NCBI RefSeq assembly: GCF_002160815.1
Contig: NZ_NFLH01000013.1
Span: 1 to 57,365 of the forward strand
Origin: Massilimicrobiota sp. An134
GTDB taxonomy: Bacteria > Bacillota_I > Bacilli_A > Erysipelotrichales > Coprobacillaceae
Direction of reading: 5' to 3'
DNA: 57,365 bases
Shown: piece by piece, positions 1 to 57,365 of the stretch
How positions within the stretch are numbered: position 1 is the stretch's first letter
How the letters are laid out: each line of letters begins with the position of its first letter
Position numbers and translations under genes: made by a program
The notes under the pieces: generated by a model
Databases searched by the model: none
What the model was told of the DNA's origin: nothing
What the model saw: only the letters and a program-made list of their open reading frames with translations

Positions 1-773
1 CCTCTGACAAATGCAAAGTCATCATTGTTTTCATCTTCTTGGTTGACCTGTCTTGTATCTTGATTATATTGAATAATTAATTTAATATTTTTATAGCGGG
101 GCAATGATAAATGCTTTAGTGTTTTTTCACATGCTTCTTCTAGCTGTCTGGGTGAATATGAGTCTGCCAACTTCAATATTGATCGACAGCCATTATAAGC
201 CTGCTGCTCATTCAGTGAGGGGGGTAACAGTAAGGTGCTTATAGTTTGTGTTCCGACTCTAGGCATCTTAACTCCATATGTTACAGCAGTTATTACACCA
301 TCGAAATATAGAGATTTCAAAAATGCCACTATATATTTTGGGAGAATATTTCCATAGAGACTGAACGGTACAATTTCCGGAGTACAGATACCGTCTGCTG
401 GGGCAACTAATATCTTTAGCAAATAAGGACGTAGTTTGCTATACAATACATTCCCTGCCTCAAAAAAGGTCTTATCACCTACAGCTTTTCGTTCACCTAC
501 AGTTTTGTGTTTAAGAATGCGGTCGCCCCTTTCAATATCTTCTAGGTCTAGCTGCCAAAGATTTGTTGGTGCATCCTGCGCCTTGATTTTTTTCTTGATT
601 TCAGCATAAGAAGAAATAAATCCAAGTTAAGTCCATACCCATGAATCCGGAATTTCAAACGGAACCTCATCTGCAATGCAAACGGGCTCATTTTTCCCGA
701 CTTTCTCATAAGGCAAATTATCAGAATGTTTAATGTTTTTGAAAAAAACAATCAAATAATAAGTTGTTTTCAT
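1..773 (-). pseudogene. hsdS: HsdS fragment joined in frame to IstA C-terminus (dead chimera)
   Basis: Read on the minus strand from an ATG at 773, the frame runs through type I restriction specificity-subunit sequence: an EVPFEIPDSWVW-type linker typical of HsdS, then LDLEDIE, LYSKLRPYL, YGVKMPRVG and a PPSLNEQQ conserved-region end. An in-frame TAA at 627-629 interrupts it directly after the linker tryptophan. Right after NEQQ, still in the same frame, the sequence changes to the C-terminus of an IS21-family transposase IstA (NGCRSILKLADSYSPRQLEEAC, then FAFVRG), which runs off the window. HsdS sets target specificity of a type I restriction enzyme, but no hsdM or hsdR is visible. The first residues after ATG 773 do not look like HsdS, so the 5' end is also foreign. 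I read this as a decayed recombination product. Confidence 0.75.
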
Positions 774-866
774 AGTAATTAACAATTAAATATATCATCT
801 TCTATCAAAATAGTTTATAATAGGAAAGCATGTTATAAATGCAAATGATAGGGGAGAAGGTTTGAT

Positions 867-2096
867 ATGATAAAGTTTTTTAAAGCCAATATGGAACCTA
901 GAAAAGGGTTACGTATTGCAGAAGTTATTATTTCTATTTTATTATGTGTTGCTTCTATTGTATCTATTGGATATGGTATGTTTCAGGTGAATGCCAATGT
1001 CAATGATGCAAAGTTTATCCAAAGTATAGAAATGACTAGAGATAGGGAACTAGAAGATTATAGTGAGGATAATACAGTTTGTGATGTTACATATGTAAGT
1101 GGGGATAAGCAATTAGTTGTTTCTTATTCGTATGAAGATTACGTTCAATTAGAAGATGATAGTATTACAGCATATGAATATGAAACTGATAATGGAACAA
1201 AGCTCTATTTTGATCATCAAAATATAACAGATCAGGAAATACAACATTCATATGGACAAGTCAAAGCGAATGAATTAACACCTGTGTTTAACTTTGGAAT
1301 TGCTTCATTTATTTTGATGATATCTGTTTTGATTATGACATTATTTGCAAAACAGTTCACAACATATGAAAAATCATGGTTTTTATCAATCATGGTATTG
1401 GCTACGATTATTTCAGTTATTTTTCCAGAAGAAAGTGCAAATGGTGTCAATGGAATTATCATCATGTTGCTTTATTTACTAGATACGTTCTTGAACATTC
1501 TTTGTGAGTTACTTATTTCTAAACAGTCAAGATACAATTTCCTTGTTTCTGTATTCGTAGAAATCGTAGAAATAGCAATGTGTGTTGTCTTAATGTATCG
1601 TTTTGCGACAATGGTCACAACATTATTATTCTGGCTACCAATTGATATTATTAGTTATATTAACTGGTCAAGACATAAAGATGAAGAAGAAAGTGAATTG
1701 ACAGTTGTTAGAAAACTTAAAGGATACCAAGAAGTTTTAGTCATTGTAGGTATTGTAGTTTGGACAATTGTTGTAGGATATTTTATTAGTGGTTTAGATA
1801 TCTCAACAGATTTTTATAACAACCAATTATTAGAAACAGCCATTATATATATTGATGCCTGTGCATCAGCTGTAGGAATTGCAAATGGATTGTTTATTTT
1901 CTTTAGACTAAGAGAACAGTGGATTGCGTGGTATATTTGTGCATTCCTGGAAGCAGTTATTAATGTGATTTCAGGACAATATGTTTTATTAGTTCTAAAA
2001 TTAGGTTACTTTACAAATACCACATATGGTTATATTAAGTGGAGTAAGTATATTCAGTCACATTCACAAGAAAAACAAAAACAAATCACTGTATGA
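867..2096 (+). CDS. pnuC: PnuC-like nicotinamide riboside/vitamin transporter with extra N-terminal region
   Basis: This is a membrane protein of 409 residues. The C-terminal two thirds carries the PnuC signature (EQWIAWYICAFLEAVIN, then Y..L..GYFTNTTYGYIKW near residues 355-395), so it probably moves nicotinamide riboside or a related vitamin by facilitated diffusion. PnuC proteins are usually about 220-250 residues. Here an added part precedes the transporter core: TM1 (about residues 17-38), a charged non-membrane segment of about 100 residues (40-140), then a second TM at about 143-163. The start follows GGGGAGAAGG at 850-859, and TATAAT lies at 816-821. The substrate cannot be read from the sequence and no riboswitch is visible upstream. 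Confidence 0.75.
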   Translation: MIKFFKANMEPRKGLRIAEVIISILLCVASIVSIGYGMFQVNANVNDAKFIQSIEMTRDRELEDYSEDNTVCDVTYVSGDKQLVVSYSYEDYVQLEDDSITAYEYETDNGTKLYFDHQNITDQEIQHSYGQVKANELTPVFNFGIASFILMISVLIMTLFAKQFTTYEKSWFLSIMVLATIISVIFPEESANGVNGIIIMLLYLLDTFLNILCELLISKQSRYNFLVSVFVEIVEIAMCVVLMYRFATMVTTLLFWLPIDIISYINWSRHKDEEESELTVVRKLKGYQEVLVIVGIVVWTIVVGYFISGLDISTDFYNNQLLETAIIYIDACASAVGIANGLFIFFRLREQWIAWYICAFLEAVINVISGQYVLLVLKLGYFTNTTYGYIKWSKYIQSHSQEKQKQITV

Positions 2097-2171
2097 GACT
2101 TGTAGATTGTTTATAAAATTGGTAAAATAAGCGTGAAGAAAAATCTTGAAAATATATAAGGAGTGAAAAAT

Positions 2172-2729
2172 ATGGCTATATCAGCGGGAGATTTTAGAAC
2201 AGGATTAACTTTAATTGTTGATGGTGATCCTTGCCAGGTATTAGACTTTCAACATGTGAAACCAGGAAAAGGTGCAGCTATCTTAAAAACAAAAATGAGA
2301 AACTTAAAAACAAATGCAATTCAAGAAAGAAACTTTAATGCAAATACAAAATTTGATCAAGCTAATATTTCAAGAAAAACAGCACAATATTCATATAAAG
2401 ATGGATCAACATTCTATTTTATGGATATGGAAACATATGAAACATATGAATTGGCTAATGATCAAGTTGGAGATACTCAATATTATATTATTGAAGGTTC
2501 AGAAGTTTCATTAATGTTCTTTGAAGGTGATTTATTATCAGTATCTGTACCAGAAAAAGTAGAATTAACAGTTGTAGAAACTGATCCAGCTATTAAAGGA
2601 GCACCATCTAACCAAACAAAAGATGCTGTGACTGATACAGGATTATCATTACGTGTTCCTCAGTTCATTGAACCTGGTGAAAAAATTGTTGTTTTTACAG
2701 CAGATGGTAAGTATGCAGGAAGAGCTTAA
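2172..2729 (+). CDS. efp: Elongation factor P
   Basis: A 185-residue protein with the three-beta-barrel EF-P layout. It opens MAISAGDFRTG and carries the HVKPGKGAA loop; K33 corresponds to the lysine at the tip of domain I that is post-translationally modified in many bacteria (K32 in Bacillus subtilis). The C-terminal signature RVPQFIEPGEKIVV is present. EF-P binds the ribosomal E site and relieves stalling at polyproline stretches. The ATG at 2172 is chosen because AAGGAGTG at 2158-2165 is correctly spaced; an upstream in-frame GTG at 2163 lies inside that ribosome-binding site. The gene ends in a terminator hairpin that overlaps its stop codon. Confidence 0.97.
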   Translation: MAISAGDFRTGLTLIVDGDPCQVLDFQHVKPGKGAAILKTKMRNLKTNAIQERNFNANTKFDQANISRKTAQYSYKDGSTFYFMDMETYETYELANDQVGDTQYYIIEGSEVSLMFFEGDLLSVSVPEKVELTVVETDPAIKGAPSNQTKDAVTDTGLSLRVPQFIEPGEKIVVFTADGKYAGRA

Positions 2730-2744
2730 TCAAGCTCTTTTTTT
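2721..2744 (+). terminator. Rho-independent terminator of efp
   Basis: The arms AGAGCTT (2721-2727) and AAGCTCT (2732-2738) form a 7-bp stem with a 4-nt loop, followed by seven T residues. The left arm lies in the last codons of efp. The T tract ends only 5 nt before the ATG of the next gene. Confidence 0.8.
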
Positions 2745-2749
2745 CAAAG

Positions 2750-3496
2750 ATGAATAAAGTTGTATTAATTACAGGTGGAGCACAAGGTATTGGAAAAGCC
2801 ATTGCTTTAGAACTAGGAAAACAAGGTTATGATATTGTGATTAATTATCTCACATCCAAAAAAGAAGCTCATGCATTAAAAGATATGATTAGAGACAATT
2901 ATGGTGTACGATGCATGGCTATTCAATGTGATGTGTCTAAAGAAGATGAAGTTGATCAAATGATATCTTCTATTGAATTAGAACTAGGTGGTGTTGATAT
3001 TTTAGTTAATAATGCTGCTGTTGATTTATCTAATCTCTTTCATTTGAAAAATGCTGAAGAATTTAGAAAGACTTTAGATGTCAATGTTGTCGGTGCATTT
3101 AATTGCAGTAAACGTGTTTATCGACATATGTTAGATCAGGAATATGGTAGAATTATAAATATTTCTTCAACTAATGGTATCAATACATATTATCCTATGT
3201 GTATAGATTATGATGCTTCTAAAGCAGCATTGATTTCCATGACACATAATCTTGCTTTTGAGTTTGCTCCATATGTTAATGTCAATTGTATTGCTCCAGG
3301 TTTTATCGGAACAGAAAATGAGTTGGACGGATATGATAAAGAGTTTTTAAAAGAAGAAGTTGAAAAAATTATGGTCAATCGATATGGTGATCCTCAAGAA
3401 GTGGCTTATTTAGTGAAATTCTTAATAAGTGATGAAGCTAATTTTATTAATAATACTGTCATACGTATTGATGGTGGACAAAAGGGAAGTTGCTAA
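2750..3496 (+). CDS. SDR family oxidoreductase (FabG-like)
   Basis: A 248-residue classical short-chain dehydrogenase. The NAD(P)-binding TGGAQGIG motif lies at residues 8-15, NNAA at about 86-89, the catalytic Ser in NISSTNG, and the YDASK Tyr/Lys pair at about 155-159; the C-terminal IRIDGGQ is typical of 3-oxoacyl-ACP reductase-like enzymes. The substrate is undetermined and there is no fatty-acid gene cluster around it. The start is odd: the efp terminator T tract ends 5 nt before the ATG and no Shine-Dalgarno can be seen, so translation is probably weak or depends on readthrough. The gene is tail-to-tail with the next and overlaps it by 4 nt. Confidence 0.88.
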   Translation: MNKVVLITGGAQGIGKAIALELGKQGYDIVINYLTSKKEAHALKDMIRDNYGVRCMAIQCDVSKEDEVDQMISSIELELGGVDILVNNAAVDLSNLFHLKNAEEFRKTLDVNVVGAFNCSKRVYRHMLDQEYGRIINISSTNGINTYYPMCIDYDASKAALISMTHNLAFEFAPYVNVNCIAPGFIGTENELDGYDKEFLKEEVEKIMVNRYGDPQEVAYLVKFLISDEANFINNTVIRIDGGQKGSC

Positions 3497-3510
3497 TCCA
3501 ACTTCCCTTT
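3481..3510. terminator. Hairpin across the stop codons of two convergent genes
   Basis: A perfect 12-bp inverted repeat (3481-3492 with 3499-3510) has a 6-nt loop. The loop holds the overlapping stop codons of both convergent genes: TAA on plus at 3494-3496 and TAG on minus at 3493-3495. It is probably a shared terminator, although the T tract is short on both sides. Confidence 0.6.
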
Positions 3511-4752
3511 CATATTTGATAATGCAAGTAAAATAGATAATTTACCATATTCAAATGTTAATCCACCTTGTATGTAAAGTGTATAAGGTTCAATAACAGG
3601 GGCATCAGCACTTAATTCAATGGTGCTTCCTTGTGTAAAGCTACCTGCTGCCATGACTTCATCAAAAGGATAACCTGGCATAGGGGCAGGTAAAACTTGA
3701 ACGAATGAATCAATAGGACTTGTTTGTTGAATCCCTTGTGTAAAGTTCACTAAATTGTCTTTTGTTTTGAGTTCTAAAGTTTGAATGATATCTGTGCGTG
3801 GCTCATCATAACGAGGAGATACGTTAGAATAACCTAATTTTTCTAACATATATGCAGAAAATACAGCTGTTTTTAAAGCATTTTTGACAGCATTAGGAGC
3901 CATAAATAAACCTTTAAAGAAAGTATTGTTTAAGTTGAAATTAGCACCTAAATCTTTTCCAATACCAGGAGCAGTCAAACGTTCAGCAACCATATGAATA
4001 AGTTCCTGATTTCCTGCTATATATCCACCAGTAGGTGCAATTCCACCACCGAGGTTTTTCATTAAAGAGCCTACAACCACATCAGCTCCAACATGACCAG
4101 GTTCTTTGTCTTCTACTAACTCACCATAACAGTTATCAACCATGATAATGACGTCTTTATTTACTTCACGAATCTTTGAAATTATACGTTCAATCTTTGA
4201 AATAGAAAGAGATTGACGATGTGAATATCCTCTAGATCTTTGAATTTCAACAAGTTTGACATTATTCTGTTTTAATCTCTCTACAATTTTCTTATCATCA
4301 AAATCATCATTGACTAATTCAATCTGTTCATATTTCACACCATTTGCCTTTAATGATTGTGTAGAATTTCCACTCAAACCAATCATTTCTTGTAAAGAAT
4401 CATAAGGAGCTCCAGATAAAGAAATCATGGTATCTCCATGTTTTAATAAAGCAGAAAGCGTTAAATATAATGCGTTTGTTCCACTCATAATCTGAGGACG
4501 AACTAAGGCATCTTCACAACCAAGAACAGTCGCAAAGATTTTTTCTAATTTATCTCTTCCTTCATCATAATTTCCATATCCATTAATATCTGCAAAATCA
4601 GAATAAGAAACTCTATTTTCTATAAATGCTGATAAGATACGATTAGAATTTATTAAAGCTATTTCATCTATTTTTTTATAAATATCATTTAAAATATTTT
4701 CTGATTCTTTTGCCATTTCCAGTATATCTGGATGAATTTGTTCTAATATCAT
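3493..4752 (-). CDS. Methionine gamma-lyase family PLP-dependent protein
   Basis: A 419-residue fold-type I PLP enzyme of the Met_gamma_lyase family (also annotated aluminium-resistance protein). The predicted PLP lysine is in GSLMKNLGGG, preceded by the aspartate of IMVDNCYGE. The family is found throughout Firmicutes, often near efp or cell-division genes; its real substrate is poorly defined and a Cys/Met-type beta- or gamma-elimination is inferred only from homology. The ATG at 4752 follows GGGAGG on the minus strand. It converges on the SDR gene with a 4-nt overlap. Confidence 0.88.
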   Translation of the reverse strand: MILEQIHPDILEMAKESENILNDIYKKIDEIALINSNRILSAFIENRVSYSDFADINGYGNYDEGRDKLEKIFATVLGCEDALVRPQIMSGTNALYLTLSALLKHGDTMISLSGAPYDSLQEMIGLSGNSTQSLKANGVKYEQIELVNDDFDDKKIVERLKQNNVKLVEIQRSRGYSHRQSLSISKIERIISKIREVNKDVIIMVDNCYGELVEDKEPGHVGADVVVGSLMKNLGGGIAPTGGYIAGNQELIHMVAERLTAPGIGKDLGANFNLNNTFFKGLFMAPNAVKNALKTAVFSAYMLEKLGYSNVSPRYDEPRTDIIQTLELKTKDNLVNFTQGIQQTSPIDSFVQVLPAPMPGYPFDEVMAAGSFTQGSTIELSADAPVIEPYTLYIQGGLTFEYGKLSILLALSNMKGKLD

Positions 4753-4862
4753 GTTTATAATCCTCCCATAATTAATCCATTATCTATTATACATGAATAT
4801 TGATAGTTTGTATTAAAATCAATTAAAATATTTCAATCACTTTAAATGTATAATTATTGTAT

Positions 4863-4904
4863 TTTTATAAAAATAAAGTTATAACACGATAATCATGCTA
4901 TAAC
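4863..4904 (-). terminator. Terminator of the S51 peptidase gene
   Basis: On the minus strand GTTATAGCATG pairs with CGTGTTATAAC (4904-4894 with 4888-4878; 11 bp with two G-U pairs and a 5-nt loop), followed by TTTATTTTTAT. The stem begins inside the last codons of the gene. Confidence 0.7.
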
Positions 4905-5641
4905 TCTATTTCATCTATGCGTTTTGTTTCATCTTCATGACATATAAGTTGAATATGTCCATCAACAATGAGATAACTTTCACCATATATTGTTTCGTGT
5001 TTATTAATGAAGACATAACTTCCATCAACAAATACGATGAATGGATGGCCAATGCTATCTTTATAAGTGATATCTTCATATAATCTCATACCATCTATGT
5101 ATCTATCTTTAACCATTTGATAATGAGGGATGATATTTGTTTTTGTAAGATCCAGACCACTTATCCATCTTTGAAATTTTGGATTTATAGCTTCGCCATC
5201 TTCTTCAGGTTGACAATAAACAATGCCTGCACTATTCATACTACCAGCACTAATACCAATGATAATTCCATCAAAATCTTTGATTTTTTCTCGAAGTTGA
5301 ATATCTTTAAAAAACTGATTTTGAGTAGGAACATGACCTCCACCTAATAATATAACATCATATTTTTGAAGATCATCTTTTGTAAAGTCACTATATCTTC
5401 TATCAATCAAATCAAAACATTGAATAGAAAAATATTCTTTTAAAAGAGTTTCTCTAAAGAAATCACACATTTCATCATTTTGTTCATAGGCATCAGGACT
5501 AGCGGCAATGATACAACAACGACTATGCTCTTTCCAATATTTTCTCAATTGATCTACAAAATGATTTTTCTTATCTAAACCATCTACTTTTCTACTGCCA
5601 TCTAATGGACCAGTAGGACTACTCGTTAAAAAAATGACCAT
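4898..5641 (-). CDS. Peptidase S51 / dipeptidase E-like protein
   Basis: A protein of 247 residues in the class I glutamine amidotransferase-like fold of peptidase family S51 (aspartyl dipeptidase PepE and relatives). The nucleophile elbow GISAGSMN carries the catalytic serine, preceded by the ILLGGGHVPTQ strand-loop; IIPHYQ supplies the probable catalytic histidine. These enzymes hydrolyse short peptides such as Asp-X dipeptides in the cytoplasm. The ATG at 5641 is preferred over the GTG at 5650 because the AGGTG ribosome-binding site covers the GTG and is 6 nt from the ATG. Confidence 0.82.
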   Translation of the reverse strand: MVIFLTSSPTGPLDGSRKVDGLDKKNHFVDQLRKYWKEHSRCCIIAASPDAYEQNDEMCDFFRETLLKEYFSIQCFDLIDRRYSDFTKDDLQKYDVILLGGGHVPTQNQFFKDIQLREKIKDFDGIIIGISAGSMNSAGIVYCQPEEDGEAINPKFQRWISGLDLTKTNIIPHYQMVKDRYIDGMRLYEDITYKDSIGHPFIVFVDGSYVFINKHETIYGESYLIVDGHIQLICHEDETKRIDEIEL

Positions 5642-5746
5642 ATTTTTCACCTCATGTTTATTTTATCACAAAAATGATCGAAACAAGATAAATAGATAAG
5701 GAAAATCTGTTATAATAATCATAGAAAGAAAAGGGAGTTGAGCAAT

Positions 5747-6358
5747 ATGCATTTAAGTGATGAAGAAAAAAGGGCAATGTTAAGACAAATGCAAGATGGT
5801 TTTATCAGATATCACCAAAGAGAAGAATATATGAAAAATATATCTATTGATGATTTATTAAAAGAAATCAATCAATTAGGTTTTCAGTATACTGAACAAG
5901 ACATATTGGATAAGTATCAAGAATATATGAGTGTAACAGATACTGATGATTATTTTTTTAAAAAAGATCAGATGAGTTGGGAAGCTGTTGATGATAAAGC
6001 ACAAATACTAAATTCTGATGCTTTGCTTCAACTTATATGTAAAATAGTTAAAAAACATTATGATATAGAAAAAATATGCGATCCATGGTTTATTATGGAG
6101 AGAATCGATGTGCTGGATGACGTTCCAAAAAATGAAGCACAAGAAAAAATATTAGGAATTATTGAATCTATAGTAGAATATGGGAAACTACGACATATCA
6201 ATAGTGTTGAAGAAATTATGGAAGATTATGATATGAATGCGATTTTAAAAGATCAGATTCGTCGATGTCATCAAAGAGATGCTCATTTTAAGCAAGTAAT
6301 CAAAAGTTATTATGATACATTCATGGATGCTGATCATAGCATTTATAAAATAAAGTAG
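5747..6358 (+). CDS. Hypothetical protein upstream of an Mrr nuclease
   Basis: I do not recognise this 203-residue protein. It is strongly acidic and mostly helical, with no membrane segment, signal peptide or cysteine-rich motif. The ATG at 5747 is used because GGGAG at 5733-5737 is spaced for it; an earlier in-frame TTG at 5738 has no ribosome-binding site. It lies 41 bp upstream of the Mrr-type gene in the same direction, so co-transcription is likely, and it is the first gene of the accessory island. Confidence 0.75.
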   Translation: MHLSDEEKRAMLRQMQDGFIRYHQREEYMKNISIDDLLKEINQLGFQYTEQDILDKYQEYMSVTDTDDYFFKKDQMSWEAVDDKAQILNSDALLQLICKIVKKHYDIEKICDPWFIMERIDVLDDVPKNEAQEKILGIIESIVEYGKLRHINSVEEIMEDYDMNAILKDQIRRCHQRDAHFKQVIKSYYDTFMDADHSIYKIK

Positions 6359-6399
6359 AAATGTTATATATTTTGTAAAAAAAGTAAAGGAGATAACAA

Positions 6400-7302
6400 A
6401 TGATACCACAATATAATGAAATGTATAATGAAGTGTTACACGTATTAAATAAACATCATCAGTTAAGAGTACGTGATATGGTAGATGAAGTATCTGATGT
6501 ATTACATTTAACTGAAGATGAAAGAAATCAAAAGATGGAAAACAGTCATAAAACAGTGATTTATCATCGTTTGGGATGGACAAAAACATATTTAACAAAA
6601 GCAGGATTGATTCGTTCTGTAGAAAGAGGTGTTTATCAAATTACACCTCAAGGAGAAAATATACTATCTTCTCATATTCATGTTGATGATGATTATTTAA
6701 TGCAATATGAAGAAGTTAGACAGTTTGTAAATCGTCATAATGAACAACCTGAAAATCAAACAAAACCAAAAGAGTCTACACCTTTAGAAAATATTGGTCA
6801 ATCTATTAAGATGATATCATCACGTGTCAGTGATGAATTGTTGGATATGATTATATCTAAAGATCCAGCTTTCTTTGAAAAACTGGTTTTAGATTTATTA
6901 GATAAAATGGGTTATGCTTATGATAAAGAATCTATCATTTCAACTGATTATAGTGGTGATGAAGGTATAGATGGAATTATCAATGAAGATCAGTTTGGAT
7001 TTAATAGTATTTATATTCAAGCTAAGAAATGGAATAGAAGTAGTGTGGGAAGACCAGAAATTCAGAAGTTTTTAGGCGCAGTAGCTGGTCAAGGTGGTAC
7101 AAAAGGATTATTTATTACAACATCTACTTTTACAAGAGAAGCCATTGATTATGCGAAAAAACAATTACAAGTTAAGCTCATTTTAGTTGATGGTAAAATG
7201 TTAACGGATTTAATGATGAAATATAATTTAGGTGTGAGTATTGTGCAGACTTATGAAATCAAACAATTAGATTTGGATTATTTTGATAGTGAACTTGTTT
7301 AA
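6400..7302 (+). CDS. Mrr-type restriction endonuclease
   Basis: A 300-residue protein with the two-domain Mrr layout. The N-terminal winged-helix Mrr_N domain covers about residues 1-90 (HQLRVRDMVDEV, then GWTKTYLTKAGLI). The C-terminal PD-(D/E)XK domain covers about residues 160-285: FEKLVLDLLDKMGY, catalytic aspartate in SGDEGIDGII, and the second motif IYIQAKKW, where Q replaces the usual E as in many Mrr proteins. Mrr enzymes are type IV nucleases that cut foreign modified DNA. The start follows AAAGGAG. Whether it prefers methyl-adenine or methyl-cytosine cannot be told from sequence. Confidence 0.88.
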   Translation: MIPQYNEMYNEVLHVLNKHHQLRVRDMVDEVSDVLHLTEDERNQKMENSHKTVIYHRLGWTKTYLTKAGLIRSVERGVYQITPQGENILSSHIHVDDDYLMQYEEVRQFVNRHNEQPENQTKPKESTPLENIGQSIKMISSRVSDELLDMIISKDPAFFEKLVLDLLDKMGYAYDKESIISTDYSGDEGIDGIINEDQFGFNSIYIQAKKWNRSSVGRPEIQKFLGAVAGQGGTKGLFITTSTFTREAIDYAKKQLQVKLILVDGKMLTDLMMKYNLGVSIVQTYEIKQLDLDYFDSELV

Positions 7303-7690
7303 TATAAATATATTTCATAGGCCATTAGACACGCTTGTTAAAAATGTTTGATATTTTTCAGGAATAAATCTGATTACTACTCGTTTTCTAAATAATTTTT
7401 ATCTGAAAACAAAACTTAAAATGACATACAAAAGTCAAATGCTTCAAGTGGACTGTGAAATACATTATTACTGAATAATTAAAGTTTTCATTTTAGAGGA
7501 ATTAATGAGTGGTATAGAGAAAAAATTTAAAGAGATACGGTTTGATAACGCAAGATATAATAAAAAGAGTCATTATATTATTTTAGAATTCTTTAAAAGA
7601 ATCAAGTAAGTGAAATATAGATGATTTTTTGTAAATGTTATTAATATATATAATTAATTTATGTTAAATTGAAGTATAAAGGTGAAAATA
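7303..7690 (+). other. AT-rich gap with one possible small ORF (7505-7609)
   Basis: This 388-bp gap holds no recognisable gene. One 34-codon frame, 7505-7609, begins MSGIEKKFKEIRF after an AGAGGA ribosome-binding site and ends IKTAA-like at a true TAA; it is basic, matches nothing I know and could be a remnant. The last 70 bp carry the probable promoter of the pyrophosphohydrolase/HNH pair. Confidence 0.35.
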
Positions 7691-8026
7691 GTGAAAAGGA
7701 TATATAATAAGCTTGTGAGAGACTATATACCAGAGATTATAGAAAAAGATAGTAAAGTATTTAAAACACGAATACTTACTAATGATGAATACATTATCGA
7801 GTTAAAAAAGAAATTAATTGAAGAAGCTTATGAGGTTAATGTAGCGTTAACCAAACAGAATATAATTGAAGAATTAGTTGATGTTATAGAGGTTGTTGAG
7901 GCTATTAAAGATATTTATAATATTAATGATACAGAGATTCAAAATGTTAAGGATAAAAAAAGTAAAAGTAATGGCAAGTTTGAGCAAAAGATTTTTTTAG
8001 AATATGTCATTGAGGATGAAATATGA
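7691..8026 (+). CDS. MazG-like (all-alpha) NTP pyrophosphohydrolase-type protein
   Basis: A 111-residue protein opening MKRIYNKLVRDYIPEII, the standard start of small phosphoribosyl-ATP-pyrophosphohydrolase-like proteins. Metal-binding acidic motifs of the all-alpha NTP-PPase fold are visible: LIEEAYEV followed by EELVDVIEVVEA (EExxE ... ExxD pattern). A GKFEQKIFLEYV tail is also typical of the family. Substrate is unknown; the fold hydrolyses nucleoside triphosphates to monophosphates. GTG 7691 is chosen since AGGTG at 7679-7684 suits it better than the GTG at 7682. Its stop overlaps the next ATG by 4 nt (ATGA), so the two are translationally coupled. Confidence 0.75.
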   Translation: MKRIYNKLVRDYIPEIIEKDSKVFKTRILTNDEYIIELKKKLIEEAYEVNVALTKQNIIEELVDVIEVVEAIKDIYNINDTEIQNVKDKKSKSNGKFEQKIFLEYVIEDEI

Positions 8027-8985
8027 GTGAATATATAAAGAATTGGTTAGATATTATTGAAAATATGAATAATGATAATACATATAAATTAGCATGGGGT
8101 AGAGCATTGTTGGAATTAATTATAGAACTTGATGTTGTTCAAGATGTGAATGTTTTTTCGTTTCAACAAATAGCAGTGAAGATGCTCAAATATTATTGGA
8201 ATCAAATATATTTTTTTCAGTTAAAACAAAGTCCTGCTAAGAAACCTATTATTGTTCAAGAAACTGAGAAATGTATTAGTTATGTTAACCAAATAAGGCA
8301 AATGAATAATCCTATATGGTTTGATTTGGCTGAAGATTATTTAAAAAAAGATTTGGAATTTTATCAAAAAAAGATAAATAAAATAGCAATAACATTAAAA
8401 CATGATGTATCTTGGAGATTTAAAAAAGTTAAAGATAAAACATTAGAAATTTATAGGATAGATTTAAAACAAAGAGAAATTTACTTTTCTAAAGAAGAAG
8501 TTATAGATTTAAAAGAATATGCTTTTATATTATCACAATTATTGAATTACAGGTGGGCTCAATTACTAGAAAAATTTAATAATAGTCCAAAAATATCTTT
8601 GAAAGTAAAAGGAATTTCTGATGAAAAAATAAGAAGAAATAATTTAACAAAGTTTAAAAATATATTGTTGGAACAGATGAAAGATGGAAAAATCATTGAT
8701 TTTTATACAGGTGATATCTTAGAAGAAAATGATATATCTGTTGATCACGTTATACCATGGTCCTTCATGTATAGTGACGATATATGGAACTTAGTGATTA
8801 CTTCTAAATCAATGAATTCTAGAAAAAGTAATACAATACCTGATGAGAAAACTATAAAAAGATTAGAAAACAGAAATAAAGAATTAATAAAAGCTATTGA
8901 TTATGGAACAATCTATTATAATGATTTAAAACAAGCAATAGAAAATAACTATGTGCAGAAATTCTATGTTTCTTGTAAGATGTAA
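8023..8985 (+). CDS. HNH endonuclease domain protein
   Basis: A 320-residue protein. Residues 1-200 are helical and unrecognised. The C-terminal part carries an HNH nuclease: CxxC-less form with FYTGDILEEND, the metal-binding ISVDHVIPWSFM (Asp-His), the central asparagine in WNLVITSKSMN and the closing NSRKSNTIP. This arrangement resembles HNH modules in restriction and anti-phage proteins, so DNA cleavage is the expected activity. It is coupled to the preceding pyrophosphohydrolase by a 4-nt overlap and followed by a strong terminator, so the pair is a closed two-gene unit. The function as a defence system is inferred from context only. Confidence 0.8.
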   Translation: MSEYIKNWLDIIENMNNDNTYKLAWGRALLELIIELDVVQDVNVFSFQQIAVKMLKYYWNQIYFFQLKQSPAKKPIIVQETEKCISYVNQIRQMNNPIWFDLAEDYLKKDLEFYQKKINKIAITLKHDVSWRFKKVKDKTLEIYRIDLKQREIYFSKEEVIDLKEYAFILSQLLNYRWAQLLEKFNNSPKISLKVKGISDEKIRRNNLTKFKNILLEQMKDGKIIDFYTGDILEENDISVDHVIPWSFMYSDDIWNLVITSKSMNSRKSNTIPDEKTIKRLENRNKELIKAIDYGTIYYNDLKQAIENNYVQKFYVSCKM

Positions 8986-9001
8986 GATTATCATTAAAGC
9001 A

Positions 9002-9031
9002 AAAATGCTAACTTTTGTGGTTAGCATTTTA
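9002..9031 (+). terminator. Terminator after the HNH gene
   Basis: A perfect 11-bp stem (AAAATGCTAAC 9002-9012 with its complement 9020-9030) with a 7-nt loop and a TTTTATTAT tail. It separates the pyrophosphohydrolase/HNH pair from the DUF262 gene. Confidence 0.85.
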
Positions 9032-9079
9032 TTATGTCGAAGTAATTATTATCTTAAAAAATATTTATGTAGATTAAAA

Positions 9080-9108
9080 GATCTTTACGCAGATCATAAA
9101 ATATGATC
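9080..9108 (+). promoter_or_regulatory. Cluster of three GATC sites upstream of the DUF262 gene
   Basis: GATC occurs at 9080-9083, 9092-9095 and 9105-9108, about 12-13 bp apart, in the only stretch that can hold this gene's promoter (between the terminator at 9031 and the ATG at 9134). GATC is the expected target of the methyltransferase and nuclease encoded downstream, so methylation-sensitive expression is possible. The -10 and -35 elements cannot be fixed confidently; TAAAAT at 9097-9102 is one candidate -10. Confidence 0.4.
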
Positions 9109-9133
9109 TAATTATGTTAAGAGGTGTTCAAAA

Positions 9134-11386
9134 ATGTCTAAAAAATGGAAAATTAAGGATTATAATGCTAAAGAGATTGCTGATAAAATTAAGGAAGGTA
9201 TTATAAAAGTTCCTCAATATCAGAGAGGCCAGGTGTGGAAGCCAAAACAAAAAGAAGGATTAATGGATTCAATAAAAAAAGGATATCCTTTTGGATCAAT
9301 TTTGTTATATAAAAAAGCAGATAATGATTATGAACTTATAGATGGTTTGCAAAGAATATCTACAATATATGAATATATATATAATCCAAGTAAATACTTC
9401 CAACAATATAATATTTCAGATAGTACATTAGATAAAATTTTTTTAGAATTAAAACTGGTTGGAAATAAAGAAACTATTAAAAAGAACATTGAAAAGGTCA
9501 TTAAAGAATGGGTTGAAGATAATACACGTACATTAGAAGATATTAAAAATATGAATGCAGCTAAATGTGTTAAATATATTCAAACCGAATTTCCAACATG
9601 TAATAATGGGGCATTATTTGAGATTACTAATATTTTAATTGATGAATTTTCATGCTTTAGAAATGAATGTGAAGATTTGGTAAATCTTGAAATTCCAGCA
9701 ATAGTATATGAAGGTAATCCAGATAGTTTACCAGACATATTTAGTAGAATTAATTCTAAAGGCATAACATTATCTAAATATCAAATATTATCAGCTACAT
9801 GGACAACGTATGAATACAAAATTATTGATAATAAATTGTTGGATATTATAGAATATGTAGATAAATTTTACGGAAGTATTTTGGAAAATAATTTCAGTAT
9901 TGAAGGGTATAATCCTTATGATATAAAAAAGACGAAAAAATTAAATTTTTATCAAATATTATTTGGATTTGGAAAACTAATATCAGTAAGATATCCATAT
10001 TTCTTCTTTAGATCAAAAAATGATCAAAATGTAGAAAGTAGTGGCTTTAGTCTTGTAAATGCTTGTATAGGAAATCAAAATAGTAAATTAGCAGAATTAC
10101 CAGCGATAATACAAGAACTATTTCCTACAGACAATCAATTTAATCAATTTTTAGTTAATGTTTTAAATACAATAGATTGTGTATATGCAATTTTTAAACC
10201 TTATTTAGAATTTAAATTAAATAAAAGAAAAGATTCTAAAGCTATTAATCAATCAGAATTTCAAATCTGCTCAATAGTTTCGAATTATTTTAATTTTAAA
10301 TATTCTACATACACATATGATGAATCTGGTAATGAAATTATAGGTAGAACAATTTTAATTGACAGATCAAATGCTGATTATAAAAAGTTTAAAAAAGCAT
10401 TTAAAAGCTATGCTTTTAAACGATATCTTGTTGACATATTAAATGATTACTGGCGTGGAAGTGGAGACAGCAAACTTAATCACGTGTCTTTAGACAAAAA
10501 TTATTATACTGATGAAATATCACCAGAAAAACTTGAAAATGAACTAGATCATTGGATAAGCAACATTAATAGTCGTAAAGAAAGTAAAAAAGTAGCCGAG
10601 CCAAAATCTATTGAAAAATTATTGTTAAGTATTATTTATAATAGATCATTTTCTGCCTATGAACAAAATGATGACATTAATTATGATATTGAACATTTAG
10701 CACCTAAAGGTAAATTGAAAATTTTAATTAAAAAGGTTGCAAAAAATGATGAACAAATTGGATTACCTATCAGCTCTTTTGCGAATATTTGTTTGTTGAG
10801 AGAAGCTATTAATAGAAAGAAAAAAGATAAAACATTATATGAAGATAATAAATATCTACAATGTCTATATGAAAAAGAAATTTCTCTTCAAGAAATTGAA
10901 GCACGTTTTTCTTTTACTACAAAAAAAGATTTGGAATGGATGGATAAAGATTATACTGACTTTAACGAATTAAAAGAAGATTATTTTAGGTTTTTAGACT
11001 GTAGATATAAAATCGTAAAGAAAAAAATTATTGATAATCTTTTTTATAATCAACTTGAATTCAAAAATCATTGTGCAAATAATAACAAGAATTCCCAAAA
11101 GAATTTATCTGTAAAAGACAAATCTTCAAAATACGTTTTATCAACTAAAAGTGAAATGCTTTACGAAGAGTTAAGTCAATCTGAAAAGGATATATTAAAT
11201 ATTGTAAAAAAGATGAAAAAAAATGAATTTGATATTACAGAAATGTATAATTACAAAGATGAATTAGAAGAATTATATCCGAATAATAATAATCTTGAAT
11301 CAAAGATTCGTCAGAATTTGCAACATTTAAGAGATAAAGGATATATAGAATTTATATCTCGCGGTAAGTATAGACGTTTCAAATAG
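9134..11386 (+). CDS. DUF262-HNH protein with DpnI-type C-terminal winged helix
   Basis: A 750-residue multidomain protein. Residues 1-220 form a DUF262 (ParB/Srx-like, GmrS-type) domain: VPQYQRGQVWKPKQ, then the signature DGLQR at 70-74 and FSRINSKGITLS. Residues about 510-590 contain a DUF1524-like HNH nuclease (DIEHLAPKG, then NICLLREAINRKKKDK). The last 55 residues match the winged-helix domain of DpnI closely: IRQNLQHLRDKGYIEF followed by SRGKYRRF, against IRQQLQILRDK and GRGKYRKL in DpnI as I recall it. In DpnI that domain helps recognise methylated GATC. GmrSD-type proteins are modification-dependent nucleases, so a nuclease sensing Gm6ATC is a reasonable inference. The start follows AGAGGTG. 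Confidence 0.85.
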   Translation: MSKKWKIKDYNAKEIADKIKEGIIKVPQYQRGQVWKPKQKEGLMDSIKKGYPFGSILLYKKADNDYELIDGLQRISTIYEYIYNPSKYFQQYNISDSTLDKIFLELKLVGNKETIKKNIEKVIKEWVEDNTRTLEDIKNMNAAKCVKYIQTEFPTCNNGALFEITNILIDEFSCFRNECEDLVNLEIPAIVYEGNPDSLPDIFSRINSKGITLSKYQILSATWTTYEYKIIDNKLLDIIEYVDKFYGSILENNFSIEGYNPYDIKKTKKLNFYQILFGFGKLISVRYPYFFFRSKNDQNVESSGFSLVNACIGNQNSKLAELPAIIQELFPTDNQFNQFLVNVLNTIDCVYAIFKPYLEFKLNKRKDSKAINQSEFQICSIVSNYFNFKYSTYTYDESGNEIIGRTILIDRSNADYKKFKKAFKSYAFKRYLVDILNDYWRGSGDSKLNHVSLDKNYYTDEISPEKLENELDHWISNINSRKESKKVAEPKSIEKLLLSIIYNRSFSAYEQNDDINYDIEHLAPKGKLKILIKKVAKNDEQIGLPISSFANICLLREAINRKKKDKTLYEDNKYLQCLYEKEISLQEIEARFSFTTKKDLEWMDKDYTDFNELKEDYFRFLDCRYKIVKKKIIDNLFYNQLEFKNHCANNNKNSQKNLSVKDKSSKYVLSTKSEMLYEELSQSEKDILNIVKKMKKNEFDITEMYNYKDELEELYPNNNNLESKIRQNLQHLRDKGYIEFISRGKYRRFK

Positions 11387-11420
11387 TTTCATCTTAACTT
11401 GACTTACTTTAAAAATTGAT

Positions 11421-11435
11421 CCATGATAATCATGG
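11421..11435 (+). promoter_or_regulatory. 15-bp palindrome abutting the dpnD ribosome-binding site
   Basis: CCATGAT-A-ATCATGG is a perfect inverted repeat with 7-bp arms, and its right arm runs into the GGTGATG ribosome-binding site of the DpnD-like gene. A GATC overlaps its left edge (11418-11421). It could be an operator or a hairpin that hides the ribosome-binding site. Confidence 0.4.
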
Positions 11436-11442
11436 TGATGAA

Positions 11443-11622
11443 ATGAAAAAATATACAATAACAATTCATGAAACTTTAAGTAAAAGCATTAGTGTAGAAG
11501 CTGAAAATGAAGAACAAGCAAGACAGTTGATACAATCAAAATATGATTCAGGTGAATTTATGCTTTATCCTGAAGAATGTGATATTGAAACAAGTATTGA
11601 AGTTAATGAAAAGATCCCTTAG
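11443..11622 (+). CDS. dpnD: DpnD/PcfM-like small protein
   Basis: A 59-residue protein opening MKKYTITIHETLSKSISVEA, matching the DpnD-PcfM family of small proteins. In Streptococcus pneumoniae dpnD belongs to the DpnI cassette (dpnC-dpnD); its role is unknown. Here it follows the DUF262 protein that ends in a DpnI-like domain, a fitting partner. The ATG at 11443 with GGTGATG just upstream is used; an earlier in-frame ATG at 11416 has no ribosome-binding site and lies across the palindrome. Its stop codon lies inside the left inverted repeat of the recombinase cassette. Confidence 0.7.
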   Translation: MKKYTITIHETLSKSISVEAENEEQARQLIQSKYDSGEFMLYPEECDIETSIEVNEKIP

Positions 11623-11647
11623 TAATGAACTAAGAGATCTTTTTTAT
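11611..11647 (+). terminator. Terminator T1 after dpnD, containing the left recombination repeat
   Basis: AAGATC-C-CTTAGT pairs with ACTAAG-A-GATCTT around the loop AATGA (11624-11628), one A-C mismatch in a 13-bp stem, followed by TTTTATT. The stem is built from the left 18-bp repeat plus outer and inner flanks, and each arm carries a GATC. Confidence 0.8.
11616..11633 (+). repeat. Left inverted repeat (IR-L) of the recombinase cassette
   Basis: CCCTTAGTAATGAACTAA is found here, and its exact reverse complement lies at 12675-12692. Internally it has a recombinase core layout: arms CTTAGT and ACTAAG (5-6 bp) around a 5-bp asymmetric spacer AATGA. Confidence 0.9.
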
Positions 11648-11717
11648 TAAGATTATTTTAACAGTTTTTAAATAAATATTCTATCATTTTGTTATCTTAA
11701 TATTTGGAGGTAATAAA

Positions 11718-12644
11718 ATGATAAGAAAAAAGAAATATAAGTTTATTAATATTTTAGATGAATGGTTAGAAATTCAAAGATATCATATCAAAGAATCAAC
11801 ATATGCGACTTATTATAGTCATATAAACAATCATATCAAACCATATTTTCAATCATATTATCTAAAAGATATAAATCAGAAAATTATTCAATTATTTGTT
11901 ATTGAAAAATTAAAATGTGGACGAATTAAAGATTCAACAGGGTTATCAATAAAGACAGTCAAAGAATTGGTAAATATTATCAAACTTGGCTTAAAATATT
12001 GTACAGAAAAAGGATATATTGATAACATAAATTTAAATATTAAATATCCTTATAAAGTTAAGAAAATAAATATCCTTGATCAAAATGAATATCGCATTTT
12101 GGTGGATTATCTTAAAAACAATCCTAATCATTTTCATATAGGAATATTATTTATTTTATGTACAGGTGTAAGAATTGGAGAATTGTGTGCTTTAAAAAAT
12201 GATGATATTGATTTAGTAAATAAAGAAATTCATATTGATAAAACACTTCAAAGAATAGCTGATATTGAAAATAAAAAAACGAAAATTATTATTAGTTCTA
12301 CAAAAACAAAAAAATCAGCAAGGGTTATACCAATTCCTGATGTATTAATACCGTATTTAATTATGAATGATAGTGATAATTACTTTCTAACGCAATCATC
12401 AAAATATTATGAACCAAGAAGATTTAGATATAAATTTAAATCTTTATTAAAAACATTAGATATAAGTAATGTAACAGTGCACTCATTAAGACATTATTTT
12501 GCAACTCAATGTATTGAACTAGGTTTTGATTACAATTGTTTAAGTGAAATATTAGGACATGCATCACCTGCAACAACAATGAATTTATATGTTCATTGTC
12601 AAAATAAATATAAACAAGATTGCATGAACAGAATACATATTTAG
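11718..12644 (+). CDS. Tyrosine recombinase (probable site-specific invertase)
   Basis: A 308-residue phage-integrase-family recombinase. The N-terminal SAM-like core-binding domain covers about residues 1-105; the catalytic domain carries Arg in TGVRIGEL, Lys in STKTKKSAR, His-x-x-Arg in HSLRH, the second His in LGHAS and the nucleophile Tyr in MNLYVH. All six expected residues are present, so it should be active. The start follows TTTGGAGG. No phage or conjugation genes lie nearby, and the gene is enclosed by an 18-bp inverted repeat, which fits a DNA invertase better than a phage integrase. Weak AT-rich promoter elements lie at 11645-11705, and its own terminator follows. Confidence 0.92.
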   Translation: MIRKKKYKFINILDEWLEIQRYHIKESTYATYYSHINNHIKPYFQSYYLKDINQKIIQLFVIEKLKCGRIKDSTGLSIKTVKELVNIIKLGLKYCTEKGYIDNINLNIKYPYKVKKINILDQNEYRILVDYLKNNPNHFHIGILFILCTGVRIGELCALKNDDIDLVNKEIHIDKTLQRIADIENKKTKIIISSTKTKKSARVIPIPDVLIPYLIMNDSDNYFLTQSSKYYEPRRFRYKFKSLLKTLDISNVTVHSLRHYFATQCIELGFDYNCLSEILGHASPATTMNLYVHCQNKYKQDCMNRIHI

Positions 12645-12647
12645 TCC

Positions 12648-12674
12648 AAATCCGTTTTCAACGGATTTTTTCTT
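12648..12674 (+). terminator. Terminator T2 after the recombinase gene
   Basis: AAATCCGTT (12648-12656) pairs with AACGGATTT (12660-12668), loop TTC, then TTTCTTTT. T2 ends immediately before the right inverted repeat. Read on the other strand the hairpin lacks a T tract, so it would not terminate if the segment were inverted. Confidence 0.85.
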
Positions 12675-12692
12675 TTAGTTCATTACTAAGGG
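12675..12692 (-). repeat. Right inverted repeat (IR-R) of the recombinase cassette
   Basis: This is the exact reverse complement of 11616-11633 (18 of 18). It sits between terminator T2 and the AAAGGAG ribosome-binding site of the methyltransferase gene, leaving no room for a full promoter downstream of it. Confidence 0.9.
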
Positions 12693-12707
12693 AAAAAAGG
12701 AGTGAAT

Positions 12708-14282
12708 ATGAAACCTTTTGTAAAATGGGCTGGTGGAAAAACACAGTTATTAGAAGAAATAGAAAAACTATTACCAAGCAAAATAAATCATTATTATGAG
12801 CCGTTTGTCGGTGGTGGTGCTGTTGCATTGCATTTTATGTTTGAAAAAGCAACAATAAATGATATTAATCAAGAACTTATTTTTACGTATGAGTGTATAA
12901 AAAATCAGAAAGATGAATTATTAAAAGAATTGGATAAATTGGCTTTGGAGCATGAAAAGAATCCTAAAGAATTTTATTATCATACAAGAGATTTATATAA
13001 TGAAATGATGGCAAATCAAGAAAAAAACATTTCTTTAGCAGCAATGTTTATTTATTTGAATAAACATTGTTTTAATGGATTATATAGAGTTAATTCTAAA
13101 GGTTTATTTAATGTACCATTTAATCAAAAGAAATCAGGAAATTCTTATAAAAAAGAGGATATAGATCAAATATCTAAGTATTTACAGAATGTAAATATTT
13201 TGTGTACTGATTTTGAAAATGTTTGTAAGAACTGTGAAAAAGGTGATTTTGTATTTTTTGATAGTCCTTATGATCTTTTAAATGATACATCGTTTGAATC
13301 ATATACTAAAGAAGGATTTACAAAAGAAGAACATATTAGATTAGCTAATCTTTATAAAGAGTTATCTAAAAAAGGTGTCTATTGTATGCTGACAAATCAT
13401 AATACAGAACTCATAAGAGAACTTTATAAAGACTTTCATATCAAGGTTATTAATGTTAAAAGAAATATTAATTCAGATGCTAAAAAAAGAACTGGTGAAG
13501 AAGTGATTATTACTAATTATGAATCAAATAATGATATTCAATTAATTAATGGTGATGCTTTTGAAATATTACCTACTATTAAAGATAAAACAATAGATAT
13601 GATATTTCTTGATCCACCATATTTTCTATCAAATGGCGGTATATCTTGCTCAGGTGGTAAGCAAGTTTCTGTTAATAAAGGTGAATGGGATGAAAATTAT
13701 TCTTTTCAGGAAAAGGTAGATTTCAATAGGAAATGGATAATAGAAGCAAAAAGAATATTAAAAGATACAGGAACAATATGGGTATCTGGTACTTATCACA
13801 ACATTTATATTATTGGGTATTTATTAGAAGAATTAGGATTTAAAATAATTAATAATGTAACTTGGATGAAAACAAATCCACCACCAAATTTAGCATGTCG
13901 TTGTTTTACTCATTCAACTGAAACACTATTATGGGCAAAAAAGAATATTAAAAATGTTAAGCATACTTTTCATTACAAATTAATGAAAGAATTGAATGAA
14001 GGAAAGCAAATGAAAGATGTATTTGTTGGATCATTAACACCACAAAAAGAAAAGAGATATGGGAAACATCCCACGCAGAAGCCTGAATATCTATTAGAAA
14101 AAATTATTTTAGCAAGTACAAATGAAAATGACCTTGTCTGTGATTTTATGGCGGGTAGCTTTACAACTGGCGTTGTATGTAAGAAGTTAAAGAGAAGATT
14201 TATAGGAATAGAAAAAGAAAAGGAATTTTATGAAATAGGTTTAAAGAGAATAGAGGATGTTAATTATGGAGAGAAACTTTGA
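12708..14282 (+). CDS. Fused DpnM-DpnA type GATC adenine methyltransferase
   Basis: A 524-residue protein holding two N6-adenine methyltransferases. Residues 1-272 are a Dam/DpnM-type D12-class enzyme: FVKWAGGK at the N-terminus, SAM-binding EPFVGGGA at 31-38 and catalytic DSPY at 185-188. Residues 275-524 are a DpnA-type enzyme with the permuted order: catalytic DPPY at 302-305 and the SAM-binding DFMAGSFTTG near the C-terminus. In the pneumococcal DpnII system these are two separate proteins, DpnM (double-stranded GATC) and DpnA (also single-stranded DNA). Here they are one polypeptide. The ATG at 12708 has AAAGGAG 5 nt upstream; GTG 12702 is inside that site. It overlaps the nuclease gene by 17 nt. 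Confidence 0.92.
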   Translation: MKPFVKWAGGKTQLLEEIEKLLPSKINHYYEPFVGGGAVALHFMFEKATINDINQELIFTYECIKNQKDELLKELDKLALEHEKNPKEFYYHTRDLYNEMMANQEKNISLAAMFIYLNKHCFNGLYRVNSKGLFNVPFNQKKSGNSYKKEDIDQISKYLQNVNILCTDFENVCKNCEKGDFVFFDSPYDLLNDTSFESYTKEGFTKEEHIRLANLYKELSKKGVYCMLTNHNTELIRELYKDFHIKVINVKRNINSDAKKRTGEEVIITNYESNNDIQLINGDAFEILPTIKDKTIDMIFLDPPYFLSNGGISCSGGKQVSVNKGEWDENYSFQEKVDFNRKWIIEAKRILKDTGTIWVSGTYHNIYIIGYLLEELGFKIINNVTWMKTNPPPNLACRCFTHSTETLLWAKKNIKNVKHTFHYKLMKELNEGKQMKDVFVGSLTPQKEKRYGKHPTQKPEYLLEKIILASTNENDLVCDFMAGSFTTGVVCKKLKRRFIGIEKEKEFYEIGLKRIEDVNYGEKL

Positions 14283-15132
14283 GAAATGGCTATCAACTTT
14301 AAGAAGTTCAATATCTGATTATAAATATTATGTTGACTTTGAAAAGGTATATGAAAATATAAATGATATTAAAGTTGAATTAAATATTTTAAATTCATTA
14401 ATAGGATCAAAAGATTTTGATGATGAGTTTAGATCTATATGTCAGAAATATCCTCAAACATTAAAATGCATTCCTATATTGTTGGCTGTCAGACAATATG
14501 AGATAGAAGTGCAAACAAACTATAAAAATATTAAATATGATTTTATGTTATATAAATACAAAAAATTATCTCATAATGATATTGATCTCTATCTTGAGTT
14601 TTTAAAAGAAACTGGATTAAAAGAGTTGATAGTTAATCATATTATTAATAATTTAGTTGACTATGTATTAGGCATAGAGGTTGGATTAGATTCAAATGGA
14701 AGAAAAAATCGTGGTGGACATTTGATGGAAAATTTATTAGAAAGATATATTCAAGAGCTGAATGTTGAATATTATAAAGAAATGTATACTAAAGATATTG
14801 AAAAGAAATGGAATATTGATTTATCACTACTTACAAATGCTGGAGATGTTGCTAAAAGGTTTGATTTTGTTGTAAAAACAGAGAATCAAATTTATGTTTT
14901 TGAAACGAATTTTTATAAAGCTGGTGGAAGCAAGTTAAATGAAACAGCAAGAAGTTATAAAAATATCACCCAAGAAATTGATAGGGTTGAAGGAGTAACA
15001 TTTATATGGGTCACTGATGGTTATGGTTGGCGAAGTGCTAAACATAATCTTAAGGAGACCTTTGATGTATTGAATACTTTGTATAATATTCATGATTTAG
15101 AAAATGGAATTTTGAGAAAAGTCATCTTATGA
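14266..15132 (+). CDS. DpnII-type restriction endonuclease (GATC)
   Basis: A 288-residue protein, the same length as R.DpnII and matching it throughout: MERNFEKWLSTL at the start, LNSLIGSK, NLVDYVLGIEVG, NGRKNRGG, KRFDFVV, GSKLNETARSYK and VTDGYGW. The probable metal site is formed by the aspartate of RFDFV and the glutamate of VFETNFY. It should cut unmethylated GATC and is paired with the fused methyltransferase upstream, which protects the host. The ATG at 14266 is chosen because it gives the family length and follows GAGG by 9 nt; another ATG at 14257 abuts that site. A weak hairpin with a T tract follows (15122-15143). Confidence 0.93.
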   Translation: MERNFEKWLSTLRSSISDYKYYVDFEKVYENINDIKVELNILNSLIGSKDFDDEFRSICQKYPQTLKCIPILLAVRQYEIEVQTNYKNIKYDFMLYKYKKLSHNDIDLYLEFLKETGLKELIVNHIINNLVDYVLGIEVGLDSNGRKNRGGHLMENLLERYIQELNVEYYKEMYTKDIEKKWNIDLSLLTNAGDVAKRFDFVVKTENQIYVFETNFYKAGGSKLNETARSYKNITQEIDRVEGVTFIWVTDGYGWRSAKHNLKETFDVLNTLYNIHDLENGILRKVIL

Positions 15133-15304
15133 TGATTTTTTATTTTATAAGCATATAAGAAAATAGATTTTGGATATTCTAGTATGAAGATAAAATAATA
15201 ATTTTATATTATTAATATGTACAATTTAAATTTTTTACAAAGAATAAAAATTTTGAATTTGTTAAATGTTTTTGTGTTATATTTCTTTTGGAAAGGGGAA
15301 GAAA

Positions 15305-16720
15305 ATGAAAAAATTAAACTTAATTCCTGATATAGATCACTTATGGAAGACTCTTGGCTATCATTTTGAAAATCTTTCTCAAGTTATTCATGAGTTTGTG
15401 GATAATGCTATTTCGGATTTTATTAGAAATAAAATTAAAAATGGTGAAATTATTATTACATTCAAAAAAATGAGCAAAAATAAAGTAGAAGTTATAATCG
15501 AAGATCATGGAAAAGGTATTATAGACATTGAAAATGCTTTAACTCTGGGAGGAATGAAATTTTTTGAATCTTTGTTTAATGAACATGGAAGTGGTTCGAA
15601 TAATGGTTTATCGTTTGTTGATCCTTTTAATTTGAGCTGGATAATAATGACAAGAACAATAAAAGATGCTTTACAGGGGCAATATAAAGTAGTAAGAGCA
15701 CCTTATTCATTTAAAGGTATGAATGTTGAGATACATAAAGGAAATTGCTTGACGGGTAGTGAAACAGGAACAATTATTAAATTCACATGTTCATATGATA
15801 TTTTTAAGACAATAAGAATTCCATTTGGAAGTCAAACATCTCAATTTAAAGATTTAGTGGATCTATTGTATGAAGATTTAGGTGTTCATTATTCATATAT
15901 CATTAAACAAGAAAATATTAAAATAACAATAAAGGCTTTTGATGACGATAAAGAATATAATAGTATAGCTGATGTAAAACCTATATTTCCAGTTGTCGAA
16001 AAGTGTAAAATGAATAAATCGCAAATGGTTGATTTAGGTAATGGAGTAGTCAAAATCGATTTGAAACATATTATCATGTCAAAAAATACACTAACAAAGA
16101 AATATTATTTAAAAAATATGAGATCTTCAGGAGTAGAAATACGTTTTAACGGGAGATTGCTTGAATTTTTGGGCTTTGAAGAAATTTGGGGTATAAAATC
16201 ACATCCATTTTATAATGGTAATCTCATAGTTGTCAATTTAATTTCTGATAAAAGAGGAAGACTACCTAATACACGTACAACAAAAACTGGTTTAAATAGA
16301 TCTGATTCAAAAACCGCATTTTTATTTCATTGGATTGCTGATCAAATTTCATTATTGTATGATGAAAAAGAAATGAATCAAAATATAAAAATGAAATTTA
16401 TTGATCAAGTTGTAAATTTGACTTTTGTTGATAAAGAAAACATAATTTATGATGCTATTAAAACAAAAAAATTTATTTGTAATTGTCAAGTTTGCACTCA
16501 TGAGGGTTATGATTTGTATTTTGAATGTATAAAAACTAAAGTTAATGATCTCTACTTTTTTGAAAAGTTGTGGGATGAACAACTATTATTGAATAAACCT
16601 ATCGGTAGAATTATTCTAATTGCCGACGAACATCCAGAGCCAGTGAGAGAACGTGTTAGGTTGATTAATAAAAAGAATATTGAAGGGAAAAATTATAATA
16701 TTGTTTTAATTAAAAAGTAA
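15305..16720 (+). CDS. GHKL ATPase (MutL/MORC-like) of restriction-system type
   Basis: A 471-residue protein with a GHKL ATP-binding domain in its first 200 residues. The N box is EFVDNA (30-35, catalytic Glu30, Asn34), then EDHGKGI (66-72) and a HGSGSNNGLSF lid (94-104). A transducer-like beta-rich region follows with a KRGRLP loop (KRGRLPNTRTTKTGLNR). MutL/MORC-like GHKL ATPases linked to restriction-modification operons are known. The C-terminus has a CNCQVC cluster and no recognised nuclease motif. The ATG at 15305 follows AAAGGGGAAG; an upstream in-frame ATG at 15266 has no ribosome-binding site. It lies 172 bp after the DpnII gene, so it may be a separate unit. Confidence 0.8.
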   Translation: MKKLNLIPDIDHLWKTLGYHFENLSQVIHEFVDNAISDFIRNKIKNGEIIITFKKMSKNKVEVIIEDHGKGIIDIENALTLGGMKFFESLFNEHGSGSNNGLSFVDPFNLSWIIMTRTIKDALQGQYKVVRAPYSFKGMNVEIHKGNCLTGSETGTIIKFTCSYDIFKTIRIPFGSQTSQFKDLVDLLYEDLGVHYSYIIKQENIKITIKAFDDDKEYNSIADVKPIFPVVEKCKMNKSQMVDLGNGVVKIDLKHIIMSKNTLTKKYYLKNMRSSGVEIRFNGRLLEFLGFEEIWGIKSHPFYNGNLIVVNLISDKRGRLPNTRTTKTGLNRSDSKTAFLFHWIADQISLLYDEKEMNQNIKMKFIDQVVNLTFVDKENIIYDAIKTKKFICNCQVCTHEGYDLYFECIKTKVNDLYFFEKLWDEQLLLNKPIGRIILIADEHPEPVRERVRLINKKNIEGKNYNIVLIKK

Positions 16721-16729
16721 TTTTTTAAG

Positions 16730-16764
16730 ATCTAATAATAGGGGGACTATTATTAGATTTTTTC
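16730..16764 (+). terminator. Terminator after the GHKL gene
   Basis: A 12-bp perfect stem (ATCTAATAATAG, 16730-16741, with 16747-16758) with a short G-rich loop, followed by TTTTTTC. Confidence 0.85.
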
Positions 16765-16879
16765 ATTTGAAAAAGTTTTTTAAATATTATTGATATGATA
16801 TAATTGAAATACGTGTTTTAAAAAAGTATAAAGTATTTTTGCTTTCAATACTTATATAGTCAAGTTTGTGGAGGAAATT

Positions 16880-17272
16880 ATGAAAATAGTTAATGTTGTT
16901 GCTGCCATCATCAAAAGAGATGATCAGATATTAATTGCTAAAAGAGGATATGGAGAATTCAAAGGAATGTATGAGTTTCCTGGAGGAAAAATAGAAAAAG
17001 GTGAAACACCTGAAGAAGCATTAAAAAGGGAAATAAAAGAAGAAATGGAAGCAAATATTGAAGTTGATTCATTTATATGTCATGTTCATTATCAATATCC
17101 AGATTTTATATTGGAAATGGATTGTTATTTATGTCATTTGAAAGATGCACATATTTCATTATTAGAACATTTAGATGCAAAATGGATTCATCCTGTTCAA
17201 GAAGATATATTATGGGTTCCTGCTGATGTACAAGTTATCGAGGAAATAAGAAGGAAGGTTCACAATGGATAA
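16880..17272 (+). CDS. NUDIX hydrolase (MutT-like)
   Basis: A 130-residue NUDIX protein with a perfect Nudix box from Gly36: GKIEKGE, then REIKEE at 50-55 (pattern G-x5-E-x7-R-E-x2-E-E). The size and layout resemble 8-oxo-dGTP diphosphatase MutT. The ATG at 16880 has GGAGG 5 nt upstream. It overlaps the following helicase gene by 8 nt, so the two are translationally coupled; such NUDIX plus PLD-helicase-DUF3427 pairs recur in Firmicutes. A housekeeping role in nucleotide sanitation is less likely here than a role with the helicase, but this is inference. Confidence 0.85.
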   Translation: MKIVNVVAAIIKRDDQILIAKRGYGEFKGMYEFPGGKIEKGETPEEALKREIKEEMEANIEVDSFICHVHYQYPDFILEMDCYLCHLKDAHISLLEHLDAKWIHPVQEDILWVPADVQVIEEIRRKVHNG

Positions 17273-20069
17273 CCTTTTATTACAAGAAAGAACTAGACTC
17301 ATTTATAATGATCAACAACAAAACAAAAAGGTTATAACAGATATTGAAAATGCATTATTAGATTGTGATACATTTGATATTTCTGTTGCTTTTATAGCGT
17401 TATCAGGATTGGCTTCTATTAGAGAAACTTTACATAAATTGAAAGTTCAAAATAAAAAAGGAAGAATCATCACAAGTACATATTTAGGATTTAATGAACC
17501 TAAAATGTTTAAAGACTTATTAAAATATCCTAACATAGAGGTACGAGTATATGATGATCATCATGGTTTTCATTCTAAAGGTTATATCTTCCAAAAAAAT
17601 TCAAATTATTGGGCAATAGTAGGAAGTTCAAATTTAACACAGTCTGCTTTATCATTAAATCAAGAATGGAATGTTTATGTATCATCACATAAACAAAATG
17701 ATACAATAAAACAAATACAAGGTGAATTTGAAAATCAATGGCAAAGATCAATTCCTTTAACTCATGAATGGATCAATGAATATCAAAAAAATTATGTTAA
17801 ACCTGAAAAACATTCAATACGACATATTCAAAAAGACATTGTCCCCAATTATATGCAAAGACAAGCTTTAGCTTCATTAGAACACTTAAGACAACAAAAT
17901 CAAGATAGGGCATTGCTTATTTCAGCAACAGGAACCGGTAAGACATATCTTTCTGCTTTTGATGTTCAAAAAGTTAAACCTCGTAGAATGTTATTTGTTG
18001 TTCATAGAAAAAGTATTGCTTTGAAAGCTATGGAAACATTTCAAACAATTATTAAAGATAAAACAATGGGTATTTTTTCTGGCAATGTTAAAGAATTGGA
18101 TAAAGATTATTTGTTTTCAACAGTTCAAACTATTCATAAAAAAGAAAATAGAGAATTATTTAAACAAGATGAATTTGATTATATTATTATTGATGAAGTT
18201 CATAAAGCGGGAGCTTATACATATCAAGAATTAGTTCATTATTTTCATCCTCAATTTTTATTAGGTATGTCAGCTACACCAGAAAGAAATGATCAGTTTG
18301 ATATATATAAAATGTTTCATTATAATATTGCTTATGAGATCAGACTTCAACAAGCAATGGAATATGATCTGTTATGTCCTTTCCATTATTATGGTATCAC
18401 TGATTTAAATATTGATGGTATTAGTATAGATGATAAATCTGATTTTAATCTTTTAATTAATGAAAAACGTATTGATTATATTATTGAAAAAATTGAAGAA
18501 TATGGATATTCAGGTGAAAAGGTTCATGGTTTAATTTTTGTAAGTAGGAAACAAGAAGCTATTGAATTGTCCAATTTATTTAATCAAAGAGGTTATAATA
18601 CTATTGCATTAACTGGTGATGATAATGAAGAAAAAAGACAGGAAGCAATGGATCGCCTTGAATCTAATGATGAAGATGGCTTAGATTATATTTTTACAGT
18701 TGATATTTTTAATGAAGGAATTGATATTCCTAAAGTGAATCAAGTTGTGATGCTTAGGCCAACACAATCAGCTATTATTTTTGTACAACAGCTTGGAAGA
18801 GGATTAAGAAGAAATGATGAAAAAGATTATGTCGTTGTTATTGATTTTATTGGGAATTATGAAAGAAACTTTTTAATTCCTATAGCTTTAAGTGGAAATA
18901 CAAACTTAAATAAAGATACACTGAGACAATTTATAACTGAAAGAAATGTCTTAATACCTGGAGTATCAACAATTCAATTTGATGAAATATCTCAAAAAAG
19001 AATCTTTGAATCAATTGATCATGCAAATTTTAATGATGTTAAACTGATTAAAGAAAGTTATGTTCAATTAAAAGCTAAATTGGGCAGAATACCTCATATT
19101 AAAGATTTTGAAAAATATGGTGCTATTGATATCCAAAAGATATTTCAAAATAAGGGTTTAGGTTCTTATCATATGTTTTTAAAGAAATATGAGAAAGAAT
19201 ATGATGTTCAATTTTCTTCATTAGAAGAAAAGTATTTACAATTTATTTCATCAAAACTTTCTTCAGCTAAACGTGTTCAAGAATTAGAAGCCATTAAACT
19301 TGCTATAGAAAGAAAAGTACATGTTAATGAATATTTAAAACAACAAATGTTAGATGAATATCAAATTCAAATGCCAGAAGTGAGTTATACAACAATACAA
19401 AATATATTAACTCAAAATTTTGCAACAGGATCATCTAAAGATGCTTTTAAAGATGTTCCTATTTTGGATACTGATTGGAACATATCTCATGTTTTTCAAT
19501 CACTATTAAATAATGAAGAATTTAAAAGACAAGTATTAGAAGTCATTGATTATGGTATAGATCTATATAAACAAGAGTATAGTCAACGCTATCAAAACAC
19601 AGATTTATGTTTATATAAGAAATATACATATGAGGATGTTTGTCAGTTACTTAATTGGGAAAAGAATCTTGTTCCTTTAAACATAGGTGGATATAAATAT
19701 GATCAACATACAAATACTTTACCAGTCTTTATTAATTATGATAAGGAAGAAGATATTGCAGATACAATTAAATATACAGATCATTTTGTAGACCCACAAA
19801 CATTAGTTGCTATGTCAAAGAGTAAATTAAAACTTGGTAGTAAAGGGATGGATATATTTACTCAAGCTAAACAAAGACAAACAATAATTCATATTTTTGT
19901 TCGAAAGAATAAAGATGATAAAACTTCTAAAGAATTTTATTATTTAGGTATTGGAAATATTATAAATATCAAACAAGAATATATGGCAGATCAAATTCCA
20001 GTATGTGAAATTTTATATCATTTAGATCAACCTGTAAGACAAGATATTTATGATTATATAGTGAAATAA
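17265..20069 (+). CDS. PLD nuclease - SF2 helicase - DUF3427 protein
   Basis: A 934-residue protein. The N-terminal phospholipase-D-type nuclease domain (residues about 1-165) carries HSKGYIF with the HxK pair at 103-105 and GSSN at 120-123. The central superfamily II helicase has Walker A ATGTGKT (221-227), DEVH (310-313), SATPER (336-341) and QQLGRGLRR (motif VI, near 505). The remaining 380 residues correspond to a DUF3427-like region. The order resembles restriction-type DNA translocases with a nuclease head. The ATG is preceded by AAGGAAGG inside the NUDIX gene and overlaps its stop. The SWIM gene follows after 16 bp, making a three-gene operon. Confidence 0.87.
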   Translation: MDNLLLQERTRLIYNDQQQNKKVITDIENALLDCDTFDISVAFIALSGLASIRETLHKLKVQNKKGRIITSTYLGFNEPKMFKDLLKYPNIEVRVYDDHHGFHSKGYIFQKNSNYWAIVGSSNLTQSALSLNQEWNVYVSSHKQNDTIKQIQGEFENQWQRSIPLTHEWINEYQKNYVKPEKHSIRHIQKDIVPNYMQRQALASLEHLRQQNQDRALLISATGTGKTYLSAFDVQKVKPRRMLFVVHRKSIALKAMETFQTIIKDKTMGIFSGNVKELDKDYLFSTVQTIHKKENRELFKQDEFDYIIIDEVHKAGAYTYQELVHYFHPQFLLGMSATPERNDQFDIYKMFHYNIAYEIRLQQAMEYDLLCPFHYYGITDLNIDGISIDDKSDFNLLINEKRIDYIIEKIEEYGYSGEKVHGLIFVSRKQEAIELSNLFNQRGYNTIALTGDDNEEKRQEAMDRLESNDEDGLDYIFTVDIFNEGIDIPKVNQVVMLRPTQSAIIFVQQLGRGLRRNDEKDYVVVIDFIGNYERNFLIPIALSGNTNLNKDTLRQFITERNVLIPGVSTIQFDEISQKRIFESIDHANFNDVKLIKESYVQLKAKLGRIPHIKDFEKYGAIDIQKIFQNKGLGSYHMFLKKYEKEYDVQFSSLEEKYLQFISSKLSSAKRVQELEAIKLAIERKVHVNEYLKQQMLDEYQIQMPEVSYTTIQNILTQNFATGSSKDAFKDVPILDTDWNISHVFQSLLNNEEFKRQVLEVIDYGIDLYKQEYSQRYQNTDLCLYKKYTYEDVCQLLNWEKNLVPLNIGGYKYDQHTNTLPVFINYDKEEDIADTIKYTDHFVDPQTLVAMSKSKLKLGSKGMDIFTQAKQRQTIIHIFVRKNKDDKTSKEFYYLGIGNIINIKQEYMADQIPVCEILYHLDQPVRQDIYDYIVK

Positions 20070-20085
20070 GAAACGAGGAATAATA

Positions 20086-22098
20086 ATGAATATTCAAAAT
20101 TATTTTGCAAGACATATTTATAATAGAGGTGTTGATATCTACAATAGTGGTGGTGTTTACAATGTTGTTAAAGTGGGAAATGTATATAAAGGAAAGGTAT
20201 TAGGCAACCATGAGTATGATGTTGAAATAGAAGTTTCTGATCAACTGAAGATTACTGATATGCGTTGTACTTGTCCTTATGCTATGAAAGGTAAAAAATG
20301 TAAACATGAAGCTGCATTGCTTATAGAGCTATTTGGTAATCATTCATCTTATGATTATGATTATGATTATGACGATTACGATGACGATCATGATTATGAG
20401 GATTATGACGATGATTATGATGACTATGGCTATGATTATGATACAAAAGATGATAATTGCAGTGATATGTACCAAGGTCATGAAATTTTAGAACCCTTAT
20501 CAAAGAAATCAAAAGAAGAATTACTGGAGATCATTGGTCAAGCTCTTGAATCATCAGAAACATATCAAACCTTTTTCCATATTATAGAAGATATGCAAAG
20601 AGTCAATCATATATATCAAATGATTTATCAATATATATCATCAAATCAAATACCTCTTAGTGAAGATTATGAAAAGATATACACATCAATTCAAAACTTA
20701 CATCATTTTCATCAAGATCAATATATACCAGATTTAGCTAAAGAAGCGCTCAATCAGCTTCTTCATACATTTCCATCTTTACAATCTTATCAGGAAGATT
20801 TCTTTCATCAGATGATTCAACTAATAGATACTTATGCATCTCAAAATGAAAAAACAAGTATTTATTTTGATCTCTGTGTAAAATATAATCAATCTGTGAT
20901 TTATCAACTTATTGACAAGCTTCATCAACAAAACATACCTCTAGATGATCTTTTATCATCCTATCAACAAAAGATAAGTTCTTATCCTATTTCAACTGAA
21001 ATCTACGATAAATATCTTTATATTTTATATCACTATCAAAGAGAATCATTATCTTCTGTTATAGACACCAATAAAAACAATTTAGTATTTATTAAAGAAG
21101 CTATCAATCTTTATATGAATCATCAAGACTATCAAAAAGCCATTGATTTATGTCTCCAACAACTTCAAGAACATCCTCATCAAGATATTTATTTATTACT
21201 TCTTGATATTTATAAACAAACCAATCAAAATGAGCAAATCATTGCTCTTGCTACTGAGTTGCTTTATCATCAATATCCTGGACAAATCCAATATTATCAG
21301 TTACTTCAACAATCATATTTACCAGAAATATGGGAACACAAGAAAAAAGACATTATCCATGATTTAGAAAAGAACCAAATCAATATAAGTGAAATTTATA
21401 TACAAGAAAAAATGTATGATGCTTTATTTCAATATTTAGCTAAAAATGATGATATATTTGGTATGAAGAAACATGAAGATATTCTTTTTGAACATTGTTT
21501 AGACAACATGATTCAATATTATAGTCGCTATGTGATGAATAGTTTAAGACATACAGGATCAAGAAGTTTCTATCATGAAATGGCTGAGCTTATTCATAAA
21601 ATCAGTGAATATGATTTTGATAAAGCTTTTGATTTATCAAATCATCTGATATCGTTATATCCTAATAGACCAGCAATGATAGAAGAAATTAGAATAAATA
21701 AAGTTAAGTTAAAAGATGTGATTAGAGCTATTGAAATGACTGATCAGGATATAACTTGGTATTATCAAATATCTCACGGACAATTTATCAATATAGATGA
21801 TGATACGAATATTGCAAAAAAAATGATTGTATTGAATTCACCAGATTATATACAACTACCAGATCATTATGACATTCATGAATATCATATTATGGAAATG
21901 TTCGCCAATCAATTAAAAGATCAGCATATGAAAAGAGAACTTCAAAAGACATTAAAAGGTAAAGGAGTGTTTCGTCGCTTTAAGGATTTCATCTATAAAA
22001 ATCAATTGAACACTGCATGGCAACAATTCTTATATGAAACTCATAGAGAATTGGCTATTCAATGGTGTCATAAACATAATATAGAGTTTGTAGAATAA
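20086..22098 (+). CDS. SWIM zinc-finger protein with Asp/Tyr-rich linker and helical repeats
   Basis: A 670-residue protein. A SWIM zinc finger lies near the N-terminus (C61-x-C63 ... C72-x-H74, in RCTCPYAMKG then KCKHEAAL). It is followed by a tract made almost only of Asp and Tyr (about residues 88-120), then about 500 residues of helical, TPR-like repeats rich in Gln, Tyr and His (for example YQKAIDLCLQQLQEHP). SWIM domains bind DNA or proteins and occur with SNF2 helicases. No catalytic motif is visible. Its position 16 bp behind the PLD-helicase suggests a partner or regulator of that enzyme. The Asp/Tyr tract is encoded by imperfect GATTAT/GACGAT repeats and may vary in length. Confidence 0.8.
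   Translation: MNIQNYFARHIYNRGVDIYNSGGVYNVVKVGNVYKGKVLGNHEYDVEIEVSDQLKITDMRCTCPYAMKGKKCKHEAALLIELFGNHSSYDYDYDYDDYDDDHDYEDYDDDYDDYGYDYDTKDDNCSDMYQGHEILEPLSKKSKEELLEIIGQALESSETYQTFFHIIEDMQRVNHIYQMIYQYISSNQIPLSEDYEKIYTSIQNLHHFHQDQYIPDLAKEALNQLLHTFPSLQSYQEDFFHQMIQLIDTYASQNEKTSIYFDLCVKYNQSVIYQLIDKLHQQNIPLDDLLSSYQQKISSYPISTEIYDKYLYILYHYQRESLSSVIDTNKNNLVFIKEAINLYMNHQDYQKAIDLCLQQLQEHPHQDIYLLLLDIYKQTNQNEQIIALATELLYHQYPGQIQYYQLLQQSYLPEIWEHKKKDIIHDLEKNQINISEIYIQEKMYDALFQYLAKNDDIFGMKKHEDILFEHCLDNMIQYYSRYVMNSLRHTGSRSFYHEMAELIHKISEYDFDKAFDLSNHLISLYPNRPAMIEEIRINKVKLKDVIRAIEMTDQDITWYYQISHGQFINIDDDTNIAKKMIVLNSPDYIQLPDHYDIHEYHIMEMFANQLKDQHMKRELQKTLKGKGVFRRFKDFIYKNQLNTAWQQFLYETHRELAIQWCHKHNIEFVE
20348..20445 (+). 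repeat. Low-complexity GATTATGA-type repeat coding for Asp/Tyr
   Basis: An imperfect hexamer/nonamer repeat of GAT, TAT and GAC codons inside the SWIM gene. Slippage here would usually change the protein by whole Asp-Tyr units. Confidence 0.75.
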
Positions 22099-22129
22099 TC
22101 AAATGATTTGAATTTTATGATAATTCTTA

Positions 22130-22158
22130 TTGAAGAAAATAAAATATAGCTTTATAAT
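22130..22158 (+). promoter_or_regulatory. Sigma-70-type promoter of the candidate small RNA
   Basis: TTGAAG (22130-22135), a 17-bp spacer and a perfect TATAAT (22153-22158) give transcription from about 22165. No ORF follows on this strand before the convergent fic gene. Confidence 0.7.
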
Positions 22159-22164
22159 GACAAT

Positions 22165-22290
22165 GTCATGGATGTCTTCTTATTGTAGCCTTTAAGGCTA
22201 GTGCTGCTCCATGATATAAGTTCCCTTATTGTTTTATGGTAGGCTTTTAGCTGAATCCACGTTTCAACAATGATAGGGAACTTTTATTTT
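22165..22290 (+). ncRNA. Candidate structured small RNA, family not recognised
   Basis: About 125 nt between a good promoter and a terminator. Stem P1 pairs ATGTCATGGA with TCCATGATAT (10 bp, one G-U) and encloses a smaller hairpin TAGCC-TTTAA-GGCTA. Stem P3 pairs AAGTTCCCT with AGGGAACTT, continues as TTGTT/AACAA past an internal loop, has a large apical loop and ends in TTTTATTTTA, so it doubles as terminator. It contains no plausible ORF. It does not match the SRP, tmRNA, RNase P or 6S RNA features I know. It lies between two convergent genes, so a leader role for a downstream gene is excluded. Confidence 0.5.
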
Positions 22291-22310
22291 ATGTTTTGAG
22301 TTTTTATTTA

Positions 22311-22352
22311 GATGAAGCTTTATCTTTAGACGGAGAGAGTTTCATCTTTTTT
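22311..22352 (+). terminator. Second hairpin-plus-T-tract downstream of the small RNA
   Basis: GATGAAGCT (22311-22319) pairs with AGTTTCATC (22338-22346; 9 bp, one G-U) followed by TTTTTT. It may be a back-up terminator, or the true 3' end if the RNA is about 190 nt. Confidence 0.5.
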
Positions 22353-22385
22353 ACATATTCTAATGAAAATATTATAGGTAATATT

Positions 22386-22425
22386 TGAAAAAAGAAACAG
22401 CCCATGCAATATTGTATGGGCTGTT
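22386..22425 (-). terminator. Terminator of the fic gene
   Basis: AACAGCCCAT (22396-22405) pairs with ATGGGCTGTT (22416-22425). Read on the minus strand it is followed by TTCTTTTTTC. Confidence 0.85.
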
Positions 22426-22475
22426 CAAGCTAGATGAAAATTGAGGTAATCTATATTTTCTTCTAGACTTAATTA

Positions 22476-23231
22476 TCATTTCATTTCATTGTTATTCATT
22501 ATATCATTTAGTTTTATTGCCTTTTTTGGTTGTCGTGTCCATGTCTTTTCCTGCTGTTTGATAATAAAATTCTTGAGTGGCTGTAATTTGGAATCTACAT
22601 CAAATTTTTCAAGACAATCATAGTATTCTTTCCTATCTTCTTCATATATAATGATAGGGCTGACATTATGAATAAGCAGATAATAATTCATGATTGTTCT
22701 TCCAGTTCTTCCATTTGCATCAGCAAATGGATGAATATTTTCAAAACAGGCATGAAGGTAACTTGCCACAGTGAAAACATCTTCTCCTTCATACTCATTT
22801 ATTTCTTCGAGCAGTTCTTGAAGATCGCTTTCGACATTTTCAGGATAACTTCCTACTTCATATTTACCTGTAATATAATCATGTTTTTTGAATTCTCCTG
22901 GTCTTTCATGATTCATATCATAACGATATGAATCATATGTTCCTTTTGAAAGTTCATAATGAATCTTCTTGATAAGAGGAATACTTAAGGGTACCTTGTC
23001 AATAATTTTGTCAAGCAAAAAATGATAACAATCTTTTTGATTTTGAATTTCAAAAAGTGTCCTTAAATCTCCAGTGTAATTGGATACTTTCCCTTTTTCA
23101 AATATATCTCTTGTATCATGGTAATCTGTGTTTTGATTTTCAATTTTGTTCGAGTGATAAGCAAAAAGTATTTTAAAATCAAGTAATTGAGCTTCAAGTT
23201 CATCTTTATTTTTATAGTATATTCTATACAT
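22476..23231 (-). CDS. Fic family protein with N-terminal inhibitory motif
   Basis: A 251-residue Fic-domain protein. The active-site motif HPFADANGRTGR (167-178) is a near-consensus HPFx(D/E)GNGRxxR with Ala in place of the first Gly. An N-terminal SNKIEN at 27-32 fits the (S/T)xxxE(G/N) inhibitory helix of class II Fic enzymes, whose Glu blocks ATP. Fic proteins transfer AMP to target proteins; the target here is unknown. The ATG at 23231 follows AGGTGGTG on the minus strand. It stands alone with its own terminator. Confidence 0.9.
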   Translation of the reverse strand: MYRIYYKNKDELEAQLLDFKILFAYHSNKIENQNTDYHDTRDIFEKGKVSNYTGDLRTLFEIQNQKDCYHFLLDKIIDKVPLSIPLIKKIHYELSKGTYDSYRYDMNHERPGEFKKHDYITGKYEVGSYPENVESDLQELLEEINEYEGEDVFTVASYLHACFENIHPFADANGRTGRTIMNYYLLIHNVSPIIIYEEDRKEYYDCLEKFDVDSKLQPLKNFIIKQQEKTWTRQPKKAIKLNDIMNNNEMK

Positions 23232-23618
23232 GATATTCACCACCTAAAAATTATTATACAACAATTTTACTAAGAATTTATAGAGAAAGTTGTACTCTTT
23301 CAATCATTTTCACCTTTTCAATATAAAATATGGGAAATCTGGTTGAAAGGCATTGTAAAAATCTTATTAAGTTATTTGGATAATAAAAGGACTTCACACA
23401 TTTAAAGATAAACTAATAGGGAAATTTAATGGTAGAGAATAAACTTCACATAAAGATATTGAAGCTATCAATCATTTGTTTAAATAAAACTTTATAAAAT
23501 TGATAAAAAATTATAGATATTAAATGAATAACTTGTCTGTATTTTTATAAGTTGAATTAAAAAAAGAATAATTATTATAGAAAGAGTAGACTTAATTATT
23601 CAAAAAATAAATTATGGT
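23232..23618. other. AT-rich gap, nothing recognised
   Basis: About 390 bp between the fic start and the terminator of the AAA/PD-(D/E)XK gene. Frames are short and broken; a stretch reading HKDIEAINHLF near 23455 could be a gene remnant. It must hold the fic promoter. I see no repeat or strong structure. Confidence 0.5.
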
Positions 23619-23664
23619 AATAAGAATAAAAGACAAGCAAATTTGGTTACTATTGCTTGTCTTT
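23619..23664 (-). terminator. Terminator of the AAA/PD-(D/E)XK gene
   Basis: A 12-bp perfect stem AAAGACAAGCAA / TTGCTTGTCTTT (23629-23640 with 23653-23664); on the minus strand it is followed by TTTATTCTTATT. The stem overlaps the last codons of the gene. Confidence 0.8.
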
Positions 23665-25287
23665 GTTTCTCCATGTTATAAAAACATCTTTGCCGCAATG
23701 GGCTAATCCAATATAAATAACTTTGCCTGACATATTGGCGTCATAATGATTTTTTTGAATTTGTTGAATAGCTTGATTAGAAAGCTGTTCTATTTTTTCT
23801 TTGTTTGTTGAATATTTGAATTCCAATATATAAGAAGGTGATATTGCACTTTTTGCTTTTAGAATAATATCACAACGATCTTTTCCGGCTTCTTTATTGC
23901 TGATGATTTCATAGTCATGGGATAACCATGCACACATTCCTAGAAACATTACATGATAGCTATTTTCATTTTGCAAATCATGATAAGATGGTAATGTCAA
24001 TAAAATGTGAGTATAATAATTTTTAAAATCAATTTGATTGCCAAACAATAATGCATCGCATAATCCGGATAGATCTGTTGAAGAAATATTGAGATAATAA
24101 GAGGTTAATTGCTGAAATTCTTTTTGCACTTCTTGATTTGGAATACGTAAAATATATCTATCAATTTGCAAAGAATTTGTTTTTTCTGTTGTTAAGTATC
24201 CTGCATTAACAAATAACCCCCATAGATTAGGAGTATTACTGACTTCAAAAAAACTTGTTTCCATTTGTACGAGTGTTTCAAGTTTTCCTGTTTCAATAAG
24301 TTTTTCATATCCTTGCTTAAAAGATGTATCACATTCTTTCATCGCATCTTTAATCATTTTATTAGAGCTTGTATTGACCCAATAAGGTCTTAATTCTTTA
24401 TTGTCGATATAATTGATAATAGACCAGGGGTTATAAATTTCCATGTTTCCAATATGATAGCCATCATACATAGCTTTGACTTTATCATTCAATGAAAGTC
24501 CATAATATTCTAGCATAGCTTTTGTTTCTGTTTCTGTAAATCCGAAATATTGACTATAATGCTGATCTGTAAGAGTGCAAACAGCTGGATTATTTAAATC
24601 ACTAAAAATATTTTCTTTAGCGACTCTTTGTATGCATGTCAACATAGCATATTGCAGACTTGGAGAAGTTTTTAAGGCATTATGAAGTAATGAAGCTAAA
24701 CCGCTTTTGATATCATCATAAAATTCACCGACATGTGCTTCGATAAAAGGTGTATCATATTCATCTATAAAAACCATAACTTTTTGATGGTAATATTTTT
24801 CCATCCTTTTCATTAAAAAATCTAATGATTCGCTTATCGTATTTAAGCTATTATCATGAATTAAAGCATCAACAATTATGTTATAACGACTTTTTTCAAA
24901 TTTAGACATATTAGAAAATACATGTTCATTTTTTTCATAAATATCTTGTAAAGTTGTTTTTATTGATAAAATAAATTGTTCTTTATGACCTTTAGCATTA
25001 GCAAAAGATATAAAGATGGTTGGATATTGATTTATGTATGATGCATATTCTGTTTGCATAATCTTTGTATTTTTGAATATGTCTTTTGAATTTTTGGTTA
25101 TATCAAAAAACTCAGCCATCATAGACATATTGAGAGTTTTACCAAAACGTCTTGGTCGTGTAATTAAGGTTACAGTCGTTTTTCTTTCGAGAAAATCTTT
25201 AATCATTAAACTTTTATCTACATTATAATAATTTTCAGATATAAGTTTATGATAATCCATGACTCCAATAGGTAAAGCCTTTTTCAT
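23650..25287 (-). CDS. AAA-ATPase-like / PD-(D/E)XK nuclease protein
   Basis: A 545-residue protein of the AAA-ATPase-like plus PDDEXK family common in gut bacteria. The Walker A-like RPRRFGKT is at 44-51, Walker B in VFIDEYDTPF, and the C-terminal nuclease-like motif in DRCDIILKA then ILEFKY (Asp ... Glu-x-Lys). The function is unknown; many genomes carry many copies, some in conflict or mobile contexts. The ATG at 25287 with AAGGTG upstream is used; the frame stays open for 31 more codons, but without a ribosome-binding site. It is divergent from the primase-helicase gene. Confidence 0.85.
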   Translation of the reverse strand: MKKALPIGVMDYHKLISENYYNVDKSLMIKDFLERKTTVTLITRPRRFGKTLNMSMMAEFFDITKNSKDIFKNTKIMQTEYASYINQYPTIFISFANAKGHKEQFILSIKTTLQDIYEKNEHVFSNMSKFEKSRYNIIVDALIHDNSLNTISESLDFLMKRMEKYYHQKVMVFIDEYDTPFIEAHVGEFYDDIKSGLASLLHNALKTSPSLQYAMLTCIQRVAKENIFSDLNNPAVCTLTDQHYSQYFGFTETETKAMLEYYGLSLNDKVKAMYDGYHIGNMEIYNPWSIINYIDNKELRPYWVNTSSNKMIKDAMKECDTSFKQGYEKLIETGKLETLVQMETSFFEVSNTPNLWGLFVNAGYLTTEKTNSLQIDRYILRIPNQEVQKEFQQLTSYYLNISSTDLSGLCDALLFGNQIDFKNYYTHILLTLPSYHDLQNENSYHVMFLGMCAWLSHDYEIISNKEAGKDRCDIILKAKSAISPSYILEFKYSTNKEKIEQLSNQAIQQIQKNHYDANMSGKVIYIGLAHCGKDVFITWRNKDKQ

Positions 25288-25452
25288 TGTTACACCTTCT
25301 TTCTTGTTATAAGTATAACATAAATGCCACTTTATCAAAACAAATTCTTTTCTTTGAATATTATGGAAGTCGATATACAAAATACTTATTGTGTTTTATT
25401 TCTTTTAATGAGAAAATATATGGTAGAAAAAGTAAATAATGAGGATATTATC

Positions 25453-28362
25453 ATGGGTAAAATGACGACATTTGAAGACTTAGAAAAAGAAAATATGCAA
25501 CTCAAAAAAAGAATAGAATATTTAGAAAAGCTTTTAGATAAACATCATATTGTTTATCATCAAATAGAAAAGGAAAATCATTTCATTAATAGTGAAGTCA
25601 TTACCCCAAGACATGCGATTATATTTTATCGACTTTTTAAAGGGAGAAAAGATGTTTATAGTCAAAGACATATTAATAAAGATGGGAGAGTTGGATATTA
25701 TCCTCAATGTGAAAACTTTTGGAAAAATGAAATCTGTTTGAAAAAAACAAATAAAAAAATAAAATGTAAAGATTGTCCAAATAAAAAATGGAAAGTGTTA
25801 AATCAAAGAGTTGTTATGGAGCATCTTAAAGGAAATGATATCAATGGTAATGACGTCATAGGTATTTATCCTATGTTAGAAGATGAAACTACAAACTTAT
25901 TGGTATTTGATTTTGATAATCACGAAGTCGGAACAGATGGTGAGAATGTTGATAATAGTTGGAAAGAAGAGGTCAATGCTCTAAGAGAAATTTGTCAATT
26001 ACATCAAATTGATATTCTTGTGGAAAGATCACGATCAGGTAAAGGGGCTCATCTTTGGATTTTCTTTGATCAACCCTTACCTGCTATAACAGCAAGACGT
26101 TTTGGTAGAGCGCTATTAAATATAGGTGCTCAATCTATTAATTTAAAAACATTTCAAACATATGATCGTATGATTCCTGCACAAGATCATTTGGCGGATG
26201 ATGGGTTAGGAAATTTAATTGCCTTACCATTACAGGGCCAGGCTTTGAAAAAACAAAATAGTGCTTTTGTAGATGAAAATTGGAATGTTTATCCCCATCA
26301 ATGGGAATGTCTTGAAAAAGTTAAAAAACTATCATTGGAATTTGTAGAAGAGAAACTTGAATTATGGAAAGATAAAGATATATTTAGTGAGAATTATGAT
26401 TATTCGATATCTCAACCATGGATTAAAGAAAATCATTTTCATAAAGATGATGTCAATCATCATGTTGACATCAAATTTGCAAATATGGTTTATATTGATA
26501 CAAGAAGTTTGAAGCCAAGAATTCAAAATCAAATAAGACGTTTAGCAGCTTTTAGAAATAAAGAATTTTTTAAGAGAAGAGCAATGGGATTATCTGTTAG
26601 AGGGATGAATTCATGGATAGAATGCGCAATTGATATAGATTATTGGATTTGTTTGCCTAGGGGATGTTTATCAGTTCTTCGAAATGAATTAGAAAAAAGT
26701 CAAATTACATATCATATAGAAGATCTTAGAAATTCGCAAAAGAAAATAGATGTCAATTTTATAGGTCAATTATATGATAATCAACAAAAGGCATGTGAAA
26801 CATTATTAGAAAATGATATAGGAATTTGTCATGCAACGACTGCGTTTGGCAAAACTGTTGTTGGAACAAACTTGATAGCTCAAAGAAAAGTGAATACACT
26901 CATTATCGTTCATACCAATTTGATTATGAATAACTGGGAAGATGATCTTAACCGCTTTTTAAGTGTTCATGAGAAATTACCAACATACACAACTCCATCA
27001 GGGATAAAGAAAACAAGAAAGAGTGTTATTGGGAAATTATATAGTAATCATAATTCTGTAACTGGTATTATTGATATTGCTATTGTCAATTCACTCATTA
27101 CAAAAGGTGAAATCAAAGATTTGGTTAGGAACTATGGAATGATTATTGTAGATGAATGTCATCATAGTGCATCTGCTATGCTTTATGATGTACTCACTGA
27201 AGTTCGCGCTAAATATGTTTATGGATTTACTGCAACTCCAAAAAGAGAAGATGGTTTGGAACAAAAAACTTTTATGCAATTAGGACCTATTCGATATCAG
27301 TTTACGACCAAGCAAAGATTACAACTTCAAAATGTCAATCATTATATCTTCCCACGTTTTACGAGATTCATAGATTTAGAAAATACAAAAATATCAATAA
27401 ATGAAATGTATCAAAAATTGATTCATGATCAAGAAAGAAATCAACAAATTCTTACAGATATAAAAGAAGCACTTCAAAATAAACGTACACCATTGATTAT
27501 TACAAAATTTAAGGAACATGCTCAATATTTATATGAACAATTACAGGGACGAAGTGACCATATTTTTCTGTTGGTTGGGGGTAAAGGTCATAAAACCAAC
27601 AGACAAATACGTGAAAAACTCAAAAATATTAACAAACAAGAAAGTGTTATCTTAGTAGCAACAGCACAATATGTAGGAGAGGGCTTCAACTTTCCTAGAT
27701 TAGATACTTTATTTTTAACTGTTCCTATTTCAGTAGAAAGTAATGTTGAGCAATACTCAGGAAGATTGCATAGAGATTTTGAAGGAAAAAAAGATGTTAT
27801 TATTTATGATTATATTGATTCACATATAAAAACATTGGAAAAAATGTATCATAAACGTATGAGAACGTACAAAAAGATGGGCTATGAAATATGTACAACA
27901 TTACATGTCCGTGAAGATGAAATTCAAATGATATATGATAACTCTGATTATCAAAAAATATTTGATAAAGATATAGAATGTGCTAATGAAAGTATTGTGA
28001 TTTCAAGTCCAGGTTTAAGTCAAAAGAGTGTTAATTATTATTTAAGATTGTTTCAATCTAAGTTAAAAGAAAATATTTCCATAACAATTCTCACTTTAGA
28101 TTCTAAAAGTTATCCAAAAAATATGATTGAAAAAACGAACATATTGATTCAAAATTTAAAAGAAAATGCTATTCATGTGATTGTTACTTCATCTTTATAT
28201 GAACATTACGCTATAATTGATAAAGAAATGATCTGGTATGGAAATATGAATTTACTATCAAATGTTAAAGAACAAGATTATATGATGAGAATTTCACACC
28301 AGCAATTAGTATATGAATTATTACAAGAAACACAAAAAGTGATGAAAGAAGGAAAAGAATGA
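25453..28362 (+). CDS. TOTE-type primase - SF2 helicase - PLD protein
   Basis: A 969-residue protein. A coiled coil at residues 5-40 is followed by a Cys cluster (C..C..CKDC, about 85-110) and an archaeo-eukaryotic primase domain of the type defined from TOTE conflict systems: LLVFDFDNH, then ERSRSGKGAHLWIFF. A superfamily II helicase follows: HATTAFGKT (Walker A), VDECHH, GFTATPKR and YSGRLHRD (motif VI). The end carries a half PLD motif HYAIIDKEMIWYGNMN. The combination suggests a DNA-processing conflict enzyme. The ATG at 25453 has GAGGA 7 nt upstream; the frame extends upstream (ATG 25408, 25324) without ribosome-binding sites. The next gene overlaps by 4 nt. Confidence 0.85.
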   Translation: MGKMTTFEDLEKENMQLKKRIEYLEKLLDKHHIVYHQIEKENHFINSEVITPRHAIIFYRLFKGRKDVYSQRHINKDGRVGYYPQCENFWKNEICLKKTNKKIKCKDCPNKKWKVLNQRVVMEHLKGNDINGNDVIGIYPMLEDETTNLLVFDFDNHEVGTDGENVDNSWKEEVNALREICQLHQIDILVERSRSGKGAHLWIFFDQPLPAITARRFGRALLNIGAQSINLKTFQTYDRMIPAQDHLADDGLGNLIALPLQGQALKKQNSAFVDENWNVYPHQWECLEKVKKLSLEFVEEKLELWKDKDIFSENYDYSISQPWIKENHFHKDDVNHHVDIKFANMVYIDTRSLKPRIQNQIRRLAAFRNKEFFKRRAMGLSVRGMNSWIECAIDIDYWICLPRGCLSVLRNELEKSQITYHIEDLRNSQKKIDVNFIGQLYDNQQKACETLLENDIGICHATTAFGKTVVGTNLIAQRKVNTLIIVHTNLIMNNWEDDLNRFLSVHEKLPTYTTPSGIKKTRKSVIGKLYSNHNSVTGIIDIAIVNSLITKGEIKDLVRNYGMIIVDECHHSASAMLYDVLTEVRAKYVYGFTATPKREDGLEQKTFMQLGPIRYQFTTKQRLQLQNVNHYIFPRFTRFIDLENTKISINEMYQKLIHDQERNQQILTDIKEALQNKRTPLIITKFKEHAQYLYEQLQGRSDHIFLLVGGKGHKTNRQIREKLKNINKQESVILVATAQYVGEGFNFPRLDTLFLTVPISVESNVEQYSGRLHRDFEGKKDVIIYDYIDSHIKTLEKMYHKRMRTYKKMGYEICTTLHVREDEIQMIYDNSDYQKIFDKDIECANESIVISSPGLSQKSVNYYLRLFQSKLKENISITILTLDSKSYPKNMIEKTNILIQNLKENAIHVIVTSSLYEHYAIIDKEMIWYGNMNLLSNVKEQDYMMRISHQQLVYELLQETQKVMKEGKE

Positions 28363-29324
28363 AGGTTAAAGAATTAAGAGATTTATTAAAAGATAAAGAC
28401 ATAAAGCTGATTAATGATGCTTTTGTAGAAGTTTACAAAGCTTTACCAAAATCAAAAAAAGAAGAATTAGATAGTGTTATTGAAAGTATTGTGAAAGGTG
28501 AAGGTAAGAAAAAAACAGTTAAACAAGAAGAAGTTTCATTAAATGATTTATTTGTTGAAATTCAAGATTTTTTACAGGATGCTTATCATGGCTTTTATAT
28601 AGCCCCTAATCGTATTGTGCCTAAAAAAGAAAGGCCTAAATGGCGTTATAAAGTCAAAAGATATTTAAAGATTTTATTTGAGGTTTCCTCAGATCATCCT
28701 GATTTTTTACAAGTTGTTATATTGATTCGTGAAATTTATAAGGTGTTAAGTTATGGCTGTGGTGTTTATGTTTTTTCAAGTGATGATCCTTTTGCATCAG
28801 TTGGTATCGCTCAAGAAGAGTTATATGAAGAATATATAAAACGACAGATGCAATTACCAGTCACAGAAGAGACAATACGAGAGATGGTTACTGGTGCAAC
28901 ACATTGTTATTTGAGTCGTGAATGTTTGCATGAAATGTTATACGGCGTTTTAAACTTTCATATTCAAAAACTGGAATATCGTGATATGGTTAAAGAATAT
29001 GGTCAAAAATTTATTGAGTCACAGAAAAAGTTTATTGCTTCATTAGAACGTTATGATGATAGACTTTATGAAGCAACTTCATTACTGAATGAAACGAATG
29101 ATGTTGTTTTCATTTTTCACTATGGTTCCTTTGAAAAGGCTCTTCAATATTATTTTAAAAACAGCTATGAACGTAATCAGGAAGTGACTCTTTATAAAGT
29201 TTTGATGTTAACAGAGATATTCTTTTCCAAAAAAGAATGGATTGAAGCTTATGAGTATGGTTTAAAATTAAATATTGAACCTAGACAAAGCTTACAAGAT
29301 AAATATAAAAAATATAAAGCATAA
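28359..29324 (+). CDS. Hypothetical protein coupled to the TOTE-type helicase
   Basis: I do not recognise this 321-residue protein. It opens MKVKELRDLLKDKDIKLINDAF, a start seen in small helical DUF proteins, then has a basic Lys-rich segment (residues 45-55) and a mainly helical body with no catalytic motif. It overlaps the helicase gene by ATGA, so it is translationally coupled and probably works with it. The following gene starts 15 bp later behind AAGGAG. Confidence 0.8.
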   Translation: MKVKELRDLLKDKDIKLINDAFVEVYKALPKSKKEELDSVIESIVKGEGKKKTVKQEEVSLNDLFVEIQDFLQDAYHGFYIAPNRIVPKKERPKWRYKVKRYLKILFEVSSDHPDFLQVVILIREIYKVLSYGCGVYVFSSDDPFASVGIAQEELYEEYIKRQMQLPVTEETIREMVTGATHCYLSRECLHEMLYGVLNFHIQKLEYRDMVKEYGQKFIESQKKFIASLERYDDRLYEATSLLNETNDVVFIFHYGSFEKALQYYFKNSYERNQEVTLYKVLMLTEIFFSKKEWIEAYEYGLKLNIEPRQSLQDKYKKYKA

Positions 29325-29339
29325 AAAAGGAGAACGACT

Positions 29340-30134
29340 ATGTCAGAAAGAGAATATATAAGAAGTGCAGCAATAGATATCATAACAAATCAAGTTCAAG
29401 ATCATTTAGATGAAAATACAATGAATATGTATCAAAAAATGTTAGATCAAGGAATGAGTGAAGAAAGAGCGATAGAATTACTTGCCTTTTATATGGAAAT
29501 GTATATCCAGGAAAATTTTCATTTACAGGAATTTAATAATGAAAAATGGAAAGCGTTTTTAGATAACTTGGAACCCATTTATCATGTGCCAGGTGAATAT
29601 GAATTTGATGCTCAGGAAGAACGTCGTAATTTAAGACATATTCAAAGAGAATATGGAAAATTAAAATCTGATGTTGAAGAATTGGAAGATGAGCTTTTTG
29701 TGATTGAATCTCATTTATTAGTATTACATGCCCTATATAAGATTGATACATTTGAAGCGAAGAAGATTATACATATTGTCATGAATCGTTTATTAGATTT
29801 GAAGAATCATTATACAAGTGATTATACAGATTATACAACTGAAGACATTTTATCTTTAGCAGACGGATTAGAGAAAATGTGTAATCCTTATATCAATCCA
29901 CAGTTATATGATTATTTATCAAAGTTTGTTGATTTAAAAGATGAATCACAGTTTGATTATATTTTTAAAAATATTTTTCTATGTTTGTCTAGAATATTAG
30001 TCAGCATGGATAGATTTGAAAAAGATCTTGGAAAAAATGGCTATTTCCGTTTTATTAGTCAATATATTGATCTTGAGGCTTGTATTGATGATGGGCCAGC
30101 ATTTATCTTTAACGAAAATACATTAAAAAAGTAA
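29340..30134 (+). CDS. Hypothetical helical protein, third gene of the TOTE-type cassette
   Basis: A 264-residue protein of unknown function. A coiled coil is likely at about residues 90-125 (REYGKLKSDVEELEDEL). It is acidic, with no membrane segment or zinc motif. A strong AAGGAG precedes its ATG. It lies in line with the helicase and the next broken gene with gaps of 9-15 bp, so all four are probably one transcript. Confidence 0.8.
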   Translation: MSEREYIRSAAIDIITNQVQDHLDENTMNMYQKMLDQGMSEERAIELLAFYMEMYIQENFHLQEFNNEKWKAFLDNLEPIYHVPGEYEFDAQEERRNLRHIQREYGKLKSDVEELEDELFVIESHLLVLHALYKIDTFEAKKIIHIVMNRLLDLKNHYTSDYTDYTTEDILSLADGLEKMCNPYINPQLYDYLSKFVDLKDESQFDYIFKNIFLCLSRILVSMDRFEKDLGKNGYFRFISQYIDLEACIDDGPAFIFNENTLKK

Positions 30135-30143
30135 GAGGTTGTT

Positions 30144-30254
30144 ATGGAATATAAAGATTATATGAATCAGATTCAACAAAGATTGAATACAATGAGTGAA
30201 GAAGAAAAGAATCAATGGATTTATCAATATGCCAGGGTTCTTGATAAAAGTTAA
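30144..30254 (+). pseudogene. 5' part of the fourth cassette gene, cut off by an in-frame TAA
   Basis: An ATG at 30144 behind AGAGG opens a frame of 36 codons (MEYKDYMNQIQQRL ...) that ends at TAA 30252-30254. Downstream the same frame continues without another stop as RQKMLESL into the 495-codon ORF. The sequence across the stop (ARVLDKS-stop-RQKMLESL) reads like one helix, so a CAA, AAA or GAA codon probably became TAA. Alternatives are readthrough or reinitiation at ATG 30264, 9 nt later. Confidence 0.65.
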
Positions 30255-30263
30255 CGTCAAAAA

Positions 30264-31751
30264 ATGTTAGAAAGTTTAAATTTTGAACATTCTCAAATCA
30301 TCAATTTTCATGAAAAAGACTTTCAACAATTTATCAAGGATGTGAGTGATGGGGAATTAACGATACCTGCAACAGAAGAGGATGATTATTATTATGGCTA
30401 TGATTCAGAATATATAACGTATTATACAAAAGAATGTGATCTTTTAAATCAATTGAATGATTATATTCAAGATGCTTTTCTATATATCAATAATTGTCAA
30501 TATCAGCAGGGATTCAATATTCTTCAAAAGCTGCAAGATTTAGAATATGAAGCTGTATATGATTATGGGGATATATATGAATTATCTTTTGCAGAGTTAT
30601 TTGAAAATAACTTGATGGATGTTAGCCTTGAACAATATTCACTTTATTATTTATATGCTGCTTTTCAGCTACATCGAAATATATCTGAAATGTATTCATA
30701 TTTCAATCAGAGTAAGGTTGAATATGTTCTCAGCGATTTAATGGCTTTTGGACCAGAAGAGATAACACTGAGTGATGATGAATATGATCGATGGATATCA
30801 TTTTTAGAAAATACGCCAGGAGACTATGCAGCAAAGCTTTTAAGAGATATATGCTTTCTTTATGGAGATATCAATCAATTAACAAAAATGACTTTCGAGA
30901 TAGGAGCTAAACATCCATCTTTATATCTGGATGTTATTGACTATGATCTTTCTTTACATCAATTAGAACATGCTAAATCTATCGCATCACAGGCTTTCAA
31001 GCAGCTAGATGAAGGTTTAACGATACGTTCAAAAATTGCTGAAAAACTGATTCCATACTGTCCAGATGATATAGAGTTGTATAAAATATCTTTCTTATCC
31101 AATCCTCAGATTAATCATTGTTTGCAATTATATACATTAGATTGTGATATCGCTTTTATAAAAACTGAATTTCAGAAGAAAAACTATGCTATTCGTTTTG
31201 AATTTGCAACCCTAGAACAAGAAAAAGCCTCTTTATCTTCTGACCAAAAAGAGATACTTTTATTTTTCTTAGGAGATTACGAAGACATTCTTGAGAAAGC
31301 TGAAAAAAATCAAGATAATCTTGGATGGTCATCAAATTTAAAAGGAATACTTATACCATTATTACTCATGTATCTGAAACCAGAAAAGATGCATTTTGTG
31401 GCTGATGATGCAGTTATGGATGATTTAAAGCGTAGTTTAAAAGTAAGAGGAGAAGATTTCTATCAGTTATTTCATATCTGGAAAGAAAAATACATGATGA
31501 CTGATGAATTCAAAAAGAAATGTATCCAATGGTTAAAAGATGAAATCGAACAAAGAGCTGAAGTTATTGTAGGAGGAACTCATCGTCATAGCTATTATGA
31601 GGTTGCAAAAGAAATTGTTGTTTTATCAGAAATTTTATATCTCAATAAAAACATTACAAGCATGGAAACATTTGTGAAAGACTATATAAAAAGATATTCA
31701 CGTAAACATGCTTTTAAAACTGAAATGTTAAAATATGCAAAACAAGTATAA
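30264..31751 (+). CDS. Hypothetical helical-repeat protein, truncated at its N-terminus
   Basis: A frame of 495 residues from the first ATG after the in-frame TAA; the ancestral protein was probably 535 residues. It is helical and TPR-like (pairs such as LYLDVIDYDLSLHQLEHAKSI), acidic, with a Tyr/Asp-rich patch (EEDDYYYGYDSEY) reminiscent of the SWIM protein's linker. No catalytic motif is seen. ATG 30264 has no ribosome-binding site, so expression needs reinitiation after the stop. A terminator follows at 31771, closing the cassette. Confidence 0.6.
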   Translation: MLESLNFEHSQIINFHEKDFQQFIKDVSDGELTIPATEEDDYYYGYDSEYITYYTKECDLLNQLNDYIQDAFLYINNCQYQQGFNILQKLQDLEYEAVYDYGDIYELSFAELFENNLMDVSLEQYSLYYLYAAFQLHRNISEMYSYFNQSKVEYVLSDLMAFGPEEITLSDDEYDRWISFLENTPGDYAAKLLRDICFLYGDINQLTKMTFEIGAKHPSLYLDVIDYDLSLHQLEHAKSIASQAFKQLDEGLTIRSKIAEKLIPYCPDDIELYKISFLSNPQINHCLQLYTLDCDIAFIKTEFQKKNYAIRFEFATLEQEKASLSSDQKEILLFFLGDYEDILEKAEKNQDNLGWSSNLKGILIPLLLMYLKPEKMHFVADDAVMDDLKRSLKVRGEDFYQLFHIWKEKYMMTDEFKKKCIQWLKDEIEQRAEVIVGGTHRHSYYEVAKEIVVLSEILYLNKNITSMETFVKDYIKRYSRKHAFKTEMLKYAKQV

Positions 31752-31770
31752 TGTCTACATTTTGTTTTAT

Positions 31771-31797
31771 AAAACCGTTTGAAAAGAACGGTTTTTT
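31771..31797 (+). terminator. Terminator closing the TOTE-type cassette
   Basis: AAAACCGTT (31771-31779) pairs with AACGGTTTT (31787-31795), loop TGAAAAG, followed by further T residues. Confidence 0.85.
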
Positions 31798-31808
31798 ATG
31801 TCATTATA

Positions 31809-31817
31809 TGCTATAAT
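31809..31817 (+). promoter_or_regulatory. Extended -10 promoter of the Wadjet operon
   Basis: TGCTATAAT is an extended -10 (TGn plus perfect TATAAT) 28 bp before jetA, directly behind the preceding terminator. No good -35 is visible, as expected for an extended -10. Confidence 0.55.
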
Positions 31818-31845
31818 ATGAATAATTGAGAGAAAGGGAAGATTT

Positions 31846-33192
31846 ATGCATAATTTATTTGATGTGATATCAAGTCAGTTTTTCTATATTTTTATAGGTG
31901 ATAATAAGCGTATATTGTCAGATTGTGTCTATTTAGCTTATCAGTCATTTCAAAATGATCTTTCTTTTTCATGTACAAGGGAACAGCTACTAACGATATT
32001 TCAAGATTACTTTGAAACACATCTTACCACGATTGACAGTGAAGAAAATTTAAACAATTCTAGAGATAAGGCTTTGTATGTATTAAAGCGTTTAAAGGAT
32101 TGTGGATGGATTCATGAAGAGGTTGGGGAAAATTATGAAGTGTTTATCACTTTTGAAGATTATAGTATTCAGATTATGGATTGTTTGTTTCATTTAGAAG
32201 ATGTAAGAGAAAGTGAAGAATATTCAGGACTTATATATAACATATATACATCATTTCAAAACTTTGATATTCATCGAGGAGATTTGATTTTTGAAACAGC
32301 TTATGAAAATACCAAAGATTTAATTCATAAATTAAAAAATTTGAATTCCAATATCAAAAAATATATTCAAAAACTATTAGATGATGGCATAAAAGATGAC
32401 TTGCAGGCATTATTAAATTCTTTACTGCAGGAATATCAGACAAAAATCATTGATCGTGCCTACTACAATCTGACAACCTATGATAATCCTTCTAAATATC
32501 GTCAGAGCATTCTTTCACGTATTCAGGAAGTGATGGATAATCAGGATTATGTCAGTTTGATTATTCATAATATTATGGAAAGAAAAGGTATCGAACATGA
32601 TCAGGCTTATGATTTATTGATGAATCAGAAAGAATATATCATGCAATCTTTTGAACATATTGAGGATATCATGCAGGAAATTGATAGTAAGAATAATAAA
32701 TTTATTGAATCAGCGATTCATCGTATAACTTTCTTATTAAACAATCAAAATGATATTGAAGGAAAAATTAATAATATTATAAAATCTATTTCCAGTGGAA
32801 ATGATGTTAATGATTTAGGTAATATCTATATCAATCAGATGATTAATCGTGATTCTTTATATGTTCCTCGTCAAATAAGTAAACCAATGAAAACACAAAT
32901 CGAAGATACTGTCATTTTAGATGAAAAGGAAAAAATGGAATCTATAGAAAGAATCAAAAGATCAGAAAATTATTCTCATAAAAAAATTGAAGAAAAAGTG
33001 ATGTTATTATTAAAGGATGGACCATTTAAAGGTTCACAATTACCATTAGAGACACAAAATGATTTGATTTATTTTGTCTTTATTTATCTTTATGGATTTA
33101 GCTATCAGACCAAATATCAGGTAGAACCTTTAAATGAAGAAGTGATAATCAATCATTATCGTTTTCAGGACTTTTTGGTGAAGGAGAGATGA
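31846..33192 (+). CDS. jetA: Wadjet protein JetA
   Basis: A 448-residue protein identified as JetA by position and by its layout: an N-terminal winged-helix region (DKALYVLKRLKDCGWIHEE), a long helical central part and a C-terminal wHTH-like end. It resembles the JetA family annotated as DUF5716 rather than the DUF3375 type I form, though I cannot confirm the subtype. JetA is the kleisin-like subunit of the SMC complex that detects and cuts plasmid DNA. The four jet genes are contiguous; jetB starts 1 nt after this stop. Confidence 0.85.
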   Translation: MHNLFDVISSQFFYIFIGDNKRILSDCVYLAYQSFQNDLSFSCTREQLLTIFQDYFETHLTTIDSEENLNNSRDKALYVLKRLKDCGWIHEEVGENYEVFITFEDYSIQIMDCLFHLEDVRESEEYSGLIYNIYTSFQNFDIHRGDLIFETAYENTKDLIHKLKNLNSNIKKYIQKLLDDGIKDDLQALLNSLLQEYQTKIIDRAYYNLTTYDNPSKYRQSILSRIQEVMDNQDYVSLIIHNIMERKGIEHDQAYDLLMNQKEYIMQSFEHIEDIMQEIDSKNNKFIESAIHRITFLLNNQNDIEGKINNIIKSISSGNDVNDLGNIYINQMINRDSLYVPRQISKPMKTQIEDTVILDEKEKMESIERIKRSENYSHKKIEEKVMLLLKDGPFKGSQLPLETQNDLIYFVFIYLYGFSYQTKYQVEPLNEEVIINHYRFQDFLVKER

Positions 33193-33193
33193 C

Positions 33194-33838
33194 ATGAATA
33201 AATATCAGCAGGCCACAACATTTTATAATCACTATGTACGTTTAAGTGATTCAAAGAAAGAAGAGTTTTCACGTTTGTGTAATAAATTATTGAGTTATAA
33301 TTATATCTGTGCCAGTCGTCCTAAAGATCAGGATGACTATTATAAAATTGTTAGTGAATTAGATTTATATGTTCAATACTTTGCATTAATGGATTATGTT
33401 GTAGAACATCATCAAGTAGATAAAGTCATTAATTTATATAATTTACAAAATTATAATCGTTATACATTGAAGAAAAATGAATCCATTGTTTTATTGCTTT
33501 TAAGAAGATTCTATTATCAGAAGATGCAGGAAGTTTCATTAATAGATCAGATTACAATGACAATGGAAGAACTTCATGATGCTATGCTTGCCACAGGACT
33601 TTTTGAAAAACGCATCAATAAAGGTGAAATGAGAGACATATTACGTATTTTAAGACGTTATCATATTATTGACACAACAGGACAAAGTGATGATGATCAA
33701 TCAATCATTATCATTTATCCAACAATACTCTATGTTTTGCCAGTTCAACAGATAGAAGATATTGATCATCGATTAGCAGAATACAGCAGACAAGGTGGTG
33801 ACAAAAGTGAAGAAGCTCGTGAAGATGAAGATTATTAA
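33194..33838 (+). CDS. jetB: Wadjet protein JetB (DUF4194)
   Basis: A 214-residue DUF4194 protein: winged-helix region with IVLLLLRRFYYQK, TMEELHDAML and EMRDILRILRRYHII, then IYPTILYVLP. JetB is the KITE-like subunit that binds the JetA kleisin. The start follows AAGGAGAG inside the end of jetA. Its final 32 nt overlap jetC, so the operon is tightly coupled. Confidence 0.9.
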   Translation: MNKYQQATTFYNHYVRLSDSKKEEFSRLCNKLLSYNYICASRPKDQDDYYKIVSELDLYVQYFALMDYVVEHHQVDKVINLYNLQNYNRYTLKKNESIVLLLLRRFYYQKMQEVSLIDQITMTMEELHDAMLATGLFEKRINKGEMRDILRILRRYHIIDTTGQSDDDQSIIIIYPTILYVLPVQQIEDIDHRLAEYSRQGGDKSEEAREDEDY

Positions 33839-36800
33839 TTGGCATCTTTTTAGTAATGAAACAATTGAAATCAAAAATAATGTTGTTATTACAGGGGAAA
33901 ATGGAACAGGTAAGTCAACATTATTGGATGCACTTCAGTATGTTTTAACTGCTGGGAAAGCCAAATTTAACAGTGCTGCCAATGATTCTGGAAAACGTAA
34001 TATAGAAGGGTATATGCGTGGAAAACTGGGACGAGAAGGTAAGCCATTTTTACGTACTGGGGATGTTGTTTCTTACATTGTCTTAGAATATTTTGATGAA
34101 ACATCCAAACGTTCACAACTGATAGGCGTCGTCCTTGAATTAAGTCAAGCCAATATTAAAAAGGAACTCTTCTTTCAAGTTTTAGACCAAAATATACAGG
34201 ATGATTTGTTTATTCATAAACGACATATCTATAATCGTAACGAATTTAGAAAAGAATTACAAAAACGCAAGCTTAAAGCCAATTTTGCAGATAAGAAGAG
34301 TCAGGTTCCTTCACTTTTTAGACAAAGTTTAGGTGTCTCTTCAAAATATTTTGAACTGATATCTCGAGCCCTGGCATTTAAGCCTATTAATCAGGTATAT
34401 AATTTTATTTATGATTTTTTATTGAATGAAGATCCTGTCAAAATTGATGATTTACGTAATAATATTCATGCTTATAGACATTTAAGTGATGTCTTAAAAG
34501 AACAACAAAAACGTATGGAATTATTAGAACAAATTGAAAAAACATATCAGCAATATCAAAAAACAATGAAACATTTAAAAAATTATGAATTTGTAAAAGA
34601 TGTGTTTTATATAGAAAGCTTAAATTATCAAAAAGGACAATTGGTACAGAGTATCGCGAAAAATAAGAAAATGATTCAAGATATGAAACAACAGATATCT
34701 CTGATTCAAAATCAATTACATGGTTTACAAAAAGATGTCTTTCAATTGGAAAGTACTCTTGAATCTAATGAAAGCTATCGTTTAAAAAAAGAACTAGAAG
34801 AAAATCTTCATCAGCAACAAAGACGTTTTGAACAGATATCTCAAGATTATCAGTTCTATATATCACAATTACAGGAAGATATCACAATGTTAAAGCGTTT
34901 AAGAATGAAAGAGACTTTTGTTGAACGTATTCAAAATCAAGATTATGATAGTCAGTATTTAAGTGAACAGCTTTTTGATATCCGTAATGATTTAAATGAA
35001 AGACGAAATGTCAATATGCAAAAAATAGCTCAATATAATCATGAGTTCAAACAGCTTAGAGAAACCAGTCAGCAGTTCAATAAACAGATGGAACTGTTGA
35101 ATCGTAATCGTTTTTATTATCGCAAAGAAGTCAGTGAATTAATCGAAGTTCTTTCAGTGAATCTGGAAGAATATTTTCAGCAAAAAGTTGAAGTTAAGCC
35201 TTTATGTGAATATCTGGAAGTAACAGATGAATCATGGCGTCAGGCTATTGAAGGTTATCTCAATACGCAGCGCTTTGATTTGATTATTGAACCTGTTTAT
35301 TTTCAAAAAGCTATGCAAATTTATGAACAATATAAAGCAGAACATCATATTTTTGGTGTCGGTATTGTAAATGTGATTCCTTTACAGAAATATTCTCAAA
35401 CAGCAGAAAATAGCTTGGCACAGTTTGTGACAAGTTATAATAGCTATGCCAAAAATTATGCCAATATGATTTTAAATAAGGTTCATTGTGTTGAACATGT
35501 TGAAGATTTGACACAATATCCAATTGCAATTACAAAGACATGCATGGTTTATCAAAATTATGCTGTGAGAGCTATCAATCCTAAAATCTATCAACAACCA
35601 TATCTAGGACAGGAAGCCATGAAAATTCAAAAGCAGATCATTCATCAAAAATTAACTGATTTAAAGCAAGAGATGACACAGATAGAAAAACAAAAACAGG
35701 ATGCATCAAGAATTGTCCATTGGATTGAACAGTCACATATCAGTGATCTTGTTAGAAATTTCTATATTATTGATGATTATCGTCTGCTTGAAAAACAAAT
35801 TCAGGATTTAAAAACACGCTTAAGTGAGATTGAAGAAGATGATTCCATTATGACTTTGATGTTCCAGCTTGAACATCTTCAAAAAGAATTGAAAACAGTT
35901 CAAAATCAGCTGACAGAGAAACAAAATCAATATAGTTATGAAACAGTCAGCATGGAAAATAACCAGAAGTCTTTAGAATCTTTGGAACAGACTTTGTCAT
36001 CTTTACCACCACTTCCTGTAACACTTGATCCAGAAGTTGAAAAAATCAAACAACGTTACCAAAAACGTTATGGCAGATATCAGTATCAGGCAATCAATCA
36101 TCAGCTGCAATCACGTATCAATGAAGATAACGCTCAAGTTGTCAAAGATGAAAAAGATGTAGAATATCATATGCGTACATTTAATCATGAAGCTAAAATG
36201 GGTTATGAAGAAAGTGTTGAAAACATTGATGCCTATTTAACGATGTATTATCAGTTAAGAGATATCGAAATTGTGAAGCGACAGGAAGATGTTCGTCAGG
36301 CACGCATGAAGTGTGAAATGTCTTTCCAGGAATCATTTATTTCAAGGCTTTATGAAAAGATTCAACAAGCTAAAAAAGACATTCAGGAACTGAATAAAGG
36401 ATTGAAAAATAAAAACTTTAATGGAGATCACTATGAATTTGAAGTCAATCCAAGTCGCCGACCAGAATATCGACAATATTATGATATCATCAGTACAAAC
36501 CAGCAATATAACAGCGACAATTTATTTGTTACGACGTTATCACAAGAAAATCGTCATGTTATGGATGAGCTGTTTAAACAAATGGCTTTATTAGATGATA
36601 ATGAAAGTGGAGAAAAGTTACTCAGAAAATATACAGACTATCGTGAATATCTTGATTATGATATCAAGATAACTCATGAAAATGGTGATTTCACAAAGTT
36701 TTCTAAGGTCAATCGTGAAAAATCAGGTGGAGAGACACAGACACCATTTTATGTTGTGATTGCTTCAAGCTTTGAACAGCTTATTAAGCAACGATATCAG

Positions 36801-37019
36801 GAAGATTCAGGATGTGTTGTTTTATTTGATGAAGCATTTAATAATATGGATGAAACAAGAATTCAGTCTATGATGAAATTTTATAATGAACTCAATGTTC
36901 AGATTATTATTGCAGTTCCACCTGATAGGGCTAGTACAATTATGCCTTATGTTGATACCACTTTAGCGATTATCAAATCTGGAGATCATTCTTTTGTCGA
37001 GGAAATCATTCATGAATAA
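33807..37019 (+). CDS. jetC: Wadjet SMC-like ATPase JetC
   Basis: A 1,070-residue SMC/MukB-like ATPase. The head opens MKKLVKMKIINWHLFSN with Walker A GENGTGKST (30-38); two long coiled-coil arms (about 200-400 and 620-920) flank a hinge; the C-terminal head has the signature SGGETQTPF and Walker B CVVLFDEAFNNMD. In Wadjet the JetC dimer extrudes loops of circular DNA. GTG 33807 is chosen: AAGGTGG at 33792-33798 is 8 nt upstream and the protein then starts like its relatives; ATG 33825 has no clear ribosome-binding site. It overlaps jetB by 32 nt and jetD by 8 nt. Confidence 0.93.
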   Translation: MKKLVKMKIINWHLFSNETIEIKNNVVITGENGTGKSTLLDALQYVLTAGKAKFNSAANDSGKRNIEGYMRGKLGREGKPFLRTGDVVSYIVLEYFDETSKRSQLIGVVLELSQANIKKELFFQVLDQNIQDDLFIHKRHIYNRNEFRKELQKRKLKANFADKKSQVPSLFRQSLGVSSKYFELISRALAFKPINQVYNFIYDFLLNEDPVKIDDLRNNIHAYRHLSDVLKEQQKRMELLEQIEKTYQQYQKTMKHLKNYEFVKDVFYIESLNYQKGQLVQSIAKNKKMIQDMKQQISLIQNQLHGLQKDVFQLESTLESNESYRLKKELEENLHQQQRRFEQISQDYQFYISQLQEDITMLKRLRMKETFVERIQNQDYDSQYLSEQLFDIRNDLNERRNVNMQKIAQYNHEFKQLRETSQQFNKQMELLNRNRFYYRKEVSELIEVLSVNLEEYFQQKVEVKPLCEYLEVTDESWRQAIEGYLNTQRFDLIIEPVYFQKAMQIYEQYKAEHHIFGVGIVNVIPLQKYSQTAENSLAQFVTSYNSYAKNYANMILNKVHCVEHVEDLTQYPIAITKTCMVYQNYAVRAINPKIYQQPYLGQEAMKIQKQIIHQKLTDLKQEMTQIEKQKQDASRIVHWIEQSHISDLVRNFYIIDDYRLLEKQIQDLKTRLSEIEEDDSIMTLMFQLEHLQKELKTVQNQLTEKQNQYSYETVSMENNQKSLESLEQTLSSLPPLPVTLDPEVEKIKQRYQKRYGRYQYQAINHQLQSRINEDNAQVVKDEKDVEYHMRTFNHEAKMGYEESVENIDAYLTMYYQLRDIEIVKRQEDVRQARMKCEMSFQESFISRLYEKIQQAKKDIQELNKGLKNKNFNGDHYEFEVNPSRRPEYRQYYDIISTNQQYNSDNLFVTTLSQENRHVMDELFKQMALLDDNESGEKLLRKYTDYREYLDYDIKITHENGDFTKFSKVNREKSGGETQTPFYVVIASSFEQLIKQRYQEDSGCVVLFDEAFNNMDETRIQSMMKFYNELNVQIIIAVPPDRASTIMPYVDTTLAIIKSGDHSFVEEIIHE

Positions 37020-38190
37020 ATATGGAAAATTGGTTTTAAATCATTTATTAGATAAATATGAACGTAGTGTTTTGTCTAAACAAGGCTCAGATAAACATTT
37101 ACGTATTCATACACCAGTGCGTAAACTGTTTCCTAAATATGATAACAGTGATTATTATCATGAACGTTTGTTGATTGATGAAGCACTTCATGATTTAAGA
37201 GAATTACATATCGTGAGTTTATCAATGGATCTAGATGGTATTGATGATATTGAGCTTTCTTTGTTTTATATTGAAAAAGCCTATCAATATGCAAATCGAA
37301 CTTTTTCTTTAGAAACAAGAAAGACAGTTATTCAGCTATTGGAACAGACAACATTTTCATATCAATGGCTGGAAACTTTTCGTATCGATATGTTAAAAAA
37401 GCTTTCTTTGTTTCAGTCGGTTTATCGCTATTTGAATCTTGATGATATTTTGGAAATTAAGGATATTTTTACAGTTTTGAAAGCTTTGCCTTTACAAAGT
37501 CATGAAATCTCATTAAGAAAGTTTTCTTTAGCAATTTTAAAAGATTCTAAACGTTTAGAAGTTATCAAAACACGTTTATTACATATTTTATTTGATTACT
37601 GTCCGGAAAGTTTTGCGGATGAAGATGATGCTTTTGCATATTTCAATATTATGAAAAATCCTGGTTTTCTCTATTTAAGGGGACGCATGGTCATTGAACT
37701 CAATGGTCAAGTCATTGATTTAGGGCGTTTAAAAAGTCCCTTTTCTTTGATGAGTGAAAATATAGAACAATTACATATCTTGGATATCCAAGATCAGAAT
37801 GTTTTGACCATTGAAAATCTGACTTCATTTTATGATACTGTTTTAGATAATACACTTGTGATTTACTTAGGTGGTTATCATAATGCTTTAAGACGTTCGT
37901 TGCTGACAAAAATATATGCGCTTTATCCCCATCTAAAGTTTTATCATTTTGGTGATATTGATGCAGGAGGCTTTTATATCTATTATCATTTAAAAGAAAA
38001 AACACAGATTCCTTTTGAGATGCTTGGCATGGATATTCCCACATTACAGCACTATCAGGCTTATTGTAAATCCTTAACGCAAAATGATAGACGCCGATTA
38101 GAGAAACTGCAGGAAAAACATCATTTAGAAGTTATCAGTTATATGCTAACGCACAATTGTAAGCTGGAACAGGAAATTGTGAATCTGTAA
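37012..38190 (+). CDS. jetD: Wadjet nuclease subunit JetD
   Basis: A 392-residue protein. The N-terminal half is the DUF3322-like arm/winged-helix region, and the C-terminal half the DUF2220 Toprim domain with FGDIDAGGF (the DxD motif) preceded by the LVIYLGGYHN strand. JetD is a topoisomerase VI-A-like nuclease that cleaves the plasmid once JetABC has extruded it. The ATG at 37012 has GAGG 9 nt upstream, inside the end of jetC; a terminator follows. Confidence 0.9.
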   Translation: MNKYGKLVLNHLLDKYERSVLSKQGSDKHLRIHTPVRKLFPKYDNSDYYHERLLIDEALHDLRELHIVSLSMDLDGIDDIELSLFYIEKAYQYANRTFSLETRKTVIQLLEQTTFSYQWLETFRIDMLKKLSLFQSVYRYLNLDDILEIKDIFTVLKALPLQSHEISLRKFSLAILKDSKRLEVIKTRLLHILFDYCPESFADEDDAFAYFNIMKNPGFLYLRGRMVIELNGQVIDLGRLKSPFSLMSENIEQLHILDIQDQNVLTIENLTSFYDTVLDNTLVIYLGGYHNALRRSLLTKIYALYPHLKFYHFGDIDAGGFYIYYHLKEKTQIPFEMLGMDIPTLQHYQAYCKSLTQNDRRRLEKLQEKHHLEVISYMLTHNCKLEQEIVNL

Positions 38191-38203
38191 TCAAAACATT
38201 TTC

Positions 38204-38229
38204 AAAGAGTCATGATATGGCTCTTTTTA
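38204..38229 (+). terminator. Terminator of the Wadjet operon
   Basis: AAAGAGTCAT (38204-38213) pairs with ATGGCTCTTT (38217-38226) with one G-U and a 3-nt loop, running into TTTTTA. Confidence 0.75.
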
Positions 38230-38242
38230 TTATGATAAAATA

Positions 38243-38251
38243 TGATATAAT
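38243..38251 (+). promoter_or_regulatory. Extended -10 promoter of the SNF2 gene
   Basis: TGATATAAT, an extended -10, lies 25 bp before the ATG and just after the Wadjet terminator. Confidence 0.5.
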
Positions 38252-38276
38252 GTGCACATATAAGGAGAATTCATCT

Positions 38277-41200
38277 ATGAAAACTGATTTTAATTTATTA
38301 ACTTTATTTTCTAATCCAAATAATATATCTATTGCTAAAAGTTATGATCGTTATGACAATGTTTTAAGCATTGATCTTGAACAAGTGGAAAATGGATATC
38401 ATGTTGATGCTGTCGTGAGAGTTAGAAGTGAAGAGTTTCAATGTTCTTTTTCCTTTGATGAGGAGTATAGTTTGACTGATTACAATTGTGAATGTATCTG
38501 GTGCCGTGATGGGAGCCCATGTGCTCATATTGGTGCAGTTTTATTGAAGTTAAATCAACTGGAGATTCCCTCTTTTCCATACCACTATACCAATTCTCAA
38601 ATTGAAGAAGAAAAAAAGCGACAAGAAGAACATCGCCAACAACAACTTCAGCGCGCTTATGCTTTAAGAGCTTTAGAAACAAATAATTTAATTCAACAAA
38701 ATAAAGAATATTATCATAATCAGGTAAGCTCATCAATTTCTCATGAAAAATATCAATTAACACCTTCTTTTTATAATGACGATGATGATTTATATTTAGA
38801 ATATAAGATTGGTAATACGAAAAAATACATTATTAAGAATATTGATGAATTCTTGGAACATATAGAGAATGAGGAGCAGGTCAAATATGGCAAATTTCTA
38901 CAATTTGTTCATACACGTGAATCTTTTACAGATGAAGCATTAAAACAGATTGATTTTCTTAAAAATGCTAAAAATACAATGAATGAGATTTATCGCGATA
39001 ACTACTTTTTTGATTTTCGAAGAGATTTCAATATAGGAAGATATTTATATATTCATACAGAATTTATTGATGAATTTTATGATGTCTATAAAGAATTAGA
39101 TTTAAATCATTGCCATTTTGAAAATATTGATTATGCTATCAAAGTGCAATTAATCAAAGACAATCATTACTATATACTTCGTGTCACAGATGAAAATGTC
39201 TTTTATCATGGTAATCATTATATTTATTTTATTTCAAAATCTGATTCACAGACAAATATTCAACGTCTTCAGATAAATTTAAATGATAAATCTTTTGATG
39301 CTTTACTTCATTTACTTAAAGAACCTATCTTTATTAAAGAAGAAGATTTTGATGACTTTTATAAATATGTATGGACACCTATGCAAAATTCTTTTGATTT
39401 AGAATGTGATTTTGAACTTATCCAGTCATCTTATACTTTCATTAAAATATATGGTGATATGAATGAAAATGAACAAATTTATTTTAAGATTTATTATGAA
39501 GATGAAAATCAAAATCGAATTCATGCTTTTCAAAATGATTTAATGACAACCGTTCAACAGGATATTGTAGAAACATATTTTCGTGAACATTGTCAGCAAA
39601 TTGATGAAAAGAATGGTTGTGCCTATTTTAATAGTTATGATGAAAAAACATATGAATTTATGCATACAGGTATTGAATTTCTCCAACAATACAGTGAAAT
39701 ATATATTTCAGAAGCATTAAAGAAAATTGGGAAACCAGTTCATTATCAAATTCAGGTCGGTGTTAAAGTTGATCATGATCTTATATCTTTAGATATGAAA
39801 AGTACTCAAATTCCACAAATGGAAATTGCTGAGGTTTTATCAAAATACCGTCGCAAAAAGAAATTTCATCGTTTGAAAAGTGGAGAATTGTTGTACCTTG
39901 AATCACCTGATTTGGAAGAACTATCAAATTTTATGGATGAATATCATATCAATGCAAATGATATTCAAAATGGAAGTCTGACTTTAAATAAAAATCGTGT
40001 ATTTGCATTGGATAATAATGCAACAGAATTGCAACATATACAAATTGAACGAGATGAATCCTTTCAAAAACTTATTCAACAATTCCATCAGCATACACAA
40101 CATCTTTATCCTTTAACACCATACTACAATCAACTATTGAGAGATTATCAAAAAGAAGGCTATCAATGGTTACGAACACTTTACGAATTGGGATTTAATG
40201 GGATATTGGCTGATGATATGGGGCTAGGTAAAACGTTACAGGTGATTGCTTTATTGGATCAATTGGAAACAGATAAACCAAGCTTAGTTGTGTGTCCTTC
40301 TTCGTTAATTTATAACTGGGAAGATGAAGTTCATAAGTTTTCTCAAACTTTATCAGTGACATGCATTGTATCGGATGCGAATACAAGAAAAACGATGATA
40401 CATGCGATTTGTGGTAAACATCTTTATGTCACTTCTTATGATTATATACGTCGTGATATAGAGTTATATGATGCTATTGAGTTTGAATACGTGATTCTTG
40501 ATGAGTCGCAATATATCAAAAACCAGAAAACAAAAAATGCAACATCTGTTAAACAACTCCATGCTCTGCATAAATTAGCACTGTCAGGAACACCTATAGA
40601 AAATTCACTAGCTGAATTATGGTCAGTCTTTGATTTTTTAATGCCACAGTATTTATATAATTACCATTATTTTCAAAAGAAATTTGAAACAGATATTATC
40701 AAAAATCAAGATCAAAAGAAAATTCAACAACTTCAAAAAATGGTTTCACCATTTATTTTAAGAAGAAATAAAAAAGATGTCTTATTAGAATTGCCTGATA
40801 AGATAGAAAAAACACAATTGATTCCTTTTACACAACAGGAAAGTGAATTGTATTTTGCCAATCTTGCTCAAATTAATACTCAGCTTCAAGAAATATTTCA
40901 AATGGAAAAAGTTGATAAGATTGTGATTTTATCAATGTTGACAAAACTAAGACAAATCTGCTGTGAACCAAGAATGATATATGATAATATTTATCAAAGT
41001 TCATCTAAGATGAAAGCTTGTATGGATTTGATTTGTAATTATAAAGCCAACCATCAACAAGTCTTATTATTTTCATCTTTTACAAAAGTCTTCGATTTGA
41101 TGGAAGAAGAACTAAAATTAAATGGCATTCGTTATTTTATCTTAACTGGTGGAACTTCTAAGGAAACAAGACGAGAACTTGTACAGCGTTTTCAAGAGGG

Positions 41201-41513
41201 TGAGGCTGATGTCTTTTTGATTTCTTTAAAAGCAGGAGGAACAGGACTTAATCTAACAAAGGCACAGGCTGTTATCCACTATGATCCATGGTGGAACATT
41301 TCTGCTCAAAATCAGGCAACGGATAGAGCTTATCGCATTGGACAATATCATAATGTTATGGTTCATCAATTGATTATGAAAGAGAGTATTGAAGAAAAAA
41401 TTCAAATCTTACAGGCTAAGAAGAAAGAATTAGCAGACATGTTTGTAGAAAACAGTGAGGGAAATATTTCTTCATTATCAACAGAAGATTTGAAAGCGTT
41501 GTTTGCTATGTAG
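38277..41513 (+). CDS. SWIM zinc finger - SNF2 family helicase
   Basis: A 1,078-residue protein. The N-terminal SWIM finger (C-x-C ... C-x-H in NCECIWC and SPCAHIGAVLL) is followed by about 500 residues of mixed structure and a C-terminal SNF2 ATPase: ADDMGLGKT (Walker A), VILDESQYIKN (motif II as DESQ), LSGTPIENSLAELWS, AGGTGLNLT and QATDRAYRIGQ. These are double-stranded-DNA translocases. The start follows AAGGAG by 9 nt. The following gene starts 10 bp after the stop, so the two form an operon. The same SWIM-plus-translocase pairing appears, as separate proteins, at 17-22 kb. Confidence 0.92.
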   Translation: MKTDFNLLTLFSNPNNISIAKSYDRYDNVLSIDLEQVENGYHVDAVVRVRSEEFQCSFSFDEEYSLTDYNCECIWCRDGSPCAHIGAVLLKLNQLEIPSFPYHYTNSQIEEEKKRQEEHRQQQLQRAYALRALETNNLIQQNKEYYHNQVSSSISHEKYQLTPSFYNDDDDLYLEYKIGNTKKYIIKNIDEFLEHIENEEQVKYGKFLQFVHTRESFTDEALKQIDFLKNAKNTMNEIYRDNYFFDFRRDFNIGRYLYIHTEFIDEFYDVYKELDLNHCHFENIDYAIKVQLIKDNHYYILRVTDENVFYHGNHYIYFISKSDSQTNIQRLQINLNDKSFDALLHLLKEPIFIKEEDFDDFYKYVWTPMQNSFDLECDFELIQSSYTFIKIYGDMNENEQIYFKIYYEDENQNRIHAFQNDLMTTVQQDIVETYFREHCQQIDEKNGCAYFNSYDEKTYEFMHTGIEFLQQYSEIYISEALKKIGKPVHYQIQVGVKVDHDLISLDMKSTQIPQMEIAEVLSKYRRKKKFHRLKSGELLYLESPDLEELSNFMDEYHINANDIQNGSLTLNKNRVFALDNNATELQHIQIERDESFQKLIQQFHQHTQHLYPLTPYYNQLLRDYQKEGYQWLRTLYELGFNGILADDMGLGKTLQVIALLDQLETDKPSLVVCPSSLIYNWEDEVHKFSQTLSVTCIVSDANTRKTMIHAICGKHLYVTSYDYIRRDIELYDAIEFEYVILDESQYIKNQKTKNATSVKQLHALHKLALSGTPIENSLAELWSVFDFLMPQYLYNYHYFQKKFETDIIKNQDQKKIQQLQKMVSPFILRRNKKDVLLELPDKIEKTQLIPFTQQESELYFANLAQINTQLQEIFQMEKVDKIVILSMLTKLRQICCEPRMIYDNIYQSSSKMKACMDLICNYKANHQQVLLFSSFTKVFDLMEEELKLNGIRYFILTGGTSKETRRELVQRFQEGEADVFLISLKAGGTGLNLTKAQAVIHYDPWWNISAQNQATDRAYRIGQYHNVMVHQLIMKESIEEKIQILQAKKKELADMFVENSEGNISSLSTEDLKALFAM

Positions 41514-41523
41514 GAGGGGTGTT

Positions 41524-42981
41524 ATGAGATATTATATTAAAGAATATTTAAATCAAAAATATGAGATAGCAGCTATGGATGGTTATGATGCCTATGTCAG
41601 CATTTACAATCATGAAGATATTCATTTGACTTCTCAACAAAAAGAAACTGTATCCTGTTCGACTGTTGATAACCAGTATTATTACGGCATTGGTCAAGAA
41701 GAATGTCACGACTACTGCCAAATAGCTCAATATTTAGATATGGATCCATTACGATTTTTACAATTTTATCCATCATCACGTGATTATGGAAATTATAAAA
41801 ACTTTTCTCAATTTCAAGACATTCATCATTGTATGGATTTTAAAAAGATCATAGAAGATGAAATCAAAGAACTTGTTTTAAAAGAACAATTACATCCAGA
41901 TTCATTATTGTATACTCTATTAAAAGCAAAAGGCTATGTTTATCAGTCATCTGATGAAAATATACCTTATGAATTGCTTCATACACCTATTGAAGAACTA
42001 GGATTAAGTGTCCGTAGTTACAATTGCCTGAAAAGAGCAAATATTCATACTTTACGTGATTTAAGACAAGTCATGAAAAATGATGAACTTTATAAAATAA
42101 GAAATATGGCTCATAAGCTTGTTAAAGAAATTATTGATGCATATTGTCAGTTTCTGAATCAGAATTTTTCTTATCATTTAGAGTTGCATTTCATGCAAAA
42201 AAAGAGTCCTATCACATTTGTCTATGATAAGCAAGGTTTTGCATTAAAAAGTATTGTATCTAGCATTTTTCAAGACTTTTTCTTGGCTGATCACAAAAGT
42301 TTGTTAAAACATCATGATGCAATTTTTACCCCCAAAATAACAAATGTTCTTTTATGGATGGGCTACAGCAATATTGATGATGTTGAGCCTCACTTACCAA
42401 AGCTCGATGATTATTTTTATAAACTTTCTTTTACATCAAAGCCAGATGCTCTACAAAAAAGGTATAATGACTATCTTCATGCTCATATCACATATCATGA
42501 AATTCCTTATTCCATTTATCAAAAGCTTATCAATCAGGAGGCTTCACAAAAAGATATACAAAATGCCTTGCAAAAATATAATGCCTATGTTGAAAGTGTT
42601 GTTGAACAAATTAATAATAAAATTTATTATGTCGAAAACGATCAGACAAGAGAATTTTATCATGATGATGAAAACGATACTGTTGATATATATGATATGG
42701 GTATTTATGAATGTATTCAATATGATGATTTGAAAAAGATTATGGATTCATTAGAAGATATCTGTGTTATCAAAGAGGTCATGAAAAAAATAAGATTATC
42801 ACATTCTTATTATATTATTAAGGATCTCAATGAATATAAAGTGCAGGTAGACATGATTATCAAAAATCATTCTCAATTAGAAGCCAAAGAACTTATAGAA
42901 CAACTATTAGATAATCCGTTTTTATTAAAACATCAATACGAAGAACTTGTTCAATATATTCGTCTCAAATATAATAGCTAA
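41524..42981 (+). CDS. RNA polymerase alpha-CTD-like domain protein
   Basis: A 485-residue protein of unknown function. In its middle it carries a helix-hairpin-helix of the RNA polymerase alpha C-terminal type: PIEELGLSVRSYNCLKRANIH, then TLRDLRQVM and IRNMAHKLVKEI (about residues 155-205). This fold binds DNA or proteins. The rest is helical and acidic, with no other motif. It starts 10 bp after the SNF2 gene behind GGAGGGG, so it is probably that enzyme's partner. Confidence 0.78.
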   Translation: MRYYIKEYLNQKYEIAAMDGYDAYVSIYNHEDIHLTSQQKETVSCSTVDNQYYYGIGQEECHDYCQIAQYLDMDPLRFLQFYPSSRDYGNYKNFSQFQDIHHCMDFKKIIEDEIKELVLKEQLHPDSLLYTLLKAKGYVYQSSDENIPYELLHTPIEELGLSVRSYNCLKRANIHTLRDLRQVMKNDELYKIRNMAHKLVKEIIDAYCQFLNQNFSYHLELHFMQKKSPITFVYDKQGFALKSIVSSIFQDFFLADHKSLLKHHDAIFTPKITNVLLWMGYSNIDDVEPHLPKLDDYFYKLSFTSKPDALQKRYNDYLHAHITYHEIPYSIYQKLINQEASQKDIQNALQKYNAYVESVVEQINNKIYYVENDQTREFYHDDENDTVDIYDMGIYECIQYDDLKKIMDSLEDICVIKEVMKKIRLSHSYYIIKDLNEYKVQVDMIIKNHSQLEAKELIEQLLDNPFLLKHQYEELVQYIRLKYNS

Positions 42982-42991
42982 ATATTTCTAT

Positions 42992-43032
42992 GAAAAAGGA
43001 GTTGCTCTGATGAGTCAACTCCTGAATTTTTT
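42992..43032. terminator. Bidirectional terminator at the right end of the island
   Basis: AGGAGTTG (42997-43004) pairs with CAACTCCT (43016-43023), with a T tract on the plus side (43027-43032) and an A tract on the left that serves the convergent permease gene. Confidence 0.85.
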
Positions 43033-43035
43033 GTA

Positions 43036-44391
43036 TTAAATAATCGCAAGTAAGACAAAGTTTAAGATAAATAATAATGCAACACCAGCAATAATAGGGT
43101 GAATATCTTTGGCTTGTTTCTTAAAGATTTTAATTAAACAATAGAAAATAAAGGCACTGGCAATACCATAAGAAATACTATAACAAAGAGCCATAAAGAT
43201 ACCTGCAAAGAAAGCTGGAATCGCATCTTCTAAATTTGACCAGTCAATTTCAGCAAATGATGAAACCATCATACATCCAACAATAATTAATGCTGGTGCT
43301 GTTGCAGCTGAAGGAATGGCACTGACAAAAGTTGCTAAAAAGGCACTTAAAGCAAAGCAGATGGCTGTGACAACAGATGTTAACCCTGTACGACCCCCAG
43401 CCCCAATACCAGCAGCACTTTCTACATAAGTTGTTGTATTTGAAGTTCCAAAAATAGCTCCAATAGATGTTGCAGTTGCATCCGCAAACAATGCTTTATC
43501 CATTTTAGAACTGAATCCACTACTTGTTTCTAATGCTTTTTCATCTTCTTCAGAGAAAATACCACTACGTCTACCAGTTCCAATAAATGTACCAATTGTA
43601 TCAAAAGTGTCTGACATACTAAATGCAAAAATAGTAATTAAAACTAAAGGTAAACGAGACAGATCACTAAATAATGAAGGTAAACCTTCAGATGTAAAAA
43701 TAACACCAAATGTTGAAGGTAAAGCACTTAATGCTTCACTAAAGCTAACAGTATCTGTTGTGGTTGTCACACCAAAAGGAATACCTAAGATAGTTGTGAC
43801 AATAATCGCAATTAAAATACCACCTTTCACATTTTTTAATGTTAAAATAGCTGCTAAAACCAATCCAATTAAGAAAATCCATAAAACAGGTTGATTTAAT
43901 GTAGCAATGGCAGGAACACCGCTATCAAATGTAATAAAACCAACATTTAAGAAACCTAAATAAGCAATAAAGACACCAATTCCACCACCAATAGCATTTT
44001 GTAAAGATTGTGGAATAGCCTTAATAATGATTTTTCTGATCTTTGTAACAGTAATGAAAATATTAATCAAACCACAAATAAAAACCATTGATAAGGCTTG
44101 TTGCCATGTGAATTGTAATTGAAAACATACTGTGTAAACGAAAAATGCATTCAATCCCATTCCAGGTGCTTGAGCATAAGGAACATTTGCTACAAGTCCC
44201 ATAATTAAAGTTCCAACCACTGCAGAAATAATTGTAGCTAAGAAGACAGCTCCCCATTCCATTCCAGCTTGTGATAATGTATTTGGATTGACTGCAATAA
44301 TATAAGCCATCGCAAAGAATGTTGTAATTCCAGCCATCACTTCTGTTGAAACAGTCGTTCCATTTTCTTTCAATTTAAATAATTTTTCCAT
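43036..44391 (-). CDS. NCS2 family purine permease (AzgA/PbuG-like)
   Basis: A 451-residue polytopic transporter with about 12-14 membrane segments. It opens with EVMAGITTFFAMAYIIAVNP and has QAPGMGLNAFF, both typical of the AzgA/PbuG branch of NCS2, which import guanine/hypoxanthine or adenine. The cytoplasmic signature SDTFDTIGTFIG is present. The substrate is not resolvable from sequence. The start follows GGGAG. No purine riboswitch is visible in its leader. Confidence 0.9.
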   Translation of the reverse strand: MEKLFKLKENGTTVSTEVMAGITTFFAMAYIIAVNPNTLSQAGMEWGAVFLATIISAVVGTLIMGLVANVPYAQAPGMGLNAFFVYTVCFQLQFTWQQALSMVFICGLINIFITVTKIRKIIIKAIPQSLQNAIGGGIGVFIAYLGFLNVGFITFDSGVPAIATLNQPVLWIFLIGLVLAAILTLKNVKGGILIAIIVTTILGIPFGVTTTTDTVSFSEALSALPSTFGVIFTSEGLPSLFSDLSRLPLVLITIFAFSMSDTFDTIGTFIGTGRRSGIFSEEDEKALETSSGFSSKMDKALFADATATSIGAIFGTSNTTTYVESAAGIGAGGRTGLTSVVTAICFALSAFLATFVSAIPSAATAPALIIVGCMMVSSFAEIDWSNLEDAIPAFFAGIFMALCYSISYGIASAFIFYCLIKIFKKQAKDIHPIIAGVALLFILNFVLLAII

Positions 44392-44677
44392 TTTTTCTCC
44401 CTTCTCCTGATTTTAATCAAGAATGTCTAAACTTTATCATATTTCAAATTAATTTTCAAATACATCCATCAAATGACTTTATTCATATCATTATTTATCA
44501 ATGCTTCATAGAAAATATTATTAAGAAATATGATTTTCTTGTATAATAAATTTGAAATCAAAATTCAATTTAAACGATATCATCAATAAATTCTGTTATG
44601 TTGAAAAAGATGTAGCAAGATATCGCTATATTTATGAACAGCATTTCAAAAAGAAAGTCAGGAGGGTTTAAGTAAAT

Positions 44678-45238
44678 ATGAAATTGACACCTATAAGTCG
44701 TTACATGGCATTACTGTTACGTCATCATCCTGAACAGGCAGGGATAACCTTAGATGAACATGGCTGGGCACATGTAGATGAATTAATCAAAGGTATTCAA
44801 AAAAGATATCCACAATTTCAACGAGAGATATTAGAAGAGATTGTTCGCACTGATTCAAAACAAAGATATGCTTTTAATGAAGATCATACTTTGATTCGCG
44901 CTAATCAGGGTCATTCTATACCTGTTGATATTGAATTCAAACATGCAGTGCCACCTGATATTTTATATCATGGAACAGCTAAAAAGTATGTATCTTCTAT
45001 TCAACAGCAAGGTTTGATTTCTAAATCACGACTTTATGTTCATTTATCGACTGATGTTGAAACAGCTATAAAAGTAGGAAAAAGACATGGAGAACCTGTT
45101 ATCTATCAAATTGATGCGAAACAAATGTATCAGGATGGCATTATTTTTTATCTTTCAGCTAATTATATCTGGCTCGTGAAAAAGGTTCCGCTTCAATATA
45201 TGAAGCGACTGGATATAGAAAATATAAATCAGACATGA
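44678..45238 (+). CDS. kptA: RNA 2'-phosphotransferase (Tpt1/KptA)
   Basis: A 186-residue KptA/Tpt1 protein: SRYMALLLRHHPE at the start, HGWAHVDEL, then the NAD-binding domain with RANQGHS, YHGT and VHLS. It removes an internal 2'-phosphate from RNA using NAD, giving ADP-ribose cyclic phosphate. In eukaryotes it finishes tRNA splicing; bacteria lack that pathway, so its cellular substrate is unknown. The start follows CAGGAGGG. Its promoter region includes TATAAT at 44543-44548. Confidence 0.93.
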   Translation: MKLTPISRYMALLLRHHPEQAGITLDEHGWAHVDELIKGIQKRYPQFQREILEEIVRTDSKQRYAFNEDHTLIRANQGHSIPVDIEFKHAVPPDILYHGTAKKYVSSIQQQGLISKSRLYVHLSTDVETAIKVGKRHGEPVIYQIDAKQMYQDGIIFYLSANYIWLVKKVPLQYMKRLDIENINQT

Positions 45239-45307
45239 AATGTTTGAGTGTTATGTTCAAAAGGATTACAATAAAGATATAGATAATAATAAAGGAGACA
45301 TGAATTT

Positions 45308-46108
45308 ATGGGAAAATTAGATGGAAAAGTTGCAATCATTACAGGAGCGGCTGCTGGATTGGGTGAAGGTATTGCAGAAGCCTATGTGAAATATGGAGCT
45401 AAAATCTGTATGATTGATTTATCGAAAGATGTTGAACAGACAGCTCAAAAGCTACGTGATCAATATCATGGTGATATCATCACTTATGTAGGTAATGTCG
45501 CTGATAAAAATCAAATGAAAGAAGCAGTTCAAAAGACAGTGGATACATTTGGAGAAGTGAATATTGCCTGCTGTAATGCTGGAGTTTGTCGCTTAGCACC
45601 ATTTGAACAAATGAGTGATGAAATGAGAGATTTTCATATTGATGTCAATATCAAAGGTGTATGGAATACTTGTCAGGCAGTCATTCCTTATATGTTAAAA
45701 CAAGGGAAAGGAAGTATTGTGATTGCTTCTTCCGTGACTGGAGATATTGTGGCTGATGCAGGAGAAGCAGCTTATGCCATGACAAAAGCAGCTCTGGTTG
45801 GTTTAACAAAATGTCTAGCTGTTGAATATGCCAGCCGTCATATTCGTGTGAACTGTTCACAACTTGGTTATGCCAGAACATCAATGGTTGAAAAGATGGC
45901 AGTAGAATCAAATCCAGATGATCCAGAAAGTGCAATTGCTGATATTGCCAAAGGCGTTCCAATGGGAAGACTTGCCAAACCAATAGAAGTTGGAGAATTA
46001 TTTGCATTTTTAGGTAGTGATGAGTCAAGTTATATCACTGGTTCACAGTTTGTTATTGATGGTGGAAGTACATTGCCTGAAACGATGAGTATGGGAACAA
46101 ATGAATAA
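45308..46108 (+). CDS. SDR family oxidoreductase (UcpA-like)
   Basis: A 266-residue classical short-chain dehydrogenase: TGAAAGLGEG cofactor motif, CNAGV, catalytic Ser in IASSVTG, and YAMTK Tyr-Lys. Asp of CMIDLS after the second beta strand suggests NAD preference. It resembles UcpA and sugar-alcohol dehydrogenases. The LSKD start follows AAAGGAG. It stands alone with its own terminator. The substrate is unknown. Confidence 0.88.
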   Translation: MGKLDGKVAIITGAAAGLGEGIAEAYVKYGAKICMIDLSKDVEQTAQKLRDQYHGDIITYVGNVADKNQMKEAVQKTVDTFGEVNIACCNAGVCRLAPFEQMSDEMRDFHIDVNIKGVWNTCQAVIPYMLKQGKGSIVIASSVTGDIVADAGEAAYAMTKAALVGLTKCLAVEYASRHIRVNCSQLGYARTSMVEKMAVESNPDDPESAIADIAKGVPMGRLAKPIEVGELFAFLGSDESSYITGSQFVIDGGSTLPETMSMGTNE

Positions 46109-46420
46109 AATGATAGAGGGAACATGTCCATTCCCTCTTTTTTCATGATCATGAAAGTAGTAGAATATTAAAAAATATGTTAAAATACACCATATAATCA
46201 CAAGTCTATATGATGTTATAGACAAGTTATTCAACTTATCAATGTTTAAGTATGATTATAATTCAATAGATTCATGAAAAGTGGTATTATGATTTTTGAT
46301 GGAGATATTCATTAAACTGATTAAATACAGATAGAATCAATGATTAATGAGCTTCTTTTTATGACACTTATTTGAACATGTTTATAAAAGATAATTCCAT
46401 AAATGAAGGGAGATGGTAAT
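46109..46420 (+). other. Terminator plus AT-rich leader before the CobW-family gene
   Basis: A terminator lies at 46115-46143: AGAGGGAA pairs with TTCCCTCT, followed by TTTTTC. The remaining about 275 bp have no ORF of note; they must hold the promoter of the CobW-family gene. A perfect ATATAGACTTG/TATAGACAAG near-repeat at about 46200-46230 may form a weak hairpin (CTATATGATGTTATAG). Confidence 0.5.
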
Positions 46421-47353
46421 TTGACAAAGGTAGATTTAATTACTGGTTTTTTAGGTTCAGGAAAGACTACATTTATTAAACATTATGCCAGTTATCTGGT
46501 GAAGCAGGGATACAAAGTGGGTATCATTGAAAATGATTTTGGCGCTGTCAATGTGGATATGATGCTTTTACAGGAATCATTAGGTACACAATGTGATTTA
46601 GAAATGATTGCGGGTGGTTGTGATCGCCAAACGCATCAAAGACGTTTCAAGACCAAACTCATTTCAATGGGCATGTTAAAATATGATTATCTTTTGGTTG
46701 AACCATCTGGTATATATGATGTTGATGAATTCTTTGATGTCTTACATGAAGAGCCATTAGAAAACTGGTATGAAATAGGAAATGTTTTTGCTGTTGTCAA
46801 TGCTCAAATTGAACAGCATTTATCAAAGACTTCACGTTTTTTATTAGCTTCTCAAGTTGCTCATGCAGGATGTATTTTATTGAGTCATTATCAGGAAGCC
46901 AGTTTGGAAGAAGTGAAGCAGACAATTCATTTCATTCAACAATCTCTTTATGATGTACAATGTCAAAGAGTGCTTCAAGAAACGGATTTTGATACACATT
47001 GGATGCAATGGACGGACGAAGATTTCCAAAGTTTTATGAATAAAAGTTATGTGTTGAGTGATTATATGAAACATGAGATTGATTATCAAAAAGCATATAC
47101 ATCATTATATTTTATGAATAATCGTTTGAATCAGACAGAATTCAAGAAAGCTATTGATTCTATTTTTCATGATTTGTCATGTGGACATGTTTTTCGTATC
47201 AAAGGATTCATATCTGAAAATCAACAATGGATGGAATTGAATGCCACTCAAGATCATATCTCTTTACAACCTATATCTGATGGACAGGATATTGTGATTG
47301 TCATTGGAGAAGATTTGAATCAGGAACATATTGAAACTTATTTAAAGCCATAA
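46421..47353 (+). CDS. CobW/COG0523-family GTPase lacking the CxCC motif
   Basis: A 310-residue G3E GTPase: Walker A GFLGSGKTT directly after the start, ENDFG, and VEPSG (Walker B region). The metal-binding GCxCC motif of COG0523 metallochaperones is replaced by GGCDRQ, with a single Cys. Its metal role is therefore doubtful. TTG 46421 is chosen because AAGGGAG at 46406-46412 is 8 nt upstream and the product then begins MTKVDLITGFLG as is usual; ATG 46403 would leave six extra residues. A bidirectional terminator follows. Confidence 0.85.
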   Translation: MTKVDLITGFLGSGKTTFIKHYASYLVKQGYKVGIIENDFGAVNVDMMLLQESLGTQCDLEMIAGGCDRQTHQRRFKTKLISMGMLKYDYLLVEPSGIYDVDEFFDVLHEEPLENWYEIGNVFAVVNAQIEQHLSKTSRFLLASQVAHAGCILLSHYQEASLEEVKQTIHFIQQSLYDVQCQRVLQETDFDTHWMQWTDEDFQSFMNKSYVLSDYMKHEIDYQKAYTSLYFMNNRLNQTEFKKAIDSIFHDLSCGHVFRIKGFISENQQWMELNATQDHISLQPISDGQDIVIVIGEDLNQEHIETYLKP

Positions 47354-47382
47354 AAAAACATCGTTACGACGATGTTTTTTTT
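47353..47382. terminator. Bidirectional terminator between the CobW-family gene and birA
   Basis: AAAAAACATCGT pairs with ACGATGTTTTTT around a 4-nt loop; the A/T runs at both ends serve both strands. Confidence 0.85.
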
Positions 47383-48320
47383 CGTATAGAAACTTCTCCA
47401 GAACAAAGCTGACTGATGCCTTTTTCAGTTTGAATCTTTAATGATGCATCATCATGAATATCTAAAACATAAGCTGTATAGGTCTGATTATTTTCATAGA
47501 CGGTAATATTTTGATGTAAAATATAAGAATGCTGACGATAAAAATCAAGAAATGAAGATGTCTGTAAGTTTTGATAATCTTGATAGAAAATATGAAAAAA
47601 ATCTATAATGAGCTGTTCACGAGAAACTTTTGTTGTACAAAAGTCTTCAATACAGCCTGCAATATTTTGCAGTTCATCAGGCATTGTATAAGAATGAACA
47701 TTGATACCAATACCGACAATCATATTTTCAATACGAGCTGTATTCATTTCAAGACTCGCTTCACATAAAATTCCTGCAACCTTTACATCCTGAATCATAA
47801 TATCATTAACCCATTTGATTTGAGGGTAAACAGGATAATTTTTTTCAATCGTTTTGACTAGCGATACAGCTAGGCATGCAGTGATTTTTAAAGAATCATA
47901 AATGGTTAGATCTGGTTTTAAGACAAAAGATAAATAAATCCCTTTTTGTTGAGGGGAATGAAAGCTTTTTCCATTTCTTCCTTTTCCTTTTGTCTGTGAT
48001 TGGGCAATGACAATATCTCCCTGTTGATGAGGTGATCTTTTTAGATAATCATTGGTTGAATCAATATCATCAAAATACTCAATGTTCTTAAAAAAATCAG
48101 GAATCTGTGCTTTGATATGATCAATCAAGATCACATCATTATCGTCAGTTAAACAATATCCTTTTTTTGTCGATGATAAAATATGATATCCTTTCTCTTT
48201 TAATTTTTTTATACATGTTGATATTGTCATACGTGACACATTTAAACTTTCACAAATATCTTGTCCAGAAATATATTCATTTTGGTGTTGTTTTAATATT
48301 TTTAAGATTTCTTTTTCCAT
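47364..48320 (-). CDS. birA: Biotin-protein ligase / biotin operon repressor BirA
   Basis: A 318-residue bifunctional BirA. The N-terminal winged helix covers residues 1-60 (SGQDICESLNVSRMTIS). The ligase domain contains the biotinyl-AMP loop GKGRNGKSF (consensus GRxGRxW-like), KWVNDI and GILCE, and a C-terminal SH3-like domain. It joins biotin to carboxyl carrier proteins and, with the helix domain present, should also repress biotin genes. It is divergent from the DMP19-like gene. Confidence 0.95.
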   Translation of the reverse strand: MEKEILKILKQHQNEYISGQDICESLNVSRMTISTCIKKLKEKGYHILSSTKKGYCLTDDNDVILIDHIKAQIPDFFKNIEYFDDIDSTNDYLKRSPHQQGDIVIAQSQTKGKGRNGKSFHSPQQKGIYLSFVLKPDLTIYDSLKITACLAVSLVKTIEKNYPVYPQIKWVNDIMIQDVKVAGILCEASLEMNTARIENMIVGIGINVHSYTMPDELQNIAGCIEDFCTTKVSREQLIIDFFHIFYQDYQNLQTSSFLDFYRQHSYILHQNITVYENNQTYTAYVLDIHDDASLKIQTEKGISQLCSGEVSIRKKTSS

Positions 48321-48413
48321 GCATTTATTATAGCTTATGTTTATAGGAAAGATAAAGGGATATTATATACTTTTTCACTCAAAAAGTATAAAATAGAGAT
48401 AGGAGGTGTGAAT

Positions 48414-48914
48414 ATGCCAACAGTAGAAGATGTATTAGATGATTTGACTTTACAGGCCAGTGAGATTGTATCTAGAGAAGATGATAGTCAAATTGTCATA
48501 GATTTATATAATGTGATTTCTCAAAAGTGTGAAAACGGGGATTTATTAAATGAATTGAATGGAATCGAAAGAGTTTTCTATCTCTGTCAGACTTTTGTTT
48601 TGATGATGGGTAGTGGTGGTATAGAAACCTATTACAAAGAGCCATCAGGAAATTATGCTAATGAAACAGTGGAAGCATTACTAGAAATGAATGCTAAACG
48701 TACTGCTTTGATTTTGGATAGAGGCAATGGTATTTTTCATGAAGGGATTGTCCCAGAAAATCAGCAATTAAGAATGGAAGAATTGAAAAACTTGGATTAT
48801 AGTGAAATTTCATGGTTGTTTGATTTATTGGATCAGGAGTTTTTGCAGTTAAAAGAAGATTTAGAAATGTTAAGTCTGAATTATGTTTTGAATCATAAAG
48901 AAGCTTTTATGTAA
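48414..48914 (+). CDS. DMP19-like (DUF4375) protein
   Basis: A 166-residue acidic protein. It shows the DUF4375/DMP19 pattern: LNGIERVFYLCQTFVLMM, GSGGIETYYKE, then NETVEALLEMNA. DMP19 of Neisseria is a DNA mimic; whether this one mimics DNA is unknown. The ATG at 48414 follows AGGAGG by 7 nt; GTG 48408 is inside the spacer. It is followed by the acyl carrier protein gene after 58 bp. Confidence 0.78.
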   Translation: MPTVEDVLDDLTLQASEIVSREDDSQIVIDLYNVISQKCENGDLLNELNGIERVFYLCQTFVLMMGSGGIETYYKEPSGNYANETVEALLEMNAKRTALILDRGNGIFHEGIVPENQQLRMEELKNLDYSEISWLFDLLDQEFLQLKEDLEMLSLNYVLNHKEAFM

Positions 48915-48972
48915 GAAAAGAGATTGTGTTTTCTAAAAGATATGATTATAATGAAAATGAGGTGAATAAGGA

Positions 48973-49194
48973 ATGAATTATTTTGATAAAATAAAAGAGA
49001 GATTATCATCTAAATTAAAAGGTCAGGAATTAACAAAAGAATCTTCTTTTAAAGATTTAGGTATTGATTCATTGGATTTGGTTGATTTAGTCTTTGAATT
49101 AGAAGAAGAAATTGGTGTTGAGTTTCAAGATGATGAACTGTTGAAAATTACAACAGTACAAGATTTATTAGATTTAATTGATACAAAGAAATAG
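48973..49194 (+). CDS. acpP: Acyl carrier protein
   Basis: A 73-residue acyl carrier protein with the 4'-phosphopantetheine attachment serine in LGIDSLDLVDLVF, and the acidic helix II ELEEEIGVEF. It carries acyl chains for fatty-acid synthesis. No other fab gene lies nearby. The start follows AAGGA; a terminator overlaps the 3' end. Confidence 0.93.
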   Translation: MNYFDKIKERLSSKLKGQELTKESSFKDLGIDSLDLVDLVFELEEEIGVEFQDDELLKITTVQDLLDLIDTKK

Positions 49195-49216
49195 GGGAAA
49201 CTCTATTTCTTTTTTG
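49185..49216 (+). terminator. Terminator of the acyl carrier protein gene
   Basis: AGAAATAG (49187-49194) pairs with CTATTTCT (49203-49210), loop GGGAAACT, followed by TTTTTT. The left arm is the stop codon region. Confidence 0.8.
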
Positions 49217-49230
49217 TTAGGAGGAAAGTT

Positions 49231-50157
49231 ATGATTTATCAGGTTGATCATCAAAAAGAAATTGTTAATATTCATGATATTCAAGAGGAACATCGTTATA
49301 TTGCAATGATGGATTTAGAAGAACTCAAGTCCTGTTATCAGGAGTTTGGCATTGATGAAGCTGCTATTCAACGTTTAGAAGATCCTTCATTATTTCATCA
49401 AAATATGATTATTCCAGCATATCATTATTATTTTGGTTTGGTTCATTTGATTAATGCAAGAGATATTTTTGTAAAGAAAGATTCATTAGCGTTATTTATC
49501 TTTAAAAATATATTTTTGGTTGTTGTGATTGATGATGAAGATCATCACATCAATCAGGTTTTTCAATCATCCAGTGATTATGTTTTACAAAAAGAAGCTT
49601 CTATTACAAGACTTGTTTATTATTTTTTAAGTGACCTTCTCGCTGCTGATTATCAGTATCTTGAAGAACTTCAAAATGAAATTGAGGAACTAGAAACACA
49701 AGAAGAAGATTCCATGCATTTTACAAATCAGTTAAGACAGTTAAATAAAGAATTGCTGTTATTACAAAATTATTATGAAAACTTCATGACGATAGGTGAA
49801 GATTTAGAAATGAATCATCATCATATTTTTGAAGATGATGATTCAAGATATTTTGAAATCTTTACACGTCGTATTGAGCGTTTATCAAAAAATGTAGAAA
49901 TGTTAAGAGAAATCCTGAATCAGGCTCATAGTGCTCATCAGTCTAGAGAAGACTATAAACTGAATAAAACAATGCAGTTTTTTACTGTTGTCACAACGAT
50001 CTTTATGCCATTGACTTTAATTGCAGGATGGTATGGGATGAATTTTGAAAATATGCCTGAATTAAAAAGTATATACGGTTATCCAGCTGTGATTGTATTA
50101 AGCTGTATTGTTGTGATTGGATTGATTGTTTTATTTAAGAAAAAGAAATTTTTATAA
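49231..50157 (+). CDS. corA: CorA-family magnesium/divalent cation transporter
   Basis: A 308-residue CorA protein: a long cytoplasmic helical domain, then two C-terminal membrane helices (about 255-275 and 285-303). The selectivity motif YGMNFENMPEL sits between them. It forms a pentameric Mg2+/Co2+ channel. The start follows TAGGAGG. It converges on the regulator gene with a 6-nt overlap of their 3' ends. Confidence 0.92.
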   Translation: MIYQVDHQKEIVNIHDIQEEHRYIAMMDLEELKSCYQEFGIDEAAIQRLEDPSLFHQNMIIPAYHYYFGLVHLINARDIFVKKDSLALFIFKNIFLVVVIDDEDHHINQVFQSSSDYVLQKEASITRLVYYFLSDLLAADYQYLEELQNEIEELETQEEDSMHFTNQLRQLNKELLLLQNYYENFMTIGEDLEMNHHHIFEDDDSRYFEIFTRRIERLSKNVEMLREILNQAHSAHQSREDYKLNKTMQFFTVVTTIFMPLTLIAGWYGMNFENMPELKSIYGYPAVIVLSCIVVIGLIVLFKKKKFL

Positions 50158-51489
50158 CATGTCTAAAAAAACTTGATAAAAGATTTGTAAAGCTTCTTTT
50201 AAATCATGACTATCAATTCTTACCAGGCTTAAACGAATCGAAGGATGAAAATGGGAAGGATCATAAAAACATCTTTCATTACGGGCAATTTTAATATGTT
50301 TTTGTTGGAGTCTGGTTTGGAATAAATCAAGATTAATATCAACAAGGCATTGAATGGTTAAATAGTAACCAGAATAGCTGGAAATCACTTGAATCAGTTG
50401 TGAATCCCAGTTTTGAGTGACTTTTTTGATAATCTGATAATCTTTTTTTAAATGATTTTGTAGTTGCTGAGTTTGTTTTTTATAAAGTGAGCTTTTAATG
50501 TAGGATTCTAAAGTGGCTTGAGAAATTAATGATGGTAATTGATAAGAATAATAGTAGGATTGATGACTCAATTTTTCAAATGTGTTTTTAAAGTCTTTAT
50601 GAATAATCGCAGCACCAATACGTAAATAAGGAATTGTTTTTGAAAAGCTTGTTAGATAAATACAGTTTTGTCCTTCCATATAATAATAGAGTGGTAAATA
50701 ATGTGATGTTGATGAACAATGCCCAAAGTAATCATCTTCAATAATATAGACGTTATACTTTAAAGCCAGTTGCGCGATTTTTTGGCGCATAGAGGTAGAA
50801 TAAGTTGTTCCTAAAGGGTTGTGATTACGTGGAATGGTATAAAAGAATTTAATGTCATAATGTTGAAAGAGATATTGTAATTGAGTTAAATCAATACCAT
50901 TTTCATCACGGGTAATTGTCAAAACAGGCAATGATTGAGATTTTAAAAATTGAACATAATAACTATATGTTGGCTCTTCAATCAGAATATATGTATGCTG
51001 ATTAGGAAAATCAATAGCCGATAAAAAAGATAACATTTGTGTGACACCTTGAATCAGATAGATAGAGCTTTCTTGAGTATAAATGCCCATGTCAAAAAAG
51101 AAGTCGGCTAAAGTCTGGCGTAAAGATTGAACACCTTGTAAAGACAGGTTCAATGAAGATTCTCTATATTCTTCAATAGCTAATGATAAGCAATGTTTGG
51201 CATATTCTAAAGATGTTGCTTTGATTGCAGGATTCCCTGTTTCTAGTGAAAATTCTTTTGTATTGGATATTGGTAAGATAGGGGAACCAAGTACATAATA
51301 GCCACTTTGTGCTTTGGCATAAATCAAATGTTGATGAATCAATAATTGATAAGCCTTGATCACTGTTTCCTTACTACATCCTTGTTTTTTAGCCATAGTT
51401 CCAATCGAAGGCAGACGTTCTCCCTGTTTATAAACCTGTTGCATAATATCTTGTTCTAATGATTGAGCTAGACGTTCATATTTGGTCAT
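50152..51489 (-). CDS. GntR/MocR-type regulator with aminotransferase domain
   Basis: A 445-residue protein. A GntR winged helix (KYERLAQSLEQDI, GERLPSIGTMAKKQGCSKETV) covers residues 1-75, followed by a fold-type I aminotransferase domain; the PLP lysine is in LTSFSKTIPYLRIG. MocR proteins are usually PLP-dependent transcription regulators such as PdxR or GabR, often acting on a divergent gene. The divergent neighbour is the GH4 gene 127 bp away. The ATG at 51489 has AAGGAG 9 nt upstream; TTG 51498 abuts that site. A partial palindrome CTATACCGGTATAG lies at 51530-51543 between the two genes. Confidence 0.88.
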   Translation of the reverse strand: MTKYERLAQSLEQDIMQQVYKQGERLPSIGTMAKKQGCSKETVIKAYQLLIHQHLIYAKAQSGYYVLGSPILPISNTKEFSLETGNPAIKATSLEYAKHCLSLAIEEYRESSLNLSLQGVQSLRQTLADFFFDMGIYTQESSIYLIQGVTQMLSFLSAIDFPNQHTYILIEEPTYSYYVQFLKSQSLPVLTITRDENGIDLTQLQYLFQHYDIKFFYTIPRNHNPLGTTYSTSMRQKIAQLALKYNVYIIEDDYFGHCSSTSHYLPLYYYMEGQNCIYLTSFSKTIPYLRIGAAIIHKDFKNTFEKLSHQSYYYSYQLPSLISQATLESYIKSSLYKKQTQQLQNHLKKDYQIIKKVTQNWDSQLIQVISSYSGYYLTIQCLVDINLDLFQTRLQQKHIKIARNERCFYDPSHFHPSIRLSLVRIDSHDLKEALQIFYQVFLDML

Positions 51490-51529
51490 ATTGATCAACT
51501 CCTTAAAGATAGTATATCACATTCTAAAC

Positions 51530-51543
51530 TATACCGGTATAGT
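51530..51543. promoter_or_regulatory. Palindrome between the MocR-type regulator and the GH4 gene
   Basis: CTATACCGGTATAG is a perfect 14-bp inverted repeat in the divergent region, with the sequence expected of a GntR/MocR-type operator or a promoter -10 region. It sits about 40 bp upstream of the regulator's start codon. Confidence 0.5.
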
Positions 51544-51616
51544 TAACGATTCATTGTATTGCTTTTTTAAATAATTATTTTATAATGAAATCATCAAGAA
51601 GAAAGAGGTGCTCAAA

Positions 51617-52945
51617 ATGAATAAAGATGGTGTTAAAATTGTAACAATTGGTGGAGGAAGCAGTTATACTCCAGAATTAGTAGAAGGATTTATTAAAAGA
51701 TATGATCATTTACCAGTTAGAGAATTATGGTTAGTAGATATTGAAGCAGGACGTGAAAAATTAGAAACAGTAGGCGCGTTGGCAAAGCGTATGGTTAAAA
51801 AAGCAGGCTTACCAATGAAAGTCATTTTAAGTTATGATCGTCGTGAAGCTTTAAAAGATGCAGACTTTGTCACAACACAAATGCGTATTGGACGTTTACC
51901 AGCGCGTGTGTTAGATGAAAGAATTCCATTAAGCCATGGTTTAATTGGACAAGAAACAAATGGAGCTGGAGGAATGTTCAAAGCTTTCCGTACAATTCCT
52001 GTGATTTTAGATATTGTTAAAGATATTGAAGAGTTATGTCCAAATGCATGGTTAATCAACTTTACAAATCCAGCTGGAATGGTGACTGAAGCTATTTTGC
52101 GCTATACAAACTTTAAAAAAGCCATTGGACTTTGTAATGTTCCAGTGAATATGGTTGCTGGTTTTGCAAAAATGTTAAATGTTGATGAAAGTCAAGTGAC
52201 CATGGAAGTTCAAGGGGTTAACCACTTTATTTTTGCAACTGATGTTTTTGTTGATGGGGTTTTACGTTTTGATGAATTATTGCATAAATATGCATATTTG
52301 AAACCTGAAGATACAATTCAAATGAAAAACTTCGTATCTTTACCATACTCTCCATCATTTATCAAAGGATTAAAAGCCATTCCTTGTCCATATCATAATT
52401 ACTATTTCTATACAAAAGAACAATTAGAAGAAGAATTAGAACAATTGAAAACAGGAACAGTTCGTGGAGAAGTTGTCAGCAAGACTGAAGAAGAATTATT
52501 TGAATTATATAGTCATGAAGAACTTCAGGAAAAACCAGAACAATTAGCAATGCGTGGAGGTGCTAAATATTCTGATGCAGCATGTAATTTAATTGCTTCT
52601 ATCTATACAAATAAAGGTGATATTCAATATGTAGATGTCAGAAACAATGGCGCTATTGCTGATTTACCAATGGATAGTGCAGTAGAAGTGGCTTGTCGTA
52701 TTACTGCAGATGGTCCACAACCTATCGCAACAGGAGATTTAAGATTACCAATTAGTGGATATGTTCATATGATGAAAACATTTGAACGTTTAGTTATTGA
52801 AGCAGCCATCAAAGGTGATCGTGATTTAGCAGTGACAGCTTTAAATATGAATCCATTATGTCCAAGTGATGAAATTGCTAATATTGTGATTGATGAATTA
52901 TTAGAAGCACATAAAGATTATTTACCACAATTCTTTAATAAATAG
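51617..52945 (+). CDS. Family 4 glycosidase (6-phospho-beta-glucosidase type)
   Basis: A 442-residue GH4 enzyme: NAD-binding IVTIGGGSSYTPELVEGF, NFTNPAG, the metal-binding Cys in LCNVP and His in QGVNHF. GH4 enzymes use NAD+ and Mn2+ to hydrolyse phosphorylated disaccharides by an oxidation-elimination mechanism. The CNVP motif favours 6-phospho-beta-glucosidase over alpha-glucosidase. No PTS genes lie next to it. The start has GAGGTG 6 nt upstream; an in-frame GTG at 51608 is inside that site. Confidence 0.93.
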   Translation: MNKDGVKIVTIGGGSSYTPELVEGFIKRYDHLPVRELWLVDIEAGREKLETVGALAKRMVKKAGLPMKVILSYDRREALKDADFVTTQMRIGRLPARVLDERIPLSHGLIGQETNGAGGMFKAFRTIPVILDIVKDIEELCPNAWLINFTNPAGMVTEAILRYTNFKKAIGLCNVPVNMVAGFAKMLNVDESQVTMEVQGVNHFIFATDVFVDGVLRFDELLHKYAYLKPEDTIQMKNFVSLPYSPSFIKGLKAIPCPYHNYYFYTKEQLEEELEQLKTGTVRGEVVSKTEEELFELYSHEELQEKPEQLAMRGGAKYSDAACNLIASIYTNKGDIQYVDVRNNGAIADLPMDSAVEVACRITADGPQPIATGDLRLPISGYVHMMKTFERLVIEAAIKGDRDLAVTALNMNPLCPSDEIANIVIDELLEAHKDYLPQFFNK

Positions 52946-52969
52946 AGTTAGTTCGCTAACTCTTTTTTG
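52944..52969 (+). terminator. Terminator of the GH4 gene
   Basis: GAGTTAG-TTCG-CTAACTC forms a 7-bp stem with a stable UUCG tetraloop, followed by TTTTTT. Confidence 0.92.
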
Positions 52970-52992
52970 TATAAAGTTTTTTCATTTTAGTA

Positions 52993-53021
52993 TTGAAATC
53001 TTTAAAAAGGTATGTTATTAT
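52993..53021 (+). promoter_or_regulatory. Promoter of the tRNA pair
   Basis: TTGAAA (52993-52998), 17 bp, TATTAT (53016-53021); transcription should start about 10 bp before the tRNA-Ser gene. Confidence 0.7.
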
Positions 53022-53036
53022 AGTTAGGCAACTGAA

Positions 53037-53127
53037 GGAGACATACTCAAGAGGCTGAAGAGGCGCCCCTGCTAAGGGTGTAGGTCGGGAAACTGGCGCG
53101 AGGGTTCAAATCCCTCTGTCTCCGCCA
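53037..53127 (+). tRNA. tRNA-Ser (anticodon GCU)
   Basis: A 91-nt class II tRNA. The acceptor stem is GGAGACA/TGTCTCC with discriminator G and encoded CCA. The anticodon loop reads CTGCTAA (GCU, reading AGC/AGU). It has a long variable arm and the GGTTCAAATCC T arm. Confidence 0.97.
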
Positions 53128-53157
53128 TTTATGTAAACCCTTGGCAGTTGTTATATT

Positions 53158-53234
53158 GGTCTGGTAGTTCAGTTGGTTAGAATGCCGCCCTGTCACGGCG
53201 GAGGTCGCGGGTTCGAGCCCCGTCCAGACCGCCA
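53158..53234 (+). tRNA. tRNA-Asp (anticodon GUC)
   Basis: A 77-nt tRNA with acceptor stem GGTCTGG/CCAGACC, discriminator G and encoded CCA; the anticodon loop CTGTCAC gives GUC for Asp; T arm GGTTCGAGCCC. It is 30 bp behind tRNA-Ser and shares its promoter. Confidence 0.97.
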
Positions 53235-53245
53235 TATAAAATGAT

Positions 53246-53273
53246 AACTATTCCATCAAGGAATAGTTTTTTT
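53246..53273 (+). terminator. Terminator of the tRNA operon
   Basis: AACTATTCC (53246-53254) pairs with GGAATAGTT (53260-53268), followed by TTTTT. Confidence 0.85.
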
Positions 53274-53307
53274 GTTTATAAAAGAAAAAAGTGGCTTTAC
53301 CACTTTA

Positions 53308-53838
53308 TCATTGATGATCTTTTTGATAGGCATACATAATCGCAATGACTGTTTTTGCATCAACGATTTCACCGTCTAATACTTTTTGATAAGCTTCATC
53401 AATATCCATCTTGATAATATCAATAAACTCATCATCATCACCAGCTAAAGCATCATTGACTTCTTCAAAATCAATCGCTTCATAAAGATAAAGCCATTCG
53501 CTTGTATAGCCTGGAGAAGGTAAAACTTTCATAATAAATTTCATGTCACGAGCACGATTATTTGTTTCTTCTTCTAATTCACGAAAGGCACAATCTTGTG
53601 GATCTTCATCTTTTTCTAACTTTCCGGCAGGCACTTCAATAGTTTGAATACGATTAGGATATCTAAATTGTTTCACAAGAATGATTTGATGATCTTTAAC
53701 AGCTAAGATACAAACACCACCATGATGATAAACAACTTCACGATAGGCATGTTCACCATTTTCTAATTCGACTTCTTCTCTTGTGACTTGCATAATTTTA
53801 CCATCATAAATAAGTGTTCTTTGAATCTCTTTTTCCAT
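53308..53838 (-). CDS. NUDIX hydrolase (ADP-ribose pyrophosphatase type)
   Basis: A 176-residue NUDIX protein: VPAGKLEKDEDPQD with FRELEEET forms the Nudix box, and the following PSPGYTSEW, at the usual distance for ADP-ribose pyrophosphatases, supports the NudF type. It splits ADP-ribose to AMP and ribose-5-phosphate. The start follows GGAGGAGG. It is transcribed behind the C-rich structured region at 53872-53974 (minus), which may be its leader. Confidence 0.92.
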   Translation of the reverse strand: MEKEIQRTLIYDGKIMQVTREEVELENGEHAYREVVYHHGGVCILAVKDHQIILVKQFRYPNRIQTIEVPAGKLEKDEDPQDCAFRELEEETNNRARDMKFIMKVLPSPGYTSEWLYLYEAIDFEEVNDALAGDDDEFIDIIKMDIDEAYQKVLDGEIVDAKTVIAIMYAYQKDHQ

Positions 53839-53871
53839 GATTTTTCACCTCCTCCATATTATAACATAAAA

Positions 53872-53974
53872 TAGAAAAAGAAAGTATGCGGGGGAGCATA
53901 CTTTCTTCTATCTCTATTATTTACACGTTAGGGTGATAATAGGGGGGTATGTTTAAGTGACAACCACTTAACAT
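53872..53974 (-). ncRNA. C-rich structured small RNA or attenuator leader
   Basis: Read on the minus strand, a promoter is followed by hairpin ATGTTAAGTG-GTTGT-CACTTAAACAT, a single-stranded region with ACCCCCCTATT and CACCC, and a terminator AAAGTATGC-TCCCCC-GCATACTTT followed by CTTTTTC. Both C runs (six and five C) would be unpaired and complementary to GGAGG/GGGG ribosome-binding sites, as in C-rich regulatory RNAs of Firmicutes. The NUDIX gene begins only about 40 nt after the terminator, so it could instead be that gene's attenuating leader. It contains no ORF. Confidence 0.5.
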
Positions 53975-53979
53975 AAATA

Positions 53980-54007
53980 ATTATAACAGAGTTTTAAGAG
54001 ATGTAAA
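53980..54007 (-). promoter_or_regulatory. Promoter of the C-rich RNA
   Basis: On the minus strand TTTACA (54007-54002), 16 bp, then a perfect TATAAT (53985-53980). Start of transcription is expected near 53973. Confidence 0.6.
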
Positions 54008-54069
54008 GGCTTTCAAATAAAATTGTGTATTTTTTTAAGAAATTTTGATAGAATGAAAATGGTGATGAA

Positions 54070-55050
54070 ATGAAAACTTTAATGATAGATGAAAATTATG
54101 AAAACCAAAGAATAGATAAATATTTAAAGAAATTATTATGTCAGGCACCGCCACAGCTGATTTATAAAATGTTAAGAAAAAAAGATGTGAAAGTTAATGG
54201 TGTCAGGGTGAAAGAAAACTATATTTTAAAAAAAGGGGATCAGGTAGAATTATTTTTATATGAAGATCGCTTTTTAGAGCTCACAAAACCTCAAAGTATC
54301 TTTGATTTACCAATTACTTTTGATGTTTTATATGAAGATGACAATGTATTGATTGTCAATAAACCAGCTGGCTTGCTGGTTCATGAAGATATTCATGAAG
54401 ATGTCAATACATTATCAAATCAGGTTTTAACTTATTTACATCAAAAAGGAGAATATGATCCTCAACAGACATTAGGATTTACTCCTGGACCAGTCCATCG
54501 TCTCGATCGCAATACCAGTGGCATTGTGATTTTTGGAAAAACGATGCGTGCTTTGCAGGATTTAAATGAGATGATGAAAAAACGTCATTGCATTGACAAG
54601 ACATATCTGACAATCTGTAAAGGCTATATGCCTAGTGGTGAGTTGATTGGATATATGAAAAAAGATAGCGATCGCTCACTTGCAAGAATGGTATCACCTT
54701 CAACTGAAGGGGCTTTAAAGATGCATACGCTTGTTGAAAACATTAAATCTAATCAAAAATATTCTTTATTGAAAGTTAAAATCATTACAGGAAGAACCCA
54801 TCAGATTCGTCTGCATTTATCAAGTGTTGGACATCCAGTGATTGGAGATAGTAAATATGGAGATTTTGAATTGAATCGTTATTTGAAAAAGACTTATCAT
54901 TTTCAAAATCAATTTTTACATGCCTATTCCATCTGTTTTGTTAAACCGATAGGTTCTTTAAAATACTTACAGGATCATGTCATAACATGTCCATTACCAC
55001 AAAACTTAGAAGTTTTGAAAAATGCATTGTTTCATGAAAAGAATCTATGA
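54070..55050 (+). CDS. RluA-family 23S/tRNA pseudouridine synthase
   Basis: A 326-residue RluA-type synthase. An N-terminal S4 RNA-binding domain (residues 10-70) precedes the catalytic domain with GPVHRLDRNTSGIV (catalytic Asp in HRLD), and a TGRTHQIRLH motif. It converts specific uridines to pseudouridine; which ones cannot be told. A weak GGTGATG precedes the ATG. Confidence 0.93.
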   Translation: MKTLMIDENYENQRIDKYLKKLLCQAPPQLIYKMLRKKDVKVNGVRVKENYILKKGDQVELFLYEDRFLELTKPQSIFDLPITFDVLYEDDNVLIVNKPAGLLVHEDIHEDVNTLSNQVLTYLHQKGEYDPQQTLGFTPGPVHRLDRNTSGIVIFGKTMRALQDLNEMMKKRHCIDKTYLTICKGYMPSGELIGYMKKDSDRSLARMVSPSTEGALKMHTLVENIKSNQKYSLLKVKIITGRTHQIRLHLSSVGHPVIGDSKYGDFELNRYLKKTYHFQNQFLHAYSICFVKPIGSLKYLQDHVITCPLPQNLEVLKNALFHEKNL

Positions 55051-55102
55051 AAACAGTTGATTTTATTGTATAATAAATATAAATCAAGGAAGGAGAACTA
55101 AG

Positions 55103-56023
55103 ATGAAATATTATATTGGGATTGATTTAGGTGGAACAAACGTACGTACTCTTTTGGTTGATGAAAATGGACAATCATATAGTGAAGTCAAAGATGCAAC
55201 AGAAAGAGAAAATGGACCAGATTATGTTTGTTCAAAAATTATAAGACAAATTGAAAGTTTAGATTATTCAATTTGTGGTGGTATCAATAATGTTCAGGGG
55301 ATTGGAATTGGTGTTCCTGGACCTGTAGATACTGAACGTGGTGTCATGATTATGGCAACAAATTTACCTGGATTTGAAAATTATCCTATTTGTGAAAAAC
55401 TTTCAAGTCGTTTTAACTTACCTGTATTTATTGATAATGATGCTAATGTTGCTGGATTAGCAGAAGCTTTATTAGGTGCTGGTAAAGGGAAACCAACATG
55501 TTATTATGTGACAATTTCAACTGGAATTGGTGGAGCTTTTGTTGTGAATGGTCAACTTGTCTCTGGTGGAAGAGGACACGCTGGAGAAGTTGGAAATATT
55601 ATTGTGAAAAACAACGGATATAAATTCGGAGGTTTAAACCCTGGAGCTGTAGAAGGTGAAGCTAGTGGTACAGCTATTACACGTAAAGGAAAAGAAATCT
55701 TAGGTGAAGATCGTGTCAATCATGCTGGAGATGTTTTCAGATTAGCTGATGAAGGTGATATCAAAGCGAAAGGTATCGTTGATGAATGTGTCAGTGAACT
55801 TGCTACTATGTTAGCAGATATTGCTCATACTGTTGATCCACATTGTTTTGTATTAGGTGGAGGGGTTATGAAATCTAAAAAATACTTCTATGATCAACTT
55901 GTTGAACAATTCAATGCTAGAATTCATGTTGGTATGAGAGGACATATCCCTATTTTAGAAAGAGAATTAGAAGATTGTGGTGCTATTGGTGCAGCCATGC
56001 TTCCAATGTCAAAATTAAAATAA
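55103..56023 (+). CDS. ROK family sugar kinase (glucokinase-like), no zinc motif
   Basis: A 306-residue ROK protein: ATP-binding GIDLGGTNVRTLLVD at the start, catalytic Asp in FIDNDANVAGLAE, STGIGGA and GHAGEVG. The ROK zinc motif CxCGxxGCxE is replaced by the unrelated GGLNPGAVEGEASG with no cysteine. The protein is probably a glucose or N-acyl-hexosamine kinase. The start follows AAGGAAGGAG. Its terminator is the insertion target of the group II intron. Confidence 0.9.
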   Translation: MKYYIGIDLGGTNVRTLLVDENGQSYSEVKDATERENGPDYVCSKIIRQIESLDYSICGGINNVQGIGIGVPGPVDTERGVMIMATNLPGFENYPICEKLSSRFNLPVFIDNDANVAGLAEALLGAGKGKPTCYYVTISTGIGGAFVVNGQLVSGGRGHAGEVGNIIVKNNGYKFGGLNPGAVEGEASGTAITRKGKEILGEDRVNHAGDVFRLADEGDIKAKGIVDECVSELATMLADIAHTVDPHCFVLGGGVMKSKKYFYDQLVEQFNARIHVGMRGHIPILERELEDCGAIGAAMLPMSKLK

Positions 56024-56035
56024 TGGTAATATGAC

Positions 56036-56073
56036 AACTGATAAAGAGTGAGATGCTCTTTATCAGTTTTATT
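56036..56073 (+). terminator. Terminator of the ROK gene and group II intron target
   Basis: A 13-bp perfect stem (AACTGATAAAGAG 56036-56048 with 56056-56068), 7-nt loop, then TTATT. The intron's GTGTGCC begins right at 56074. Confidence 0.9.
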
Positions 56074-57365
56074 GTGTGCCGGGCATGGCACGGATTCAGT
56101 CGGAGATAGACCGACCACAGGTAGTTACCGCCAAGTGTAGTGAACCACAAGTCGTTAACAGTGATGTTAAGGATGGAGGAAGTGGTGTAGCGATTCTTTT
56201 GAGCGTACGAACAGAAACCTGATATAAGGCTAAATGGTGGATAAGATTGCAGTACAAACCGAAGTCCAAAAGGTAAACGTAAAACCAAGACAGTAAATCA
56301 GGACGTTGTGAAAGAAATAGGATTCGTGATTTACCCCGGGAGGTCTTGTGGACGATGAATTCCAATATCTTTAAAATCAGTGATGGTAACATCGGTCGAA
56401 AAAGGTCTGCCACAAGAAGTCAGCTGAGGTCGTAGTAGGTAAAGACATCTATACCAAAGGACCTAATGTTTATATGGTGCAACTCACCATGTGCAATGTT
56501 TGGACAGTTCGAAATCGAGGATAGTTCCATAAGTGGGAATCGTAATCCCATGGGAATGAAGGTAGAGGGAATGGTTCCAGATATATCTACAAAAGGAAGG
56601 AGAAGCAACAACATGAAATTAATCGAAGTGATTCTAAGAGATGAAAATCTCGAAGAGGCAATCAAAAGAGTCAAGAGTAATAAAGGTGTACCTGGCATTG
56701 ATAAGATGACAGTGAATGAAATTGACGCGTATTTCAAGACCCATAAGGAACAGATAAAGAAACAGATATTGGAGAAGAAATACAAACCCCAACCAGTAAG
56801 AAGAGTCTATATTCCTAAATCAAATGGGAAGAAAAGACCCCTAGGAATTCCAACAGTAGTAGATAGAGTCATCCAACAAGCGATAGCACAAATATTATCA
56901 GAAATCTATGACAGTAAGTTCAGTGAGAATAGTTTTGGATTTCGACCAAATAGGAGTGCACATGATGCCATCATGCGAACACTAGACTACTTGAATGAAG
57001 GATACGAATGGGTCATTGATTTAGATATAGAAGCATACTTCGATACAGTCAATCACGATAAATTAATTTCAATACTTAGAGAGCATGTGAATGACTCGAC
57101 AACACTGCATTTGATTCGCAAATTCCTGCAGGCAGGAATCATGGAAAATGGTCTTGTAAAAGCTAGTACCATAGGAATGCCACAAGGAGGACCTCTAAGT
57201 CCAATTCTATCAAATATCTACTTAGATAAATTTGATAAGGAATTAGAAGCAAGGGGACTATGCTTTGTGAGATATGCGGACGATAGTAATATCTTCGTTA
57301 AAAGCGAGATGGCAGCAAATCGAGTGATGAAGTCAGTCACATCATGGCTAGAGAGAAAATTATTT
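56074..57365 (+). mobile_element. Group II intron (class C-like), 3' end outside the window
   Basis: The intron begins with the group II 5' end GTGTGCCGGGC at 56074, immediately after a terminator hairpin, the insertion rule of class C introns. The 539 bp before the ORF are the ribozyme domains I-III (no coding). The intron-encoded protein starts at 56613. The ORF and 3' ribozyme domains V-VI run off the window edge. Confidence 0.85.
56613..57365 (+). CDS. ltrA: Group II intron reverse transcriptase/maturase (partial)
   Basis: The first 251 codons, cut by the window edge. Reverse-transcriptase blocks are present: NKGVPGIDKMTV, RPLGIPTVVDRVIQQA, FGFRPNRSAHDA, DLDIEAYFDTVNHD, IGMPQGGPLSPILSNIYL and the catalytic RYADDSNIFV (YADD). 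The enzyme helps splice the intron and copies it into new sites by target-primed reverse transcription. The later ERKL-type end and the maturase X domain are out of view. The start follows GGAGAA. Confidence 0.95.
   Translation, partial: MKLIEVILRDENLEEAIKRVKSNKGVPGIDKMTVNEIDAYFKTHKEQIKKQILEKKYKPQPVRRVYIPKSNGKKRPLGIPTVVDRVIQQAIAQILSEIYDSKFSENSFGFRPNRSAHDAIMRTLDYLNEGYEWVIDLDIEAYFDTVNHDKLISILREHVNDSTTLHLIRKFLQAGIMENGLVKASTIGMPQGGPLSPILSNIYLDKFDKELEARGLCFVRYADDSNIFVKSEMAANRVMKSVTSWLERKLF

Follow-up and report, generated by a model that had tools for sequence, protein, structure and literature searches.

A candidate self-inverting recombinase cassette that may lock and unlock a DpnII-type restriction-modification operon in Massilimicrobiota

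Here, we describe a 1.07-kb segment between dpnD and dpnM of Massilimicrobiota sp. An134 that is probably an invertible lock carrying its own recombinase, which would gate the dpnM-dpnA-dpnII operon through hairpins at its two ends, with the operon OFF in the orientation found here and ON in the orientation of a related locus, L038. Coordinates refer to the window, by which we mean the whole 57,365-nt stretch of DNA analyzed (contig NZ_NFLH01000013.1), unless a locus handle precedes them. A self-encoded inversion switch had been proposed here in a first-pass annotation, and comparison with relatives supports it, as the cassette recurs in four other species, the spacers of its two sites match within each locus, and L038 is inverted with its hairpin halves swapped. 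The annotation predicted that the recombinase flips its own gene, which the comparison supports; the main consequence of inversion, we propose, would instead be to lock and unlock the dpnM/dpnA/dpnII operon, and the GmrSD-DpnI_C gene upstream may give such a switch its meaning.

Recombination sites, recombinase and related cassettes

The 18-bp perfect inverted repeat first noticed, CCCTTAGTAATGAACTAA, occurs exactly at 11616-11633 on the forward strand and at 12675-12692 on the reverse strand, and a chance match was rightly considered negligible: these two are the sole matches in the window at up to three mismatches, and shuffled windows contain a mean of 0.06. The repeat extends beyond 18 bp, to a left recombination site at 11615-11637 (+ strand) and a right site at 12671-12693 (- strand) that are identical at 22 of 23 positions, with one mismatch. 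Each site has the form already recognized, two arms around an asymmetric 5-nt spacer, AATGA; the core CTTAGT-AATGA-ACTAAG lies at 11618-11634 on the left and, as an inverted copy, at 12674-12690 on the right. Two features had escaped the first reading: dpnD ends within the left site, which contains its TAG stop codon, with half of a terminator in or beside that site, and the Shine-Dalgarno sequence and start codon of dpnM follow the right site by approximately 5 and 15 nt. Across the 2.56-Mb genome, YTTAGTNNNNNACTAAR (the YTTAGT-N5-ACTAAR motif) is found at exactly two places, both at the element; the reversed pattern, counted as a control, gives 10 occurrences. Five relatives with the recombinase carry the motif as a flanking pair (one site in the broken locus of genome G022) plus at most one single copy elsewhere, and it is absent from three same-genus genomes without the recombinase. 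Single site-like palindromes elsewhere in recombinase-bearing genomes (L143, G021:C109; L136, G028:C112; L145, G035:C37) could be plain hairpins or extra targets. Two viral sequences matched a 20-mer of the recombinase-side junction; they are unrelated to the locus and were read as chance.

The annotation was also right that the repeats enclose a single gene, that of an intact tyrosine recombinase (11718-12644, + strand; 308 aa; Pfam Phage_integrase 3e-23), the presumed invertase, whose catalytic residues R152, K196, H255, R258, H281, and Y291 are invariant across 31 aligned homologues. A putative promoter, TTAACA-N18-TATCAT (11658-11687, + strand), matches the consensus at 10 of 12 positions and is conserved in five of five loci; a consensus promoter scan taken alone carries no information here (33 found, 33.4 expected). 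The terminator-like scan reported an intrinsic-terminator-like hairpin after the gene (12648-12668, + strand), which is present in the window, L041, and L038 and is not evident in L039 or L040. Control of the recombinase promoter by GATC methylation was considered and dropped, as a GATC is found there in L041 only. The nearest recombinases, at 55-59% identity, belong to four species of the same family, named in the genome collection as Erysipelotrichaceae bacterium (two), Erysipelatoclostridium sp. An173, and Candidatus Stoquefichus sp. Querying this collection with the single recombinase sequence gave no match, and an alignment-based query recovered four close relatives together with distant ones; the five recombinases (window and L038-L041) form one clade with a support of 0.999. 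Viral contigs, plasmids, and phages yielded distant recombinases only, at about 23-41% identity.

In the four other species (L038-L041), the site-recombinase-site cassette sits at the equivalent place, between a defense gene and a GATC-type methylase, and each recombinase is enclosed by inverted TTTAGT-N5-ACTAAA sites. Left and right spacers are the same in five of five loci (AATGA, TACGT, TAAAA, TAAAA, and TAATT), with four different sequences between loci; identity within a locus is what recombination between the sites requires. The gene order of L041 is that of the window, L039 and L040 keep dpnD without the GmrSD gene, and in L038 a GmrSD-DpnI_C gene is present, a different putative nuclease comes after the Dam-type methylase, and the recombinase is on the opposite strand. 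The opposite orientation, which the annotation had suggested seeking in related assemblies, is therefore found across species, L038 being inverted relative to the other four loci. Repeats retained without the recombinase had been named as evidence against a switch, and the motif is absent from ten fetched DpnII/GmrSD stretches that have no recombinase. The protein that replaces the DpnII nuclease in L038 (L038:11210-12526) is of the DUF6996/DUF6997/DUF7226 type; since the methylase and the invertible element are both kept there, the switch seems tied to the methylase. A further locus, in G022 (L042:59-715), keeps the right site and has a recombinase that is truncated at the end of the contig, with a frameshift close to its C-terminus. 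It is possibly a locked switch, and owing to this damage it was left out of the orientation count.

Junction hairpins and the proposed lock

The genes around the cassette make up a DpnII-type Type II restriction-modification system, with DpnM- and DpnA-type methylases and a DpnII nuclease all present. Upstream lies dpnD (11443-11622, + strand; DpnD-PcfM family, Pfam 3.2e-14), with homologues in L039, L040, and L041, behind a putative promoter, TTGACT-N17-CATGAT (11399-11427, + strand), whose -10 is abutted by a GATC (11418-11421), as it is in the same three loci. Downstream, dpnM and dpnA are joined in a single reading frame (12708-14282, + strand; Dam-type D12 plus CcrM-like N6 adenine methylase; Pfam 8.8e-69 and 1.9e-57, TIGR00571 1.1e-89), as they also are in L039-L042, and the product is presumed to be a GATC methylase. 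No other D12 methylase was detected in the genome. The dpnM half of the fusion has DSPY at motif IV, not the DPPY usual in Dam-type enzymes (the separate methylase of L038 has DPPY), and we therefore treat methylase activity as predicted only. The next gene, dpnB (14257-15132, + strand; Pfam DpnII 1.1e-106), encodes the DpnII restriction endonuclease, which, judging by its family, presumably cuts unmethylated GATC. The approximately 15 nt between the right site and the dpnM start are too few for a separate promoter, which places the start of dpnM transcripts within the element or upstream of it.

To quantify pairing at the junctions, the ten bases outside each core were compared with the ten inside, as found and after computed inversion. 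As found, the four loci in the window's orientation pair at 9, 9, 10, and 10 of 10 positions on the left and at 8, 10, 10, and 10 on the right, falling to 3-5 of 10 when inverted (in the window, from 9 to 4 on the left and from 8 to 3 on the right). L038 behaves in reverse, going from 4 and 4 as found to 9 and 9 when inverted. For random 12-mer pairs, the mean is 5.3 paired positions, and at least 9 are reached in about 0.7% of cases. Because both flank pairing and folds reverse relative to the other four loci, L038 most plausibly represents this element in its flipped state; as a single opposite-orientation locus in another species, it supports inversion in the course of evolution, which says nothing of the rate in culture. 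Arms that are complementary across each recombination site may also provide a cheap criterion for recognizing locked orientations in other genomes.

At the left junction, this pairing forms a hairpin followed by a T tract (11608-11644, + strand) that resembles an intrinsic terminator, one half of its stem lying outside and the other inside the invertible segment. For 57 nt across this junction in the window, RNAfold predicts -15.9 kcal/mol as found and -10.2 kcal/mol inverted, the latter mostly from another hairpin; left junctions in general show a stem and then a T tract at -15.9 to -18.5 kcal/mol that collapse on inversion, and L038 regains them when inverted. By predicted folding and flank pairing, a junction terminator is present in one orientation only, the arrangement proposed for the CwpV switch discussed below. 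At the right junction, the hairpin extension (12664-12702, + strand) adjoins the dpnM Shine-Dalgarno sequence AGGAG (12698-12702). The predicted stem takes in this sequence in L039 and L040 and some of it in L041, whereas in inverted L038 and in the window it stops about 2 to 5 nt short (about 5 in the window). Given this gap, an effect of the window's right hairpin on dpnM translation is less certain than termination at the left junction.

We propose that the segment 11618-12690 is flipped by its own recombinase acting on the two inverted TTAGT-N5-ACTAA sites, and that such flipping would occur in living populations. In the window orientation, with the recombinase pointing toward dpnM, the left-site terminator would stop transcription arriving from gmrSD and dpnD, the right-site hairpin, covering or adjoining the dpnM Shine-Dalgarno sequence, would block transcripts from the recombinase side, and the recombinase terminator (in the window, L041, and L038 when flipped) would be a further block, leaving the dpnM-dpnA-dpnII operon OFF. 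After a flip, as in L038, the hairpin extensions would be lost, rightward read-through would become possible, and the Shine-Dalgarno sequence would be free, turning the operon ON; a weak outward promoter, its position kept in five loci, may add to this state. Several points weigh against the proposed lock. L038 stands alone, in another species and with a different downstream nuclease. The function of the hairpins is predicted from folding, and the left one went unreported by the terminator-like scan, whose criteria include three G-C pairs and a T-rich tail. The right stem falls short of the Shine-Dalgarno sequence in the window and covers it partly in L041, and the outward promoter matches at only 3 of 6 positions at its -35. 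Finally, transcripts running through from gmrSD when the operon is ON would also express a nuclease that is predicted to act against a methylated genome, unless the gmrSD promoter were shut off. If the lock is real, GATC methylation, restriction, and the acceptance of foreign DNA would change together, and at random, in a gut commensal.

A putative GATC-reading nuclease and alternative readings

That upstream nuclease gene (9134-11386, + strand), here gmrSD, encodes a GmrSD_N (DUF262)-HNH-DpnI_C fusion (Pfam GmrSD_N 6.6e-31, DpnI_C 3.3e-22) predicted to be Gm6ATC-dependent; phmmer matches it to R.DpnI (4esj, 6.5e-12) and to a DUF262 protein (7p9k, 2.3e-5). Its DGLQR and EHLAP motifs and K724/R726/Q730 are invariant in three homologues. 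K229, R231, and Q235 have been reported as key residues of the winged helix with which DpnI reads Gm6ATC (PMC10101028). The fusion has, like DpnI, a winged-helix domain with these K/R/Q contact residues, and their equivalents are conserved in the window, L041, and L038, the copy in genome G020 having R for K. The PD-(D/E)XK catalytic domain of DpnI is missing from it, the N-terminal part being GmrSD/DUF262 with an HNH-like motif. Though not a DpnI, the protein may thus work like a DpnI-type reader nuclease. Winged-helix fusions with different architectures act as Dam-dependent nucleases; few genomes encode a conflicting methylase alongside them, and tight control of expression may be how the conflict is avoided (PMC11037411). 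Of the nine genomes tested, four have the DpnI_C domain, and all four carry the recombinase-methylase cassette; no plasmid copy of GmrSD-DpnI_C was found, and the GmrSD homologues of G025 and of four class-level genomes lack DpnI_C, their alignment ending at about residue 650.

Other defense genes surround the locus. Mrr-type (6400-7302) and helicase-type (17265-20069) Type IV restriction genes flank it, making this a defense island. At 8023-8985 lies a gene for an HNH protein resembling the HNH region of Cas9 (HNH_4), a 50% identical homologue of which adjoins a DpnII locus in another family (L125:5229-6188), and an HSP90/histidine-kinase-type ATPase is encoded directly 3' of dpnB (15266-16720).

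Both upstream promoters carry conserved GATCs. The putative gmrSD promoter, TTTACG-N17-TCTAAT (9084-9112, + strand), has a GATC overlapping its -10 (9105-9108), with more at 9080 and 9092, and TTTAC-N12-TATGATCTAAT, with a GATC over the likely -10, precedes every one of the four gmrSD-DpnI_C genes identified, the unlinked one of G020 among them; a GATC likewise abuts the predicted -10 of four dpnD promoters. These conserved sites suggest methylation feedback on gmrSD and dpnD. They admit a tentative reading, to which we give a minor share of belief, in which the locus is a two-state epigenetic toggle between an unmethylated state with GmrSD-DpnI_C and a GATC-methylated state with DpnII, methylation of the gmrSD promoter silencing the conflicting nuclease. 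Retention of the DpnI contact residues, co-occurrence of DpnI_C with the cassette in all four genomes that have it, the promoter GATCs, and dpnMA as the sole D12 methylase detected are consistent with this, as is the rarity of such nuclease/methylase conflicts and their possible avoidance through tight expression control (PMC11037411). However, gmrSD lies outside the flipped segment, the cassette exists without gmrSD in L039 and L040, gmrSD is unlinked in G020, and GATC specificity, nuclease activity, and promoter repression by methylation are all predictions. The fuller version of the toggle, that one lineage reversibly flips between opposite GATC identities by means of a self-inverting cassette, with promoter methylation preventing self-destruction, is slightly less probable.

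The outward promoter could itself be the switch, driving dpnM from upstream of the recombinase only when flipped, with the hairpins secondary. The element in question, TAGAAT-N17-TGTTAAAAT, overlaps 11658-11687 on the other strand and keeps its position in five of five loci, where a TAGAWT element stands 17 nt ahead of an extended -10 resembling TGTTARAAT. We consider this unlikely: its -35 matches at 3 of 6 positions, the same bases make up, on the other strand, the putative recombinase promoter (10/12), and the conserved hairpin arms would be left unexplained. Less probable still is the absence of any inversion, the palindromes being static hairpins (a dpnD terminator and a dpnM attenuator) and the recombinase an unrelated mobile-element gene. 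The left site does fold like a terminator and four of five loci share one orientation, but L038 is inverted with swapped arms, spacers are equal within loci and different between them, and the motif is missing from the ten fetched DpnII/GmrSD stretches that have no recombinase gene. The idea that a transposon-like recombinase element, with the repeats as its ends, inserted between dpnD and dpnM is least credible of all, for although related recombinases occur in several genomic contexts, the insertion point is identical in five species, the dpnD stop codon is part of the site in the window, the dpnM ribosome-binding site is near it in all, the window's genome has no further copy of the motif, and inverted rather than direct sites allow no excision.

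Comparison with known inversion systems

A search limited to the open-access literature found no description of a DpnII-type inversion switch. The proposed lock is like the CwpV switch of Clostridioides difficile in its inversion by a tyrosine recombinase (RecV in CwpV); CwpV also has a promoter upstream of the segment, where ours has the predicted dpnD and gmrSD promoters that may drive the operon, and for CwpV an intrinsic terminator has been proposed at the left junction in the OFF orientation only (PMC2784873). In CwpV, however, the segment is 195 bp and geneless, recV is elsewhere, and the target is a surface protein, whereas our segment contains the recombinase gene and would act on a methylase/restriction operon. 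Hin of Salmonella is a serine recombinase that flips a promoter for flagellin. Its segment resembles ours in that the invertase gene is within the inverted DNA, according to the mention of it in PMC2784873. Closer to hand, L044 and L045, from the same bacterial family, each have a related recombinase that is flanked by its own inverted repeats and neighbored by NusG-like and sugar-polymer genes, with another site sequence and other target genes. One of these recombinases points toward its operon and one away (L044:8724-9692, L045:9405-10349), and the right junction of L044 has a terminator-like hairpin that becomes weaker when the segment is inverted. The self-flanked recombinase module seems to be general, with the DpnII operon as new cargo.

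Inversion-based phase-variable methylation is best known from the shuffling of Type I specificity. Site-specific inversion alters genome methylation in the Type I loci of S. pneumoniae (the cod locus, with PsrA) and Mycoplasma pulmonis, as it would here, but the pneumococcal inversions shuffle hsdS specificity genes, whereas here a whole Type II GATC operon would apparently be gated on and off by RNA signals. The DpnI, DpnII, and DpnIII cassettes of Streptococcus pneumoniae cut methylated versus unmethylated GATC, generally with one cassette per isolate (PMC12707154). Unlike these, the present locus combines a predicted DpnI-like nuclease and a DpnII-type system with an invertible element between them, offering a testable case in which two mutually toxic defenses may be held by switching between them rather than by choosing one.
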